Shown: positions 1 to 64,000 of the stretch, piece after piece
Numbering within the stretch: position 1 is the stretch's first letter
How the letters are laid out: each line of letters begins with the position of its first letter
Assembly (NCBI GenBank): GCA_018666775.1
Contig: JABIXC010000003.1
Coordinates: 62,001 to 126,000, forward strand
Length of the DNA: 64,000 bases
DNA from: Rhodospirillales bacterium
Lineage (GTDB): Bacteria > Pseudomonadota > Alphaproteobacteria > SMXQ01
Reading direction: 5' to 3'
Notes under the pieces: model-generated
Seen by the model: the letters and a program-made list of their open reading frames with translations, nothing else
Told to the model about the DNA's origin: nothing
Databases searched by the model: none
Translations under genes and position numbers: made by a program

Positions 1-2879
1 TGGGCCTGGGCTTTAGGGGACGGTTTTGAATTTCCGGATTTTTTAACAGGTTTTTGCATCGCAGGGGGTGTTGTGGAAACAGCCACCTGGTTTTCCTTAG
101 CCACTTTCGCATTCGTTTCTTCAATTGCTTCCATAAGACGCTCGCGGATCAATGGCAGGCGTGATTCATGGGAAACCTTCAGGCCAAACAGGTCTTTTAC
201 ATAAAAAACATCGACAGCGCGGGTGCCGTATGTAGAAATTTTGGCCGATGCAATTTGCAGATTAAGATCCGTCAGCACCGCTGTAACATCATAAAGAAAG
301 CCGGGCCGGTCCCTGCCGTTGACTTCAATCACCGTGTTGGTCGCCGATGCTTTGTTATTGATCATGACCCGGGGCTGATCCCGAAACACACGGGTGCGCG
401 CAGGCAGGGTGGCCTTTATTTCCAAGGTGCGGGGCAGGCGACGTTGGCGCGAAATGATTTGTTTCAAGGCATCATTGAGTCGTTGCAGGGCACGGGGATT
501 GTCAAAGGCATCTCCGTTCACATCCTGAATCCAGAAAGAATCAAGCGCCATACCATCTGCCATGGTGAAAATCTTGGCATCCGCAATGTTTGCGCCGCAA
601 AGCGCCATGGCCCCGGTAATGCGGGAAAACAACCCGGCATCATCCAATGTATAAACCGTCACTTCCGTGATATCCCGAAACTGGTCAATCTTTGTATCAA
701 TGACCAAAGGCACTCGATCATCATTTTCAAACGGCTCGCTATCCGCTGCAATCCGCTCCGCATGACGCAGCAAGGTGTCGCTATCAAAGGCCAACCAATA
801 GGGTGCAGGAATCCGGCCAGCATACGCATCAAACTGTTCATCAGACCAAGAGGTGAGGGCTGTGCGCAATGCATCGCGCGCTGCCCTTGCCCTGTCTTCG
901 CGACCGCGTGCTGATAGCTGGCCCGACATCACATCTTCTGCGGCGTAATATAATTCCCGCAACAAGGCAGCCTTCCACCCATTCCAGACATTGGGACCAA
1001 CCGCGCGGATATCAGCAACGGTCAGACACAAAAGCAGGTGCAGGCGTTCTGGCGATTGCACTTCTTCAACAAAATCCGCAAGCGTCCTCGGGTCATCGAT
1101 ATCGCGCCTAAATGCCGTGTTGCTCATAAGCAAGTGGCTGCCCACCAACCAGGAAACCGTTTCGGTTTCTTCCTCACTTAATCCAAAACGCGGCCCCAGT
1201 GTATGGGCAATCTGCGCCCCCAAAACCGAATGATCACCGCCCCGGCCTTTCGCAATGTCATGCAGCATCAAGGCAACCATCAAGGCACGTTTTGCAGTGA
1301 TCTTGTGAAACGCTTCACTGGAGACTGGCATGTCGTCTTTCAGTTCACCCAGACCAATGCGATGCAAAATACCAATCGCCAGGATGGTGTGTTCGTCCAC
1401 GGTATAGACATGGTACATGTCGTGCTGCATCTGCGCGACCACCCGACCAAAATCTGGAACGAAGCGGCCAAAGACGCTCGCTTCATTCATGCGGCGCAAT
1501 GTAATTTCCGGGTTTTTCTTGTTGGTCAATATTTCCATAAACAACCGGTTGGCTTCCGGGTCTTGGCGCAATTGATCATCGATCAAGGGCAAGGAGCGGG
1601 TAATCAGGCGCAGGGTTGCTGGATGAATGTCCAAATCTTCGCTATGAGAAATATGAAACAACCGCAACAGGGCAATGGGATCGGCGCGAAAAATTTCATC
1701 GTCTTCTGTGCGGATGCGGCCTTTTTCAATAACAAAGCCATCCACTTCGCGCCGACCAATACCAAAGGTTGGCATGCGAATCCGCGCACGGCGTTTGTGC
1801 TGTTCTTCCAAAGCCGCGCAGAAAATCCGGGTTAACCCGCCCACTTCCTTGGCATACAGGAAATAGTGTTTCATGAAGCGTTCAACGGCACGCGCCCCGG
1901 AATGATCGGTGTATCCCATCAGGTCTGAGACCAGCGCCTGCAAATCAAAGGTCAGCCGGTCTTCTTCTCGATCGGTTTGGTAATGCAGGTGACAGCGCAC
2001 GGTCCACAGGAATTTTTGGGCCTTGGCAAAGCGTGCTGCCTCGCGCGCAGAGATAACCCCAAGGGCAACCATGGCCGCTATGTCTTTTGCCCCGTAAATA
2101 TATTTGGCAATCCAGAACAAGGTATGAAGGTCACGAAGCCCGCCCTTGCCTTCCTTGATGTTGGGTTCCAGAACGTAGCGCGAATCGCCGGTACGTTGGT
2201 GGCGAGCATCGCGTTCGGCCAGTTTCGCCTCGACAAAATCGGGGCCGGTGCCATCCGCTATTTCGCTGCGGAACCGTTGGCGCAATGTTCCAAATAATGG
2301 CTGATCCCCTGCAATATGCCGGGTCTCTAACAAAGATGTCCGGATGGTAATATCAGCACGGCCATGACGGATACATTCATCAACCGACCGGATGGCCTGG
2401 CCCACCTTGTAGCCCAAATCCCAAAGGATATAGAGGATGTATTCTATGACCTGTTCGGTGTAGGAATTTTGCTTGTAAGACAGCAAAAACAAAAGATCGA
2501 TATCGGAATGGGGTGCCAGCTCACCACGCCCATACCCCCCGGTCGCGACCAGCGCCATGCGCTCACCCTCTGTTGGGTTAGCACGGGGATATACGGTTTT
2601 ACTTGTAAAATAAAACAGCGCCGCAAGCACGCTATCCATGGCATCGGTATTGGCCGCGACAACATCGGCGCCCGTTAAACGATGTTCATAAAATTCATTT
2701 CTTATCCATGCATGGGCATGATCAAGCGCATCCCGAGCTGCATCCAGAACGGCCGGGCGCATTTCTGATGTTGGCTGATCGCTTTTTGCAATTTTAGAAA
2801 GGGCGTCTGCAAACCCCGCCATTGCAACACTAGGGGGTGCAACATCTGGTTTAGACGAGGTGGAAACAAGATCGGTCAT
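1..2879 (-). CDS. glnD: PII uridylyltransferase / uridylyl-removing enzyme GlnD (3' end beyond window)
   Basis: Bifunctional cytosolic enzyme that adds UMP to, or removes it from, PII proteins in response to glutamine, setting nitrogen assimilation. The frame opens at an ATG at 2879 and stays open to base 1 (at least 959 codons). The nucleotidyltransferase signature GGYGRGELAPHSDIDLLFL is at residues 114-132. An HD-type site (LHDIAKG then GDHS) lies near residue 535. An ACT-like segment reading KISTYGTRAVDVFYVKD lies near residues 880-900. Beyond about residue 925 the protein becomes a Lys/Pro/Ser/Ala-rich tail with no stop inside the window. GlnD proteins are usually about 900-950 residues, so only a short piece should be missing. 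The alpha-hydroxy acid dehydrogenase gene ends 30 bases upstream on the same strand, so cotranscription is possible. Confidence 0.95.
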   Translation of the reverse strand, partial: MTDLVSTSSKPDVAPPSVAMAGFADALSKIAKSDQPTSEMRPAVLDAARDALDHAHAWIRNEFYEHRLTGADVVAANTDAMDSVLAALFYFTSKTVYPRANPTEGERMALVATGGYGRGELAPHSDIDLLFLLSYKQNSYTEQVIEYILYILWDLGYKVGQAIRSVDECIRHGRADITIRTSLLETRHIAGDQPLFGTLRQRFRSEIADGTGPDFVEAKLAERDARHQRTGDSRYVLEPNIKEGKGGLRDLHTLFWIAKYIYGAKDIAAMVALGVISAREAARFAKAQKFLWTVRCHLHYQTDREEDRLTFDLQALVSDLMGYTDHSGARAVERFMKHYFLYAKEVGGLTRIFCAALEEQHKRRARIRMPTFGIGRREVDGFVIEKGRIRTEDDEIFRADPIALLRLFHISHSEDLDIHPATLRLITRSLPLIDDQLRQDPEANRLFMEILTNKKNPEITLRRMNEASVFGRFVPDFGRVVAQMQHDMYHVYTVDEHTILAIGILHRIGLGELKDDMPVSSEAFHKITAKRALMVALMLHDIAKGRGGDHSVLGAQIAHTLGPRFGLSEEETETVSWLVGSHLLMSNTAFRRDIDDPRTLADFVEEVQSPERLHLLLCLTVADIRAVGPNVWNGWKAALLRELYYAAEDVMSGQLSARGREDRARAARDALRTALTSWSDEQFDAYAGRIPAPYWLAFDSDTLLRHAERIAADSEPFENDDRVPLVIDTKIDQFRDITEVTVYTLDDAGLFSRITGAMALCGANIADAKIFTMADGMALDSFWIQDVNGDAFDNPRALQRLNDALKQIISRQRRLPRTLEIKATLPARTRVFRDQPRVMINNKASATNTVIEVNGRDRPGFLYDVTAVLTDLNLQIASAKISTYGTRAVDVFYVKDLFGLKVSHESRLPLIRERLMEAIEETNAKVAKENQVAVSTTPPAMQKPVKKSGNSKPSPKAQA

Positions 2880-2909
2880 AAGCCCCTGTATAAGGTTAAT
2901 CCGGTCGTA

Positions 2910-4040
2910 TTAATAGGTGCCCTTGTCCCAACGCTCAAATGCTTCCGTCACCACCGGGAAGGGACTCCAGGGCGTTGGCGGGTTCATGGGCATGGCACCG
3001 CGATGCAAATACTCCGGCGTTAATTCTGACAAATTATTGATTCCCAAAAGGCCCATGGTCACGGTGATTTCTGCTTCCAGAATTTCAAAGGCCCGCACCA
3101 GCCCCTCTTCACCACCCGCTGCCAATGCCCAGCCCTGAAGCTTGCCCACAGCAATAGTGGTTGCACCCAAAGCCAGCGCCTTGATCATGTCCGATCCACG
3201 CACAAAAGCGCCATCAACGATAATTTCTTTTTTGCCTTTGGCCACCGATGCCACTTCTTCCAGTGCCTCAATGGCCCCACGCCCATGGTCAAGCTGCCGT
3301 CCGCCATGGTTCGATACCCACAACACATCAACACCACGGTCTATCGCAATTTGCGCATCTTCTTTTGTGGCGATGCCTTTTACGATGACGGGCAGCCCTG
3401 AATATTTTTTACAATGTTCAACAAAATCCCATGTCAGAGAAGAGCGAAATTTCCATTCCGCATCGGGATCAATGCCTTCAAGGTTTGCCCGTTGAACAAA
3501 GGTCCGGCGGTTAAACCGATTATACTGATCCCGTTCGCGGCGGCCGTAATGGGCAACATCGGCCGTGATAACCAATGCATCAAACCCTGCCGCAACCACA
3601 CGATCCAGGGTGCGTTCCACCCAATCCATATCGCCACGCACATATAACTGAAACATTTTTGGGCCCTCTACCGATGCCGCACATTCTTCAAGCCGTGGGT
3701 TGGACATAATTGAAATGGTCGCCATTGAGCCAAAGGTTTCCATGGCCTTCATCACCGGAAGGTTGCCGCCGGGGTCCATCATGTGCAGCGATCCAATGGG
3801 CGCGCAAATCACCGGAATCCGCAATTTATGCCCCATAAAGGTCGATGTTGCATCGGGCGTTGCCACGTCAATTAGAACACGGGGACGAAAGGCAATTGTA
3901 TCGAGTGCGTAACGATTGCGTTTCAGGGTTGTTTCAGATTCACCCCCGCCCGATAAAAAATCCCACACGGCAGGCGATAGCCTTTTTTTGGCCTCGATGA
4001 TGATTTCCTGCTGGGTCGCTGCTTTTTTAATATCGTCCAC
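2910..4040 (-). CDS. FMN-dependent alpha-hydroxy acid dehydrogenase/oxidase family protein
   Basis: A 376-residue protein of the lactate dehydrogenase/glycolate oxidase (LldD) family, TIM-barrel flavoenzymes that oxidise 2-hydroxy acids to 2-oxo acids. The active-site segment SNHGGRQLD is at residues 243-251 (catalytic His245, substrate-binding Arg248). Lys221 (VKG), Gln131/Tyr133 (FQLYV) and Asp161 (TAD before GRRERD) match family active-site or flavin positions. Three positions look unusual from memory of the family: Trp26 where Tyr is normal (VWDF for the YDYY region), DGA for DGG, and GKL for GRP in the flavin-phosphate loop. The start is GTG at 4040 with AGGAGA about 10 bases upstream. 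It is divergent from the maleate-isomerase-like gene (141-base shared upstream region). The substrate cannot be assigned; family membership is secure. Confidence 0.88.
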   Translation of the reverse strand: MDDIKKAATQQEIIIEAKKRLSPAVWDFLSGGGESETTLKRNRYALDTIAFRPRVLIDVATPDATSTFMGHKLRIPVICAPIGSLHMMDPGGNLPVMKAMETFGSMATISIMSNPRLEECAASVEGPKMFQLYVRGDMDWVERTLDRVVAAGFDALVITADVAHYGRRERDQYNRFNRRTFVQRANLEGIDPDAEWKFRSSLTWDFVEHCKKYSGLPVIVKGIATKEDAQIAIDRGVDVLWVSNHGGRQLDHGRGAIEALEEVASVAKGKKEIIVDGAFVRGSDMIKALALGATTIAVGKLQGWALAAGGEEGLVRAFEILEAEITVTMGLLGINNLSELTPEYLHRGAMPMNPPTPWSPFPVVTEAFERWDKGTY

Positions 4041-4181
4041 TGCAATTTCTCCTGAATATTCCCCGGTCTTTATAATCCGGATTTGTCGTACAGATTTTAA
4101 TCGGTTATCAAGTTATGGATACAGGATAAAGTGCCATAGAAAAAGCCTGTGCAATGATAACAAAAAATCAGGGGAGCCTGC

Positions 4182-4967
4182 ATGAACGCTGTGACCGAAC
4201 CATTGGCCACCCGTGCCGCAATCCTGGAGACGCCAAAAGCAAGGGTCGGCATCATCATTCCGTCATCCAATCGGTTGGCAGAACCCCAGTTGCGCCACTA
4301 TCTCCCTGCTGAAATTGGTCTCCATACCACCCGGCTGCGCATGACCGGGCCGTGGCACAAGCCCCTTGGGGAAATTCATGACGCCATCAAACAAGCCGCA
4401 GGCGCGCTTAATGATTCCAAATGTGATGTCATTGTCTTCAATTGCACCGGGGGCGCCATGGCCGACGGCCCGGAAGAAGAGACGCGCGTCCTTGAACTGA
4501 TTGCCGAAGAAACAGACGCCGAAGCAATGTCCACCGGCGAAGCGGTCGTCGATGCGTTGCGCGCGGTGGCCATCAAATCCATGGTCTTGGTCACGCCCTA
4601 TGTTCAGAGCACCAATGATGCCGAAAAGATTTATCTGGAAAGCCTGGGCTTTGAGGTGTTGAACGACATCGCGCTGGGACTGGGCGGGGGCAATTTTTAT
4701 ATCCACGTGCCCCCTGAAAAATGGCTGGAAACCACGGAAAAGGCCCTGATGGGGGCGGGCAGTGATGCAGATGGTGTGTTTTTATCGTGCACCAACACCA
4801 CCCAGATTGAAATCATTCCGATTGCGGAACAAAAATTTGGCCGGCCTTGCATTAATTCCAATCAGGCCGTTATCTGGGCCGCCCTAAACCGCATCCGGGC
4901 CCGAAAAGGGCAGGACAGTGATTCTATCGCCAAACCCCAGGGTCTTGGCAAACTCTTTGATATTTAA
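4182..4967 (+). CDS. Maleate cis-trans isomerase / Asp-Glu racemase superfamily enzyme
   Basis: A 261-residue cytosolic enzyme of the superfamily holding maleate isomerase, arylmalonate decarboxylase and Asp/Glu/hydantoin racemases. The N-terminal PSSNRLAEPQL motif (residues 27-37) resembles the substrate-carboxylate loop of maleate isomerases. Two cysteines sit in the expected places: Cys88 in FNCTGG and Cys203 in LSCTNT, 115 residues apart. Two-Cys members act as isomerases or racemases, whereas arylmalonate decarboxylases use one. The start ATG follows GGGGAG by 7 bases. The SDR gene follows after 28 bases on the same strand and an FMN-dependent hydroxy acid dehydrogenase diverges from it, suggesting breakdown of a dicarboxylic or hydroxy acid. 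Maleate itself is only one possible substrate. Confidence 0.85.
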   Translation: MNAVTEPLATRAAILETPKARVGIIIPSSNRLAEPQLRHYLPAEIGLHTTRLRMTGPWHKPLGEIHDAIKQAAGALNDSKCDVIVFNCTGGAMADGPEEETRVLELIAEETDAEAMSTGEAVVDALRAVAIKSMVLVTPYVQSTNDAEKIYLESLGFEVLNDIALGLGGGNFYIHVPPEKWLETTEKALMGAGSDADGVFLSCTNTTQIEIIPIAEQKFGRPCINSNQAVIWAALNRIRARKGQDSDSIAKPQGLGKLFDI

Positions 4968-4995
4968 CCGTTAATTTAAGGAAGGCATCCAAAAA

Positions 4996-5853
4996 ATGGC
5001 GCAAACAATGAACAACTCCCGTGTCGCCATCGTCACCGGCGCAAGCCGGGGCATGGGCCGTGAAATGGCAGAAGCAATCATCGAAGCGGGCGGCCGCGCA
5101 GGCCTGTTAAGCCCCGATGTCGATGAACTGAACGCCACGGTCAAAGAAGTCAGTGACCGTTATGGCGCGGGCAAGGCCCTGGCCCTGCCATACAGCATTT
5201 CAGATTATAGCCAGTGTGAACGCGCCCGCGATGACACGCTGGAAGCCTTCGGTGATCTGCACATGGTGGTCAACAACGCTGCCCTTGGCCAATTGAATGT
5301 TGTTCCAAAGGGTGCTCCTGACACATCAATCAATTTTTGGGAAACCGACCCCAAACGCTGGGCCCAGGTGATCGATGTCAATGTCTGTGGCACTTATTAC
5401 ATGTGCCGCGCCATCACCCCGCACATGCTCGAACAAGGCTGGGGCCGTATTGTGAATGTCACCACGTCACTGGGCACCATACAGCGCAAAGGCAATGCCC
5501 CTTACGGGCCATCCAAAGGCGCCATTGAGGCCGAAACCTTAATCTTTGCTCAGGAACTTGAAGGAACCGGGGTGACGTCTAATTCCCTGATCCCCGGCGG
5601 TGCGGCGGCAACGGCATTTGTGCCAAAGAATTTTCTGACAGAACGAAAATTGGTGGACCCTGCCGTTATGCGCCGCCCCATCCAATGGCTGGCGTCGGAT
5701 TTATCTGATAATCAGACCGGCGGGCGTTATGTCGGGATGAACTGGGATGAAGCCCTTGACCCTAATGAAAGCGCCGCAGGTGCGCTGGAAGCGCCGGTCT
5801 ATCTGGCCCCTGCAGGGAAACAACAATCGTCAAGAGAATGGGATAAAAAATAA
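4996..5853 (+). CDS. SDR family NAD(P)-dependent oxidoreductase
   Basis: Classical short-chain dehydrogenase/reductase of 285 residues. The Rossmann motif TGASRGMG is near residues 15-22, followed by NNAA, a catalytic Ser in VTTS and the YGPSK (YxxxK) pair. Such enzymes interconvert alcohols and ketones with NAD(P)H. The C-terminal part beyond the usual ~250 residues is polar and ends in Lys/Asp-rich sequence. It follows the maleate-isomerase-like gene by 28 bases behind an AAGGAAGG ribosome site, so the two are likely cotranscribed. Its TAA stop directly abuts the convergent mutS stop, with no bases between them. The substrate is unknown. Confidence 0.88.
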   Translation: MAQTMNNSRVAIVTGASRGMGREMAEAIIEAGGRAGLLSPDVDELNATVKEVSDRYGAGKALALPYSISDYSQCERARDDTLEAFGDLHMVVNNAALGQLNVVPKGAPDTSINFWETDPKRWAQVIDVNVCGTYYMCRAITPHMLEQGWGRIVNVTTSLGTIQRKGNAPYGPSKGAIEAETLIFAQELEGTGVTSNSLIPGGAAATAFVPKNFLTERKLVDPAVMRRPIQWLASDLSDNQTGGRYVGMNWDEALDPNESAAGALEAPVYLAPAGKQQSSREWDKK

Positions 5854-8706
5854 TCAGGTCTGATCTTTGTCGGCCATCAACCCAACCAATTTATAGGCGA
5901 GTTCCAGTGCTTCCTTCGGGCTCAGCTCATCGGGGTTGATGGACCTGAGTGCTGCTTCCAGGGCACTTTCTTTGGGCAGGGTGCTGGAAGCTTTGGGCAT
6001 CGCTGCAAACAAAGGCAAGTCATCTGAAAGCCTGGAAACCGTGTCTGCTTTTTCGCTGTCTTCCAAGGCACCCAGAACTTCTTCTGCACGATCAAGGGCG
6101 GTAACCGGCAAACCTGCCAACCGCGCAACATGAATGCCATAGGAACGGTCCGCCGTACCCGGGGCAACTTCGTGCAGAAACAAAACCTCGCCCTGCCATT
6201 CCTTGACCTGCATGGCGTGGTTCGACAGGCCCGAAAGGCTTCCTGAAAGCTGGGTTAGTTCATGGTAATGGGTGGCAAACAGGCCGCGGCTTTTATTTAC
6301 TTCGTGCAAATGTTCAATGGTCGCCCAGGCAATGGACAACCCATCAAAGGTTGCCGTGCCCCGACCGATTTCGTCGAGAATAACCATTGCGCGTGGACCG
6401 GCCTGATTAAGAATGGTTGCGGTTTCCACCATTTCGACCATGAAGGTGGATCGGCCCCGGGCAAGATCATCTGCCGCCCCCACCCGGGAAAACAACCGGT
6501 CAACAATGCCAATATGGGCGCCGTCAGCGGGCACAAAACACCCGATTTGGGCAAGGATCGCAAGCAACGCATTTTGCCGAAGGAAGGTCGATTTGCCCGC
6601 CATGTTTGGGCCGGTCAGCAGCCACAGACGACTGGCAGGCGCCAGATCATCAGATGCACCATTGCCCGGTGACAGATCACAATCATTGGGCACAAATTCG
6701 GACTCGCCCGCACGACGTAGCGCATCTTCGATAACAACGTGACGCCCTTTGGTGATCTTGAAGTCGAAACTATTATCAACAATTGGGCGCACATAGCGTC
6801 CATCGCGGGCCAGTTCCCCAAAGCCTGCGGCGATATCGAACCAGGCAAGGGCCCGGGCAGCGAGGGCGATGTGTTCTGCCCTTGCACACACGGCCGCAAT
6901 AAGGCGATCAAAAATTTCTATTTCCTGGGCCATGAACCGCACGCCCGCGCGGGCGATCCGGGTTTCAAGTTCAACCAGTTCATCGGTGTTAAACCGAACG
7001 GCAGAGGCCAGGGTTTGGCGGTGATGGAAGAAATGATCCATCTCATCAAGGGTCACGCCCGGGTCCCTGTCGGGGCCTTTGGCCGACATCATGGCATCGG
7101 CCTGGCCGGGGCGCGCCTCAATGAAATATCCCAACACGTTGTTGTGGCGCACCTTCAGGTTGGCAATGCCCGTGCATTCCCTATAATCACGTTCCAGCCC
7201 GGCAATCAAACGGCGGCTTTCGTCTCTTAATTTTCGGGTTTCATCAAGGGCAGCATCAAAACCCTGGGCAATGAACCCGCCATCGCGGGTAAAGAATGGC
7301 AGGTCTTCGGCCAGTGCCTTTCGCAACAACCCCGTCAATTCGCCATGTTCACCAAGATCGTGCAGCCATTGGTTTACCAGCGGCGGCAAAGGTGCCAAAT
7401 CACTGCTGGCAGCATTACCCGTATCGAGGGCCGCAACCAGTTTCATGGCCGCATCAAGCCCATTGCAAATGGCTGCCAGATCCCGTGGCCCTGCACGCCC
7501 GACGGTAATGCGCGCAAGGGCACGTTCTATATCGGGACTGCCCGAAAGCGATGCCGCCACAGTTTTGCGGGGGCCTTGGGTATGGCCTTCATCATCGACA
7601 AACCACGCAATCCCATCAAGGCGATCGTTAATTGCTTTTGGGTCTGTCAGGGGGGCCGCCAACAACATGCCTAACAATCTGCCGCCGGCACTGGTGCGAG
7701 TGCGATCGATGGCGTCAATCAAACTGCCCCGACGCGTGCCTGATGCGCTGATGGTTAATTCCAGATTGCGCCGGGTTTGGGCATCGATCTCCATGATCGC
7801 GCCCTCGGCAATTTGGCGCGGGGGCTGCAACCGGGGAAATGATCCCTTTTGGGTCAGTTCGATGTAATCCACCAAGGCCCCGGCAGCCGCAAGTTCGGCA
7901 CGACCAAACGTGCCAAACCCGTCCAGATCATCGACACCAAAAAACCGTTCAAGCCGCCGGGCACCATTTTGTGAATCAAACAAACTGGATGGCTGGAGCG
8001 TGATGGCGGTTTCTGTTTCTTCTCCCGCCCGCTGCAGGCCCTGGGCCATATCCGGTTTTGTTGAAAGCCGGTCTGAGACCAGCAATTCGCCCGGTTTAAT
8101 GCGAGCAATGGTTGCGGCAAGGGATGACGGTTCCAGTCGCTGGGTCAGAAAATCGCCGGTGGAAATATCAAGCCATGCAAGGCCCAGAACCCCTTCCGCT
8201 TCTGCCAGGGCTGCCAGAAAATTATTGCTGCGCTGGTCCAGAAGGGTTTCTTCCGTCAAGGTTCCCGGCGTGATCAAGCGCACAACATCCCGGGCGACCA
8301 CTGATTTTGCCCCCCGTTTTTTGGCTTCACTGGGGTCTTCCATCTGTTCGCAAACGGCGACCTTAAACCCGCCCTTGATCAATTTAGCCAGGTAGTTATC
8401 TGCCGAATGAACCGGGACACCACACATGGGGATATCTTCGCCCTGATGCTTGCCCCGGTGGGTCAGGGCAATATCCAGTGCCTTTGATGCGGCATGGGCA
8501 TCATCAAAGAAAAGCTCGTAGAAATCCCCCATCCGGTAAAAAAGCAGACTATCGGGATGATCCTTCTTGATCCCAAGATATTGCACCATCATGGGAGTCA
8601 CAGGCGCATCAGAGGCCACAGAAGCTACTGAGGCCTTATCAGAACCCTTGCCTAAACCTTGGCCAATCCGCTGTTTTTCTGCTGTATTTAGTGCCTTTTT
8701 TGACAC
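5854..8706 (-). CDS. mutS: DNA mismatch repair ATPase MutS
   Basis: Mismatch-recognition protein of methyl-independent or methyl-directed repair. It has 950 residues, a little longer than the usual 850-910 because of a ~35-residue polar N-terminal extension. The mismatch-reading F-x-E motif is FYE at residues 62-64 (GDFYELF). The ATPase Walker [10 protein letters not shown] is near residue 698, followed by the Walker B region [15 protein letters not shown]. The tail ([17 protein letters not shown]) resembles the MutS tetramerisation helix region. The chosen start is GTG at 8706 with GGGGAGG about 10 bases upstream; an internal ATG pair at residues 39-40 could be an alternative start. Divergent from maeB. 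Confidence 0.97.
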
Positions 8707-8903
8707 GCTTTAAGCCTCCCCACCCTTTAAACCCCTGAATTTTTGCGGGCAATCCAGCTTATCATAGCGGGGGCTTCGGTTATAGTTCGTCCTTGGCAAT
8801 TGAGAAAAACCCGGTAAGTTCCCATCATCTTGGTTCTTCGGAGCTAAATCGGAATAGAAAATACAGTGCCGAAATTTGAACAAATCGGCAGAAAAGGGAG
8901 ATC

Positions 8904-11177
8904 ATGTCAGACGATTCGGACCGGGTTTTGGATCAGGAGGCGCTTGCCTTCCACATGCAAGGGCGCCCAGGAAAAATTGAAATTACCCCAACCAAGCCGC
9001 TGGTCACCCAGCGTGACCTGTCCCTTGCCTATTCCCCGGGGGTCGCTGCACCCTGTCTTGCCATTGCTGAAGACCCCTCTAAAGCGTTCGATTACACGGC
9101 ACGGGGCAATATGGTCGCGGTCATTACAAACGGCACCGCAGTTTTAGGGCTTGGCAATCTGGGCGCGCTGGCATCAAAACCGGTCATGGAGGGTAAATCC
9201 GTCCTGTTCAAACGGTTTGCCGATATCGATGCCATCGATCTTGAACTCGACACCACCGATGTTGATGAGTTCGTCAATGCGGTGCGTTATTTGGGCCCCA
9301 GTTTCGGCGGCATCAACCTTGAAGATATCAAAGCACCGGAATGTTTCATTATTGAACAGCGCCTGCGCGAAATTATGGATATTCCAGTGTTTCACGATGA
9401 CCAGCACGGCACTGCGATCATCGCCGCAGCCGGGCTTTTAAATGCGCTGGATGTAACGGGACGCAACATCAAAAACATCAAGATGGTGGTGAACGGGGCA
9501 GGGGCCGGTGCCATTGCCTGCGTTGAACTGGCAAAAAGCATCGGGGTGCCCCATGAAAACGTCATCATGTGCGATACCGCAGGGGTTATTTATCAGGGCC
9601 GCGAAGAACGCATGAACCAATGGAAATCTGCCCATGCGGTCCCCACCAAAGCGCGCACCCTGGCTGATGCCATGAAAGGGGCCGATGTGTTTTTTGGTCT
9701 TTCCGTCAAGGGCGCCGTCAGCGCAGACATGGTCAAATCCATGGGCAAAAAACCCATCATCTTTGCCATGGCCAACCCGGACCCCGAAATCAAACCCGAA
9801 GAAGCCCGTGCCGTCCGCCCCGATGCCATCATTGCAACAGGACGGTCCGATTACCCCAATCAGGTCAACAACGTCCTGGGCTTTCCCTATATTTTCCGTG
9901 GTGCGCTGGATGTCCGGGCCCGGGCCATCAACGATGAAATGAAAGTTGCCGCCGCCCATGCGCTGGCAGCCCTTGCCCGTGAAGATGTCCCCGATGAAGT
10001 ATCCACCGCCTATCAGGGTGCTGAAATGCGCTATGGCCCTGAATATCTGATTCCGGTGCCTTTCGATCCCCGCCTGATTTCAGCCATTTCCCCCGCCGTG
10101 GCACAGGCCGCCATGGATACGGGTGTTGCAGAGCTGCCCATTGAGGACATGGCGGAATACAAAACCCGGCTTTCAGGAAGGCTGGACCCCACAGCGGACG
10201 CACTTCATCTGATTTCGCGCGAAGTCCGCGCAAATCCGCGCCGCGTGGTGTTTGCAGAAGGCGAAGAAGAAAAAGCCATTCGCGCCGCAGCCGCCTTTAA
10301 GGCAACGGGCTATGGCACGCCAATCCTGGTCGGCTATGAAGACAGAATTTTGGAAACCATGAAACGCCTTGGCATTGCCAACGCACAAGATTTTGAAATT
10401 TCCAATGCCGGAAAATTAAATCGCTCCAAGGAATTTACCGATTTTATGTTTGAACGGCTGGCACGCCGCGGCATGCTGTATCGCGATTGCCAGCGTTTGG
10501 TTAATCAAGATCGCAATATTTTTGCCGCCTGTATGGTTGCCCATGGTGATGCCGATGCCATGGTAACCGGCCTGACGCGATCCTCATTTGTGTGCCTGAA
10601 CGATGTCCGCCGAGTTTTGGACCCGCGCCCGGGTGAGCGCGTGTTCGGACTGACCATGCTGATTACCCCCGGGCGCACCGTTTTCATCGCCGACACCTCC
10701 GTTCATGAAGTGCCCAATCAGGTAGAACTGGCTGATATCGCCATGCAAGCCGCCGCCAAGGCGCGCCAATTGGGACACACGCCAAGGGTTGCGTTGTTGT
10801 CTTTTTCAACGTTTGGTGAGCCCCTTCGCGACAACGGTAAACGCATCCGCGAAGCGGTGGATATTCTGGACAGTCGCAAGGTTGATTTTGAATATGATGG
10901 GGAAATGGCCGCAGACGTGGCGCTTGATCCGGAATTGATGCGCCAGCATTATCCCTTCTGCCGTCTATCAGGACCCGCCAACATCTTGATTATGCCGGCC
11001 CTTGATCCTGCCAATATTTCATCAAAATTGATGCAGGAACTGGGCGGCGGTACAGTGATTGGGCCGTTGTTGTTGGGCCTGGAAAAACCGGCCCAGATTG
11101 TCCAAATGGGAACAACCGTTTCCCAAATGGTGACCTTGGCTGCCCTTGGGGTTCACGAATCCCTCCACAACGACTAG
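8904..11177 (+). CDS. maeB: NADP-dependent malic enzyme with C-terminal phosphotransacetylase-like domain
   Basis: Oxidative decarboxylation of malate to pyruvate, supplying NADPH and gluconeogenic or acetyl-CoA precursors. The 757-residue protein has the long MaeB layout. A malic domain carries YSPGVAAP (from Tyr43), [13 protein letters not shown] (136-148) and HDDQHGTA (164-171). A Rossmann domain carries NGAGAGA (197-203). From about residue 430 there is a phosphate acetyl/butyryltransferase-like domain, which in this family is regulatory (acetyl-CoA sensing) rather than catalytic. ATG follows AAGGGAG by 4-5 bases. It lies divergent from mutS across 197 bases and is followed by phoR after 36 bases. 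Confidence 0.95.
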
Positions 11178-11213
11178 GCACCAGTTTACAAAACAGGAGT
11201 GCTTTTCCAAATC

Positions 11214-12620
11214 ATGGCAAGACGCACACCTTCTCTTACAAAGCTTTTACCGGCAGCGCTTGTTTTTGCAGCCCCGGGATGGGCCGTTCTGGCCGTCCTT
11301 GGCCTGGGCGGATTCCTCACACCTTTTTTGGCACTTATGGCGGCAGGCGCATGTTTTTTAATCGCGGCCTTGATTGCAGCGCCCATCGTTGGTGATCTTG
11401 ATGCTTTGGCCGAATATGGCGATGCATTGGCGCGCAATACCTTGCCGCCTGAGCCCGCGCTTTCGGGCTGGAGCGATAGCGCAGAACTGGCCGCCCGGTT
11501 CAGAAGAATTGCCCGCGAATGGCAACGCAACGCGCAATCTTTAAAAGGTGGCACCATTTCCAGCCAAACGGTTTTCGACAGCCTGCCCCAGCCGTTGCTG
11601 CTACTGGATCAGGACCGAAAAGTATTACAGGCAAACCGCACGGCACGAACCTTAATTGGCACAGACCCAACAGGCACCGATCTTGCCGGGGCCATTCGTG
11701 ATCCAGCCGTTCTGGCGCTGGCCGATGATGTCCTTGCTGGACAAGAGATAGAAGCCGTCAGCCTGACCCTGCAAGGGGCCACGAAAATGTATTTTTCTGT
11801 CCATATCGTGCCGCTGAGTTCCCAAACCGAAACACCCACCGACAAAACCGAAATACCCCATGGTGGGGCGGCGGCACTTGTGGTGCTTTATGATCTGACT
11901 GAGCGCCGCATGGCCGAACAAATGCATGTCGATTTTATTGCCAATGCCAGCCACGAACTCCGCACGCCACTGGCATCTCTTGTTGGTTTTATTGAAACCC
12001 TGCGCGGCCCGGCGCGCTCGGATGAAGACGCACAGGAAAAATTCTTGGGCCTGATGGCATCCCAGGCCAGCCGCATGGGCCGATTGGTGGAAGACCTTTT
12101 GTCCCTGTCTGCCATTGAATTGGCCGAACACACCCAACCCAGTGACCGTGTCGATCTATCTGAAATCCTTGGCGATATCGCGGAAGGGCTGAAACTGGAA
12201 GCAGAAACAAAAGACATGGTCTTGGTGCAGGATTTTGCGCCGGACCTGCCAAAAATTGTTGGGGACAAAGACCAGTTGACCCAGCTGTTCCAAAACCTGA
12301 TCGACAATGCCATTAAATATGGCGCGCCCAAAAGCGACGTCAAAATTCATGCCCATCCCATAACGGGTGCCCAGAGCGGGTATGTGCAAATTGATGTCAT
12401 CGATCAAGGAGACGGCATTGGCACAGAACACCTGCCACGCCTGACGGAGCGCTTTTACCGGGCCGATGCCGCCCGTTCACGGGCGATTGGTGGCACCGGG
12501 CTTGGCTTGGCAATCGTCAAACACATCACAACGCGCCACCGGGGCACCCTTGATATTTCCAGCGCGCCAAACAAAGGCAGCACCTTTTCCGTCCGTTTGC
12601 CGATAAATTTGGAAAAATAG
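11214..12620 (+). CDS. phoR: Phosphate regulon sensor histidine kinase PhoR
   Basis: Membrane sensor kinase that phosphorylates PhoB under phosphate limitation and is held inactive by the Pst transporter and PhoU when phosphate is plentiful. From the chosen ATG it has 468 residues. Two hydrophobic segments lie at about residues 14-35 and 37-58, a PAS-like region at about 115-235, the H-box NASHELRTPLASL with phosphoacceptor His247, an N-box (NLIDNAIKYG), G-boxes (DQGDGIG and GGTGLGLAIVKH) and the F region (ERFYR). A GTG at 11199 is in frame, but it overlaps the AGGAG itself, so the ATG at 11214 is preferred although its spacing is long. It is placed just before the pst genes; pstS has its own Pho box. 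Confidence 0.94.
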   Translation: MARRTPSLTKLLPAALVFAAPGWAVLAVLGLGGFLTPFLALMAAGACFLIAALIAAPIVGDLDALAEYGDALARNTLPPEPALSGWSDSAELAARFRRIAREWQRNAQSLKGGTISSQTVFDSLPQPLLLLDQDRKVLQANRTARTLIGTDPTGTDLAGAIRDPAVLALADDVLAGQEIEAVSLTLQGATKMYFSVHIVPLSSQTETPTDKTEIPHGGAAALVVLYDLTERRMAEQMHVDFIANASHELRTPLASLVGFIETLRGPARSDEDAQEKFLGLMASQASRMGRLVEDLLSLSAIELAEHTQPSDRVDLSEILGDIAEGLKLEAETKDMVLVQDFAPDLPKIVGDKDQLTQLFQNLIDNAIKYGAPKSDVKIHAHPITGAQSGYVQIDVIDQGDGIGTEHLPRLTERFYRADAARSRAIGGTGLGLAIVKHITTRHRGTLDISSAPNKGSTFSVRLPINLEK

Positions 12621-12626
12621 CCCTCC

Positions 12627-12644
12627 CTGTAACATTGCTGTCAC
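12627..12644 (+). promoter_or_regulatory. Pho box (PhoB binding site) upstream of pstS
   Basis: CTGTAACATTGCTGTCAC consists of two 7-base half sites, CTGTAAC and CTGTCAC, separated by 4 bases. This is the 11-base periodic direct repeat that PhoB recognises. It lies just after the phoR stop and 50 bases before the pstS ATG, in the position expected for a PhoB-activated promoter replacing the -35 element. A TATTATCT-like stretch at 12652-12659 could serve as the -10. Confidence 0.85.
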
Positions 12645-12693
12645 GGTCTTGTATTATCTCTATCTCCATAGATTGATATGGAGTGATCAGAAG

Positions 12694-13755
12694 ATGTCAT
12701 TTGGAAATTTAACCGCCGCAGCCGCTACCACAGCCACTGTCGCTTTCATTGGCCTTGCCGTTTTTGCCGGCACTGCAGTGGCGCGGGATCAAATTCATAT
12801 TGTTGGATCATCCACCGTTTTTCCCTTTTCCGCGAAAGTCGCTGAACAGTTTGGTAAAACGACAAAATTCAAGACCCCCGTTGTTGAAAGCACCGGATCG
12901 GGTGGGGGGTTGAAATTATTTTGTGCTGGCGTTGGCGTTCGCCACCCAGACATCACGAATTCTTCACGACGCATCAAACAATCCGAAGTGAAACGCTGCG
13001 GCAAAAATGGCGTGAACGCCATTACGGAAGTTAAAATTGGTTTTGATGGCATTGTTATTGCCAATGCGCGCAAGGGAAAGCCCATGGCGCTGAGCTTGAA
13101 ACAGATTTTCATGGCCCTTGCCAAAGACGTCCCCATTAAGGGCAAGCTCACAAAAAACCCGTATAAAACCTGGAATCAAATCAACCCTGCCTTGCCCGCA
13201 ACCCGGATTGAGATTTTAGGGCCGCCGCCCACATCAGGCACGCGGGATGCCTTTGTTGAACTGGCAATGGAAGGGGGCGCAAAGACATTCCCATCGCTTG
13301 CTTTCCTTCGCAAAAAAAATAAACGGGCCTTCAAAAATGTCGCCCATACCCTTCGCGAAGATGGTGCCTTTATTGAAGCCGGTGAAAATGACAACTTGAT
13401 CGTCCAGAAATTAGAAGCCAATCCGGCTGCCCTTGGCATTTTCGGGTTCAGCTTTCTGGACCAGAACCGGGACAAGGTTCGCGGCAACACCATCGGTGGC
13501 GTGACCCCAAGTTTTGAAAACATTGCCGATGGTAAATATTCCATTTCACGGTCGCTCTATTTTTACGTCAAAGTAGCCCATGTTGGAAAAATTCCGGGCA
13601 TCAAGGCGTTTATAAAACAGTTCACATCCGCCAAAGCCTGGGGCGATACCGGCTATCTGACAGACAAAGGCTTGATTCCCCTGTCCAGAAAAGGGCGGCG
13701 CAAAATGGCAAAGGATGCCCGCGCGATGAAACCGCTTTCCATCAAAGGCAACTAG
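12694..13755 (+). CDS. pstS: Periplasmic phosphate-binding protein PstS
   Basis: High-affinity phosphate receptor of the PstSCAB ABC transporter. The start was set at the ATG at 12694, with GGAG 10 bases upstream. An upstream in-frame ATG would add an unlikely polar peptide running over the promoter region. From this start a Sec signal peptide ends near residue 30 (AGTAVA before RDQ), followed by mature sequence starting IHIVGSSTVFPFS. Phosphate-binding loops are visible as GSSTV, STGSGGG and PTSGTRDAF. The mature protein is about 323 residues, normal for the family. First gene of the PhoB-controlled operon; pstC follows after 16 bases. Confidence 0.95.
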   Translation: MSFGNLTAAAATTATVAFIGLAVFAGTAVARDQIHIVGSSTVFPFSAKVAEQFGKTTKFKTPVVESTGSGGGLKLFCAGVGVRHPDITNSSRRIKQSEVKRCGKNGVNAITEVKIGFDGIVIANARKGKPMALSLKQIFMALAKDVPIKGKLTKNPYKTWNQINPALPATRIEILGPPPTSGTRDAFVELAMEGGAKTFPSLAFLRKKNKRAFKNVAHTLREDGAFIEAGENDNLIVQKLEANPAALGIFGFSFLDQNRDKVRGNTIGGVTPSFENIADGKYSISRSLYFYVKVAHVGKIPGIKAFIKQFTSAKAWGDTGYLTDKGLIPLSRKGRRKMAKDARAMKPLSIKGN

Positions 13756-13771
13756 AGAAGGCATCGCATTC

Positions 13772-15151
13772 ATGAATGCAGCCACCTTAACTGGCACAAT
13801 TTTACTTCTGGCAATGGCCGGATTTTACATGGGACGCGCACGTTCGCTGCAAACAGCGGGGGGTGATGCCAAAAAATTGCATTCCCTGCCGGGCTATCAC
13901 GGCACCTATGTGGCATTTTGGGCCGGGCTGCCCGCACTTGGCATTTTGGGGCTTTGGGTGGGCATTGAGCCCTTTATTATCAAGCAGTTAGTGATTAGTG
14001 GCCTGCCTGCGGATATGCAGACGTTGCCTCAAAACCGTTTGGCGCTTTTGTATAATGACATCCAGAATATCGCTGTCGGAGCATCTAGCAGCAAGCCCGA
14101 TGCCGTTTTGCGTGGTGCAGCCGATCATTATTCAACCCTTCGCGCCACCGGCATCATGGCCATAAGTGCGCTGACATTGGGCATGGGTGCTATTGGCCTC
14201 GCCATCACACGGGCACGCATTGCCCCAGCATTGCGGACCCGCCCGCGGGTTGAACGGCTGATCATGGTCTTGCTGATTATCAGTTCTACGCTGGCGGTGT
14301 TCACCACCATTGGCATTGTGCTCAGTTTAATTTTCGAATCCCTGCGCTTTTTTGAACACGTGTCTCTCAATGAATTTCTGTTTGGCCTGCAATGGTCCCC
14401 TCAAACGGCGATGCGCGCCGATCAGGTGGGCTCCAGTGGCAGTTTTGGTGCCGTGCCTGTGTTCACGGGGACCTTGTTGATCACCGCCATTGCCATGTTG
14501 GTGGCAGGCCCCATCGGGTTAATGTCAGCCATTTATATGGCGGAATATGCCAGTCCGACGGCACGGGGCATTCTGAAACCCGCGCTGGAAATTTTGGCAG
14601 GCATTCCAACGGTCGTGTTCGGATTTTTTGCCGCCCTGACCGTGGCCCCTGCCATCCGGGATGCGGGGGCATCCTTGGGGTTAAGTGTCGCATCGGAAAG
14701 TGCGCTGGCGGCCGGGGTGGTCATGGGCATCATGATTATCCCCTTTGTGTCTTCGCTGTCCGATGATGTGATTAACGCCGTGCCCCAATCCTTGCGCGAT
14801 GGTTCTTACGCCATTGGTGCCACCCGATCTGAAACCATCAAAAAGGTCATTATCCCCGCTGCCTTGCCGGGCATTGTGGGATCGTTCCTTTTGGCCATAT
14901 CCCGGGCCATTGGCGAAACCATGATCGTTGTCATGGCCGCTGGTCTGGCCGCAAAGCTGACGGCCAACCCCTTGGAGGCCGTGACCACGGTCACGGTCCA
15001 GATTGTGACGTTATTGGTCGGTGATCAGGAATTTGATTCGCCAAAAACCCTGGCAGCCTTTGCCCTTGGGTTGGCCCTGTTTTGCATCACGCTAGCGCTT
15101 AATCTGATTGCGCTGAAGATTGTGCGTAAATACCGGGAGGAATACGAATGA
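13772..15151 (+). CDS. pstC: Phosphate ABC transporter permease PstC
   Basis: Inner-membrane permease subunit of the phosphate transporter. At 459 residues it is longer than the ~320-residue enterobacterial form. The first ~180 residues hold extra hydrophobic segments (about 5-20, 48-68 and 147-167) and a soluble loop, before the conserved permease core begins near residue 185. The core contains the binding-protein-dependent permease (EAA-like) loop around SLRDGSYAIGATRSETIKKV. Long PstC forms are common in alphaproteobacteria. The gene overlaps pstA by 4 bases (ATGA), implying translational coupling. Confidence 0.94.
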   Translation: MNAATLTGTILLLAMAGFYMGRARSLQTAGGDAKKLHSLPGYHGTYVAFWAGLPALGILGLWVGIEPFIIKQLVISGLPADMQTLPQNRLALLYNDIQNIAVGASSSKPDAVLRGAADHYSTLRATGIMAISALTLGMGAIGLAITRARIAPALRTRPRVERLIMVLLIISSTLAVFTTIGIVLSLIFESLRFFEHVSLNEFLFGLQWSPQTAMRADQVGSSGSFGAVPVFTGTLLITAIAMLVAGPIGLMSAIYMAEYASPTARGILKPALEILAGIPTVVFGFFAALTVAPAIRDAGASLGLSVASESALAAGVVMGIMIIPFVSSLSDDVINAVPQSLRDGSYAIGATRSETIKKVIIPAALPGIVGSFLLAISRAIGETMIVVMAAGLAAKLTANPLEAVTTVTVQIVTLLVGDQEFDSPKTLAAFALGLALFCITLALNLIALKIVRKYREEYE

Positions 15152-16401
15152 GTAATCTTTCCAAACGCCACGCATCTGAAAAGCGCTTTCGCATTTACGG
15201 TATTGCCGCCATTGGGGCTGCCGTCTTGGCGATGGTGGTTTTGATCGGCACCATTACGGTGCGCGCCATTCCGGCGTTCGTCACCACAGAAATCAGTATG
15301 GATGTTTTCTTTGATCCTGAAATCATTGATCCTGAGAAAACCGGCAAACGCGAAGAATGGCTTCAGGCCGATTACAACGCCATGGTTTTACAGTCCCTGC
15401 GAAAAATCTTCCCCCGTGTGCGCAACCGCCGTGACCGGCGAAATCTTTTAAGGATCATGAGTTCCGGCGGCGGCGATCGTTTGCGCAATATGGTGGTGTC
15501 CCAACCCGCCATTATCGGCAAAACAATGACTGTTGCCATGCCCGCATCCGATGACATCGACATGCTGATGAAAGGAAAAATCAGCAGGGATGTGCCAGAA
15601 GATGCCCGCCGCCTTTCCAATAAACAATTGAAATGGCTGGATGCCCTTCAGGCCAAGGGGCACGTTCACACCACCTTTAACACGCAGTTTTTCACCTCAG
15701 GGGATTCCCGTGAACCGGAACTAGCCGGCATCTGGGCCAGCGTCGTTGGTTCGGTGCTGACCCTGACCATCACCTTGCTTTTGTCTTTTCCCCTGGGCGT
15801 TTCAGCGGCCATTTATCTTGAGGAATTTGCGCCTAAAAATCGTTGGACCGATTTAATCGAGGTCAACATCAATAATTTGGCTGCTGTGCCATCCATTGTT
15901 TTTGGCCTTTTAGGTCTTGCGGTTTTCCTCAGTTTCTTTGGATTGCCCCGTTCCGCACCCTTGGTGGGTGGCTTTGTTTTGGCGCTGATGACGTTGCCAA
16001 CCATCATCATTACAGCCAGGGCCGCCATGGGCGCCGTGCCGCCATCCATCCGCGAAGCCGCTGTGGGGCTTGGGGCATCGCCGCTTCAAGTGGTGAGCCA
16101 TCATGTATTGCCGCTGGCCATGCCCGGCATTTTAACCGGGTCCATTATCGGCATGGCCCGGGCCCTTGGTGAAACCGCACCATTGTTAATGATTGGCATG
16201 GTCGCCTTTATCGTTGATATTCCAAAGAGTTTTACAGACACCGCAACCGTATTGCCGGTGCAGGTCTATCTTTGGGCCGACAGTCCGGAACGGGCCTTTG
16301 TTGAAAAAACTGCCGCTGCCACCCTGGTTTTGATTATCTTCCTTATCGCCATGAACGGGCTCGCGGTATACTTACGCAAGAAATTCGAACGCCGCTGGTA
16401 A
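15148..16401 (+). CDS. pstA: Phosphate ABC transporter permease PstA
   Basis: Second permease subunit, 417 residues, against about 295 in the enterobacterial protein. After the first membrane segment (about 17-40) there is a ~150-residue hydrophilic insertion (residues about 41-192) predicted to face the periplasm. The conserved permease core follows, with the cytoplasmic coupling loop around [18 protein letters not shown]. The start codon lies inside the pstC stop (ATGA). The insertion is in frame and free of obvious frameshift, so it is a real domain rather than an artefact; such a region is seen in other alphaproteobacterial PstA proteins. Confidence 0.94.
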
Positions 16402-16415
16402 ATCAAGAGGACCCC

Positions 16416-17243
16416 ATGCCCAACACAACAACACCCATTTCCATGACCGGCCCCTCTGTCAAAGCGGCCCCCAATGGCGCGCCCGGACCTGTAAAACTGG
16501 AAACCCGTGGACTGGATGTTTTTTACGGCGATAAACAGGCGTTGTTTTCCGTGGACCTCGCCATGCCCGAACATGAAATCACGGCATTGATCGGCCCGTC
16601 GGGTTGCGGAAAATCCACCTTTTTGCGTTGCCTCAATCGCATGAATGACACCATTGCCACCTGCGCCATCAGCGGCGAAGTTCTGGTCGATGGCCAAAAT
16701 ATTTATGATCGCGAACTGGATGTGGTGGAGTTACGCCAACGCATTGGCATGGTCTTTCAAAAACCCAACCCCTTCCCCAAATCCATTTATGAAAATGTTG
16801 CCTATGGGCCACGCATTCATGGTTTTGCTGCATCCAAAAGCGAATTGGATGAAATTGTCTTTACCTGTCTTGAAAAAACAGGGTTACTGGAAGAAGTTCG
16901 TGACCGATTGGATGCCACCGGAACATCGCTGTCGGGCGGCCAACAACAGCGCCTTTGTATTGCCCGTGCGATTGCCGTCAATCCTGATATCATTTTGATG
17001 GATGAACCCTGTTCGGCGCTGGACCCAATAGCAACGGCACGTATTGAAGAATTGATGGAAGACTTGCGGGGGAATTACACCATCGTCATCGTCACCCATA
17101 ACATGCAACAAGCCGCACGCGTTTCCCAACATACGGCTTTCTTCCATCTTGGACATCTGGTGGAATGGGGAGACACTGAACAGATTTTTACAAGCCCTGC
17201 CCAGGAACGGACACAGGGTTATATAACCGGTCGCTACGGCTGA
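16416..17243 (+). CDS. pstB: Phosphate ABC transporter ATP-binding protein PstB
   Basis: ATPase subunit of the phosphate importer, 275 residues. Walker [10 protein letters not shown] is at residues 60-68, the ABC signature LSGGQQQR near residue 170, and Walker B with the D-loop reads [12 protein letters not shown]. The C-terminal ITGRYG ending is typical of PstB. A ~25-residue polar N-terminal tail precedes the domain. ATG follows AAGAGGA by 5-6 bases; pstA ends 14 bases upstream and phoU starts 22 bases downstream. Confidence 0.97.
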
Positions 17244-17265
17244 ACCAGCCATAAGGAAGTTTGCT

Positions 17266-17997
17266 ATGTCTTCAGAACATATCGTCAAATCCTATGATGA
17301 AGAACTGAACCATCTGAATGAAAACATTCTGAAGATGGGTGGATTAGCCGAAGCCCTTTTGGCGTCTGCCATCGAATCAATTTCACAACGCGATCCAGAG
17401 CTTGCCGCCGTCACGGTGCGTGAAGACCGCAAGATTGATGAAATAGAAGCCGAGATTGACCAACAGGTCATCCGTCTTTTGGCGTTGCGCCAGCCCATGG
17501 CCAGAGATTTGCGCAACATTGTCGGCGCATTAAAAATGGCCCCCGACATTGAACGGGTGGGCGATTATGCCGCCAATGTCGCCAAGCGCGCCATTCCCCT
17601 TTGTGATTTCCCCCCAGCCAAATCCATATCCACCGTGCCGCGCATGGGCAAAATCGTCCAGCATATGATCAAGGATGTTTTGGATGCCTTCACCGAAGGC
17701 AACGCCGAAAAAGCCAAGGAAGTCTGGGCGCGCGATGAAGAAGTGGATGATCTGTACGATGGCATGTTCCGAGAACTTTTGACCTATATGATGGAAGACC
17801 CCCGCAATATCACGCCGTGTACCCACCTGATGTTCATTGCCAAGAATATCGAGCGCATCGGCGACCACATCACCAATGTTGCCGAAACCATCTATTACAT
17901 GGTGGAGGGTGAAAGACTGGAAGAATTAAGGCCCAAGGGAGGGGATTCGGCCAGTCTGTTTGTTGTGACCCCGGAAGATTTAAAAAAGCCGGAATAG
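17266..17997 (+). CDS. phoU: Phosphate transport system accessory protein PhoU
   Basis: Negative regulator linking the Pst transporter to PhoR, also implicated in limiting phosphate uptake. It has 243 residues, all helical, with two PhoU repeats visible as matching metal-binding-type segments: PDIERVGDYAANVAKRA in the first half and NIERIGDHITNVAETIYY in the second. ATG follows AAGGAAG. It sits between pstB and phoB, 4 bases before the phoB start, as in other alphaproteobacterial pho operons. Confidence 0.96.
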   Translation: MSSEHIVKSYDEELNHLNENILKMGGLAEALLASAIESISQRDPELAAVTVREDRKIDEIEAEIDQQVIRLLALRQPMARDLRNIVGALKMAPDIERVGDYAANVAKRAIPLCDFPPAKSISTVPRMGKIVQHMIKDVLDAFTEGNAEKAKEVWARDEEVDDLYDGMFRELLTYMMEDPRNITPCTHLMFIAKNIERIGDHITNVAETIYYMVEGERLEELRPKGGDSASLFVVTPEDLKKPE

Positions 17998-18001
17998 GAA
18001 A

Positions 18002-18724
18002 ATGCCAAACGAACACGGGCCAAACAAACAAAGATCCTCTGTCCTTGTCGTCGAAGACGAAGCCGATATCGCTACCTTGATACAATACAATCTGGACAGG
18101 GCCGGTTTTGATGTCACCACGGCCATGGATGGCGAAGAAGCATTGTTGATCACCCGGGAACAGCGTTTTGATCTGATCCTTCTGGACTGGATGCTGCCGC
18201 TGGTTTCGGGCATCGAGATATGTCGCCAATTGCGCCAAAGGCCTGACACCAAAGGCGTCCCCATCATCATGCTGACAGCGCGGGGTGAAGAAAACGCCCG
18301 AATTCAGGGATTAAATGCAGGTGCGGATGACTATGTCACCAAGCCATTTTCGCCCAAGGAACTGATCGCGCGCATCCATGCCGTGCTACGGCGAGCCAAC
18401 CCGACGCTTTCCGAAGACGTTCTAACCTATTTGGACATCACCATGGACACAGGGACACAGCGGGTCACACGCAATGGCACTGCGATTGATTTGCGCCCGG
18501 CGGAATTTAAATTGCTGCATCATTTTATGGGCCAGCCGGGTCGTGTGTTCAGCCGCGAACAATTGCTGGATGCCCTATGGCATGACGAAGGCGAGATCGA
18601 AGCCCGCACCGTTGACGTCCACATTCGGCGGCTGCGCAAGGCACTGAGCATGGATGGAGCTGCACCTGATGTTATTCGCACCGTCCGATCAAGCGGATAC
18701 GCGCTGGATCATCCCCACGCCTAA
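18002..18724 (+). CDS. phoB: Phosphate regulon response regulator PhoB
   Basis: OmpR/PhoB-class transcription factor activated by PhoR, binding Pho boxes such as the one before pstS. The receiver domain has the acidic pocket VEDE (residues 17-20), phosphoacceptor Asp62 (LLDWMLP), Thr in MLTARGEE and Lys in YVTKPF. A winged-helix DNA-binding domain occupies about residues 135-235 (EFKLLHHFM, TVDVHIRRLRK, VRSSGYAL). Total length of 240 residues is normal. It is the last gene of the operon; the convergent ampG gene ends only 12 bases downstream, with no obvious terminator hairpin. Confidence 0.96.
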   Translation: MPNEHGPNKQRSSVLVVEDEADIATLIQYNLDRAGFDVTTAMDGEEALLITREQRFDLILLDWMLPLVSGIEICRQLRQRPDTKGVPIIMLTARGEENARIQGLNAGADDYVTKPFSPKELIARIHAVLRRANPTLSEDVLTYLDITMDTGTQRVTRNGTAIDLRPAEFKLLHHFMGQPGRVFSREQLLDALWHDEGEIEARTVDVHIRRLRKALSMDGAAPDVIRTVRSSGYALDHPHA

Positions 18725-18736
18725 AACGATGGCGCT

Positions 18737-20023
18737 TTAATCTGCTTCGCTGTCGAACATTTCCGGTCGGCGCATCATCCAGAGCAGAATTAAAAGCCCG
18801 GGCACCGCGCACACGGCCGATGTGACAAAAAACCAAAACCAATCAAGGCGTTCTGCAAGCCAGCCGCCGCCAGAGGACAACACCGTTCGCCCAACGGCAG
18901 CAAGGGATGAGAACAACGCATATTGTGTGGCCGTGAAATCAAAATGGCAAAGCCTGGAAAGATAGGCAACGAAGGCCGCCGTGCCCATGCCGCCGGAAAT
19001 ATTTTCAATGCCGACCGTCAGGGCCAAAAGCCCCATGTCGGCACCCACAGACGCCTGAACCGCAAACATCAGATTGGAAAGCATCTGTAGCCCGCCACAC
19101 CACAACAGGGCCGGGAACAGGCCATAACGGAGCACCACAACCCCGCCTGCCACGGCCCCGATTAAGGTTGCCCCAATGCCAAAAACTTTGGTCACAGAAG
19201 CGATGGCAGAAAGAGAAAATCCAATGGAGACAAAAAACGTATTGGCCATAACCCCGGCCACGGCGTCGCCAAATTTATAAAGCACGATAAATAACAACAC
19301 CGCCATCCAACCGGGGCGTTTCAGAAAATCTGCAAAGGGCGCCACAACGTGATCGGCCATCCAGCGATTAAGGTTTGTTTGCCTGCTTTCTTTTTTCAGA
19401 TAGGCCGCTGATTGTTTTGGCTCTGACGATAACAAGATGGCCAAAAGCCCAACCCCCATGCCAAGCCCCATGACGCTATAGGCTGCCGGCCATCCAAATG
19501 CATCGGCGATATAAAGCGCGCCCGCACCAGAAACCAACATACCAACCCGGTACCCAAGCTGTACCGCAGCGGCGCCTGCCCCCTGTTCCCGAGCAGCCAG
19601 AATTTCCACGCGGTAGGCATCAATCACAATGTCCTGGGTTGCCGATAAAAAGGCCACCATCAGGGCCAAAAGGGCCGTGTGTCCAATATCCGTCACGGGA
19701 TTGGTCAGGCCCAGGGCGATGATGGTTGGGAACAACAAAAGCTGAGATGTCACCATCCAGCTGCGACGCCGGCCCAGACGCCGGGTCAGGATCGGAATTT
19801 TCAGCCCGTCAATTAAGGGCGACCATAAAAATTTTAATGCATACGGAAGCCCCATAAGGGCAAACAAGCCAATGGTCGTGCGATCAATCCCGGTGCTTGC
19901 CAACCAGGCCGACAGGGTTCCGAAGCTGAGCGCCAACGGCAACCCACTGGAAAATCCGAGAACCCCGATCAGGGCCATGCGGGGATCGCGATAAACCGCC
20001 ACCGCATCGAGCCATCTGCCCAT
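18737..20023 (-). CDS. ampG: AmpG-type muropeptide MFS permease
   Basis: Twelve-segment major facilitator protein of the PAT/AmpG group, importing anhydro-muropeptides for cell-wall recycling. At 428 residues it is a little shorter than the ~490 of the enterobacterial protein. The N-terminal GFSSGLPLALSFGTLSAWL and the following GLPYALKFLWSPLID are strongly AmpG-like, as is SATQDIVIDAYRVEIL. No beta-lactamase gene or AmpR regulator is nearby, so a recycling role is the simplest reading. Convergent with phoB; the PfkB-family kinase gene ends 45 bases upstream on the same strand. Confidence 0.85.
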   Translation of the reverse strand: MGRWLDAVAVYRDPRMALIGVLGFSSGLPLALSFGTLSAWLASTGIDRTTIGLFALMGLPYALKFLWSPLIDGLKIPILTRRLGRRRSWMVTSQLLLFPTIIALGLTNPVTDIGHTALLALMVAFLSATQDIVIDAYRVEILAAREQGAGAAAVQLGYRVGMLVSGAGALYIADAFGWPAAYSVMGLGMGVGLLAILLSSEPKQSAAYLKKESRQTNLNRWMADHVVAPFADFLKRPGWMAVLLFIVLYKFGDAVAGVMANTFFVSIGFSLSAIASVTKVFGIGATLIGAVAGGVVVLRYGLFPALLWCGGLQMLSNLMFAVQASVGADMGLLALTVGIENISGGMGTAAFVAYLSRLCHFDFTATQYALFSSLAAVGRTVLSSGGGWLAERLDWFWFFVTSAVCAVPGLLILLWMMRRPEMFDSEAD

Positions 20024-20068
20024 TATCTGTTTCCCCCAGCCGGACTGCGCGCCACCTGAAAATGGGTC

Positions 20069-21103
20069 CTAGTTATCAAATGCCTTTGCTGCCAGCACGG
20101 CCAGGTCGGCCTCAGGCCGGGCACCGTAATGGCTGATTATTTCACCGGAACAAATCGAACCCAGCCGCCCACAATCATGAAGATCGCGGCCCTGGGTCAG
20201 GCCATACAAAAATCCTGCTGCATAAAGGTCCCCGGCACCGGTCGTATCGATAATCTTTTCAACAGGTTCTGCATCAATGACATGTATTTCATCCCCTGAC
20301 ACGACAACCGATCCTTTTTCTGAACGGGTCAACGCCGCAATTTGGCAATGCTTTCGAACCTCTTGCAGGGCTTCGTCAAAGTCTTCGGTTTCATACAAGG
20401 ACAGGATTTCTGATTCGTTTGCGAACAGAATATCGATGTGTTCTTCGACCAGATCAAGAAAGTCCAGACGATGGCGATCAACGCAAAATGGATCAGACAG
20501 GGTCAATGCCACCATGTTGCCCGCCTTATGGGCGATTTTTGCCGCCTCCTGAAAAGCCTTCTTGGCCATGGGCGGATCCCACAAATAGCCTTCCAGATAG
20601 ATCACTTTTGAATCGGCAATCACGGTGGGGTCAATATCACCGGGGTCAAGGGTTGCTGAAACACCAAGATAGGTCTGCATGGTGCGCTGGGCATCGGGTG
20701 TCACAAAAATAAGGCATCGGGCTGTGTGTTGGCCGTCTGAGGCGGCGGATGTTTCGAAAGAAACCCCTGCAGCACGAATATCATGGCGAAAAATTCCCCC
20801 AAGCTGATCGTCTCTAACCTTGCCAATAAAGGAACCCTTGCCGCCAAGGGCCGATAATCCGGCAATGGTATTGGCAGCCGAGCCACCAGAAGATTCCACC
20901 GAAGCGCCCATGCGACCATATAATTCGGCTGCTTCGGTGCCATCAATCAGGGTCATGGTCCCTTTGTTCAGGCTGTTTTCGGAAAGGAATGCATCTTCTG
21001 CATGAGCGATGACATCGACAATGGCGTTGCCAATTCCCAAAACATCGAAACGACGTTCCGATACCATTGCATCGACAATTGCCGTGGGTTTTCCGTTGCT
21101 CAC
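20069..21103 (-). CDS. PfkB-family carbohydrate/adenosine kinase
   Basis: Ribokinase-fold kinase of 344 residues. Near the N-terminus GIGNAIVDVIA and the GGSAANTIAGLS substrate region are visible; the anion-hole/catalytic motif DTTGAGDLYAAGF lies near residue 285 with the catalytic Asp in GAGD. Close relatives in alphaproteobacteria are annotated as adenosine kinases, but substrate cannot be proved from sequence and a sugar kinase remains possible. The start is GTG at 21103 with AGGGGA upstream. Divergent from the bactofilin gene. Confidence 0.85.
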   Translation of the reverse strand: MSNGKPTAIVDAMVSERRFDVLGIGNAIVDVIAHAEDAFLSENSLNKGTMTLIDGTEAAELYGRMGASVESSGGSAANTIAGLSALGGKGSFIGKVRDDQLGGIFRHDIRAAGVSFETSAASDGQHTARCLIFVTPDAQRTMQTYLGVSATLDPGDIDPTVIADSKVIYLEGYLWDPPMAKKAFQEAAKIAHKAGNMVALTLSDPFCVDRHRLDFLDLVEEHIDILFANESEILSLYETEDFDEALQEVRKHCQIAALTRSEKGSVVVSGDEIHVIDAEPVEKIIDTTGAGDLYAAGFLYGLTQGRDLHDCGRLGSICSGEIISHYGARPEADLAVLAAKAFDN

Positions 21104-21305
21104 GTTGATGGTCCCCTTTTATATTTTGAACATGCTGGCTCAGTCGCGAACCATGGCATTGAGTATACATTCCCTGTATCAGGGGGCAAAGCAACAGAAT
21201 ACCTTCTTATAAATTTTCCAATGGTGTGAGAACGATATTATTTCCCGTCATCTATGGGAATGGGGTAATCTAGGCCAACGTTATCTTCTACAAAGGAACA
21301 CCGTC

Positions 21306-21854
21306 ATGCTAGGCAGCAAAAAGGACGATGATGCAAAAACGACCGGCACCCAAGATGGGGTCAATAAGGCCAATCCCTTGCCGCCGCAAAATTCATCACA
21401 GGGGTTAAGCCTGCATAAGCCACTGCCGGCCACTGCCCAAACGGCAAGCACCAGCCGCCTTGCCGACATTCCGGGCATGGGCCCCGCAAGGGGAAGCACC
21501 AGGCCCTATGGGTCCGAAGGCAAGACGTTGGTGGTGGGCAGGGAAATTTCTCTCAATGGAGAGATCGCCGCGTGTGATCGCTTGGTCGTTGAAGGCAGGG
21601 TTGAAGCTTCGCTGACCGGTTGCCGCAACCTTGATATTGCACAGGGCGGATTATTCAAAGGCAATGCAGAAATTGAAGAAGCTGAAATTTCAGGCCGTTT
21701 TGAAGGGAATCTCACGGTCCAGAAACGCCTGCGCATTCGTTCTTCGGGCCATATCAAGGGCAAATTAAAATATGGCCAGATCGAAATTGAAGCAGGTGGG
21801 GTCATCTCCGGCGAAGTCCGGTTCATCAGCGACAAAACTGATGCAAAAAGCTGA
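21306..21854 (+). CDS. Bactofilin family cytoskeletal protein
   Basis: A 182-residue protein with a central bactofilin (DUF583) beta-helix at about residues 65-175, recognisable as repeating short strands with Gly turns: LVVEGRVEASL, LDIAQGGLFKGNAEIEEAEI, SGRFEGNLTVQKRLRI. The first ~65 residues are a disordered Pro/Ser/Gly-rich tail, as usual. Bactofilins polymerise without nucleotide and act in cell shape, stalk or wall synthesis. ATG follows AAAGGA. The stop is 19 bases before a lipoprotein gene, so the two may be cotranscribed. Confidence 0.9.
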   Translation: MLGSKKDDDAKTTGTQDGVNKANPLPPQNSSQGLSLHKPLPATAQTASTSRLADIPGMGPARGSTRPYGSEGKTLVVGREISLNGEIAACDRLVVEGRVEASLTGCRNLDIAQGGLFKGNAEIEEAEISGRFEGNLTVQKRLRIRSSGHIKGKLKYGQIEIEAGGVISGEVRFISDKTDAKS

Positions 21855-21873
21855 CGATAGCCGAGCGTGACCG

Positions 21874-22350
21874 TTGCGTAGCCCTGTCCTGACACTATTA
21901 TTTTTGGCATTTCTTGTTTCGGCCTGTACCAGTGCCACAGATGAACGTGCAACATCCATTGCAAATCCACCCTCTATCCAAAACCCAGCTCTACAATATC
22001 CAGATGGCCAGATTGCTTCTATCCCTGCGCTAAAAACATCTGTGAAATCTGGCCAAGTGCCCGTGCAGAATCTTAAAAAATCAATTTTTGCACATTCTCC
22101 GGCCAAGCTTTTGGGGCTTAGCAATATAGAAATTACCAAGCTTTTGGGGCCCCCCCATTTCCAGCGCATTGATGACCCCGGGGCGCTATGGCAATACCGA
22201 ACCCAGCGCTGTATTCTCAATATATTCTTCCACGCCAAGGATGCATTGTATCTGGTTACCCATACTGAATTAAACGCGCGGGGTAATCTGGGCTCAACCC
22301 GGCAATGTGCTGAGCAAGCCAAGCACCAAAACGTGCAGGATGCGGGATAA
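21874..22350 (+). CDS. Uncharacterised lipoprotein, possibly BamE/SmpA-like fold
   Basis: I do not recognise a named family. The 158-residue product starts with a lipoprotein signal, MRSPVLTLLFLAFLVSACTS, with a lipobox LVSA-Cys at Cys18. A conserved-looking C-terminal part (LLGLSNIEITKLLGPP, then ALWQYRTQRCILNIFF) resembles the pattern of BamE/SmpA-type outer-membrane assembly lipoproteins (L-G then helix then LLGxP, then WxY), but that is an inference from pattern only. The start is TTG at 21874; a GTG seven bases earlier leads straight to a stop. The ribosome site is weak, so translation may be coupled to the bactofilin gene just upstream. Confidence 0.75.
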   Translation: MRSPVLTLLFLAFLVSACTSATDERATSIANPPSIQNPALQYPDGQIASIPALKTSVKSGQVPVQNLKKSIFAHSPAKLLGLSNIEITKLLGPPHFQRIDDPGALWQYRTQRCILNIFFHAKDALYLVTHTELNARGNLGSTRQCAEQAKHQNVQDAG

Positions 22351-22398
22351 AATACCATGGCCGCCACAAACAACCCTGCGCTGGCGCAGCTAAACCCT

Positions 22399-23043
22399 TT
22401 AAGCCAGAATTTTCCCCTTAAACAGGCATAAATCTGCGACCGGACATTCGTGGCATTTCGGCTTTCGAGCAAGGCATGTGTAGCGCCCATGCAAAATAAG
22501 CCAATGATGGGCATGGATCATCCACGTATCCGGAATGCCCTTCACCAATTTTTTTTCAACATCTAACACTGTTTTTCCAGGGGCCAAGCCTGTGCGGTTT
22601 GAAACCCTGAAAACATGGGTATCGACCGCCATGGTAGGTTCGCCAAAGGCAATGTTCAAAACCACATTGGCCGTTTTTCGCCCAACCCCTGCAAGGGATT
22701 CAAGGGCGGCGCGGTCTTTGGGCACTTTGCCGCCATAATCGCCGATCAGCTTTTCCGAAAGGGAAATAATGTTTTTTGCCTTGGTATTGAACAGCCCAAT
22801 GGATTTGATATGGCCCACCAATCCCTGAAGGCCAAGGTCAAGCATGGCTTGGGGCGTCTTCACCTTTGCAAACAATGCTTTTGTAGCTTTATTGACCCCG
22901 AGATCCGTCGCCTGTGCCGAGAGAACAACCGCCACCAAAAGGGTGTAGTGGTTGACATAGTCAAGTTCCCCCTTGGGTTCGGGATCACGATCCGAAAGAC
23001 GGCGAAAGAATTCATCGATATCAGTTTTTTTCATATTTTTCAT
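22399..23043 (-). CDS. nth: Endonuclease III (DNA glycosylase/AP lyase)
   Basis: Base-excision repair enzyme removing oxidised pyrimidines. It has 214 residues, full length. The helix-hairpin-helix LAGVGRKTAN is at residues 117-126 with catalytic Lys123; catalytic Asp141 lies in VDTHVFR. The [4Fe-4S] cluster ligands are Cys190, Cys197, Cys200 and Cys206 (C-x6-C-x2-C-x5-C). Two in-frame ATGs lie close together at the 5' end, so the start is uncertain by 3 codons. Convergent with the lipoprotein gene and divergent from the EamA transporter. Confidence 0.97.
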   Translation of the reverse strand: MKNMKKTDIDEFFRRLSDRDPEPKGELDYVNHYTLLVAVVLSAQATDLGVNKATKALFAKVKTPQAMLDLGLQGLVGHIKSIGLFNTKAKNIISLSEKLIGDYGGKVPKDRAALESLAGVGRKTANVVLNIAFGEPTMAVDTHVFRVSNRTGLAPGKTVLDVEKKLVKGIPDTWMIHAHHWLILHGRYTCLARKPKCHECPVADLCLFKGKILA

Positions 23044-23136
23044 GGCTGTGAGTTTAATGGCTGTTATGCCCGCTGCAAACCCGCAATACTTTGACAGGCT
23101 TCCACCAGCACCCTAGATAGAGGCATCGCATGCCCT

Positions 23137-24072
23137 GTGTGGCCCCTGAATTTCACCTCTAATGGAAACTCTACCTTGGCCGATCGCTATCTTCGTGACT
23201 ATCTGCTGCTTGTCGGTCTTTCGCTGATTTGGGGGTCGTCTTTTTCCCTGATCCGGATTGCCGTGACCGATGTGCCGCCCATGACCATGACGGCCGTGCG
23301 CGTTATCATTGCCGTGATGATGCTGTTTCCCCTTGTACGCCTTTCAGGCCATCGGATGCCAAGCCTTTGGAATAAAGAAGGACGATTGGTTTGGGTCCAT
23401 TTTCTGGTGATTGGTGTTTTAGGCAATGGCCTGCCCTTTAGCCTTGTCGGGTGGGGCGAGCTGGAAATCAGTTCTTCGCTGGCCGCCATTTTAATCGGTG
23501 CCATGCCTGTTTTCACCGTCGTGCTGGCACAGGTTTTCGGGATTGAACGCATCACAAGCTGGAAGACTATGGTTGGCATTGCGGTGGGCTTTTCTGGTCT
23601 GATTTTGCTGGTGGGGCCGGCCATTTTAAAAGAACTGGGCGGGGCCACCATCCATGAATTGGCCGTAATCGGTGCAGCCGCCAGTTACGCCGCCACCGCC
23701 GTTTACGCCCGCAAACTTGCTGTCCGCCTTCCCGCAGTAACACTGGGGGCGGGAACCATGGCGGCCTCGGCATGCGTCATGATACCCATGGCCTTCATGT
23801 TTGAGGCCCCCTGGCAGATGCGGCCCGGTGCAGATGCAATTTGGGCGGTGGCATTTCTAGGCGTTGTTTCAACGGGTCTGGCATCTGTGGTTTATTTCAG
23901 ACTGTTGGCATCAACAGGGCCTACCTTCACATCCATGATCAATTACCTGATCCCCCTGATCGGCGCAGGCCTGGGCGTCTTGTGGCTTGGGGAAACCGTT
24001 GGGTTCTATGAATTGCTGGCCTTGGCATTGATCATTGGTGGTGTTGCACTCGTGCGGCAACGCGCGGACTAA
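23137..24072 (+). CDS. EamA/DMT-family transporter
   Basis: Drug/metabolite transporter superfamily membrane protein, 311 residues, with about ten hydrophobic segments arranged as two EamA repeats (the first from LVGLSLIWGSSFSLIRI, the second from LAVIGAAASYAATAVYARKL). Members export amino acids or other metabolites; the substrate cannot be predicted. The start is uncertain: GTG at 23137 gives the longest product, and a TTG at 23176 with GGAAA upstream would remove 13 polar residues. The 3' end and stop codon fall inside a 26-base tandem duplication. Confidence 0.82.
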   Translation: MWPLNFTSNGNSTLADRYLRDYLLLVGLSLIWGSSFSLIRIAVTDVPPMTMTAVRVIIAVMMLFPLVRLSGHRMPSLWNKEGRLVWVHFLVIGVLGNGLPFSLVGWGELEISSSLAAILIGAMPVFTVVLAQVFGIERITSWKTMVGIAVGFSGLILLVGPAILKELGGATIHELAVIGAAASYAATAVYARKLAVRLPAVTLGAGTMAASACVMIPMAFMFEAPWQMRPGADAIWAVAFLGVVSTGLASVVYFRLLASTGPTFTSMINYLIPLIGAGLGVLWLGETVGFYELLALALIIGGVALVRQRAD

Positions 24073-24109
24073 AGTGAGGGCGGCAACGCGCGGACTAAAG
24101 TGAGGGCGG
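24054..24109. repeat. 26-bp tandem duplication at the EamA stop codon
   Basis: Two identical 26-base units occupy 24054-24079 and 24080-24105, followed by the first four bases of a third. Each unit begins GCGGCAACGCG and ends AAAGTGAGG. The first copy carries the last codons and TAA of the transporter gene; the second is non-coding and separates it from the convergent dapB stop. Identity of the copies points to a recent slipped-strand duplication. Confidence 0.95.
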
Positions 24110-24118
24110 ATTAGGCCC

Positions 24119-24931
24119 TTATGACTTAAAACCCAAAACGTCTTGCATGGAATAGAGCCCGGCTGGTTTTCCCGCTGCCCAAAGGGCTGCACGGGCGGCA
24201 CCACGGGCAAAGATTTCACGCCCGCCCGCTTTGTGGGTTATTTCAATGCGTTCTGCCATGCCCGCAAACATCACCGTGTGATCGCCAACCACATCCCCGC
24301 CACGCAGACTGGCGAAGCCAATGGCGCCCGGGGCACGGGCGCCTGAAATACCATCGCGACCCCGTTCTGAGACTGCATCCAGATTGACGCCGCGACCAAG
24401 GGCTGCCGCCTTACCAAGGCCAAGGGCGGTACCTGATGGCGAATCCACCTTGTGGCGATGATGCATTTCAACAATTTCGATATCAAATTCTTCACCCAAA
24501 ACCCGGGCTGTCTGTTCCACCAATGCCATGGCCAGATTGACCCCAACAGAAAAATTCGGCGCCTGAACAATGGCCACTTTTTTAGAAGCCGCCATTATCT
24601 TGGCCTGCTGATCCGCATCCAGACCTGTGGTGCCAGTCACCAAAATGGTGCCAGCACTAGCGGCAAGGGCCCCATGATTAACGGTGACGGCTGGAATGGT
24701 AAAATCCAAAACGGCATCGGACGTTTCAAACAAAGCGTTTGCATCCTCAAAAAGTTCAACACCCAAGGCATCCATGCCGGCAAGAACGCCAGCATCGTGA
24801 CCCAACAATGGATGATTTGCACTTTCCGTTGCCGCAACGACCCGACACCCAGCACTTTCAGCCACAGCGCGTGTTAATGCGCGGCCCATGCGCCCAGCAG
24901 CGCCAACGATTCCTATGCCTAGATCAGCCAT
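24119..24931 (-). CDS. dapB: 4-hydroxy-tetrahydrodipicolinate reductase
   Basis: NAD(P)H-dependent step of the diaminopimelate/lysine pathway. It has 270 residues. The dinucleotide motif GAAGRMG is at 10-16, TGTTG at 99-103, NFSVGVN at 126-132, and the catalytic/substrate segment EMHHRHKVDSPSGTA at about 155-169 with catalytic His157 and Lys161. Located after dnaJ on the same strand (87 bases apart), a common alphaproteobacterial arrangement. Convergent with the EamA transporter. Confidence 0.96.
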   Translation of the reverse strand: MADLGIGIVGAAGRMGRALTRAVAESAGCRVVAATESANHPLLGHDAGVLAGMDALGVELFEDANALFETSDAVLDFTIPAVTVNHGALAASAGTILVTGTTGLDADQQAKIMAASKKVAIVQAPNFSVGVNLAMALVEQTARVLGEEFDIEIVEMHHRHKVDSPSGTALGLGKAAALGRGVNLDAVSERGRDGISGARAPGAIGFASLRGGDVVGDHTVMFAGMAERIEITHKAGGREIFARGAARAALWAAGKPAGLYSMQDVLGFKS

Positions 24932-25018
24932 TATCCCGCCCCTTTAATACGGTTACTCAAATGCGCAGGGATTTAAACACGCCCCCGGGAACAGGGGGAA
25001 GGTTTTTCCCGAAGATGG

Positions 25019-26176
25019 CTATTTTTTTTCGTTTTCGGTCAAGTCGCTCCAGGCTTCCTTAACCTTGGCAAAAAAGCCTTCGGATTCTGGACTGGTGCGT
25101 GACGCAGGGCTTTCGCTTGCAAATTCCTTCAACATTTCTTTTTGGCGCTTGGAAAGCTTAACAGGCGTTTCCACCGTGGCGCGAATATACATATCGCCGC
25201 GTGATGATCCCCGCATTACGCTCATCCCTTTGCCGCGAAGACGGAGTTGATGGCCCGATTGCGCGCCTGCTGGAATTTTTACTCTGGCCCTTGTGCCATC
25301 AATGGTCGGCACCTCGACACTTCCACCAAGTGCTGCCGTGGTCATGGGAAGGGGGACGCGCATATAAAGATTGGCCCCTTCGCGCTGGAAATAGACATGG
25401 GGTTTAATGGATAGAAAAATGTACAAATCCCCTGATTGTGCGCCACGCATGCCTGCTTCGCCTTCGCCGGAAAGGCGGATGCGGGTGCCATCTTCAACGC
25501 CTGCCGGAATGGTAACGGAAAGGGTTTTTTCACGGTTAACCCGCCCCATTCCCTGACAATTACCACAAGGTTTGTCGATCACCTGACCTTGGCCCTGACA
25601 AGACGCACACGTGCGTTCGATCGTAAAGAACCCCTGTTGGGCCCGCACCCGACCGCGGCCCTTACAAGTGCCACATGTGGTGGGCTTTGATCCCTTGGCA
25701 GCACCGGAACCAGTACAGGTTTCACAGGTGGCCGCCGTGGGGACGCGAATGGTCGCCTGCTTTCCAGCGAAGGCGTCTTCCAGGGACACTTCCATGTTGT
25801 AGCGCAGATCAGACCCGCGCGTGCTTCCGCCATCTTGGCCGCCACGCGATTGTGCACCGCCAAAATCACCAAACATTTCATCAAAGATGTCACCAAAGCC
25901 GCCTGAAAAGCCACCATTGCCGCCGCCTTGTCCACCCATGCCACCGGTGCCATCGAAAGCCCCATACCCAAAACGATCATAGGCGGCGCGCTTTTCGTCA
26001 TCCTTGAGGATGTCGTAAACTTCGTTGATTTCCTTGAATTTTTGCTCGGCTTCCTTATCGCCAGAATTGCGATCGGGATGGTATTTCATAGCAAGTTTAC
26101 GGTACGCCTTTTTAAGGTCATCACTACTTGCATTACGATCAACGCCAAGCATTTCGTAGGCATCTTGAGTAGGCAT
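25019..26176 (-). CDS. dnaJ: Molecular chaperone DnaJ (Hsp40)
   Basis: Co-chaperone that delivers unfolded clients to DnaK and stimulates its ATPase. It has 385 residues with all classic parts: a J domain with HPD at 33-35, a Gly/Phe-rich region (about 75-110), and a zinc domain with four CxxCxGxG repeats ([32 protein letters not shown]) at about 145-215. The C-terminal substrate-binding domains follow. Downstream of dnaK on the same strand, with a strong hairpin between the two genes. Confidence 0.98.
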
Positions 26177-26210
26177 GTTTTTTTTGGCCCCGACTTTATT
26201 TTATTTTTTT

Positions 26211-26248
26211 ATCCTGCCGCCATCACCAATGGCTAATGGCGGCAGGAT
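26211..26248 (-). promoter_or_regulatory. Strong hairpin in the dnaK-dnaJ intergenic region
   Basis: A perfect 13-base inverted repeat (ATCCTGCCGCCAT at 26211-26223 and ATGGCGGCAGGAT at 26236-26248) with a 12-base loop lies in the 83-base gap between the dnaK stop and dnaJ start. In the direction of the operon the stem is followed by an A-rich run, not a U tract, so it is not a standard intrinsic terminator. It could stabilise the dnaK message 3' end, act as an RNA processing site, or partly attenuate dnaJ. Confidence 0.8.
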
Positions 26249-26259
26249 ATTTTCGTGCT

Positions 26260-28251
26260 TTAGGAGGGTTTATCTTTGTTATCAGTTTCGCTGGCATCTT
26301 CTTTTGCATCGCTGCCCGGTGCATCTGATGCATCTGCCGTTACATCTTCAAAATCTGCATCGACGACCGTTTCGCCATCACCCGGGCCATCGGCGGAACC
26401 TTCTGCATCATCCCCTGATGCTTCGGCTGCTGCGGCTTCTGCTTCCTGGGTTGCTTTGTACATGGCTTCACCCAGTTTCATAGATGCCTGTGCCAACGTT
26501 TCAAGCCCGGCCTGAATGGCATCTTGGTCTTCACCTTCCAGCGTTGTCTTCAAAGCAGCTGTTGCGTCTTCGATCTCTTTTTTATCTTCTTCGGAAACCT
26601 TGTCTTCGTTTTCCTTTAAGGTTTTTTCCGTTGTGTGAATCAGCGTTTCTGCCTGATTGCGACGTTCAACGGTCTCGCGAAGTTTTTTATCTTCTTCCGC
26701 ATGGCTTTCGGCTTCCCTGACCATCTCATCAATGGCTTCATCGGTAAGACCGCCGGATGCCTGAATCCTGATCTGCTGTTCCTTGCCCGTGGCTTTATCT
26801 TTGGCTGACACGTTGACGATGCCATTGGCATCAATGTCAAAGGCAACTTCAATTTGCGGAACACCGCGCGGTGCCGTGGGCAGGCCGACAAGATCAAACT
26901 GGCCCAGCAGTTTATTGTCTGCAGCCATTTCACGTTCACCCTGGAAAACCCGGATGGTCACCGCGGTCTGATTATCTTCGGCTGTTGAAAACACCTGGCT
27001 TTTCTTTGTTGGAATGGTGGTGTTGCGATCAATCAATCGCGTGAACACGCCGCCAAGGGTTTCAATACCAAGGCTTAACGGAGTCACATCCAAAAGCAGG
27101 ACGTCCTTGACGTCGCCTTGCAACACGCCAGCCTGAATGGCCGCACCGATGGCGACAACCTCGTCGGGATTGACCCCTTTATGGGGTTCGCGATCAAAAA
27201 ACTTTTTTACGGTCTCAACAATTTTAGGCATGCGGGTCATGCCGCCAACCAAAATAACTTCATCAATTTCTGATGCCTTGAGACCCGCATCCTTCAATGC
27301 CGCTGCACATGGTGCAATGGTGCGTTCGACCAGAACTTCGATGATGGATTCGAGCTTGGCCCGGTTCATCTTTATATTAAGATGCTTCGGCCCCGATGCA
27401 TCGGCAGTAATGAACGGCAGGTTCACTTCTGTTTCCATGGCCGAAGAAAGTTCGATCTTGGCCTTTTCTGCGGCTTCTTTCAGGCGCTGAAGTGCCAGCT
27501 TGTCACCACGAAGATCAATGCCTTGATCCTTTTTGAATTCATCGGCCAGATAATCAATGATCATTGAATCAAAATCTTCACCGCCAAGGAAGGTATCCCC
27601 ATTGGTGGATTTTACTTCAAAGACACCATCGCCAATTTCCAGAATTGAAACATCGAACGTACCGCCGCCAAGATCGTAAACAGCAATGGTTCCGGTATTT
27701 TCCTTATCCAGACCATAGGCAAGGGCCGCTGCAGTCGGTTCGTTGATAATCCGCAGCACTTCAAGGCCCGCAATCTTGCCCGCATCCTTGGTTGCCTGGC
27801 GCTGGGCATCGTTGAAATAGGCAGGAACCGTGATAACGGCCTGTTCCACCGTTTCACCGAGATAGCTTTCGGCGGTTTCTTTCATTTTTTGAAGAATAAA
27901 TGCGGAAATTTGGCTGGGGCTATATTTTTCACCACGGCATTCTACCCAGGCATCGTCGCCTTCGGCCTTAACGATGTTGTAGGGCACCATTGTGCGATCC
28001 TTTTCGGTCGTTGGATCGTTGAAGGCGCGCCCAATCAGCCGTTTGATGGCAAACAGGGTGTTTTCGGGGTTGGTTACGCCCTGACGCTTGGCAGCTTGCC
28101 CCACGAGGCGTTCTTTCCCTTCGGTGAATGCCACCATGGATGGCGTGGTCCGTGTGCCTTCCGAATTTTCCAGAACCTTGGCGTCTGAGCCTTCCATAAT
28201 CGCGACACAGGAATTCGTTGTGCCAAGATCAATACCGATAACTTTACCCAT
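26260..28251 (-). CDS. dnaK: Molecular chaperone DnaK (Hsp70)
   Basis: ATP-dependent chaperone, 663 residues. The N-terminal ATPase domain begins [13 protein letters not shown] and includes [16 protein letters not shown] and [13 protein letters not shown]; the linker [16 protein letters not shown] leads into the substrate-binding domain, followed by a helical lid. It is about 20 residues longer than typical because of an acidic Asp/Ala/Glu-rich tail, and ends KDKPS rather than the more usual VDDKK-type end. RBS AAGGAAAAGGAAC precedes the ATG. A 252-base gap separates it from grpE and may hold its own heat-shock promoter. Confidence 0.98.
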
Positions 28252-28370
28252 TGTTCCTTTTCCTTATCTTTACGCTGGTTCTGCAACCCCCCATAGACGG
28301 CTGCAAAATCCCCGGTTTCTGCGGCGTATCGTTCAATACGCATCAGATCAAATTTATTAGGTGTAGCCGG

Positions 28371-28399
28371 TATATGGGGCGCTTTTTGACCCCTGCAAC
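28371..28399 (-). promoter_or_regulatory. Possible sigma-32 (RpoH) promoter for dnaK
   Basis: On the minus strand GTTGCAG at 28399-28393 is followed, after 13 bases, by CCCCATATA at 28379-28371. The second element is an excellent match to the RpoH -10 (CCCCATnT); the first matches the CTTGAA -35 only in part. It lies about 120 bases upstream of the dnaK start. No CIRCE inverted repeat is present nearby. Assigned by eye, so tentative. Confidence 0.4.
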
Positions 28400-28503
28400 C
28401 CCTTTGGGTGCATTCAAGCCAAAGAATTCCTAAAAAACCCCAAAGAAACTGTATTGCTTTGAATTACAGGCCCCAGATTACCCCGGCGCACGGCGTGTTC
28501 GCT

Positions 28504-29142
28504 TTATTTCGCATCCGTATCGATTATTGCTTCCTCATTGGCGATTGGGGATACAACTGGTTTTGGGCCCCCTTTGGTCACCCCAACCATTGCCGGGCGC
28601 AACAAGCGGCCATTCAAGACATAGCCTTCCTGTGTCACCTGAGCCACGATACCCGCCGCGCGTTCGGGATCATCAATTTCAAACATCGCCTGATGTAAAT
28701 CGTGATCAAACAGCGCGCCCATTGCTTCAATCTTTGCAACACCATTGCGCTCAAGAACCCCCAAGAGCTCTCGTTCCGTCAATTCCATGCCTTGGGCTAG
28801 CGTTTCAAGGGCAGCGTTTTCCTTGCGCGCGTCCATATCAATGCTGTCGAGCCCACGCCGGAGGTTATCAACCGTGGTCAGGCAATCGCGTGCAAAATTG
28901 GCAATGGCGTATTTGGCCGTATCTTCGCGTTCCCGATCTGAGCGACGCCTGAAGTTTTCAAACTCGGCCATGGAGCGAAGCAGTTTATCTTGCAGACTTG
29001 CGATTTCTGCCTCTGGATCTGGCGCTTCTTCAGGTTGGGAACCTGAACCATCCGTTGCATCTTTCGGATTGACGGCAACATCGGGGCTTTCCTGATCTGG
29101 CTCACCAGAATCATTTGCGGGGGTTTCTGTTTTTTCACTCAT
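28504..29142 (-). CDS. grpE: Nucleotide exchange factor GrpE
   Basis: Exchanges ADP for ATP on DnaK. The 212-residue protein has a disordered acidic N-terminal ~45 residues, a long coiled-coil helix (ASLQDKLLRSMAEFENFRRR) and the C-terminal beta domain with the conserved DHDLHQAMFEI and LNGRLLRPAMVGVTKG signature. RBS AAGGAAG precedes the ATG. Only 37 bases separate it from hrcA, so the pair is probably cotranscribed; dnaK lies further downstream. Confidence 0.96.
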   Translation of the reverse strand: MSEKTETPANDSGEPDQESPDVAVNPKDATDGSGSQPEEAPDPEAEIASLQDKLLRSMAEFENFRRRSDREREDTAKYAIANFARDCLTTVDNLRRGLDSIDMDARKENAALETLAQGMELTERELLGVLERNGVAKIEAMGALFDHDLHQAMFEIDDPERAAGIVAQVTQEGYVLNGRLLRPAMVGVTKGGPKPVVSPIANEEAIIDTDAK

Positions 29143-29179
29143 ACGAACTTCCTTTAAAACGAAATAAAATAATGCGGGC

Positions 29180-30235
29180 TTAGCCGATGATCCGGCTGAG
29201 AACTTTAGAGGTGTAGTCGACCATCGGCACGATGCGCGCGTAATTCATTCTGGTTGGACCGATGATGCCAATCGCACCAACAATTTTTTCCGAAGAATCA
29301 TTGAACGGTGCAACAATCATGGAACAACCGGCATGGGCAAACAGGGCATTGTCTGCACCAATAAAAATTTGCACGCCTTCGGCCAACTGGGTCAGATCAA
29401 TCAATTTAGCCAGGTTTTCCCGGGCATCAAGGACCTGAAACAAATCACGGACCTGTTCCAGATCTTCCAGCGCCGTAATGTTTTCAAGCAAGTTCGACTG
29501 TCCACGCACAATCAAATAACCCTGCTGCAGATTGCCCCCGGACCAATGCGCCAAACCCCGTTCCACCAAATCACTGGCCAGATTATCGAGATGCGCACGA
29601 TGTTCATCGATTTCAAGATGAATTTCAGACAGGGTTTCTGCCAAGGTGTGCCCCGCAAGACGACGGGTCAGATAATTGCCGGCCTCTACCATTGCTGAAA
29701 TAGGAATACCCAGCGGCACTTCTATGATCCGGTTTTCCACAACGCCGGTTTCAGACACCATCACCACCAGGGCGCGGCCTTCGGATAGCTTTACAAATTC
29801 GATGTGTTTAAGGGGCGCTTCGTATTTGGGGGCGAGCACAATGGACGCACAATTGGAAAGCCCGGAAAGCGCTGTCGTGGTTTCACTAAGGGCTTCTTCA
29901 ACACTTTTTCCAGCGCCGGCACATAAGGCTTCGATGCCGTCGCGTTCATCGGCCGAAAGCCCGCCCAGTTCCAGAATGCCATCGACAAAAAGCTTCAGGC
30001 CCGCATCGGTGGGCAACCGGCCCGCAGAGGTATGGGGTGCGAACAGAAGGCCCGCATCCTGAAGATCAGCCATGACATTGCGGATTGATGCAGGCGATAA
30101 TTCAAGGCCTGTCTTTTGAGAGATCGTACGCGAACCGACAGGAACCCCCGTTTCCACGAAGGTTTCAACGATTAAACGAAAAATTTCCCGCGAACGATCG
30201 CTAAGCTCGGTAACGGGTCTGTCGCTTGTCGGCAT
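29180..30235 (-). CDS. hrcA: Heat-inducible transcription repressor HrcA
   Basis: Winged-helix repressor that binds CIRCE elements at chaperone operons and depends on GroEL for activity. It has 351 residues. The N-terminal DNA-binding domain reads LSDRSREIFRLIVETFVETG then PVGSRTISQKTGLELSPASIRNVMADL; the central dimerisation region and C-terminal GPTRMNYARIVPMVDY are typical. Divergent from rph across about 200 bases, where I find no CIRCE, so its own operon may not be self-repressed. Confidence 0.96.
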   Translation of the reverse strand: MPTSDRPVTELSDRSREIFRLIVETFVETGVPVGSRTISQKTGLELSPASIRNVMADLQDAGLLFAPHTSAGRLPTDAGLKLFVDGILELGGLSADERDGIEALCAGAGKSVEEALSETTTALSGLSNCASIVLAPKYEAPLKHIEFVKLSEGRALVVMVSETGVVENRIIEVPLGIPISAMVEAGNYLTRRLAGHTLAETLSEIHLEIDEHRAHLDNLASDLVERGLAHWSGGNLQQGYLIVRGQSNLLENITALEDLEQVRDLFQVLDARENLAKLIDLTQLAEGVQIFIGADNALFAHAGCSMIVAPFNDSSEKIVGAIGIIGPTRMNYARIVPMVDYTSKVLSRIIG

Positions 30236-30439
30236 AACATTGGACCTGATCTTGTATCATTCTGTATGGTTCAGGCGAAATCTAGTTATCGACCCCCCTT
30301 CCGTCAACCACCCCCCCAAAATCTATTTTTGGGCCAACCACCACAACCGGGCTGGCATGATTGGTTGTCATGTGGCACAAGAACGGTCAGAAAATGGGCC
30401 AAAACGGGCAAATCAGCTTAACCAACAGGAGTGTTTATC

Positions 30440-31180
30440 ATGAGTATTCGTCCATCGGGCCGGACGCCTGATCAATTGCGGGAAGTTACCCTGGAACTTG
30501 GTGCCAATAAATACGCTGAAGGTTCCTGTCTTATCCGTTTCGGCAATACCCATGTTTTATGCACGGCTTCCGTTGAGGAGCGTGTACCGCCCTTTATGCG
30601 CGATTCCGGGCGCGGTTGGGTCACAGCGGAATACGGCATGCTGCCCCGTTCCACCCACACCCGCTCCGACCGCGAAGCGGCCAGAGGCAAGCAATCGGGC
30701 AGAACCCAGGAAATCCAGCGGCTGATTGGCCGCGCGTTGCGCTCGGTCACCGATCTTGAGGCACTGGGTGAACGCCAGGTTCGGATCGATTGTGATGTCT
30801 TGCTGGCCGATGGCGGCACCCGAACGGCGGCCATCACCGGGGCATGGGTTGCGCTTTATCAGGCCTTTCAGGGGTTGGTTGACAAAGGTAACTTGAAAAA
30901 AATTCCAATGACCGGCCAAATTGCCGCTATTTCCTGTGGGTTGTATAAAGACACGGCCGTTCTTGATCTTGATTATGCCGAAGACAGCAACGCCCAGGTG
31001 GACACCAATTTTGTGCTGACTGCCGAAGGCCATTTCGTCGAAATTCAGGGCACCGCCGAAGACAAGCCATTTCCCCAAGCAGACTTTGATGCCATGCTGA
31101 GCTTAGCCCGCAAAGGGGTATCAGAATTGGCCGCCGCCCAGTGTGCGGCACTTGGTATTGAGGCCTTTAAAAAGGCCTGA
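30440..31180 (+). CDS. rph: Ribonuclease PH
   Basis: Phosphorolytic 3'-5' exoribonuclease that trims tRNA 3' ends and structured RNAs. The chosen ATG at 30440 gives the usual N-terminus [16 protein letters not shown] and follows CAGGAG by 8 bases; an in-frame GTG at 30431 overlaps that ribosome site and is rejected. Visible signatures include the phosphate-binding [20 protein letters not shown] and [20 protein letters not shown]. About 246 residues, normal. rdgB follows after 16 bases. Confidence 0.96.
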
Positions 31181-31196
31181 CGGATATTTTGAACCC

Positions 31197-31817
31197 ATGA
31201 CGTCCGATCCCTCACGCAAACTTCAATCCGGGCCCTTGGTCGTGGCATCCCACAATGCGGGCAAGGTCAGGGAAATTTCTACATTGCTGACCCCGTTCAA
31301 GATTGAAACGCGGGCCGCTGCTGATCTTGGTCTTGGGGAACCAATCGAGGACGGCACCAGCTTTATCGCCAATGCCGAGATCAAAGCCCGGGCCGCGGCA
31401 CAGGCATCAAACATGGTGGCGCTTGCCGATGATTCCGGCCTTGAAGTTGAGGCCCTTGATGGTGCGCCCGGAATATATTCTGCGCGCATGGCAGGGCCCG
31501 ATAAAGATTTCGATCTGGCCATGCAACGTATCCATGACCAAATGGTTGCGACCAATTCCAATAATGACAATGCGCGTTTTGTGTGTGCCCTATCGCTCTG
31601 TTGGCCCGATGGTCATTGTGAAACGGTTGAGGGCGAAGTTCGGGGACGGATTGTCTGGCCCAAACGTGGCAATGCCGGTTTTGGGTATGACCCTATTTTT
31701 GTTGCTGATGGCGAAACGCTTACTTTTGGTGAAATGAACCCCGAAGCCAAACATGCCATCAGCCATCGGGCTGACGCGTTTGCAAAAATCATGGCTCGCT
31801 GTCTAAAGGACACATGA
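31197..31817 (+). CDS. rdgB: XTP/dITP pyrophosphatase (HAM1/RdgB)
   Basis: House-cleaning enzyme that hydrolyses non-canonical purine triphosphates. Start placed at the ATG at 31197 ([20 protein letters not shown]); a longer frame would run back into rph. Family motifs: [30 protein letters not shown], and the C-terminal [18 protein letters not shown] with [10 protein letters not shown]. 206 residues. hemW begins 3 bases after the stop, so rph-rdgB-hemW form a tight operon. Confidence 0.96.
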
Positions 31818-31820
31818 GTC

Positions 31821-33005
31821 ATGACAGACTCAGATACAGATTTTGCGCTTTACGTCCATTGGCCCTATTGCCTTTCCAAATGTCCCTATTGCGATTTCAA
31901 CAGCCATGTCGCCGAGCAACTTGACCATGCCGGATTTCGGGATGCGATCCTTTGCGAAATGGATGACTTGGCTGAAAGGTTAGAGGACAAAAGCGCGGCC
32001 AAAAAAATCTCCAGCATTTTTTTTGGTGGCGGCACGCCATCCTTGATGGCACCCCAAACCGTCGATGCCATCATCAAACACGCACGATCGCTCTGGCCTG
32101 ACCGGCACCCTGGCCAGGATTTGGAAATCACGCTGGAGGCCAATCCAACATCGGTTGAAAGCAAAAAATTTGAAGCCTTTGCCGAGGCCGGGGTTAACCG
32201 TCTGTCCCTTGGTATTCAGGCACTGGATGATGACGCGCTGCATTTTCTGGGTCGCCAGCATTCGGGCACCCAAGCCCTGGATGCCCTTGGATTGGCGCAG
32301 CAATATTTCCCCCGGGTCAACGCCGATATGATTTATGCCCGGCCCGGCCAATCCATTGCATCATGGCGCGATGAACTTTCCCGTTTGTTTGATGCGGGGG
32401 AAACGGGGCACTTGTCCCTTTATCAATTGACCATGGAACGGGGCACGCCATTTTTTGCAGCCCATCGCCGCGGCGAATTCACCCTGCCCAATGACGAAGA
32501 TGCCGCACAATTGTTTGAAGTCACCGAAACCGTTTTGAAACAATACGGGCTGGGCGCTTATGAAATTTCCAATTACGCCCGACCCGGAGAAGAATGCCGC
32601 CACAACCTTACCTATTGGCGCTACCGCGATTACGCAGGCCTGGGCCCCGGGGCGCACGGTCGGCTTACGTTGGATGGTGTGAAAACCGCCACCGAAAATT
32701 TGCAACTGCCCAATGTTTGGCTGGAAGCGGTTCGTGAACGCAAAAATGGCACGCGCCATATGACGCCGCTCAATCGCGAAGAATGCATCGAAGAAATGGT
32801 CATGATGGGTTTGCGCCTAAGCACCGGCATTCGGGCGACAGATTTTGAAGCCGTTGCCCATGACAGCTTTTCAAACACCTTGAGCAAACCTGGAATGGAC
32901 CGGTTAATTGACGGTGGATTTCTTGTTTATGAAGATGCTCACTTGAAGGCAACGCCCAAGGGCCGGCTCAACCTTGACGGTTTGCTGGCAACCCTTCTCG
33001 CCTGA
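31821..33005 (+). CDS. hemW: Radical SAM heme chaperone HemW
   Basis: HemN-like protein now regarded as a heme-delivery chaperone rather than coproporphyrinogen oxidase. The radical-SAM cluster motif CLSKCPYC gives Cys17, Cys21 and Cys24 near the N-terminus (LYVHWPYCLSK). Also visible: FFGGGTPSLM, EANPTSVES, GVNRLSLGIQALDD and the HemN_C-type YWRYRDYAGLGPGAHG. 394 residues. A short N-terminus lacking the oxidase-specific extension supports HemW. Convergent with the LpoA-like gene, stops 3 bases apart. Confidence 0.95.
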   Translation: MTDSDTDFALYVHWPYCLSKCPYCDFNSHVAEQLDHAGFRDAILCEMDDLAERLEDKSAAKKISSIFFGGGTPSLMAPQTVDAIIKHARSLWPDRHPGQDLEITLEANPTSVESKKFEAFAEAGVNRLSLGIQALDDDALHFLGRQHSGTQALDALGLAQQYFPRVNADMIYARPGQSIASWRDELSRLFDAGETGHLSLYQLTMERGTPFFAAHRRGEFTLPNDEDAAQLFEVTETVLKQYGLGAYEISNYARPGEECRHNLTYWRYRDYAGLGPGAHGRLTLDGVKTATENLQLPNVWLEAVRERKNGTRHMTPLNREECIEEMVMMGLRLSTGIRATDFEAVAHDSFSNTLSKPGMDRLIDGGFLVYEDAHLKATPKGRLNLDGLLATLLA

Positions 33006-33008
33006 AGC

Positions 33009-34556
33009 TTATTTTCCATTTTTTTCAAATGTCAGCGGGGCGGGACTGACGACGGAAAACCGCCTGGAGCGAATTTCAACCACCGCAAGCCCACGCTGTA
33101 CAAGGCCATCCGTCATGAGTCTGAAAATACCATCGGCGCCAGAAAACCCATTGGCCGCCGTCAGGGCATTAGCAGAAAAAATCTTGGTGGTAATGAACAT
33201 GGCCGGAGAGATCGCCGGCGAAAACATTGCATTGGCGCCCGAGGAAGGGGCACCGGGCACAATACCGGGTTCACGGCTGGCAGCCAAAGCCGGGGGGGCA
33301 ATTGTCCCGTCCCAACCCTGAACCAAAACAGCCGCAAGCGCGGTTGCATCATAGGCAAGGGATGCGATTTTGGCAGCACGCCTGCCATATGTATTTTTAT
33401 ACATTTCATCGAATACACGACGCGCCCGTGGCGGCGGAGATGGAAACCATCCCCCGAACAATGCCGGTTCTGTCGCCATCACCGGTTCGTTCCACTGCAC
33501 ACTGCCAAGCACGCGTACTTTTCGAGGATCAATATCATAAAAAGGCAGCAGCGGTGCTAGCGCCCGAAGAGCCTGGCCGCCTTCGGGCATCAAGACGGCA
33601 TCAAAATCAACACCGCCGATGGTTTCCCGTTTTTCCAATCGTTTCAATGCCCGCTTTGATGCCTCATCGGTTAGCCCCTCCAGCATTTGGCGACGCTCAA
33701 CAAGGGCAGATTTACGGACACCATAATTGGCAAGACGACGCACCAATGGGGAAAGGGTTGCCGTTTCAATGTTGTCGTATCGAATAACCGAATTTACCTC
33801 AATCCCGTGGCGCGCCGAGACCGATCTCAACGCCTCTTCAACCCGGTTTCCAAATGCACCGGTGGGAACGATTGATGCAATGCGACGAACGCCTCTGGCA
33901 TGGGCATAAGCAATCACCCTGCCAATTTGGGTTTCAGGTGTAAATCCCATAACGTAAACACCGTTCCCGGCAACTGCGCGATCATTGGAAAATGAAATGA
34001 CCTGAATACCCCGGGCCCGAGCGAGGGGGGCAACGGCCGCAACATTTGATGCAAAAAGGGGTCCTAAAATTAAACTGGCGCCGTCATTCATGACCGCGCG
34101 TGCCGCAAGCGCTGCGCCTTCGGGGGTGCCCCTGGTGTCGACAGGCAAGAGCGCCAAATTGTCGTGACCGATGCTAAAAAGTGCCAGTTGTGCCGCATTA
34201 AGCAACGCCTTGCCAATGGCTGCTTCGGGACCTGACAAAGGAAGCAAAAGACCGACCCGGGCCACAGGCCTGACACCCGATGGCGGGGTTAGAACGATGT
34301 TTTTTTCAATGATCGGGGGCAGATTTGGTGAAGATGCTATTGGAGGTTTTGGCTTGGTCGCAGGAGACGGTAAAGATGCCGTTTGCGGGGCAGCTACTGG
34401 CTTTGGTACAACCGGTTTGGGTATAGCGCGCGATGATTCTAATGGCCCGCCAAGCCCCTTAAGCGTTTCGCAGCCGCCAAGAACTACCATTGCGAACATC
34501 AGGACAAAAGCCATCGGCGCAATATGCAAAATTCGGTGTGGCATTCTCAGCTTCAA
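33009..34556 (-). CDS. LpoA/LppC-like penicillin-binding-protein activator lipoprotein
   Basis: A 515-residue lipoprotein with a signal peptide and lipobox around VVLGGC (Cys29), then a Pro/Ala/Lys-rich linker and a periplasmic-binding-protein-like domain of the LppC family (VARVGLLLPLSGPEAAIGKALLNAAQ onward, read in parts). In gammaproteobacteria LpoA activates peptidoglycan synthase PBP1A; here activation of a wall synthase is an inference. Context supports the family: rsmI is divergent, then yraN and a BON lipoprotein, the same set of neighbours as E. coli lpoA-yraN-dolP. Confidence 0.85.
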   Translation of the reverse strand: MKLRMPHRILHIAPMAFVLMFAMVVLGGCETLKGLGGPLESSRAIPKPVVPKPVAAPQTASLPSPATKPKPPIASSPNLPPIIEKNIVLTPPSGVRPVARVGLLLPLSGPEAAIGKALLNAAQLALFSIGHDNLALLPVDTRGTPEGAALAARAVMNDGASLILGPLFASNVAAVAPLARARGIQVISFSNDRAVAGNGVYVMGFTPETQIGRVIAYAHARGVRRIASIVPTGAFGNRVEEALRSVSARHGIEVNSVIRYDNIETATLSPLVRRLANYGVRKSALVERRQMLEGLTDEASKRALKRLEKRETIGGVDFDAVLMPEGGQALRALAPLLPFYDIDPRKVRVLGSVQWNEPVMATEPALFGGWFPSPPPRARRVFDEMYKNTYGRRAAKIASLAYDATALAAVLVQGWDGTIAPPALAASREPGIVPGAPSSGANAMFSPAISPAMFITTKIFSANALTAANGFSGADGIFRLMTDGLVQRGLAVVEIRSRRFSVVSPAPLTFEKNGK

Positions 34557-34662
34557 ACGATCACCCTGAACACATTAATTAAGCAGATATAGTGTGATGC
34601 ATTTATGGTTCGGGTTAGGGTAATCATCACACCGGAACAAGTAAACCTAGCAGGGGTAAAGG

Positions 34663-35568
34663 GTGGACCAGAAAACAGACGAGATTGAGGCAAAGGTTGG
34701 CGCGTCCAAAGACATGCCGCTACCAGCCGGGCTTTACCTTGTTGCCACCCCCATTGGCAATTTGGGGGATATTACCTTACGCGCCCTTGAAACCCTTCGT
34801 TCCGTCGATTGCATCGCCTGTGAAGACAAGCGCGTTTCCGCAAAATTATTATCTGCCCACGCCATCAAGACACCTCTGGTTTCCTATCACGAGCACAATG
34901 CAGCCGCCATGCGGCCCCGGTTGATCGCGCGCATGAATGGCGGCGAAAGGATTGCTCTGGTGTCTGATGCTGGCACCCCCCTGATTTCAGATCCCGGGTA
35001 TAAATTGGCCCAAGATGCCCGTGAACAGGGCGTTTCCATACAGGTCATCCCCGGTGTATCCGCCGTGCTTGCCGCACTGGTTGTCTCTGGACAGCCCAGC
35101 GATGCATTTCATTTTGCTGGTTTTTTACCGCCCAAAAAAGCAGCCAGACTACGGGCCCTTGAAGGACTGGTCGCCATCCCCGGGACTTTGATCTTGTTTG
35201 AATCTGCCCGCCGTCTTGGTGCAATGCTTGCCGATGCCAATGCGGTGCTGGGCCCCCGCCCTGCATCGGTTTGCCGTGAACTGACTAAGTTTTATGAGGA
35301 AACGCGGAGCCAAACCCTGGATCAATTAGCCGCCCATTATGCCGAACAGGGCGCACCAAAAGGAGAAATCGTTGTCGTTATTGGGCGCAATAAAAACAGT
35401 GATGGCGTAGACGATGCCGAAATTGAACGACAATTGGTCACCGCCCTAGAAACGAAAAGCCTGCGCGATGCCGTTGCTGATGTCACTGCGCTCACCAGGG
35501 TTTCTAAACGCAAGGTCTATGCCCATGCTCTGGCGCTTTCTCAGGCAAACCCAGAAGAAGACCCATGA
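34663..35568 (+). CDS. rsmI: 16S rRNA (cytidine-1402-2'-O)-methyltransferase RsmI
   Basis: Tetrapyrrole-methylase-fold enzyme that methylates C1402 in the ribosomal decoding centre. Motifs: LYLVATPIGNLGDITLRAL, CEDKRVSAKLL, ALVSDAGTPLISDPGYKL, and the PPKK loop. 301 residues. Start is GTG at 34663 with AGGGG upstream; the product then has a ~20-residue polar leader before the fold. The stop overlaps the yraN start by 4 bases (ATGA). Confidence 0.95.
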   Translation: MDQKTDEIEAKVGASKDMPLPAGLYLVATPIGNLGDITLRALETLRSVDCIACEDKRVSAKLLSAHAIKTPLVSYHEHNAAAMRPRLIARMNGGERIALVSDAGTPLISDPGYKLAQDAREQGVSIQVIPGVSAVLAALVVSGQPSDAFHFAGFLPPKKAARLRALEGLVAIPGTLILFESARRLGAMLADANAVLGPRPASVCRELTKFYEETRSQTLDQLAAHYAEQGAPKGEIVVVIGRNKNSDGVDDAEIERQLVTALETKSLRDAVADVTALTRVSKRKVYAHALALSQANPEEDP

Positions 35569-35930
35569 AACCCAGCCAAAAATCCCGGAAATCAGCACAA
35601 AAACACGGATTACGCGCCGAGTTTTTTGCGGGGGTTTTTTTAAATCTTAAAGGGTATCGAATCATCTCACGGGGGTATCGCACCCGGTTTGGCGAAATTG
35701 ACATCGTTGCCGTTCGTGGAAAAACCATTGTCTTTGCAGAAGTTAAATACCGCATTCAATTGGAAGATGCGGCTTATGCAATAACGACGACCAAAAAAAA
35801 TCGGGTCAAAGCGGCGGCCGGCGGATTTCTATCTTCTCATCCGCAATTCGTTAAATTTAGTGGGCGTTTTGATGCTGTGTTGATGCAACCCTGGCGGTGG
35901 CCCATCCATATCCAGGATGCCTGGCAATAA
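35565..35930 (+). CDS. yraN: YraN family (UPF0102) endonuclease-like protein
   Basis: A 121-residue protein of the UPF0102 family with a predicted PD-(D/E)xK nuclease fold. The core reads RFGEIDIVAVRGKTIVFAEV then K, with the acidic residues Glu and Asp in GEID and the E-x-K in AEVK matching the nuclease active-site pattern. Cellular role is not well established. Translationally coupled to rsmI through a 4-base overlap, as in many proteobacteria. Confidence 0.93.
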   Translation: MKPSQKSRKSAQKHGLRAEFFAGVFLNLKGYRIISRGYRTRFGEIDIVAVRGKTIVFAEVKYRIQLEDAAYAITTTKKNRVKAAAGGFLSSHPQFVKFSGRFDAVLMQPWRWPIHIQDAWQ

Positions 35931-35971
35931 ATAATGATAAAATGATTTAAAAAAATTTAACCTGACACTGG

Positions 35972-35990
35972 ACAATGGTTCAAACATTGT
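35972..35990. promoter_or_regulatory. Inverted repeat upstream of BON lipoprotein gene
   Basis: ACAATG (35972-35977) and CATTGT (35985-35990) form a 6-base inverted repeat with a 7-base spacer, 13 bases before the BON lipoprotein ATG. A second pair, AATGATT at 35941-35947 and AATCATT near 35992-35998, is nested outside it. The arrangement resembles an operator, but no regulator can be named. Confidence 0.3.
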
Positions 35991-36003
35991 GAATCATTAG
36001 ACT

Positions 36004-36609
36004 ATGCCTAAATCAAAAATCGCTGCCCTCTTTTTAATCCTCGCACTTCCCCTTCTCGGTGGCTGTACCGGGGCCGTTGTTGGGGCCGGTGCTGGCGTTG
36101 GGATCGCGGCCAATCAGGAACGGGGTGTAGAGGCCGCCTTGATTGATACCCGCATTCGCACGCAAATTAATTATTATCTTCTCAATGATGATCCCGTGCT
36201 TCATCAGGCGCTGAATATTGGTATTTACGAAGGCCGCGTTCTTCTTACAGGGGTTGCTAAAAGTGCTGCCAAGCGCAATCAGGCCGTAGCCACTGCCTGG
36301 AAGGCCAAAGGTGTCGCCGAAGTGATCAATGAAATTCTTGTTGATGGCTCTGGCAAAACCGGAAGCTTCCCCCGTGATACCTGGATAACCGCACAGCTGC
36401 GCTCCAAACTTCTGTTCGATAAAAAAATCATTGGCATCAATTATTCTATTGATGCCGTACGCACCACGGTTTACCTCCTTGGCGTCGCTCAAAACAGGGA
36501 AGAACTTGACCTTGTGCTCAACCTTGCCCGAAACATTCAATATGTGGCGCGTGTGGTAAACCACGTTATTTTGAAAAATGATCCCAGGCGTAAAGCTGCC
36601 ACCAAATAG
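36004..36609 (+). CDS. BON-domain outer-membrane lipoprotein (DolP/OsmY-like)
   Basis: A 201-residue lipoprotein with signal MPKSKIAALFLILALPLLGG and lipobox Cys21. Two BON domains follow, at about residues 45-110 (IRTQINYYLLNDDPVL, then GVAEVINEILV) and 120-190 (WITAQLRSKLLFDKKI, then VARVVNHVILK). In E. coli the equivalent DolP binds anionic phospholipids and supports outer-membrane integrity at division sites. Neighbouring rsmI-yraN and the LpoA-like gene match the E. coli arrangement around dolP. Confidence 0.9.
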   Translation: MPKSKIAALFLILALPLLGGCTGAVVGAGAGVGIAANQERGVEAALIDTRIRTQINYYLLNDDPVLHQALNIGIYEGRVLLTGVAKSAAKRNQAVATAWKAKGVAEVINEILVDGSGKTGSFPRDTWITAQLRSKLLFDKKIIGINYSIDAVRTTVYLLGVAQNREELDLVLNLARNIQYVARVVNHVILKNDPRRKAATK

Positions 36610-36623
36610 GATACAGCCACGCA

Positions 36624-37538
36624 GTGAATTCCCCCACGTCCCGCCTTTCAGCGATTGCCCCCCATGATGGGGATCACAGCTTCCTTACAAACATTGCCTC
36701 TACCCCCGATGGTGACATTGATCTTGGCGAAAGCGCTTTGGTGCTCGCAGGAATGGATCAACCCCGAACCACAAGCCCCACCGCCTCTATTTATGACCCC
36801 ATACAAAAACGCCTCCAACACTGCCGGGATCACCTCACAGAACTTGCCCAATCGATCGCCATGACAGGCAGCAATGCTGCCAATGCATCCGCACGGCTTT
36901 CGGCCCTGAGGGCCGTCATTGACACCCAAGAGGGGTATCGGGGTGATGCACTCATTCATGAAACCCCGGAACATTCAAATTTGATCAACACCATTGAACG
37001 GCGCAAGGGTGATGGGGTGGCGTTGGGCATTCTTTATATTCATTCTGCCCGAACCCAGGGTTGGACCGCTTACGGTCTTGGGTTTCCCGATCATTTCCTG
37101 ATCGCGCTGGATGGCGGCACAGAACGCATCATTTTTGATCCCTTTTATGGTCAAATTATAGAAACCGCCCACGAATTGCGGGCCTTGCTGAAGGGGTTGC
37201 ATGGCAATGGGGCGGAATTGTTGCCTGAATATTATGCCCCCCTTGAAAACCGTCAAATATTGTTACGAATTCAAAATGACCTACGGTTATCTCATGCCGC
37301 CAGCGGTCACCTTGATAAAGCCATTTTGATATCTGAACGAATATTGCTCATGGCGCCACAAACCTGGGATTTATATGAAGATTTAGGCTTTTATTATGCC
37401 GAAACGGGCGATTTTGATGCTGCATTGCTGGCTCTTGATACCTATCTGGATCACGTTGAAGACCCCGCAAGCCATCAAAAAGCGGTGATGGTTGCCGAAA
37501 AAATCCGCAGCCGAGAAGATTTCACCACCTTAAACTAG
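36624..37538 (+). CDS. SirB1-family transglutaminase-like/TPR protein
   Basis: A 304-residue cytosolic protein of the SirB1 (transglutaminase-like, DUF1347-type) family. The conserved block reads LINTIERRKGDGVALGILYI then HSARTQGWTAYGLGFPDHFL; the C-terminal ~80 residues look like tetratricopeptide helices (LDKAILISERILLMAPQTWD then YEDLGFYYAETGDFDAALLAL). Function is unknown in general; some relatives modify or chaperone translation-related proteins. The start GTG at 36624 is 14 bases after the BON gene stop, without a strong ribosome site. Confidence 0.85.
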   Translation: MNSPTSRLSAIAPHDGDHSFLTNIASTPDGDIDLGESALVLAGMDQPRTTSPTASIYDPIQKRLQHCRDHLTELAQSIAMTGSNAANASARLSALRAVIDTQEGYRGDALIHETPEHSNLINTIERRKGDGVALGILYIHSARTQGWTAYGLGFPDHFLIALDGGTERIIFDPFYGQIIETAHELRALLKGLHGNGAELLPEYYAPLENRQILLRIQNDLRLSHAASGHLDKAILISERILLMAPQTWDLYEDLGFYYAETGDFDAALLALDTYLDHVEDPASHQKAVMVAEKIRSREDFTTLN

Positions 37539-37558
37539 GCCAAAATAGTCCTTTCCCT

Positions 37559-37594
37559 AAAAGGTGCTCCAAAATTAAAAGGTCCCCCAAAATT
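37559..37594. repeat. Imperfect 18-bp tandem repeat upstream of gshB
   Basis: Two 18-base units, 37559-37576 and 37577-37594, both begin AAAAGGT and end CCAAAATT and differ at two positions. They lie in the gap between the SirB1-type gene and gshB. No function is evident. Confidence 0.8.
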
Positions 37595-37652
37595 TTAGCG
37601 CCATGCTAGATTTAGGGTCATATTCAGGGACTTGCAGGAAAAAGCCATAATC

Positions 37653-38606
37653 ATGAGCCTTGCCGTTGCCTTTCAGATGGACCCGCTTGAAGGGGTCGAT
37701 GTTGCCGCAGATTCAACCTATATGCTGGCCGTAGAGGCCTGCGCGCGCAAACATGCGCTGTATCATTACCTTCCCCAGGAAATGAGCCTGACACAGGGCA
37801 AAGTCACGGCAAAGGCAAGACGTTTCGAAGTTAGCCACGATAAAGAGGCCCCCTTTATTGTTGGGCCCGAAGAAACCATCGATCTTGCCACCCTGGATGT
37901 CATTTTGATGCGCCAGGATCCGCCCTTTGACATGGCCTACATCACCGCAACCCATATTTTGGAGCATATCCACCCCCAAACCCTGGTGGTCAATGACCCC
38001 ATCCATGTTCGAAATGCCCCGGAAAAGTTGTTTGTGACCCATTTCAGCGACCTGATGCCAGAAACCCTAATTTCCAGCGACCGTGAACAGATTCTAAAAT
38101 TTCGCGAAGCCTATGAAGACATCATCGTCAAACCGCTGTATGGCAATGGTGGGGCCGGGGTATTTCATATCAAACCCGGTGATGAAAACCTGAACGCATT
38201 GCTGGAAATGTTCACGGAATTGTACCGCGAACCCATTGTCATCCAGCGCTATATGCCCGAAGTTCGCGACGGCGATAAACGCATCATTTTAGTCGATGGC
38301 ATCCCTGCAGGCGCGGTCAACCGAGTGCCCGCAGCGGGTGAAGCGCGGGCCAACCTTCATGTTGGGGGGCGCGCAGAAAAATCCCCGTTAACGGCCCGGG
38401 ACAAAGAAATTTGTGCGGCCATCGGGCCATCGCTTTATGAAATGGGGTTCGTTTTTGTGGGCATTGACGTTATTGGCGACACCCTGACAGAAATCAACGT
38501 CACCTCACCCACGGGCATTCAGGAAATAAATCGTTTCGATGGCGTACAGATAGAATCCCAAATCTGGGATGCCATAGAGGCCCGAATCAACGCCCGCAAG
38601 GCATAA
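37653..38606 (+). CDS. gshB: Glutathione synthetase
   Basis: ATP-grasp enzyme joining gamma-glutamylcysteine and glycine to make glutathione. Start set at ATG 37653 (MSLAVAFQMDPLEGVDVAAD); the frame can be extended to a TTG at 37632, but the ATG start matches the family N-terminus. Signatures: DVILMRQDPPFDMAYI, KPLYGNGGAGVFHI, YMPEVRDGDKRIILVDG, and NVTSPTGIQEI near the end. 317 residues. Convergent with the glycine-zipper lipoprotein gene, stops 3 bases apart. Confidence 0.97.
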   Translation: MSLAVAFQMDPLEGVDVAADSTYMLAVEACARKHALYHYLPQEMSLTQGKVTAKARRFEVSHDKEAPFIVGPEETIDLATLDVILMRQDPPFDMAYITATHILEHIHPQTLVVNDPIHVRNAPEKLFVTHFSDLMPETLISSDREQILKFREAYEDIIVKPLYGNGGAGVFHIKPGDENLNALLEMFTELYREPIVIQRYMPEVRDGDKRIILVDGIPAGAVNRVPAAGEARANLHVGGRAEKSPLTARDKEICAAIGPSLYEMGFVFVGIDVIGDTLTEINVTSPTGIQEINRFDGVQIESQIWDAIEARINARKA

Positions 38607-38609
38607 GCG

Positions 38610-39113
38610 CTATTTTTTGTCTGGGACCACCCGGACAATGCCTGAGCGGCTGCGAATCACGACAACCTTGGTGCCCCTCGCCATAATCTTGTCATCCCCG
38701 GTCATGGTTTGAACAACGGCATAGGATTGGCCTTTTTTGGGGCTTAAAATGTATTCGGCACCGGGAAATTTATTTTTATACTCTTCGGCCATGGTCCCCA
38801 CCAACGCGCCGCCAACCGCGGCAATGATGGTAACCGCCGCCCCCAACGGGGTGTCTGCCTCTGTCAGGCCATAGGTGGCGGCCCCGGCAATGGTGGCCCC
38901 AATCAAGGTGCCCCATCCGGTCGACCTGTTATCTTTCAAGCCTTCAATGGTAATGGCGCGCGATGACAACACCTGGGCGTGGGACACGCTCATGGTCTTG
39001 CCAGCCTCATCCGGGGTGTAGCTAGAGCCGCTCTTGGTTGAGCACCCGACCACAAGTGCCAGGACCATCGCCAAAACCAGACATTCCGTCTTAAACCAAA
39101 ATTGCCGTGCCAT
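38610..39113 (-). CDS. Glycine-zipper lipoprotein (SlyB/Pcp-like)
   Basis: A 167-residue lipoprotein: signal segment CLVLAMVLALVVG then Cys24 as the lipobox Cys. After an N-terminal region with VLSSRAITIEGL there is a glycine-zipper hairpin (GWGTLIGATIAGAATYGL then GAAVTIIAAVGGALVGTMAE), and a C-terminal SH3-like beta region (YAVVQTMTGDDKIMARGTKV). This is the SlyB/outer-membrane-lipoprotein-15 pattern. Such proteins associate with the outer membrane; exact role unknown. Confidence 0.85.
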   Translation of the reverse strand: MARQFWFKTECLVLAMVLALVVGCSTKSGSSYTPDEAGKTMSVSHAQVLSSRAITIEGLKDNRSTGWGTLIGATIAGAATYGLTEADTPLGAAVTIIAAVGGALVGTMAEEYKNKFPGAEYILSPKKGQSYAVVQTMTGDDKIMARGTKVVVIRSRSGIVRVVPDKK

Positions 39114-39291
39114 AAAATCAACCCCCTACCATTAAACCAGTATGTGAACTGATTATGGCTCTGAAATATGGCAAAACCAAGAAGGATGACAGGGATATGC
39201 AACCCCGGATAGAGTGGGGCCGGTAAATAGAGCGTTCAATCTTGGCCTGGCCGGGGTTTTAAAAATAAGAACAATCTGGGATAGGCTGGCC

Positions 39292-40821
39292 ATGGTGGCA
39301 TGCATTAATACCGTTGCGTTTCAGGGCATCGATGTTGTCGATGTTGATGTTCAGGTGCAAATCGCATCGGGATTGCCCGCCTTTACAATTGTCGGCCTGC
39401 CGGACAAGGCAGTGGGCGAATCCCGCGAACGGGTACGCGCAGCGCTGAACGCCATGGGGCTTGCCCTGCCGCCCAAACGCATCACCATCAATTTAGCCCC
39501 CGCCGATCTTGCCAAGGAAGGCAGCCATTACGACCTGCCCATCGCCCTTGGCCTGTTGGCCGCCATGGATGTTTTACCCGAAGACGAAATCGCCAATTAT
39601 GTCGCCTTGGGGGAACTGGCCCTTGATGGGCGCATCAGCCGGGTCGCCGGTGTTTTACCTGCAGCCATTCATGCCGCATCCTGTGACCGTGGCCTGATTT
39701 GTCCAAACAGTTGTGGCGGTGAAGCAGCATGGGTCAAGGGGCTGGAAGTTGTCGCACCCGATTCCCTGATCGCCCTGATCAATCATTTCAAGGGCACCCA
39801 GGTCTTAAGCCCGCCCACGCCGCTCGCTCAGGAAGAAACGATTATGGGCGCGGGCATCCCTGATCTTGGCGATATTAAAGGTCAGGAAAATGCCAAGCGT
39901 GCGTTGGAAGTCGCCGCATCAGGGGGCCATAATTTGTTGATGATGGGCCCACCGGGTGCGGGTAAATCCATGCTGGCAAGCCGGTTGCCGGGCATTTTGC
40001 CGCCCCTTTCCCCAAAAGAATCGCTTGATGTTTCCATGATCCATTCTCTGGCCGGCACCTTGGAAGGCGGGCGAATTTTGCGCCACAGGCCCTTTCGAGA
40101 CCCCCACCATTCAGCGTCGCTGCCAGCGCTGATCGGCGGCGGCCCGCGTGCGCGCCCCGGTGAGGTATCGCTGTCGCATATGGGGGTTTTGTTTCTGGAT
40201 GAATTGCCGGAATTTTCCCGCCAAACCCTGGAAAGCCTGCGCCAGCCTTTGGAATCTGGACGCGCCGTGATTGCCCGGGCCGCCGTCCACGCCACCTGGC
40301 CCGCACGGTTCCAATTGGTTGCCGCCATGAACCCGTGCCGATGCGGCTATCTTGGGGATGCGGCACAAGCATGCAACCGGGCCCCGCGCTGCGCCGATGA
40401 CTATCAGGGCCGCATTTCCGGCCCCCTGTTTGACCGCATTGATATTCATGTTGATGTGCCCGCCGTGGCTGTGGCCGATCTTTCCCTGCCCGCCCCAAAA
40501 GAAGGATCATCTGACGTTGCCGCGCGCGTGGCAGCAGCACGCGCCATCCAGACCGCGCGGCTGGAAGCCGAAGCACCCGGCCAAAACATTCGCACCAATG
40601 CAGAGGCCGATGGCGAATTGCTGGAACGCATTGCCACCCCCGATGATGCCGGCCGGGCCTTGCTAACCGAAGCTGCCGAAAAAATGCGCATGACAGCGCG
40701 GGGCTATCACCGGGTGTTGCGGGTAGCAAGAACGCTCGCCGATATGGAAGCCATCGAAAACGTCCAACGCATCCACATCGCCGAAGCCATCAGTTTCAGA
40801 CGGGTGATCCCGGGACGGTAG
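39292..40821 (+). CDS. comM: ComM/YifB-family Mg-chelatase-like AAA+ ATPase
   Basis: AAA+ helicase-type protein; in Vibrio and others ComM promotes branch migration during natural transformation. Start chosen at ATG 39292 (MVACINTVAFQGIDVVDVDV), the usual ComM N-terminus; the in-frame GTG/ATG further up would add unlikely sequence. A Lon-like S16 domain (about residues 20-140, DKAVGESRERVRAAL) precedes Walker A GPPGAGKSM near residue 220 and Walker B LFLDELPEF. A Cys-rich insertion (MNPCRCGYLGD then CNRAPRC) is typical. 509 residues. Stop is 3 bases from the convergent HIT gene. Confidence 0.95.
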   Translation: MVACINTVAFQGIDVVDVDVQVQIASGLPAFTIVGLPDKAVGESRERVRAALNAMGLALPPKRITINLAPADLAKEGSHYDLPIALGLLAAMDVLPEDEIANYVALGELALDGRISRVAGVLPAAIHAASCDRGLICPNSCGGEAAWVKGLEVVAPDSLIALINHFKGTQVLSPPTPLAQEETIMGAGIPDLGDIKGQENAKRALEVAASGGHNLLMMGPPGAGKSMLASRLPGILPPLSPKESLDVSMIHSLAGTLEGGRILRHRPFRDPHHSASLPALIGGGPRARPGEVSLSHMGVLFLDELPEFSRQTLESLRQPLESGRAVIARAAVHATWPARFQLVAAMNPCRCGYLGDAAQACNRAPRCADDYQGRISGPLFDRIDIHVDVPAVAVADLSLPAPKEGSSDVAARVAAARAIQTARLEAEAPGQNIRTNAEADGELLERIATPDDAGRALLTEAAEKMRMTARGYHRVLRVARTLADMEAIENVQRIHIAEAISFRRVIPGR

Positions 40822-40824
40822 GGA

Positions 40825-41190
40825 TCAGCTGCCGCCGCTGACCATTTGGCCAACCGGGGCGCCGCCCAGGATGTGGACGTGGTAGTGGGGGACTTCTTGG
40901 GCACCGTTGGGGCCGGTGTTGGCGATCAGGCGATAGCCATCAAGCGCTAGACCCAGATCACGGGCAACGCTGCCAACCGCGCGGTTAAAGCCGCTAATTT
41001 CATCATTGCTGGCATGTTCAGAAAAATCATCGAAAGAACAATATTCCCCCTTTGGGATCACCAAAACATGAACCGGGGCCTGTGGGTTGATGTCGCGGAA
41101 GGCCAACACATAATCGTCTTCGAAAACTTTATCGCAGGGAATGTCGCCTTTAAGGATTTTGGCAAAAATATTTTCCGGATCATAAGCCAT
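40825..41190 (-). CDS. HIT family nucleotide hydrolase (HinT-like)
   Basis: Histidine-triad protein of the HinT type, hydrolysing AMP-linked phosphoramidates. Start set at ATG 41190 (MAYDPENIFAKILKGDIPCD), which gives the usual 121 residues; longer readings run into hisE. The triad HYHVH has His102, His104 and His106. Last gene of the his cluster, placed 13 bases after hisE, as in many alphaproteobacteria. Confidence 0.95.
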   Translation of the reverse strand: MAYDPENIFAKILKGDIPCDKVFEDDYVLAFRDINPQAPVHVLVIPKGEYCSFDDFSEHASNDEISGFNRAVGSVARDLGLALDGYRLIANTGPNGAQEVPHYHVHILGGAPVGQMVSGGS

Positions 41191-41203
41191 GATGACGCGT
41201 TCC

Positions 41204-41530
41204 TTATTTATCCCGTGATGCTTTTTCGACGTGGCCGGAAACGCCTTCGCGTTTTTGCAATTCCCCGTAAACATCTTCGGGGGTCACCCCATGTTCGGCC
41301 CAGAGCACCATCAGGTGATACAACACATCTGCACTTTCACGGGTCAATGCGGGCCCATCGCCCTTCAAGCCTTCCACCACAGCTTCGCCCGCTTCTTCCA
41401 TGACTTTTTCACAGATCAGCGTTGGCCCGCCAGCAAACAGGGACGCGGTATAGGATTGGTCGGGCGGCGTTCCTTTGCGCGAAACAATGGTGGCATACAG
41501 CCTTTGTAAAACTTCTGAAGCTTGCGTCAT
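41204..41530 (-). CDS. hisE: Phosphoribosyl-ATP pyrophosphatase
   Basis: Second step of histidine synthesis (PR-ATP to PR-AMP). Compact all-helical MazG-like protein of 108 residues with the metal-binding signature EKVMEEAGEAVVE and ESADVLYHLMVLWAEHG. Separate from HisI, as usual in alphaproteobacteria (hisI not in this window). 45 bases downstream of hisF. Confidence 0.95.
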   Translation of the reverse strand: MTQASEVLQRLYATIVSRKGTPPDQSYTASLFAGGPTLICEKVMEEAGEAVVEGLKGDGPALTRESADVLYHLMVLWAEHGVTPEDVYGELQKREGVSGHVEKASRDK

Positions 41531-41575
41531 GGTTTTATCCCTTAAGCATCTGAAAATCAGACACCGTTTCTTTTA

Positions 41576-42340
41576 TCACCGATCAAGGCGCACCGGCAAA
41601 CCGGCTGCGGCCATATGGGCTTTGGCATCACCCACAGAAAAAGTTCCAAAATGGAAAATCGATGCGGCCAACACCGCAGATGCGTGGCCTTCGCGCACGC
41701 CTTCTACCATATGATCCAACGTGCCCACCCCGCCCGATGCGATCACCGGCACCGGCACCGCATCTGCCACGGCGCGGGTCAGGGGTAAATTAAAGCCTTC
41801 CTTTGTGCCGTCGCGATCCATGGAGGTGAGCAAAATTTCACCGGCCCCAAGGGACGCCATGCGCACGGCCCATTCAACCGCATCCAGCCCCGTTGCATTG
41901 CGCCCACCATGGGTGAAGATTTCCCATTTTCCGGGCGCAGTTGTTTTGGCATCCACGGCCACCACAACGCATTGTGCACCAAATTTTTCAGCCGCTTCTT
42001 TTACAAATTCCGGGCGGTCTACGGCTGCAGTGTTAATGGAAACCTTATCCGCACCTGCCAGTAATAATTTTCTGATGTCGTCTACTTTGCGCACGCCACC
42101 GCCAACGGTTAACGGCATGAAACATTGTTCCGCCGTGCCGCGCACAACATCATAAAGCGTGTCGCGGTTTTCGTGGCTGGCCGTGATGTCGAGGAAACAC
42201 AATTCATCAGCACCCGCCGCATCATAGACTTTTGCCTGTTCCACCGGATCGCCGGCATCAACAAGATCAACAAAGTTGACGCCCTTGACCACACGCCCAT
42301 CGTGAACATCGAGACAGGGAATGATGCGAACCTTTAACAT
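41576..42340 (-). CDS. hisF: Imidazole glycerol phosphate synthase cyclase subunit
   Basis: TIM-barrel partner of HisH that forms imidazole glycerol phosphate and AICAR. 254 residues. Starts [20 protein letters not shown] with catalytic Asp11; a second catalytic Asp lies in VVVAVDAK. Phosphate-binding loops appear as GGGVRKVDD and [11 protein letters not shown]. Its ATG directly abuts the hisA stop. Confidence 0.97.
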
Positions 42341-43087
42341 TTATGCGCTTCCACCAACGGGCGGTGCGCCCAGAATTTCCAGTGCGCGTTTTGGATCAAT
42401 GCGCCCGTCATATAAAGCACGGCCAACAATGACCCCTTCAATCCCGGAATCTTCGACCTGTTTTAATGCTTCCAGATCTGACAATGCGGAAACGCCGCCC
42501 GATGCGATTACCGGCGTTGTTAATGCCCATGCCAGATCGGTGGTAGCATCAATGTTGACCCCCATCATGGCACCGTCCCGGGTGATATCGGTATAGACGA
42601 TGGCGCTGACCCCGCAATCTTCGAATTTGAGGGCCAGATCAAGCGCTTTGACTCTGGATGTTTTTGCCCAGCCCGCCACGGCCACATAACCGTCCCTTGC
42701 ATCAATGCCAACGACAATTTTTCCTGGATGCGTCTTGCATGCTTTTTTGACCAAATCGGGGTCTTCCAATGCAACCGTGCCTAAGATCACCCGCTCCACG
42801 CCCTTGTCCAGCCACATGGAAATGGTTTCCAGATCGCGGATGCCGCCGCCCAATTGCGTTGGCATCGATATTTCTGAAAGGACCGCTTCCACTGCCTTGT
42901 CATTTACGGGGTGGCCCTCAAAGGCGCCGTTCAGGTCCACCAAATGAAGCCACGAAAACCCGGCATCGACAAAGGCCGATGCCTGGGCACGGGGGTCTGG
43001 ATTGTATACCGTTGCCTGATCCATATCGCCCTGGAACAACCGCACACAGGAACCATCTTTCAAATCTATGGCCGGAAATAAAATCAT
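42341..43087 (-). CDS. hisA: Phosphoribosylformimino-AICAR ribotide isomerase
   Basis: TIM-barrel isomerase preceding HisHF in the pathway. 248 residues. [20 protein letters not shown] contains catalytic Asp8, and the second catalytic Asp is in [19 protein letters not shown] and [11 protein letters not shown] are phosphate loops. Lies between hisH (27 bases upstream) and hisF. Confidence 0.97.
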
Positions 43088-43114
43088 AAAACTGTCACTT
43101 TCTGTTTTAAGCGA

Positions 43115-43741
43115 TTAGGGCGTCCATTTGAAAAAATTGGCTATAACTTGCAATCCCAAAGCCTGACTTTTTTCCGGATGGAATTGGGTACCAACCATAT
43201 TATCACGCCCCACCATAGCCGTAATGGCCCCACCATAATCTACCGTGGCCAGAATTTCTGACGGGATTTTGGGAACCAGTTGATAGCTGTGCACAAAGTA
43301 CACGTGCGAACCGGGCGTGATTCCATCCAACAGGGGATGGGGGGTTTCAAATTCCAACTCGTTCCAACCCATGTGAGGAACTTTCAAATCATTATCGCGT
43401 TCAATGGCAACCACGTCGCCGCCAATCCAGCCAAAGCCTTCATGGGTGCCGTGTTCCAAACCATGGTCTGCCATCAACTGCATGCCGACGCAAATTCCCA
43501 AAAACGGCTTTCCCTGATCGATGACATTTGATTTCAGGGCCGCCATCATGCTAGGGACTGAATCGAGGCCCGATGCACAATCACCAAAAGCACCCACACC
43601 GGGCAACACAATGTGGCTGGCATCATCAAGATCGCTGGCCCGGTTCGTGACCAAAACGTCCACACCATCGCTTGCGCGTTCAAATGCTTTGGCTGCTGAT
43701 CGCAGGTTTCCTGATCCGTAATCAATAATGGCAACGGTCAT
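43115..43741 (-). CDS. hisH: Imidazole glycerol phosphate synthase glutaminase subunit
   Basis: Class I glutamine amidotransferase that supplies ammonia to HisF. 208 residues. Begins MTVAIIDYGSGNLRSAAKAF; nucleophile Cys is in LGICVGMQLM near residue 83, and the His-Glu pair is in GTQFHPEKSQ. Sits between the DUF2628 membrane gene and hisA. Confidence 0.97.
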   Translation of the reverse strand: MTVAIIDYGSGNLRSAAKAFERASDGVDVLVTNRASDLDDASHIVLPGVGAFGDCASGLDSVPSMMAALKSNVIDQGKPFLGICVGMQLMADHGLEHGTHEGFGWIGGDVVAIERDNDLKVPHMGWNELEFETPHPLLDGITPGSHVYFVHSYQLVPKIPSEILATVDYGGAITAMVGRDNMVGTQFHPEKSQALGLQVIANFFKWTP

Positions 43742-43768
43742 AATTGGGTGATGCTCATCTCTTTTGAA

Positions 43769-44155
43769 TTATGCGATTTCTAAATCCAGGGCCATTAAAT
43801 CACCAAACCGGCGTAATGCACCATTACTGTTTGCTGCCGCTACCGGACCTGCTTCACGCCAGCCCCGTTTGGCATAATATCCACGATGCCAATCGTTCGC
43901 TTCCATGCCAACCCAAGCCATAAATGCCAACGACACAAGGGTTTGCCCAAATTCATCAAGACCAATAAATGCAGCCATGCCCGCCAGCACCCCGCCCAAC
44001 ACAAACAGGAAAATGGCGCGCACCCACATGCCCTGCCACAAAGCCCATATGCCTGTGAACAGAAAGGCACCGATAGAAAACCCATCGCGCACGACTTCTG
44101 GTGCCCGATCAGGGGCGGTAAAGGGAGGCGGCAAATGGATGGTATAAATCCGCAT
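43769..44155 (-). CDS. DUF2628 small membrane protein
   Basis: A 128-residue protein with hydrophobic segments at about residues 28-42 and 45-62, and a third around 70-83 (TLVSLAFMAWVGMEAND). The N-terminal YTIHLPP and the motif VVRDGFSIGAFLFTGIWALW match the DUF2628 pattern. Function unknown. It lies between hisB (12 bases upstream) and hisH; this intercalation into the his operon recurs in alphaproteobacteria. Confidence 0.88.
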   Translation of the reverse strand: MRIYTIHLPPPFTAPDRAPEVVRDGFSIGAFLFTGIWALWQGMWVRAIFLFVLGGVLAGMAAFIGLDEFGQTLVSLAFMAWVGMEANDWHRGYYAKRGWREAGPVAAANSNGALRRFGDLMALDLEIA

Positions 44156-44167
44156 CTTGCCCGCCCG

Positions 44168-44776
44168 CTACAGCGATCCCCCGAGCACGCCCTTGGTCGA
44201 GGGCACGGCACCGGATTTACGATCATCAATTTCTACGGCTTGGCGCAGTGCACGGGCCAAACCCTTGTAGCAAGATTCAATAATGTGGTGGCTGTTGGCC
44301 CCGTAAAGATTTTCCACGTGCAACGTCAGACCTGCACTCTGGGATAAAGCCTGAAACCATTCCTTGAACAGTTCTGTATCCATATCCCCAACTTTTGGAA
44401 TTGGGAAATCTACTTCCCAGATCAAGTAGGGGCGATTGGATGCATCCAGCACAACGCGGGTCAGCGTTTCATCCATGGGAATCAGTGCCGAGCCGTACCG
44501 GCCAATGCCCGCGCGATCGCCCAATGCATCTGAAATGGCCGAACCCAGCGCCAGGGCTGTGTCTTCAGTGGTGTGGTGAAAATCGATGTGGGTGTCGCCT
44601 TCGGCCTTCACCATAATATCGATCAGGCTGTGGCGTGACAGTTGTTCCAGCATGTGATCAAGAAACCCAACGCCGGTTGAGATGTCATAAACACCGGTAC
44701 CATCGAGGTTAACCTCAATGGCAATTCGGGTTTCCTTGGTGTTCCGTTCAACACGGGCGGTACGCATTTCCGCCAT
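44168..44776 (-). CDS. hisB: Imidazoleglycerol-phosphate dehydratase
   Basis: Sixth step of histidine synthesis, a Mn-dependent dehydratase. 202 residues, the stand-alone form without a phosphatase domain. Metal-binding segments [26 protein letters not shown] and [15 protein letters not shown] are present. Strong RBS AAAAGGAG seven bases before the ATG. First gene of the his-DUF2628 cluster reading toward lower coordinates. Confidence 0.97.
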
Positions 44777-44812
44777 GGCGGTCTCCTTTTCAAGACATGC
44801 GGCCCAAATCAG

Positions 44813-44848
44813 AAAAGGCCTGTTGCAAGGCCGCCGCCAGCGCCTTTT
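44813..44848 (-). terminator. Possible intrinsic terminator after the mltA-smr-xre operon
   Basis: On the minus strand AAAAGGC (44848-44842) can pair with GCCTTTT (44819-44813), with an inner GGCC stem, ending in a short T run. It falls in the 121-base gap after the xre stop and before hisB. The stem is modest and the T run short, so the call is tentative. Confidence 0.35.
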
Positions 44849-44897
44849 AGCAGGTAGGGCGGCTTAGGAAAAGCGGGATCATACGCAAATCCACACC

Positions 44898-45248
44898 TCA
44901 GCTTCGAAGTTGCGCCAATAGACGCTTCACGGTTGGAAGGTCTAGCCCGCCAATCCGTTCGGCAAGAAGATTGGCAAGCTCCGTCGCTTCGGGCTCCAAT
45001 CCGCTGGTATTTACCACCACCCGGGGGTGAGATAACTGTACCAGGCGTTCAATTTCATCTGCGTCTTCCCATATTTGATGGAAATATTGGCAAATCTGGA
45101 TCACCAGAACCGGACTGGGTTGGCCGCGACGCCCATGTTCCAGCGATGATAGATAAGCTGGCGATAATTGAAGGTCCTGGGCCATTTTTTTCAAGGTAAT
45201 GCCGCGTTTTTGGCGCAAATCCCTAAGCTTTGCCCCCAGTGGCGTCAT
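44898..45248 (-). CDS. XRE-family HTH transcriptional regulator
   Basis: A 116-residue protein with a lambda-repressor-type helix-turn-helix at about residues 4-60 (LRDLRQKRGITLKKMAQDLQ then LSPAYLSSLEHGRRGQPSP). The C-terminal half is helical and has no recognisable sensor domain. Its ATG overlaps the smr stop by 4 bases, so it is translated with the upstream envelope genes. Target genes are unknown; autoregulation of the timA-mltA-smr operon is one possibility. Confidence 0.88.
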   Translation of the reverse strand: MTPLGAKLRDLRQKRGITLKKMAQDLQLSPAYLSSLEHGRRGQPSPVLVIQICQYFHQIWEDADEIERLVQLSHPRVVVNTSGLEPEATELANLLAERIGGLDLPTVKRLLAQLRS

Positions 45249-45823
45249 GGCCCCCGCCTTTTCTTCAGATAGACATAAAATGCGCCGCTGCCGCCATCTT
45301 TGGGCTGGGCCTCAGAAAACGCCAAAATATGGGGCCTAAGGGAAGCCTCATTCAACCAGCGCGCCACACCGGTACGCAAAATACCGCTGCCTTTACCCGT
45401 AATCACCAATACACAGCGTTTTCCTGCCTGGGCACTGCCGCTAATACACTGACCAAGGGCATGATACGCCTCTATCCGGGTCATCCCATGAAGATCAAGC
45501 CGGCGATCAATTTTCATTTTGCCCCGTCGCAGCCTGTCACCGGACCGTTTATCCATCGAATGGGTCACCCCTGGGTTCAATTCCGATGCTTTGGGCACCT
45601 GTATCGGGCGCTGAACCACAATTTGCGGCCTATTTGCCGGTTTTATCGGGCTTTTTATGGCTTTTGGCACAGTTATTGGTGAATCAGGGGTTTGTTTGAC
45701 CCTATTTTGTGGTTTTTTTAGGGGTTTTACCGATCCCTTGATCTGGTCCCAAAGTGCTGCATCCTGATTTGCTGTTTCTTTGGCGGGTTTTGATTTGGCT
45801 TTTTTTGTATTCTTGCGGACCAT
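45245..45823 (-). CDS. Smr-domain protein
   Basis: A 192-residue protein whose C-terminal ~85 residues are a Smr domain: LDLHGMTRIEAYHAL, VLVITGKGSGILRTGVARWL and GGSGAFYVYLKKR. The first ~105 residues are Lys/Pro-rich and probably disordered. Smr domains are nucleases or nucleic-acid-binding modules related to the MutS2 tail. Start placed at ATG 45823 (MVRKNTKKAKSKP), just 2 bases after the mltA stop; a longer frame would read backwards through mltA coding sequence. Confidence 0.88.
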   Translation of the reverse strand: MVRKNTKKAKSKPAKETANQDAALWDQIKGSVKPLKKPQNRVKQTPDSPITVPKAIKSPIKPANRPQIVVQRPIQVPKASELNPGVTHSMDKRSGDRLRRGKMKIDRRLDLHGMTRIEAYHALGQCISGSAQAGKRCVLVITGKGSGILRTGVARWLNEASLRPHILAFSEAQPKDGGSGAFYVYLKKRRGP

Positions 45824-45825
45824 TT

Positions 45826-47022
45826 TTAACGAACCCCCGCCATTTGTTTCGAAACCGAAACAGGAAGCAAAATCCAGTATTGCCCGTTCATGCGCATTTT
45901 TCCTGCGCGATTGCGCGCAGCATCCCCCCAACCCATAAATACATCGCCCCGCACCGGGCCCCGGATGGCCCCGCCGGTATCCTGGGTCACCATAAGGCGT
46001 TGAATTGGGGCCAATGCGCCGCCGGGATCGTTTGCTGTCAGCCACATGGGAACGCCCAAAGGCAAAAAGGCCCGGTCAACAGCCAGCGATCGATTGGCCG
46101 TCAACGCCACCCCTTGTGCACCAATGGGGCCATCACCCTTTAGTTCACGGAAAAAAACAAAGGATCGATTGCGGTTGAGCACGCTTGCCGCCCGATCCGG
46201 ATTGGCCCGAAGCCAGGCCCGAATAGATTGCATGGAGGTGGTTTCAATCGTAAGCGCGCCCGCTTTGATTAAAACCTTGCCGATGGACGTATAGGCGTGG
46301 CCATTCTTTCCCGCGTAGCCTAGGCGCATCATCCGGCCATTTTTAAGACGCACCCTGCCCGAACCCTGAATTTGCAGGAAAAACGCGTCGACCGCATTAT
46401 CGACCCAGACAATCTCTAGCCCCTTACCTGTTAATGCGCCCGCCAAGATTGCCTTGCGATCCGCATAGGGCACCAGCCTGCCACCGGATGCGCGCCCGGC
46501 AATGCTGCGCCCCCGCCAGATTTCCGAAAAGGTGCCAAGGTCTGCAGTGACCAGATCAGGTGGCCGACGATAAAGAGGGAAGCGGTATCGCTGCGTTGGT
46601 TTGAGCGAGCCCTGCAGGGAAAATTCGAAATATCCGGTGAACAACCCCTTGGCGCCATCATTGCCGGTCACCGCATAGGGCCTAAAATGTTTTTCAAAAA
46701 ATGCCCGTGTTTGTTCGGTCGATTTTTTCGGGTCAAACCGTGACACCGCACGGCACGAGGCCTGCCAATCTGAAACCCGCCCGGCCAAGCCCTTTGGGCC
46801 AACCCGGGCCTTCGGCGCGCGGGCTAAAAGTTTCGTGCAGGATTTGGAAAAAGCCAGAAGCGCACCACGAGGGTGATCCTTGTCCCAACCCGGCAAGTCA
46901 CTGAAATCTGTTTTTCTTAAAGTGATTTGATCCGGGGTATCCACCATCACAGGCGCACAAGCCGTCGCCATCGCCAAAACGGACATAACGAAAAAAGGCC
47001 TGAAAACAGCCCTATATGGCAT
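45826..47022 (-). CDS. mltA: Membrane-bound lytic murein transglycosylase A
   Basis: Outer-membrane lipoprotein that cleaves peptidoglycan glycan strands to 1,6-anhydro-muropeptides, the substrates imported by AmpG. Start at ATG 47022 gives a clean lipoprotein signal (MPYRAVFRPFFVMSVLAMAT then lipobox Cys22); an in-frame upstream ATG would add a Cys/Arg-rich stretch. MltA barrel motifs: GLFTGYFEFSL, AFFLQIQGSGR, and the 3D domain with DTGGAIRGPVRGDVF containing the catalytic-type Asp. 398 residues. Follows timA by 16 bases. Confidence 0.94.
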   Translation of the reverse strand: MPYRAVFRPFFVMSVLAMATACAPVMVDTPDQITLRKTDFSDLPGWDKDHPRGALLAFSKSCTKLLARAPKARVGPKGLAGRVSDWQASCRAVSRFDPKKSTEQTRAFFEKHFRPYAVTGNDGAKGLFTGYFEFSLQGSLKPTQRYRFPLYRRPPDLVTADLGTFSEIWRGRSIAGRASGGRLVPYADRKAILAGALTGKGLEIVWVDNAVDAFFLQIQGSGRVRLKNGRMMRLGYAGKNGHAYTSIGKVLIKAGALTIETTSMQSIRAWLRANPDRAASVLNRNRSFVFFRELKGDGPIGAQGVALTANRSLAVDRAFLPLGVPMWLTANDPGGALAPIQRLMVTQDTGGAIRGPVRGDVFMGWGDAARNRAGKMRMNGQYWILLPVSVSKQMAGVR

Positions 47023-47038
47023 CAAGAATGGATTCTGG

Positions 47039-47734
47039 TTACTGCAGCGTTTCAGTCGCAACCAGCACCCAGTTCGGATTGGAAGATTGGGTGTCACGTT
47101 CATAGGTCCAGATGTCTACCACTTCGGCAATGCGATCAGGATCGCCATCAATGACCTCGCCGTCTTCATCCAGGGTCACATTGATCTGTTCTGTGGTGTA
47201 TTTGATTTTGATGGACGCGGTACGGCCTGACATGTTTGCTTCAAGAAATTCTGCTTCCTTGATGCGCACAAGTTCAGTTTCCAGGACATGTTCTTTTTCT
47301 GCCCGGTCATTGATGGCAGATTCAAACCCTGCAAAGACATCCTTTGATAAAAGCGGCTTTAATTTATCCGCATCCCCCGCAGCAAACGTGGCAACGATAT
47401 ATTCAAAGGCTGAATTGGCTTTTGCGACAAAGTCGGCGGGATCGAACCCGGGATCAGCAACCTGAATCTGGGTCAACCCTGCCCCAAGGGGGGTATCGCC
47501 CTCAATGGTCTGTCCATTGCGGCCGGGCATCCTGACAACATTGTCTTCTTCTTCGTCTTCATCAAGAACATCATCGTTGGCCGGGCGCGAACGGCTTTGT
47601 TCTGTTTGATAAGAATCGGAATCGCGTTGGTCGTGCCCCGTTCTTTTTCCGAGCACGCTTCGAAGGCGCAAGATTACAAATGCCGCAATTAGGGCAAAGA
47701 AAATAATGTCAAAAAACTGGAAGCTACTGCCCAT
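47039..47734 (-). CDS. Tim44/TimA-domain membrane-anchored protein
   Basis: A 231-residue protein with one N-terminal membrane segment (about 6-24, FFDIIFFALIAAFVILRL), a disordered acidic linker, and a C-terminal Tim44-like domain (about 95-230: ANSAFEYIVATFAAGDADKL, VDIWTYERD, WVLVATE). It is the bacterial relative of the mitochondrial import-motor protein Tim44, standard between fxsA-secB and mltA in alphaproteobacteria. Its bacterial role is not firmly established; membrane protein handling is likely. Confidence 0.9.
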   Translation of the reverse strand: MGSSFQFFDIIFFALIAAFVILRLRSVLGKRTGHDQRDSDSYQTEQSRSRPANDDVLDEDEEEDNVVRMPGRNGQTIEGDTPLGAGLTQIQVADPGFDPADFVAKANSAFEYIVATFAAGDADKLKPLLSKDVFAGFESAINDRAEKEHVLETELVRIKEAEFLEANMSGRTASIKIKYTTEQINVTLDEDGEVIDGDPDRIAEVVDIWTYERDTQSSNPNWVLVATETLQ

Positions 47735-47744
47735 GTTTATCCTT

Positions 47745-47764
47745 ATGTTCCGGGATGTTCCGGG
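47745..47764. repeat. 10-bp tandem repeat just upstream of timA
   Basis: ATGTTCCGGG occurs twice head to tail (47745-47754 and 47755-47764), 10 bases outside the timA start codon. It lies in the divergent promoter region shared with fxsA. Possibly a slipped duplication or a paired protein site; no function evident. Confidence 0.9.
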
Positions 47765-47920
47765 AAAACGTCACCTACGTTAGCCCTTGGCCCCTTTAAA
47801 ATCCAGTTCTGCCTACCACTTGTATCATGTACGCCATAACACGGTTTTAGAGACAGTAAATTATAAAGATAATATCCGTTCTGGACATAGGGCCTTAAAG
47901 CCCCGATTTTAAGAGGCAAT

Positions 47921-48430
47921 ATGATCCTTTTTCTCGTATTTATCATCGTCCCCATCGTCGAAATCGCCATCCTGATCCAGGTTGGCGGATTGATCGGTGG
48001 CTGGGAAACCGTCGCCATTGTCATCCTGACTGCCATGGCAGGAACAGCCCTGTTCCGCACCCAGGGGTTCCGGGTTCTGGCCAGAGCCGAAGAAACCCTT
48101 TCAAAAGGGGCCTTTCCAGCGGAAGAACTTTTCGATGGCATCTGTATTCTGGTCGCTGGCATTTTGTTGTTAACCCCCGGTTTTGTCACCGACGCAATGG
48201 GGTTGGCCCTTCTTGTGCCGGGCCTTCGGGGTTTAATTGGCCGCTTTGTCTGGCAAGCCATTACGCGATCTGGCCACACCCATGTTTATGGACAATGGTC
48301 CGGACCCACGTCCGGGCAACCCCATCAGGCCGATCACCCACATGATGATGATGCCATTGAAGGACAATTCCACGAGGTTCCCCCGGTTCATCCGGAAATT
48401 CACAAAAGAAAACCTGGGGATGAAACCTAA
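47921..48430 (+). CDS. fxsA: FxsA family membrane protein
   Basis: Inner-membrane protein of the FxsA family (suppressor of F exclusion of phage T7 in E. coli). 169 residues; hydrophobic segments at about 1-20, 25-45 and 75-100. Family pattern: IVPIVEIAILIQVGGLIGGW, GTALFRTQGFRVLARAEETL and LLTPGFVTDAMGLALLVPGL. The tail is His/Asp-rich and polar. Divergent from timA, followed by secB after 117 bases. Confidence 0.92.
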   Translation: MILFLVFIIVPIVEIAILIQVGGLIGGWETVAIVILTAMAGTALFRTQGFRVLARAEETLSKGAFPAEELFDGICILVAGILLLTPGFVTDAMGLALLVPGLRGLIGRFVWQAITRSGHTHVYGQWSGPTSGQPHQADHPHDDDAIEGQFHEVPPVHPEIHKRKPGDET

Positions 48431-48547
48431 AAACGCGCGCAAAATTTCAGTCGCACCCTTTAATCAAAGCCGGTTTTATTGCACCTGCATTGAAACCATG
48501 ATAGCCACTGCCCATAATCAAATTTTCAATACGAAGGACGGATATAA

Positions 48548-49072
48548 ATGGCTGATGCACCAGAAGCTGGATTAAACGGAGACGCCAGCGGGTCACAAAA
48601 CGGATCACAGGACGCGATACAGGGCGCAGAGCCAATGGTTCATGCCCATGCCCAGTACATCAAGGATTTTTCCTTTGAAAATCCAGATGCCCTGGACTCG
48701 ATTGATGAATCCGGAGACGCCCCAGAGGTCAGTTTTAATTGTGCCGTCGAATCACGCAAACTGTCCGATGCCACCCATGAGGTCGTCCTGAAATTCGAAG
48801 GAAAAGCGATGCGCGGGGAAAAAGCCCTGTTTCTGGTCGCCCTTGATTATGCCGGGTTGTTCACCTTCGACAACGTGCCGCCTGAACATGAAGATGGCGT
48901 CATCAACGTCCATTGCCCAACCATGCTGTTTCCCTTTGCCAGAAACATCATTGCCAATGTCACCCGCGATGGCGGTTATCCACAATTGTTAATTGATATC
49001 ATCGATTTCAACGCCATGTACGCCGCAAGTCTGGCGGAGAATACGGGACAGCCTGAAAACACCGAAACCTGA
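48548..49072 (+). CDS. secB: Protein-export chaperone SecB
   Basis: Cytosolic tetrameric chaperone that keeps preproteins unfolded and passes them to SecA. 174 residues. The typical opening of the fold YIKDFSFENPDALDSI lies at residues 38-53 after a disordered leader; then LKFEGKAMRGEKALFLVALDYAGLF (in parts) and the conserved NVHCPTMLFPFARNII. Clear RBS AAGGACGG region before the ATG. Convergent with dnaQ. Confidence 0.96.
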   Translation: MADAPEAGLNGDASGSQNGSQDAIQGAEPMVHAHAQYIKDFSFENPDALDSIDESGDAPEVSFNCAVESRKLSDATHEVVLKFEGKAMRGEKALFLVALDYAGLFTFDNVPPEHEDGVINVHCPTMLFPFARNIIANVTRDGGYPQLLIDIIDFNAMYAASLAENTGQPENTET

Positions 49073-49093
49073 TTTTTTCGGGCGTTGCCGCAA

Positions 49094-49768
49094 TCAGCTC
49101 TTCCAGATTGGGTTTTTTAAACCCTCTACAAACGTTGCATGGGCTTTGGTTTCTGCATCGGATGCGTGATGGGAACGCGGTTCGCGATTGACCCTTGTCG
49201 CCGGGCCACTTTCGTTGGTTTCTGTTTTGGCTTCATTGCCAAGCCCAAGGCCTGCTTGGCGTCCACCCATAAGTTCCAGATAAACTTCGGCCAATAATTC
49301 CGCATCTAATAATGCGCCATGAACCGTTCGCGCAGAATTATCGATACCGAATTTTTTACACAACGCATCCAGATTGGCAGGTGCGCCTGGAAACTTACGC
49401 CGAGCCAGGCGCACTGTATCGGTGACACCGTGGCTTTCGAGCGTTGGCAGGCCCGCTATTTTCAGCTCTGAATTGAGAAACTTCAGATCAAATTCAGCGT
49501 TGTGAATCACAAAATCGGAATCTTCGATAAATTCCAGAAAGCCATCAACACAATCGGCAAAAATGGGGTGTTGTGACAAAAAGTCTGCGGAAAGTCCGTG
49601 AATTCGAAAGGCCCCATCGGGCATGTCGCGTTCAGGATTGACGTAAACCTGATAGTGGTTGCCCGTGGGCATCCGATTGACCAGCTCGATACAAGCTATT
49701 TCAACGATGCGGTCCCCAGCGTTCGGGTCCAGGCCCGTTGTTTCCGTATCCAGAACGATTTCACGCAT
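49094..49768 (-). CDS. dnaQ: DNA polymerase III epsilon subunit (3'-5' exonuclease)
   Basis: Proofreading subunit of the replicative polymerase. 224 residues. DEDDh exonuclease motifs: DTETTGLDP (Asp7, Glu9) in Exo I, NAEFDLKFLN in Exo II and the HGALLDAELLAEVYLEL region of Exo III. The C-terminal ~40 residues should bind the alpha subunit. Between coaE (5 bases upstream) and secB, near the proposed replication origin. Confidence 0.95.
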   Translation of the reverse strand: MREIVLDTETTGLDPNAGDRIVEIACIELVNRMPTGNHYQVYVNPERDMPDGAFRIHGLSADFLSQHPIFADCVDGFLEFIEDSDFVIHNAEFDLKFLNSELKIAGLPTLESHGVTDTVRLARRKFPGAPANLDALCKKFGIDNSARTVHGALLDAELLAEVYLELMGGRQAGLGLGNEAKTETNESGPATRVNREPRSHHASDAETKAHATFVEGLKNPIWKS

Positions 49769-49773
49769 GGTTT

Positions 49774-50403
49774 CTATAAGCCTCTACCGCCATTTTGATG
49801 CTTCATTTTTTTTACAACATTTTCCAAAGCGATAAAAGTCCGCGCTCGGCCCAAACCAGTGGGAATCACAAAATCGGCGCGGGAACATTTTTCTGTTTCC
49901 CCCATTTGGCGTCGTCTAATTGCTTCAAAGCGCGCCTGGTTCATCCCTTTGCGTGCCAAGACCCTTTGTTTTTGAATAAAAGCGGGTGCCGTCAATACCG
50001 CCACCCCATCACAAAGCGTTTCCCCGCCGGTTTCAAACAAAAGGGGAATTTCAAGGACCGCCACGGTTGCACGCGCCATATTTTGGCAAAATATAAAGCG
50101 CCTTTCTCCATCCCGCACCATTGGGTGCAGGATTGATTCCAGCCGCGCAAGGGCGACGTCATCATCAAAAACAAGCTTGCCAAGGATGTCCCGCGAAACG
50201 GCATTTTCAATGACGGCCTTTGGAAAAGCCTTGGCAATGAGCGGCACCGCCCCACCGCCAACGCCCAAAAGACCATGCACATACGCATCAGCGCTGAAGA
50301 CCGGAACCTTCATTGCCCGCAGCATATTGGCCGCCGTTGATTTGCCCATCCCAATAGAGCCGGTCAGCCCCAGCATTCTGGTTGTTTTTGTCTTTGACGC
50401 CAT
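49774..50403 (-). CDS. coaE: Dephospho-CoA kinase
   Basis: Last step of coenzyme A synthesis. P-loop GLTGSIGMGKST is near the N-terminus (about residues 11-22) when the start is set at ATG 50403 (MASKTKTTRM). Longer readings would run back into aroE. HPMVRDGERRF and IPLLFETGGE are typical. 209 residues. Follows aroE by 28 bases and is followed by dnaQ after 5. Confidence 0.95.
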   Translation of the reverse strand: MASKTKTTRMLGLTGSIGMGKSTAANMLRAMKVPVFSADAYVHGLLGVGGGAVPLIAKAFPKAVIENAVSRDILGKLVFDDDVALARLESILHPMVRDGERRFIFCQNMARATVAVLEIPLLFETGGETLCDGVAVLTAPAFIQKQRVLARKGMNQARFEAIRRRQMGETEKCSRADFVIPTGLGRARTFIALENVVKKMKHQNGGRGL

Positions 50404-50431
50404 TGAGCCCCTGTACGCGCGTGCGCGCCGT

Positions 50432-51286
50432 TTAACCGATCCCATCAGCAACGAAGGCATGCAGTGCTTCCGTAACCTCGGGTTCAACCCCAAACCAGCT
50501 GGCAAACCCCGGCTGGGCCTGATGCAAAAGCATGCCCAAACCCCCTGCCACCGGGTTTCCCCGGACACGCGCGGCGGCCAACAGGGGGGTTTCCATTGGG
50601 TTGTAAACAATGTCACAAACCGCAGCTTTTGGGTCCAGGTGATTTAAATCCAGATCTAGCGGTCCTTGGCCCACCATACCTTGGGTCGTGGTGTTGACGA
50701 CAATGGCGGCATCTTCAAGGGTGTGATTACGCTCCACCCAATTGACAACCCGGATATTTGATCCTGTTTGCGAACCAAGACTGATTGCCAGCGCTTCAGC
50801 GCGGGCCAGAGTCCGATTAACAATCCGCACTTCAGGTGCGCCCAAATCCAATAGACCGGCCACCACAGCCCGGGCCGCACCGCCGCCGCCAATGACCATT
50901 GCTGGGCCTATGCTCGCGTCAAAATCCGGGCAATGATGAGCAAGGTTTCGGGTGAAACCAAGGATGTCCGTATTGGTGCCGATCAAGGTGCCGCCATCAA
51001 ACCGAACCGTGTTAACGGCCCCGATGCGCCTTGCTGCTTCATCGGCTTCGTCAACTGCTTTAAGGGCGGCTTCTTTATGGGGCACGGTGACATTCACCCC
51101 CTCAAATCCTGATTGCGCCAATACCCGCAGGGTTTGTGCAAAATGATCCGGCGACACAGCCAAAGGCACATAGGCGCCATCGATGCCATAGTGTTCCAGC
51201 CAGTAATTATGAAGCCTGGGCGATAGGGAATGGGCCACGGGCCAGCCCAGAACGCCTGCCAGTTTTGCCTTGCCACTGATGGTCAT
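50432..51286 (-). CDS. aroE: Shikimate dehydrogenase
   Basis: NADP-dependent reduction of 3-dehydroshikimate in aromatic amino-acid synthesis. 284 residues. Substrate-binding SLSPRLHN near residue 20, NVTVPHKEAAL with catalytic Lys near 70, then the Rossmann motif GGGGAARAVV and the NRT segment. Starts inside the end of maf (4-base overlap), so maf-aroE-coaE-dnaQ form one operon reading away from the origin. Confidence 0.96.
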   Translation of the reverse strand: MTISGKAKLAGVLGWPVAHSLSPRLHNYWLEHYGIDGAYVPLAVSPDHFAQTLRVLAQSGFEGVNVTVPHKEAALKAVDEADEAARRIGAVNTVRFDGGTLIGTNTDILGFTRNLAHHCPDFDASIGPAMVIGGGGAARAVVAGLLDLGAPEVRIVNRTLARAEALAISLGSQTGSNIRVVNWVERNHTLEDAAIVVNTTTQGMVGQGPLDLDLNHLDPKAAVCDIVYNPMETPLLAAARVRGNPVAGGLGMLLHQAQPGFASWFGVEPEVTEALHAFVADGIG

Positions 51287-51894
51287 GATTGCACCAAGTT
51301 ATGATCACGCAAAAAGTGTAGAACCGCCAAGAGTGGCAGCCCAAGAATGGAAAAAAAATCGCCTTCTATTGTCGAGAATAATTGTACCCCATGGCGTTCC
51401 AATTGATAGGCCCCAACTGAATTAAGCAATTGATCCCCTGTTTCTTCCAGATAGCGGTCTAAAAATTCATCGCTGAAATCCCGCATGATCAATTTTGGGC
51501 TTTCCAGATGATGCCATATCTGTTGACCATTCCTGAAGATTGAAACGGCGGTTGCCAATTCATGGGAACGACCCCGAAGTTTCAACAGATGGCTTCTTGC
51601 ATGATCCATATCAGGGGGCTTGTCAAACCAGACGCCATCCATATCCAGAATTTGATCCGCCCCGATCACCAGAGCGTCCGGGGTTTGATTGGAAACCCTG
51701 ACCGCCTTCAAATTAGCAAGGACAAGTGCTGCATCAATGGCCTTGGCATTATCAGCAAACATCGATTGCTTAATAGCATCTTCATCGACATTTGCTGGAA
51801 TAACCTGAAACGAAACTCCGGCATTTTCCAAAAGGGTCCGCCGTACGGTGCTGCTTGATGCAAGGATAAGTGAGGGTGCGTTATTTTTGGTCAT
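51283..51894 (-). CDS. maf: Maf-family nucleoside triphosphate pyrophosphatase
   Basis: House-cleaning pyrophosphatase acting on modified or non-canonical nucleotides (dTTP/UTP-type Maf). 203 residues. Opening LILASSSTVRRTLLENAG, middle VIGADQILDMDGVWFDKP, catalytic-type Asp in the D-Q motif, and the C-terminal FFSILGLPLLAVLHFLRD. First gene leftward from the proposed origin. Confidence 0.93.
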   Translation of the reverse strand: MTKNNAPSLILASSSTVRRTLLENAGVSFQVIPANVDEDAIKQSMFADNAKAIDAALVLANLKAVRVSNQTPDALVIGADQILDMDGVWFDKPPDMDHARSHLLKLRGRSHELATAVSIFRNGQQIWHHLESPKLIMRDFSDEFLDRYLEETGDQLLNSVGAYQLERHGVQLFSTIEGDFFSILGLPLLAVLHFLRDHNLVQS

Positions 51895-52337
51895 AACCTT
51901 TATCTATACTGGTGGGCATGGTGGTTTTTTGATGCCTGTGTATAACCCCACAATAACCTGTTTTACCCGAGTCCCAAAATGTGGGTAAACCCATACTTAT
52001 ACATGGGGCGTTCAAACGATCCTTGTCATGAGACAATCATTTTTTGTTTTTCCACTGGAGGATAAAAAGTTTGCACCCCGTCTTGAAATGGGGATTGTGG
52101 TCTTTCCAAAAAATCTATTCACATGATTCACGTTTTTAAAAGTGCTAATAAATGCAGCTCATCTATCGTTAGTTTTTTTTATCCCCGTTTTTTCCATAGG
52201 TTTGTTTTTATTTGAGCAAAAATATTTTTATGGGGATAACATTTAGCGAATCTCTTTATCCCCATACCCACAGGCCCAACAACAACAACAACCTATTATT
52301 TATAGATTCTTTTAAATGAAATTGAAGTGACCCTAAA
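51895..52337. other. oriC: Probable chromosome replication origin (oriC) between maf and hemE
   Basis: The only gene-free stretch over 300 bases in the window. It is AT-rich, especially 52100-52335, and holds DnaA-box-like 9-mers measured against TTATNCACA. TGTGTATAA at 51937-51945 is a perfect match on the minus strand. TGTGGGTAA at 51980-51988 (minus) and CTATTCACA at 52115-52123 each have one mismatch. TGGGGATAA at 52231-52239 (minus) and TTATCCCCA at 52256-52264 also have one, and TTATCCCCG at 52179-52187 has two. Four GANTC sites (51969, 52125, 52248, 52305) suit CcrM control. The genes diverge on either side. In Caulobacter and Rickettsia the origin is also next to hemE. No protein-coding frame is convincing here. 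Confidence 0.82.
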
Positions 52338-53387
52338 ATGAACGATATGTCTTTATCTGATAAACCTTTGCTCTCTGCATTACGTGGAAACGTGCAATCA
52401 GTACCCCCTGTTTGGCTTATGCGCCAAGCCGGAAGGTATCTTCCTGAATATATGGAAACCAGATCGAAGTCTGAGAATTTTCTACAATTTTGTTATTCAC
52501 CAGAGTTAGCGATTGAAGCAACCTTGCAACCCATTCGTCGTTTTGATCTGGATGGTGCCATCATTTTTTCTGATATTTTGGTGATCCCTGATGCACTGGG
52601 ACAAAAAGTAGGTTTTCAGCCAGGACGTGGGCCGGTGTTAGAAGCACTGGAATCACCAGAGGCGGTTTTAAAACTTTCAAAAGAGAGTGTTCGAAATCAT
52701 TTAAAGCCGGTCTATGAAGCCATTCGGGGTGTTAAAGCAGCGTTGCCCCCAAAGACGACGATGATTGGCTTTGCCGGCGCTCCCTGGACCATTGCGTCCT
52801 ACATGATTGAGGGTGGTGCATCGAAAGATTATGCAACCTTGAAGTCGTGGGCATTTGGAAATCCAGATGGATTATCTGCATTATTTGATATCTTGGTTGA
52901 TGCCATTGGCGATCATCTTTGTGCTCAAATCGAAGCCGGTGCCGAAGTGGTGCAAATTTTTGATAGCTGGGCTGGAATTTTGCCAGCGGAATTATTTGAA
53001 CCCTGGTGTGTCATGCCCATCAGGCGAATTGCCGAAATTGTAAAACGCGCCCACCCTGATGTTCCTATTCTTGCTTTTCCAAACCGTTGTGCATTTGGGT
53101 ATGAACAGATCGCAAATCTTGAAAACATAGATGGTGTTTCAATCGACTCGACCGTTCCGCTGGAATTTGCCCGCGATCACATCCAACCAAACGCGACGGT
53201 TCAGGGTAATCTTGATCCAATTTTACTGGTGACCGGGAATGAACCGATGCGAGCCGAGGCCCGCAGAATTATGAATTGTCTGGCATCAAAACCCTTTATC
53301 TTTAATCTGGGCCACGGCATTATTCCAATCACACCGCCCGATCATGTGGCGGATTTGATTGAAGAAATTCGTAAATGGCGCGCTTAA
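52338..53387 (+). CDS. hemE: Uroporphyrinogen decarboxylase
   Basis: Converts uroporphyrinogen III to coproporphyrinogen III in heme synthesis. 349 residues. Family signatures: PVWLMRQAGRYLPEY near residue 25 with the catalytic-type Arg, ILVIPDALGQ, GFAGAPWTIASYMIEGG and NLGHGIIP near the end. First gene rightward from the proposed origin. Its 3' end overlaps hemH by 13 bases. Confidence 0.97.
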   Translation: MNDMSLSDKPLLSALRGNVQSVPPVWLMRQAGRYLPEYMETRSKSENFLQFCYSPELAIEATLQPIRRFDLDGAIIFSDILVIPDALGQKVGFQPGRGPVLEALESPEAVLKLSKESVRNHLKPVYEAIRGVKAALPPKTTMIGFAGAPWTIASYMIEGGASKDYATLKSWAFGNPDGLSALFDILVDAIGDHLCAQIEAGAEVVQIFDSWAGILPAELFEPWCVMPIRRIAEIVKRAHPDVPILAFPNRCAFGYEQIANLENIDGVSIDSTVPLEFARDHIQPNATVQGNLDPILLVTGNEPMRAEARRIMNCLASKPFIFNLGHGIIPITPPDHVADLIEEIRKWRA

Positions 53388-54463
53388 AAAAAATAGGCAT
53401 TGTCCTGTTTAATCTTGGCGGTCCCGATGGGCCTGATGCCATTAAGCCATTTCTGTTCAATCTGTTTAATGATCCAGACATTATCCGCCTACCCCAACCC
53501 ATCCGATGGGGGGTGGCGAAACTGATTTCTCATCGCCGCGCCCCGACAGCCCGGATTATTTATGATGAAATCGGCGGCGGGTCTCCCATCGTTGCCGAGA
53601 CGCAAGCCCAGGTCCGGGCGCTTGAAAACTATCTTCATCAATCTTCCCCGGATATTTCGTGGAAGGCATCCATCGCCATGCGCTATTGGCATCCATTTTC
53701 GGGAGAAGCTGCCCGTGAATTGCTGGATTTTGATCCGGATCAAATCATCTTGTTGCCCCTATACCCACAATATTCAGGGACAACGACTGCATCTTCGGTC
53801 AAAGATTGGAAAAAAGCTGCCAAAACGGCGGGCCTTGATGTGCCGACACGCCAGATTTGCTGTTATCCAGAATTTCCTGATTTTATTCGTGCCCATTGCA
53901 CCCTGATTGCCAAGGGTCTTGATGAAGCCTGGAAAAAAGTGGGGCCAAATCAACGGCTACGCCTTTTGCTATCTGCCCATGGATTGCCAAAACGGGTGAT
54001 CGATGCGGGCGATCCCTATGCCCATCAGGTGGAAAAGACCGCTTTTGCCATCAAACAAGGCTTAGGCACAGCGCTGGACAATGTTGAAACCGTAGTTTGT
54101 TACCAAAGCCGGGTTGGGCCTTTGGAATGGATTGGCCCGCCGACCGATGGCGAAATCAGGCGCGCAGCCGATGCGGGGGCGGGCATTGTCATCGCACCCA
54201 TTGCATTTGTGTCTGAACATGCAGAAACCTTGGTTGAATTGGACATCGAATATGCGAAATTGGCCCGCGATATGGGGGCGCCGTGTTATATTCGGACCCC
54301 GACACCCGGAATTGAACCCGATTTTATCCGGGCTTTGGGGTCTTTGGTGGAAAAGGCGGCTGGATCGGATCAGATGATTTTGGATAATGCTTGGATTTCG
54401 GGTGGCGGCTGTGGCACGGCATTTAAGGATTGTCCCTTGCGGGATGCACCATCCACCCTATAA
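53375..54463 (+). CDS. hemH: Ferrochelatase
   Basis: Inserts iron into protoporphyrin IX, the final step of heme synthesis. 362 residues. The metal-binding His is in LLSAHGLPKRV near residue 197; LFNLGGPDGPDAIKPFL opens the fold and YPQYSGTTTAS and YQSRVGPLEW are diagnostic; the FVSEHAETLVELDIEY segment carries the conserved SEH-ET-EL pattern. A C-terminal GGGCGTAFKDCP adds cysteines. Overlaps hemE by 13 bases, implying coupled translation. Confidence 0.97.
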   Translation: MARLKKIGIVLFNLGGPDGPDAIKPFLFNLFNDPDIIRLPQPIRWGVAKLISHRRAPTARIIYDEIGGGSPIVAETQAQVRALENYLHQSSPDISWKASIAMRYWHPFSGEAARELLDFDPDQIILLPLYPQYSGTTTASSVKDWKKAAKTAGLDVPTRQICCYPEFPDFIRAHCTLIAKGLDEAWKKVGPNQRLRLLLSAHGLPKRVIDAGDPYAHQVEKTAFAIKQGLGTALDNVETVVCYQSRVGPLEWIGPPTDGEIRRAADAGAGIVIAPIAFVSEHAETLVELDIEYAKLARDMGAPCYIRTPTPGIEPDFIRALGSLVEKAAGSDQMILDNAWISGGGCGTAFKDCPLRDAPSTL

Positions 54464-54493
54464 TTTTGTTTTGATATCGCAATAAAGGCATAA

Positions 54494-54949
54494 ATGGTTA
54501 TGGATCAATTGCTTACCACCTTCTATCCGTGGATTAAATCCCTTCATATTATCGCTGTGATTGCCTGGATGGCAGGGCTGCTCTATTTGCCCAGATTGTT
54601 TGTTTACCACGCAGAGGTACCCGCCGATTCGGATCGATCCATCATGTTAAAACTCATGGAATTGCGGTTGCTTAAATTGATTATGAACCCGGCGATGATC
54701 GCTGTATTTGTCCTGGGTGGCCTTTTGCTGGCAACGCCCGGTGTGATCAGCGGCGCCGAATACTGGTGGCATTTAAAAATCGTTTTGGTCATCGGGTTGG
54801 CGGCCCTGCACATGGTGATGGGTGCGTGGCGCCGCGCCTTTGATGAGGATCGCAACACCCGGTCTGCAAAATTCTTCCGCATGATGAATGAGGTTCCGAC
54901 TGTCATAATGATCGGAATTATTATTCTGGTTATTGTCCGGCCCTTCTGA
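54494..54949 (+). CDS. hemJ: Protoporphyrinogen IX oxidase HemJ
   Basis: Membrane enzyme oxidising protoporphyrinogen IX, used where HemG and HemY are absent. 151 residues, four hydrophobic segments. The conserved His and the first helix read SLHIIAVIAWMAGLLYLPRL; YWWHLKIVLVIGLAALHMVM contains further conserved His residues. Directly downstream of hemE-hemH, completing three consecutive late heme steps. Confidence 0.94.
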   Translation: MVMDQLLTTFYPWIKSLHIIAVIAWMAGLLYLPRLFVYHAEVPADSDRSIMLKLMELRLLKLIMNPAMIAVFVLGGLLLATPGVISGAEYWWHLKIVLVIGLAALHMVMGAWRRAFDEDRNTRSAKFFRMMNEVPTVIMIGIIILVIVRPF

Positions 54950-55175
54950 GGGCGAATAAGGTTAATTGACTTCCATCTGCATTTTGGGCTAATGAGGGTT
55001 ATCGACATAACAACGCGCGGCCCAGCGCGGTTCCCCATCCCATAAATGCCGTTTCAGACCCCGGTTCGGTCATCTCCGCTACATTTCAAGTTTATGGTTT
55101 CAGCATTCCGGGGTTTTCCGTCTAACGCGTGTTTCTTTTTCCCAATCCCACCTCACATTCAGATTGTCATTTCTC

Positions 55176-56432
55176 ATGAACCTTCAAGAACTTAAAGAAA
55201 AATCCCCGGCTGATCTTTTGGCCTGTGCCGAAGAGTTGGAAATTGAAAACGCCTCAACTTTGCGCAAGCAAGACATGATGTTTGCCATCCTGAAGGCGCT
55301 TGCAGAAAACGACACGGTCATTACAGGGATTGGGGTGGTTGAAATTCTTCAAGATGGTTTTGGTTTTCTGCGTTCACCAGAATCAAATTATCTGCCAGGT
55401 CCCGATGATATTTATGTATCCCCATCCCAGATCAGGCGTTTTGGATTAAGAACTGGCGACACAGTTGAAGGCGAAATTCGATCCCCCAAAGATGGCGAAC
55501 GGTATTTTGCCCTTTTGAAAGTGTCTCAAATTAATTTTGGGGACCCCGAAGAGGTTCGCCATCGCATCAATTTTGATAATCTGACACCGCTTTATCCCGA
55601 TGAGCGTTTGTCCATGGAAATGGATGATCCCACGCTCAAAGATCCGACCCCAAGGGTGATTGATCTGATCTGTCCCGTTGGCAAAGGCCAACGCGCCTTG
55701 ATTGTCGCACCGCCGCGTACCGGTAAAACCGTGATGTTGCAAAACATTGCCCATTCCATCGCCAAGAATCATCCAGACTGTTATCTGATCGTTTTGTTGA
55801 TTGATGAACGCCCGGAAGAAGTGACCGACATGGCGCGCACCGTTAAAGGCGAAGTCGTGAGCTCCACGTTTGATGAGCCTGCTACCCGCCATGTTCAGGT
55901 AACGGAAATGGTTTTGGAAAAAGCCAAGCGGCTGGTTGAACACAAACGCGACGTTGTGATTTTGCTAGATTCAATTACCCGTTTGGCACGCGCATACAAC
56001 ACGGTGGTGCCGTCTTCGGGGAAGGTTCTGACCGGTGGTGTTGATGCCAATGCCCTGCAGCGGCCCAAGCGTTTCTTTGGTGCCGCGCGTAACATTGAAG
56101 AAGGTGGGTCTTTGACCATCATCGCAACCGCGTTGGTAGATACCGGTTCGCGGATGGACGAAGTGATCTTTGAAGAATTCAAGGGCACGGGCAATTCGGA
56201 AATTATTCTTGATCGTAAGCTTTCCGACAAACGATCCTTCCCGTCTATCGACATTACCCGCTCAGGCACCCGCAAAGAAGAACTGCTGGTCGATCAGGGC
56301 ACCCTTTCCAAGATGTGGGTGCTGCGTCGAATTCTGATGCCCATGGGCGTTGTCGATGCCATGGAATTTTTGTTGGATAAACTGAAGGCATCAAAGAACA
56401 ACGACGATTTCTTTGATTCTATGAATACCTAA
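55176..56432 (+). CDS. rho: Transcription termination factor Rho
   Basis: Hexameric RNA helicase ending transcription at C-rich unstructured RNA. Start at ATG 55176 ([20 protein letters not shown]) matches family N-termini; an in-frame TTG at 55164 is not needed. The cold-shock RNA-binding domain has [13 protein letters not shown] and [19 protein letters not shown]; Walker A is APPRTGKTV and Walker [15 protein letters not shown]. 418 residues. Upstream is a 226-base gap after hemJ, possibly a leader for autoregulation, with no structure I can name. Confidence 0.98.
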
Positions 56433-56451
56433 AACGTTGGAATGCTTTTAA

Positions 56452-56486
56452 AAAGGGCCTGAGGAAAATCTTCAGGCCCTTTTTTT
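56452..56486. terminator. Intrinsic terminator between convergent rho and quinone oxidoreductase genes
   Basis: An 11-base stem, AAAGGGCCTGA at 56452-56462 pairing with TCAGGCCCTTT at 56472-56482, is followed on the plus strand by a T run to 56486. The A run at the left gives a weaker mirror signal for the minus-strand gene. The clearest terminator in the window. Confidence 0.92.
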
Positions 56487-57459
56487 ATGGCATCAAGATC
56501 GAAGAACCGGTTGTGCGCCGGGCTTCCAATTCCCCGTGTGCATGGGCGGCTTCATCAAGCCCATAGCGCTGGTTGATTTCGATTTTCACAACACCTTTGC
56601 TGACGACATCAAAAAGATCGGTCGCGGCCACCAACAGGTCTTCGCGTGCGGCAACGTAATGGATAAGGGTTGGTCGTGTCACAAACAGAGACCCTTTCTG
56701 TGAAAGTGTCAGTAGAGGAAAGGGTGGTACTGGGCCTGAGGCGTTGCCGAAGCTGACCATCATGCCAAGGGGGTGCAAACAATTTAGGGAGTCTTCCCAG
56801 GTATCTTTGCCAATAGAATCGTAAACCACCGGCAGGCCCTTGCCATCGGTGATTTCACGCACCCGATCGAGAAAATTTTCGCGGGTATAAATAATGGGGT
56901 GATCACAACCGTGGTTTCGGGCCAGTTCCGCTTTTTCGTCCGATGACACGGTGCCGATGACGGTGGCGCCCAAATGTTTGGCCCACTGGCACAAAATCAG
57001 CCCAACCCCGCCAGCGGCGGCATGGACCAGAATGGTTTCCCCGGCTTTAACCGGATGGGTGCGCCGAACCAGATACCGTGCGGTCATGCCTTGGAGCATC
57101 ATGGCCGCGCCCTGTTCATCGGAAATTGTATCGGGCAGTTTGACCAGACGGTTGGCCGCCATAACACGGCGCTCACAATATGATCCGATCCCACCGCCAT
57201 AGGCGACCCGGTCACCAACAGCGACATCTGTGACGCCATCGCCTATGGCCTCAACCACACCGGAACCTTCCACCCCAAGGGTATGGGGTAGTTCGGGCAG
57301 TTTGTAGAGACCGGTGCGATGGTAGGTATCTATGAAATTAAGGCCGATGGCTGTGTGGCGGACCAGTGCTTCGCCGGCACCGGGTTCGCTAATATCAATG
57401 TCGTCTATGACAAGGGCATCAGTCCCGCCGTATTCATGAATGCGAACAGCTTTGACCAT
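56485..57459 (-). CDS. NADPH:quinone oxidoreductase (zinc-independent MDR family)
   Basis: A 324-residue medium-chain dehydrogenase/reductase of the QOR (zeta-crystallin) group. GLNFIDTYHRTGLYKLPELP near residues 40-58 and the Rossmann motif HAAAGGVGLILCQWAKHLGA near 145-165 are diagnostic; zinc-ligand cysteines of alcohol dehydrogenases are absent. It reduces quinones or other enones using NADPH. Opens a minus-strand block between rho and mnmE. Confidence 0.9.
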   Translation of the reverse strand: MVKAVRIHEYGGTDALVIDDIDISEPGAGEALVRHTAIGLNFIDTYHRTGLYKLPELPHTLGVEGSGVVEAIGDGVTDVAVGDRVAYGGGIGSYCERRVMAANRLVKLPDTISDEQGAAMMLQGMTARYLVRRTHPVKAGETILVHAAAGGVGLILCQWAKHLGATVIGTVSSDEKAELARNHGCDHPIIYTRENFLDRVREITDGKGLPVVYDSIGKDTWEDSLNCLHPLGMMVSFGNASGPVPPFPLLTLSQKGSLFVTRPTLIHYVAAREDLLVAATDLFDVVSKGVVKIEINQRYGLDEAAHAHGELEARRTTGSSILMP

Positions 57460-57500
57460 TGTGGTTCTCCGTAGGTTATGCGGGCGTGACCGGTTGTGCC

Positions 57501-58196
57501 CTAATCTAGATTATCTTTTAAAAATGCTAAGGTTCGCTGATTTGCCATTGCCGCTGTTTCTGGATTGTATGTGGTGCCCCCGAGACGGGCAAAGGCATGG
57601 GCAGCGCCGGGATATGAATGCAGCGTCACCAGATCATTTTTGCCAAGTTCGGCTTTGATCAATGCCTGGGCTTCTGGTGATACGAAATCATCGTTTCCAG
57701 CAATATGCAGCATCAACGGGCGGGTGATGTTTGCGGCCTGTCCCAGACCGTCTTCAATGCCAATCCCATAATAGCCGACAGCGACATCGATATTGGTGCC
57801 GGTAGAGACGAAATAGGTAAGCGATCCACCCAGACAATAGCCAACACAACCGACTTTTCCCGTGCATTCCTCAGATCGGCGGATATGGTCCAGGGTCGCT
57901 TTGATGTCCAACAAACCCTTTGGGACATCAAATTCCTGATAAAGGTCGAATGCCAATTCCATTTCTACTTCTGTTTTGTCTGTAATCTGGATGCCGGGTT
58001 TTAGGCGCCAGAAAAGATCGGGGCAAAGGGTAATGAATCCCTGAGCGGCAAACCCATCGGCAAGGGTGCGCATGACGTCATTAACACCAAATATTTCCTG
58101 AACCAAAATGATGGCCGGGGCCGGGGCTTTTTGGGGAAGGGCCAGATAGGTAGAAAACTTTCCGCCATCTACGGCATTAATTGTGATTTCAGGCAT
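57501..58196 (-). CDS. Dienelactone hydrolase family protein
   Basis: Alpha/beta hydrolase of 231 residues. The nucleophile is Cys121 in GYCLGGS, with Glu34 (VQEIFG) supporting; the Asp and His of the triad lie in GNDDFVSPEA and YPGAAHAFARLG. This is the carboxymethylenebutenolidase pattern. No chlorocatechol genes are nearby, so a general hydrolase role is more likely than aromatic degradation. Confidence 0.9.
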   Translation of the reverse strand: MPEITINAVDGGKFSTYLALPQKAPAPAIILVQEIFGVNDVMRTLADGFAAQGFITLCPDLFWRLKPGIQITDKTEVEMELAFDLYQEFDVPKGLLDIKATLDHIRRSEECTGKVGCVGYCLGGSLTYFVSTGTNIDVAVGYYGIGIEDGLGQAANITRPLMLHIAGNDDFVSPEAQALIKAELGKNDLVTLHSYPGAAHAFARLGGTTYNPETAAMANQRTLAFLKDNLD

Positions 58197-58243
58197 AATG
58201 ATTCCCCCTTTTTTCTTGAATGAAGCTGACTGTATTGGTTGTT

Positions 58244-58750
58244 TTAGCCGCTCACCGGCGCACCTTCAAGACGAAGAAGCAGGGCCTTTGTTTCTATCCC
58301 CCCGTGGCCTGAATATCCGTGCAAGGAGCCATTTGCCCCAAGCACGCGATGACACGGGATGATGATGGGAATGGGGTTGGCCCCACAGGCCCCGCCAACG
58401 GCGCGCGGGCTTGAAGATATTTTTTTGGCCAATGCCCCATAAGACAGCGTTTTCCCAAAGGGTATGTTTGATAATCCTTGCCATACCTTGCGTTGGAATT
58501 GTGTGCCATCCGGTGCCATGGGCAGGGAAAACGTTTTCAATTCTCCTTTGAAATAGGCGGCGATCTGTTTTCGTGCGTCGGCTAAAACCGGCGTTGGTTT
58601 TGCATTTCGCAAACCTTTTCCCACTGCCCAGGTAAGCCCCGTGATAGCTCCGCCCGTTTCAAACAGTGTCAGGTTTCCAACGGGGCTGGCCACTGTTAGC
58701 CGCGATACGGGGTCTTGATTCGTGAAGCCGGGTTTACGTGCAGAGACCAT
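58244..58750 (-). CDS. ogt: Methylated-DNA--protein-cysteine methyltransferase
   Basis: Suicide repair protein that removes alkyl groups from O6-methylguanine. 168 residues. The acceptor Cys133 is in [11 protein letters not shown] and the DNA-binding helix has [20 protein letters not shown] with Arg116. No AdaA-type N-terminal regulator domain, so Ogt rather than Ada. Its start overlaps the end of the YyaL-like gene by 17 bases. Confidence 0.94.
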
Positions 58751-60755
58751 GGCTTAATGCTTTCGCTTCTGTGATGGGTTCAGAACAAGTTTGGTTTCGA
58801 CAAATATAGGCTGTTGGTTTTCCATCCAGCTGTGTTTTGCCAAAGGCGGGATGGCCTGGGGCCAAGGTGGCATCTGGATCAATCACCTGTAGTACCAGGT
58901 TCGGTTCTGGTGCTGAAAGTGCGGCTGAGATCAGTGCGCTTGTTTCCGGGTCTTGGGATTTACCAACAATAATGGTTTCAACGCCGTGATGAAGAAGACC
59001 GGCGGCGTTAATTAATGTTGCAAGGGAGAATGCATTGCTTTCAAGGGCGGCAGAAAAGGCCGCAACTATTTCTTCGGCCCGTTTGCGATAGTGATCGTTG
59101 CCGGTCATAAGCCAAAGGCGGGCAAAAACGTCGACCATGATTCCGGCCCCCGATGGTGTTGCGCTGTCATTGGCATTGCGGGTGCGCAAAATCAGGTCAT
59201 CGGCATCATCGGCGCTGAAATAATATCCGCCGTTTTCATCCTCGTAATGATTATCTAAAACTTTTGTCCAGGCAATGGCCTGATCAAGACGCGATTGATT
59301 ACCATCTATGCCGTAAAGAATAAGGGCGGCGCGTGCCATGGCGGCGTAATCGTCCAGCATGGCATCGTTGCCTTGTTGCCCTGCACAGTAACTATGGACG
59401 AGGCGGTTTTCATCGCGCGCATTTACGACCATATTTGAAACGATAAAATCATAAGCCCCGGTTGCTGCCATGATCCAGTCCGGTCGATCCATGGCACCGC
59501 CTGCGCGCGCCAGCGCTGCGATCATCATGCCATTCCAATCGGCCAATATTTTGTCATCAAGTCCCGGACGCACGCGTTTGCTACGTGCCTCCAATAGTTT
59601 TTTACGGCAGACCAAAAGCCTATTTTCCTCTTTATTATCAAGAGGATCAGGGGATGACGTTCGGTTGAGAATATTTTTGCCTTCCCAGTTTCCAGCATCG
59701 CTAGCATCATAGGTTTCTTTAAAAAATTTAGAATCATCGCCTAAAACATCGTCAAGTTCGGATGTGTCCCAAACATAAAACTTGCCTTCTACCCCTTCGC
59801 TATCTGCATCCAGTGTACCTGCAAACCCGCCGCCATCGGTCACCATTTCGCGGATAACCCAATCTGCTGTTTCAGCCATGCGTTCTGAATACAGGGGGTT
59901 CGAATCCAGGCTGTGAACAAGGCGCAGCAGTTCTAATAATTGTGCATTGTCATAGAGCATTTTTTCAAAATGGGGCACCAGCCAGGCATCATCGGTGGCG
60001 TAGCGTGAAATGCCACCGCCGACATGATCATAGATTCCGCCCTGACACATTTTGCCAAGGGCGAACAAAACGGCATCGGTCATTTCAGAATTCTTTGATC
60101 TGCGCCCTGCACCAAAGACCAATTCCAACGCGGGCGCATTGGGAAACTTTGGGGCCGATCCAATGCCGCCATTGACGGGATCAAATTCCTTTAAAAGATG
60201 TTCACCTAAGCGTTCAGTAATTTCCGGGCCAATCAGATCACCTTTGATGGGCTCTGATCGTTTTGCAAGCGCGTCTTTCAGGGTGGCAACATTTTGTGCG
60301 ATTTCATCGCCTTTATTTTTATAAAGATCATTGACCCGTATCAGCATTGCGCCGAACCCTGGCCGGCCATATTTGGCTTCGGGGGGAAAATAAGTGCCTC
60401 CCCAAAAGGGTTCCCCTTCGGGGGTTAGAAACATGGTCAATGGCCAGCCACCGTGTTCGCCGATGAGCGCCAAGGCTGCTTGATAAATGGCATCAAGATC
60501 GGGGCGCTCTTCGCGGTCAACCTTGATGTTGATGTAAAGGCTGTTCATCACTTCAGCGATGGCTTCGTTTTCAAAACTTTCATGGGCCATGACATGGCAC
60601 CAGTGACAGGCCGCATACCCGATGGAAAGCAAAATGGGTTTATTTTCTGATTTTGCCAGCGCCAAAGTTTCCGCGCTCCAGCCCCGCCAATGAACCGGGT
60701 TATTGGCATGTTGCAAGAGATAGGGACTGGTTTCTTTGTTGAGTTCGTTAACCAT
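58734..60755 (-). CDS. YyaL-type thioredoxin-domain protein (DUF255)
   Basis: A 673-residue protein of the DUF255/SPATA20 family. The N-terminal thioredoxin-like domain (about 1-165) starts [20 protein letters not shown] and has the redox motif CHWC at residues 50-53; [14 protein letters not shown] and [20 protein letters not shown] (exact family hallmarks) follow. The rest resembles an alpha/alpha-six-barrel glycosidase-like fold. Function unresolved, possibly thiol or sugar related. Last-placed upstream member of the minus-strand block. Confidence 0.93.
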
Positions 60756-60899
60756 AAAAGTCTGTGTAATCCTGTAAATTCAAAATGAGCCCCTAGCATC
60801 ATTACGCATAAACGTGTAAGCGGAAGATGGGTGGTGATGTGATGCGCGCCGCCAAATAAATGTAGCTTATTTTTAATCGATACGGTGTGCTAAACGACC

Positions 60900-62285
60900 A
60901 TGGATTTCCCTGACACCATTTTTGCGCTGGCCTCTGGCGCGCCGCCTGCAGGCATCGCCGTGATCCGCATTTCTGGATCTCAGGGGGGGCAGGTGTTGAT
61001 GCGTCTTTCGGGAAAACCCTTGCCGGTGCCAAGGATGGCCACCCGAACCCGGTTTATGCGGCCCGATGCGGGGGACAAGGATATCGTTCTTGATGATGGC
61101 ATCGCCATCTGGTTTCCGGGCCCACAAAGCTTTACCGGCGAAGATGTTGTTGAACTTCACATTCATGGGGGGCGCGCGAGCATCGAGGCCGTGGCGAGCG
61201 CGCTTTCAGGCTTTGAGGGCGTGCGTATGGCTGAGCCCGGTGAATTTACCCGGCGCGCCTTTGAAAATGGCAAATTGGACCTGACCCGTGCCGAGGCACT
61301 GGCCGATCTTGTGTCGGCAGAGACCGAAGCCCAACGCCAACAAGCCCAGCGACAATTTTCAGGTGCGTTGGCGGATCGCTATGACGGGTGGCGCCAAGAC
61401 CTGGTGGCAATGCTGGCCCATGTTGAAACCGTGGTTGATTTTGCCGATGAAGAGATTCCCAAAGACCTTCTTGAGGGGCTTGATAACAAAATCTTGCGTC
61501 TCAAGGATCAGATAACACAACATATAGATGATAATCGCCAAGGCGAGCGTTTGCGGGATGGCTTTGAAATTGCCATTATCGGTGCGCCCAACGTTGGAAA
61601 ATCCAGTTTGCTGAATGCATTGGCCCGCCGCGATGTGGCAATCGTTTCAGAAACTGCCGGGACCACCCGTGATGTGGTGGAACTTCATCTTAATTTGGGC
61701 GGGTTGCCGGTTACCTTGGCCGATACCGCAGGCATTCGCGATTCTCTGGACAAAGTGGAAGAAGAGGGCATACGCCGCGCCCTTGTTCGGGCAGAGGGTG
61801 CAGACCTTCGTTTGGCCGTTTTTGATGCCGCCACTTGGCCCGATCTGAACCCAGCCACGGTTGCATTGATGATGGGCGAAACCATTGCGGTCTTTAATAA
61901 GGGCGATTTGGCTGATGGCAATCTTACAGCAAATGCCAAACGCTCTGATATTAAGGGCCCATTAGGCCCGGTTCCGGCCTTTGTTGTGTCGGCTTTGACG
62001 GGTAATGGCTTCGATGCATTGCTTGATGCCATAAAAAGTGCCGCTTCTAAGGGGATTGATGTGTCGCCAGGATCGGCGCCCCTGACCCGAATGCGCCATC
62101 GCACCGCGCTGGTTGAGGCCCTTGAGGCCCTTGATCGGATCGAAACGCCGATGCGGGCCGATAGCCCGGAACTTTTGGCTGAAGACCTGAGGCTTGCAGC
62201 CCGCGCTGTTGGGCGGATTACGGGCACTGTGGATGTTGAAGACGTGCTGGACCTTATTTTTTCCGAATTTTGTATCGGGAAATAA
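60900..62285 (+). CDS. mnmE: tRNA modification GTPase MnmE
   Basis: With MnmG installs the cmnm5 group on wobble U34 of several tRNAs. 461 residues. N-terminal folate-binding domain with TIFALASGAPPAGIAVIRIS and GEFTRRAFENGKLDLT; helical domain; G domain with GAPNVGKSS (G1, near 230), TAGTTRDV, DTAG and NKGD. The C-terminal end FCIGK carries the catalytic Cys. Adjacent to mnmG, as usual near the origin. Confidence 0.97.
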   Translation: MDFPDTIFALASGAPPAGIAVIRISGSQGGQVLMRLSGKPLPVPRMATRTRFMRPDAGDKDIVLDDGIAIWFPGPQSFTGEDVVELHIHGGRASIEAVASALSGFEGVRMAEPGEFTRRAFENGKLDLTRAEALADLVSAETEAQRQQAQRQFSGALADRYDGWRQDLVAMLAHVETVVDFADEEIPKDLLEGLDNKILRLKDQITQHIDDNRQGERLRDGFEIAIIGAPNVGKSSLLNALARRDVAIVSETAGTTRDVVELHLNLGGLPVTLADTAGIRDSLDKVEEEGIRRALVRAEGADLRLAVFDAATWPDLNPATVALMMGETIAVFNKGDLADGNLTANAKRSDIKGPLGPVPAFVVSALTGNGFDALLDAIKSAASKGIDVSPGSAPLTRMRHRTALVEALEALDRIETPMRADSPELLAEDLRLAARAVGRITGTVDVEDVLDLIFSEFCIGK

Positions 62286-62319
62286 CCCAAAGGTCGGCAT
62301 GTTGAGCCGGACGTTGAGG

Positions 62320-62335
62320 TGTTTCACGTGAAACA
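62320..62335. other. parS: parS centromere site
   Basis: TGTTTCACGTGAAACA is a perfect 16-base palindrome and matches the ParB-binding parS consensus exactly. It lies in the 100-base non-coding gap between mnmE and mnmG, about 10 kb from the proposed origin. parS sites are normally clustered near the origin and close to gidA-gidB-parA-parB, which would be expected just beyond the right edge. Confidence 0.93.
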
Positions 62336-62385
62336 TCGCCCGAAAACCTTTGACAGGGTTAAATCAAGGGGGTAAGCCCGCAACC

Positions 62386-64000
62386 ATGACACAATTACAT
62401 GACAAATATGACGTGGTGGTCATAGGCGGTGGCCATGCCGGGTGCGAGGCTGCGGCTTCCGCTGCCCGTATGGGTGCATCGACGCTTCTTGTCACCCATC
62501 GCATTGAAAGCGTTGGCGAGATGTCGTGCAATCCTGCAATTGGCGGCCTTGGTAAGGGCCATTTGGTGCGCGAAATTGATGCGTTGGATGGCCTTATGGG
62601 CCGGGCCATTGATCGCGCCGGCATCCAGTTTCGCATCCTAAACCGGTCAAAAGGCCCAGCGGTCCGGGGGCCTCGGGCTCAGGCGGATCGGGCGCTTTAT
62701 CGCAATGCCATTCAGGATTTGCTGGGGGAGCTGGAAAACCTGGATATTATGGGTGAAGCGGTTGATGACTTGATTTTGGATCAGGGCCGTATTGCGGGGG
62801 TTCGGACCGAAAAGGGCCGCGACATTGCCGCAGGCGCGGTTATTTTGACCACCGGGACGTTTCTTCGGGGTTTGATCCATCTGGGTGAAGAAACAACCCC
62901 CGGCGGCCGGGTAGGCGATGCACCCGCGCTTGGCCTTTCAAAGACGCTGTTGCGTTTCGGGTTTGCTTTGGGGCGCCTTAAAACAGGGACGCCACCGCGC
63001 CTTGATAAGCGAACCATTGATTTTTCAGGGCTTGATGTTCAGCCAGGCGATCACCCGCCAGAGCCATTTTCTTCCCTGACTGATCGGATCACGACGCCGC
63101 AAATCCCCTGCCATATCACCACGACAACCCCTGAAACCCATGATTTGATCCGGGCCAACCTTGATCGCGCACCCATTTATTCCGGCCAAATTCTAAGCAA
63201 AGGCCCAAGGTATTGCCCGTCTATAGAAGATAAGGTGGTTCGCTTTGCCGATCGTGAGCACCATCAGATTTTTCTGGAGCCAGAAGGGCTGGATGATCCC
63301 ACAATCTATCCAAATGGCATTTCCACATCTCTGCCGAGAGACGTCCAAGAGGGCCTTTTGAAAACCATTCCGGGTTTGGAGCGGGTTGAAATGTTCCGCC
63401 CCGGTTACGCCATTGAATATGATTATGTTGATCCAAGAGAACTATCCCATAGCCTTGAAACCCGCAGAATTCCTGGGCTTTTTCTAGCAGGGCAAATTAA
63501 TGGCACAACCGGGTATGAAGAAGCCGGAGCACAGGGGCTGGTTGCTGGAATCAATGCGGCGCGCAAGGTTTCCAATGATGGACTGAGCCCTGAAAGTGCG
63601 TTCATTCTTGATCGGGCAGAAGCCTACACCGGGGTCATGATCGACGATTTGGTGACCAAGGGCGTGAGCGAGCCGTACCGAATGTTTACGTCCCGAGCCG
63701 AATACAGGCTGCATCTTCGGGCTGATAATGCCGACCAGCGCCTGACGGAAAAGGGCAATGCCATTGGCTGTGTTGGCCCAATTCGCGCAGAAGCCTATCG
63801 GTTCAGGGCATCTCATTTGGCGGATGCACGGGCTTTACTGGAAACGCTTTCTGCTTCTCCGAAGGTGCTTGAAAGCCACGGCATTCATGTTGCTGGCGAT
63901 GGCGTTCGCCGTACCGCGGCCAGATTGCTGGCCAACGGTGATATCAGCCTTGATCGATTGAAAGGCCTGTGGCCTGAGCTTTCCAAGATTGATCCAAAGG
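62386..64000 (+). CDS. mnmG: tRNA U34 carboxymethyltransferase subunit MnmG (3' end beyond window)
   Basis: FAD-dependent partner of MnmE. From ATG 62386 the frame is open to the window edge (538 codons), about 80-90 residues short of the usual ~625. The FAD-binding N-terminus [20 protein letters not shown] is followed by GAMS-type sequence [39 protein letters not shown] and the GidA hallmark [20 protein letters not shown] (in order). ATG is preceded by GGTAAG, a weak ribosome site. rsmG and parAB are likely downstream. Confidence 0.97.

Follow-up and report, generated by a model that had tools for sequence, protein, structure and literature searches.

The gene-free gap between maf and hemE at positions 51895-52337 of the window (the 64,000-nucleotide stretch that was analyzed, corresponding to C3:62001-126000 in an assembly of 19 contigs, 2.41 Mb, and 98% completeness) is very probably the chromosomal replication origin (oriC) of this bacterium, as judged from its sequence and setting. 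The gap belongs to the already known class of hemE-linked alphaproteobacterial origins; its unexpected part, which matters more than the location of the origin, is a deviant DnaA-trio that goes with an altered residue in DnaA. The gap measures 443 bp, lies exactly between the maf open reading frame (ORF) and hemE, contains no ORF of at least 90 aa, and has an AT content of 63.9%, compared with 47.2% for contig C3. These figures bear out the original prediction of an AT-rich, gene-free gap between divergent gene sets, with maf on the minus strand and hemE on the plus strand. To the right, the genes are hemE, hemH, hemJ, and rho; to the left, they are maf, aroE, and dnaQ, with secB farther out.

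Replication polarity was assessed by cumulative GC skew, the check that had been proposed for this locus. The 203-kb contig C3 has a single skew minimum, at C3:114536 (window position 52536), which is approximately 200 bp past the gap; the curve falls steadily from the left end of the contig before this point and rises steadily after it. Eight other contigs (C2, C4, C7, C8, C10, C11, C16, and C17) were each sampled at two or more places, and the sign of the skew was constant within each of them except C17, where it turns from plus to minus at a single maximum near 325 kb. This is the only maximum sampled, and its pattern is as expected of a terminus. A search for dif returned one site with three mismatches (C17:199605-199626), which was dropped as evidence for the terminus given the skew maximum near 325 kb; as the only dif-like site lies approximately 126 kb from that maximum, either the site is something other than dif or the turn in skew has been shifted. 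The dnaA gene (C3:14463-15473) is located approximately 98 kb from the gap on a falling, monotone slope rather than at the skew turn; a remote dnaA had been anticipated.

DnaA boxes were scored against TTATNCACA, and the gap holds one perfect match and four matches with one mismatch (Table 1). This part of the earlier box count stood; the claim of one additional two-mismatch site did not, as there are 11 such words in the gap, mostly noise, although the one at 52264 is part of a conserved module. At the density of the organism's own genome, chance alone predicts 0.23 boxes with no more than one mismatch per 443 bp (Poisson P of ~5e-6), and a Markov control with the composition of the gap itself gave a mean of 0.73 and a P(>=5) of ~0.0013. 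In the 1.31 Mb of the genome that was sampled (54%, which leaves some room for a stronger box cluster in the remainder), the gap is the densest cluster and the only 443-bp stretch with five boxes of this quality. A cluster of DnaA boxes above chance is characteristic of hemE-linked origins, and the gap possesses one.

Table 1. Features of the predicted origin and its flanking genes (window coordinates)
Feature	Position	Strand	Basis
maf-family nucleotide pyrophosphatase	51283..51894	-	ORF and family assignment
Predicted chromosomal origin (oriC), AT-rich maf-hemE gap	51895..52337		ORFs, GC skew, AT content, box density
DnaA box TTATACACA, perfect match to TTATNCACA	51937..51945	-	box scan
DnaA box TTACCCACA, one mismatch	51980..51988	-	box scan
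DnaA box CTATTCACA, one mismatch	52115..52123	+	box scan
Weak box TTATCCCCG, two mismatches, with ATCCCC	52179..52187	+	box scan, 6-mer count
TTATCCCCA, one mismatch, includes Caulobacter W-box word TCCCCA	52231..52239	-	box scan
TTATCCCCA, one mismatch, upstream box of tandem pair in unwinding module	52256..52264	+	box scan, family alignment
ATACCCACA, two mismatches, downstream box of tandem pair	52264..52272	+	box scan, family alignment
GC spacer GGCC	52273..52276	+	sequence
Five CAA trinucleotides; opposite strand 3'-GTT-5' x5	52277..52291	+	sequence, family alignment
AT-rich stretch past repeats, candidate first-melted region, includes AGATTCTTTTAAA (similar in relatives)	52294..52325		alignment
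GATTC, GANTC (CcrM-type) site, place common to most family members	52305..52309		family alignment
Other GANTC sites in gap	51969, 52125, 52248		motif search
hemE, uroporphyrinogen decarboxylase, landmark gene	52338..53387	+	ORF; TIGR01464

Paired DnaA boxes were also seen at two other places in the genome. At C16:7535-7566 (TTATCCACAAATGTGGACAAAATTGTGGATAA), two perfect inverted boxes enclose a third box with one mismatch, upstream of an sdhC-like ORF (6898-7350, minus strand) and apparent succinate dehydrogenase genes; this triple box is possibly a DnaA-controlled promoter or a DnaA-titration site. At C2:12693-12724, an inverted pair of perfect boxes lies between RuvX/YqgF-like and pyrB-like ORFs, and its 14-nt gap is equal to that of the C16 pair.

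Judged by HemE, the closest named relatives are metagenome assemblies labeled "Alphaproteobacteria bacterium" and "Rhodospirillales bacterium," and almost no direct DNA similarity to relatives was found across the whole gap. Because the gap diverges too fast for such a comparison, relatives were compared through k-mers and a short profile. In a set of approximately 48 alphaproteobacterial loci, enrichment upstream of hemE is strongest for DnaA-box words: the top 8-mers, TTATCCCC, TATCCACA, and TATCCCCA, occur at 22, 21, and 19 loci, against 1, 0, and 0 in the hemE coding control. Among 6-mers, ATCCCC is found upstream of hemE at the most loci (37 alphaproteobacterial loci), and TCCCCA corresponds to the W-box of the Caulobacter origin, which is a weak DnaA site (PMC4285127, PMC4468827). 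An origin adjacent to hemE has been established for Caulobacter, and similar positions have been predicted in Rickettsia, Ehrlichia, Wolbachia, and Sphingomonadaceae (PMC1914354, PMC4741004). Like the origins predicted for Sphingopyxis (PMC4741004) and for Wolbachia and Ehrlichia (PMC1914354), the gap lies beside hemE and carries DnaA boxes, and the latter two also exceed their genomes in AT content; their second neighbor is COG1253, whereas here it is maf. The link to hemE is not universal in the class, since Rhodoblastus and some loci labeled Rhizobiales have no more than one DnaA box upstream of hemE (seven such loci were noted); in these box-poor lineages, probably either the origin has moved away from hemE or hemE itself has moved.

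The gap resembles the Caulobacter origin in being hemE-adjacent and AT-rich, in having a few moderate and several weak TCCCCA-type DnaA sites, and in its GANTC sites, with a CcrM-type methylase also encoded by the genome. The Caulobacter origin has COG1806 as its other neighbor (PMC1914354), whereas here the second neighbor is maf; COG1806 (PF03618, a PPPase regulator and the usual origin neighbor) is not universal in this position within the class, and other neighbors occur in accepted origin predictions, so its absence is no bar to membership. It was absent from this genome and from genera g2, g3, and g5 of its family (seven genomes without it were noted), and it is present in genus g4, where in three genomes it adjoins hemE on the maf side. 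Because of this distribution, the maf-hemE junction probably arose when COG1806 was lost while the origin stayed in place. A further difference from Caulobacter concerns the CtrA and IHF sites that mark the Caulobacter subtype and are not universal in the class: neither the strict CtrA site TTAA-N7-TTAA nor the strict IHF site WATCARNNNNTTR occurs in the gap. Some related origins also have no CtrA sites. Four GANTC sites fall in the 443-bp gap, compared with 1.6 per kb in the window, and one of them is within the common AGATTC. The CcrM-like methylase gene (NF050803, 600 bits, below the strict cut-off of 830) lies between rnhB-like and mutY-like ORFs, both named by inspection, and no match to a GcrA-family protein was detected in the genome (assembly ~98% complete); a CcrM-like methylase without a GcrA-family match is an unusual split, if real.

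Within the gap, positions 52256-52325 form a module that runs from tandem DnaA boxes through a GC spacer and five trinucleotide repeats into an AT-rich stretch. Ten family sequences can be aligned in front of hemE in the same order: an ATCCCC-type box, a second box (e.g., ATATCCACA) that is degenerate in some members, a short GC spacer, five triplets, CCT, and an AT-rich stretch, with AGATTC or GGATTC in most of them. A profile built from these 10 sequences, the window's own included, finds the window with an E value of 1.5e-13, and the rest of the 1.31 Mb of the organism's own genome scores at chance (best E value of 0.7). In other alphaproteobacterial families, the profile matches best immediately before hemE, with the orientation unchanged (six loci, plus weaker ones), and the module order is also visible by eye at five loci from further families. 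Relatives carry the box words and the neighboring module at this same place, which was the conservation asked of the original prediction; together with the skew minimum, this supports an origin beside hemE. A regular expression combining a box and triplets was rejected as too permissive in coding DNA (28 matches in 1.31 Mb), and only the profile from the family alignment was specific.

This layout is the same as that of the basal unwinding system (BUS) of Bacillus subtilis, in which tandem boxes and a spacer are followed by DnaA-trios running 3' to 5' from the box and then by the site of unwinding (PMC6669920, PMC8287927). Shared with the BUS (PMC6669920, PMC8287927, PMC10721633) are the tandem boxes, the short GC spacer, the five trinucleotides in register, the AT-rich DNA beyond them, and the strand polarity. 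The BUS calls for a DnaA box with at most two mismatches within 16 nt of the trios, and two boxes here qualify, namely ATACCCACA (spacer of 4 nt) and TTATCCCCA (12 nt). The CAA block has the position and polarity of DnaA-trios, but the middle base is T: the BUS calls for at least three middle-adenine trinucleotides running 3' to 5' from the box, and the corresponding strand here, (GTT)5, has no A.

It is very improbable that the gap serves only as a promoter region between the divergent maf and hemE genes, with the boxes used for transcription control by DnaA. The gap does part two divergent gene sets, and DnaA boxes are found at likely promoters too, such as the triple box before the sdh-like operon; this explanation, however, leaves the skew minimum unexplained, and in relatives the distance from the module to hemE ranges from approximately 30 to 276 nt while the order of box, spacer, repeat, and AT-rich stretch is kept. 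More improbable still is an origin elsewhere, at dnaA, on C2 near 12.7 or 83.6 kb, on C16 near 7.5 kb, or on C7 near 364 kb. Such a location would be favored by the perfect box pairs at C2:12693/12716 and C16:7535/7558 and by the four-box stretches on C2 and C7, but all samples of C2, C16, and C7 have one skew sign, dnaA sits on a monotone slope, and the rival clusters have fewer boxes than the gap.

A narrower doubt accepts the gap as the origin and takes the CAA repeat for a translation or promoter leader of hemE instead of an unwinding element. Translation can be aided by CAA-rich leaders, and in several relatives approximately 57-59 nt separate the repeat from the downstream hemE start. 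We consider this unlikely, as the distance from the repeat to hemE varies widely and the repeat comes after a DnaA box or an ATCCCC word and before an AT-rich stretch.

In the reading favored here, DnaA would bind the cluster of moderate and weak boxes and be loaded from the tandem boxes (52256-52272), across GGCC, onto the minus strand at the five trinucleotides (52277-52291); it would then stretch this block and melt the adjoining AT-rich stretch (52294-52325), where the helicase would enter and from which forks would depart both ways. The sequence itself shows the location and the box cluster; the loading and melting steps are modeled on the Bacillus system, and the GANTC sites may be marked by the CcrM-type methylase. 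Counting against this reading are the missing strict CtrA and IHF sites, the trinucleotides without a middle adenine, and the distance of the dif-like site from the skew maximum.

The canonical DnaA-trio is 3'-GAT-5' with a conserved middle adenine, and trios without it were anticipated (PMC8287927). On the loading strand, the window has 3'-GTT-5' five times and its family relatives have 3'-G(T/A/G)T-5'. Triplets were counted from an anchored alignment, as an automatic best-triplet search misplaced some members (L006 and L010): G comes first in all 50 triplets and T comes third in 49 of the 50, and the middle base is T in 35, A in 12, and G in 3, with the last-triplet column fixed by the anchor and so not independent, and with several rows being pairs from one genus. 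The contacts to the guanine in B. subtilis come from Arg202 and Glu228 and those to the adenine from Asn187 and Glu183; initiation is impaired there when T or G replaces the middle A (PMC10721633). When compared with 8btg, the DnaA of this genome keeps Glu183 and Glu228 but, unlike that of B. subtilis, carries Lys at the position of Arg202 and Tyr at that of Asn187. Among 30 alphaproteobacterial DnaA proteins, this one included, the Asn187 position is Tyr in 29 and Phe in 1; nine more divergent DnaA proteins have Tyr (4) or else Asn, Phe, Leu, Gln, or Arg. Relative to Bacillus, the varying base and the residue that reads it change together, and the constant base retains its contacts, which amounts to a correlation between two groups; within the class, the residue hardly varies, and most of the 39 DnaA sequences compared have Tyr. 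We tentatively propose, at somewhat less than an even chance, a variant alphaproteobacterial trio code, 3'-GNT-5', in which the middle base would be unspecified and Asn187 replaced by Tyr or Phe, with the guanine contacts (Lys for Arg202, and Glu228) retained. No description of this trio pattern was found in the literature searched, which was largely the main text of open-access papers.

The position of the origin is as the hemE rule predicts, and the rule is confirmed in an uncultured lineage without the usual COG1806 neighbor. The current model of unwinding, tested in Bacillus, depends on an amine carried by the middle base of the trio; in this case, layout, outer bases, and periodicity are preserved throughout a family but the middle base is not, and the family's DnaA is without the matching residue. 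The deviant trio and the change in DnaA therefore offer a direct test of how initiators recognize the strand being opened.
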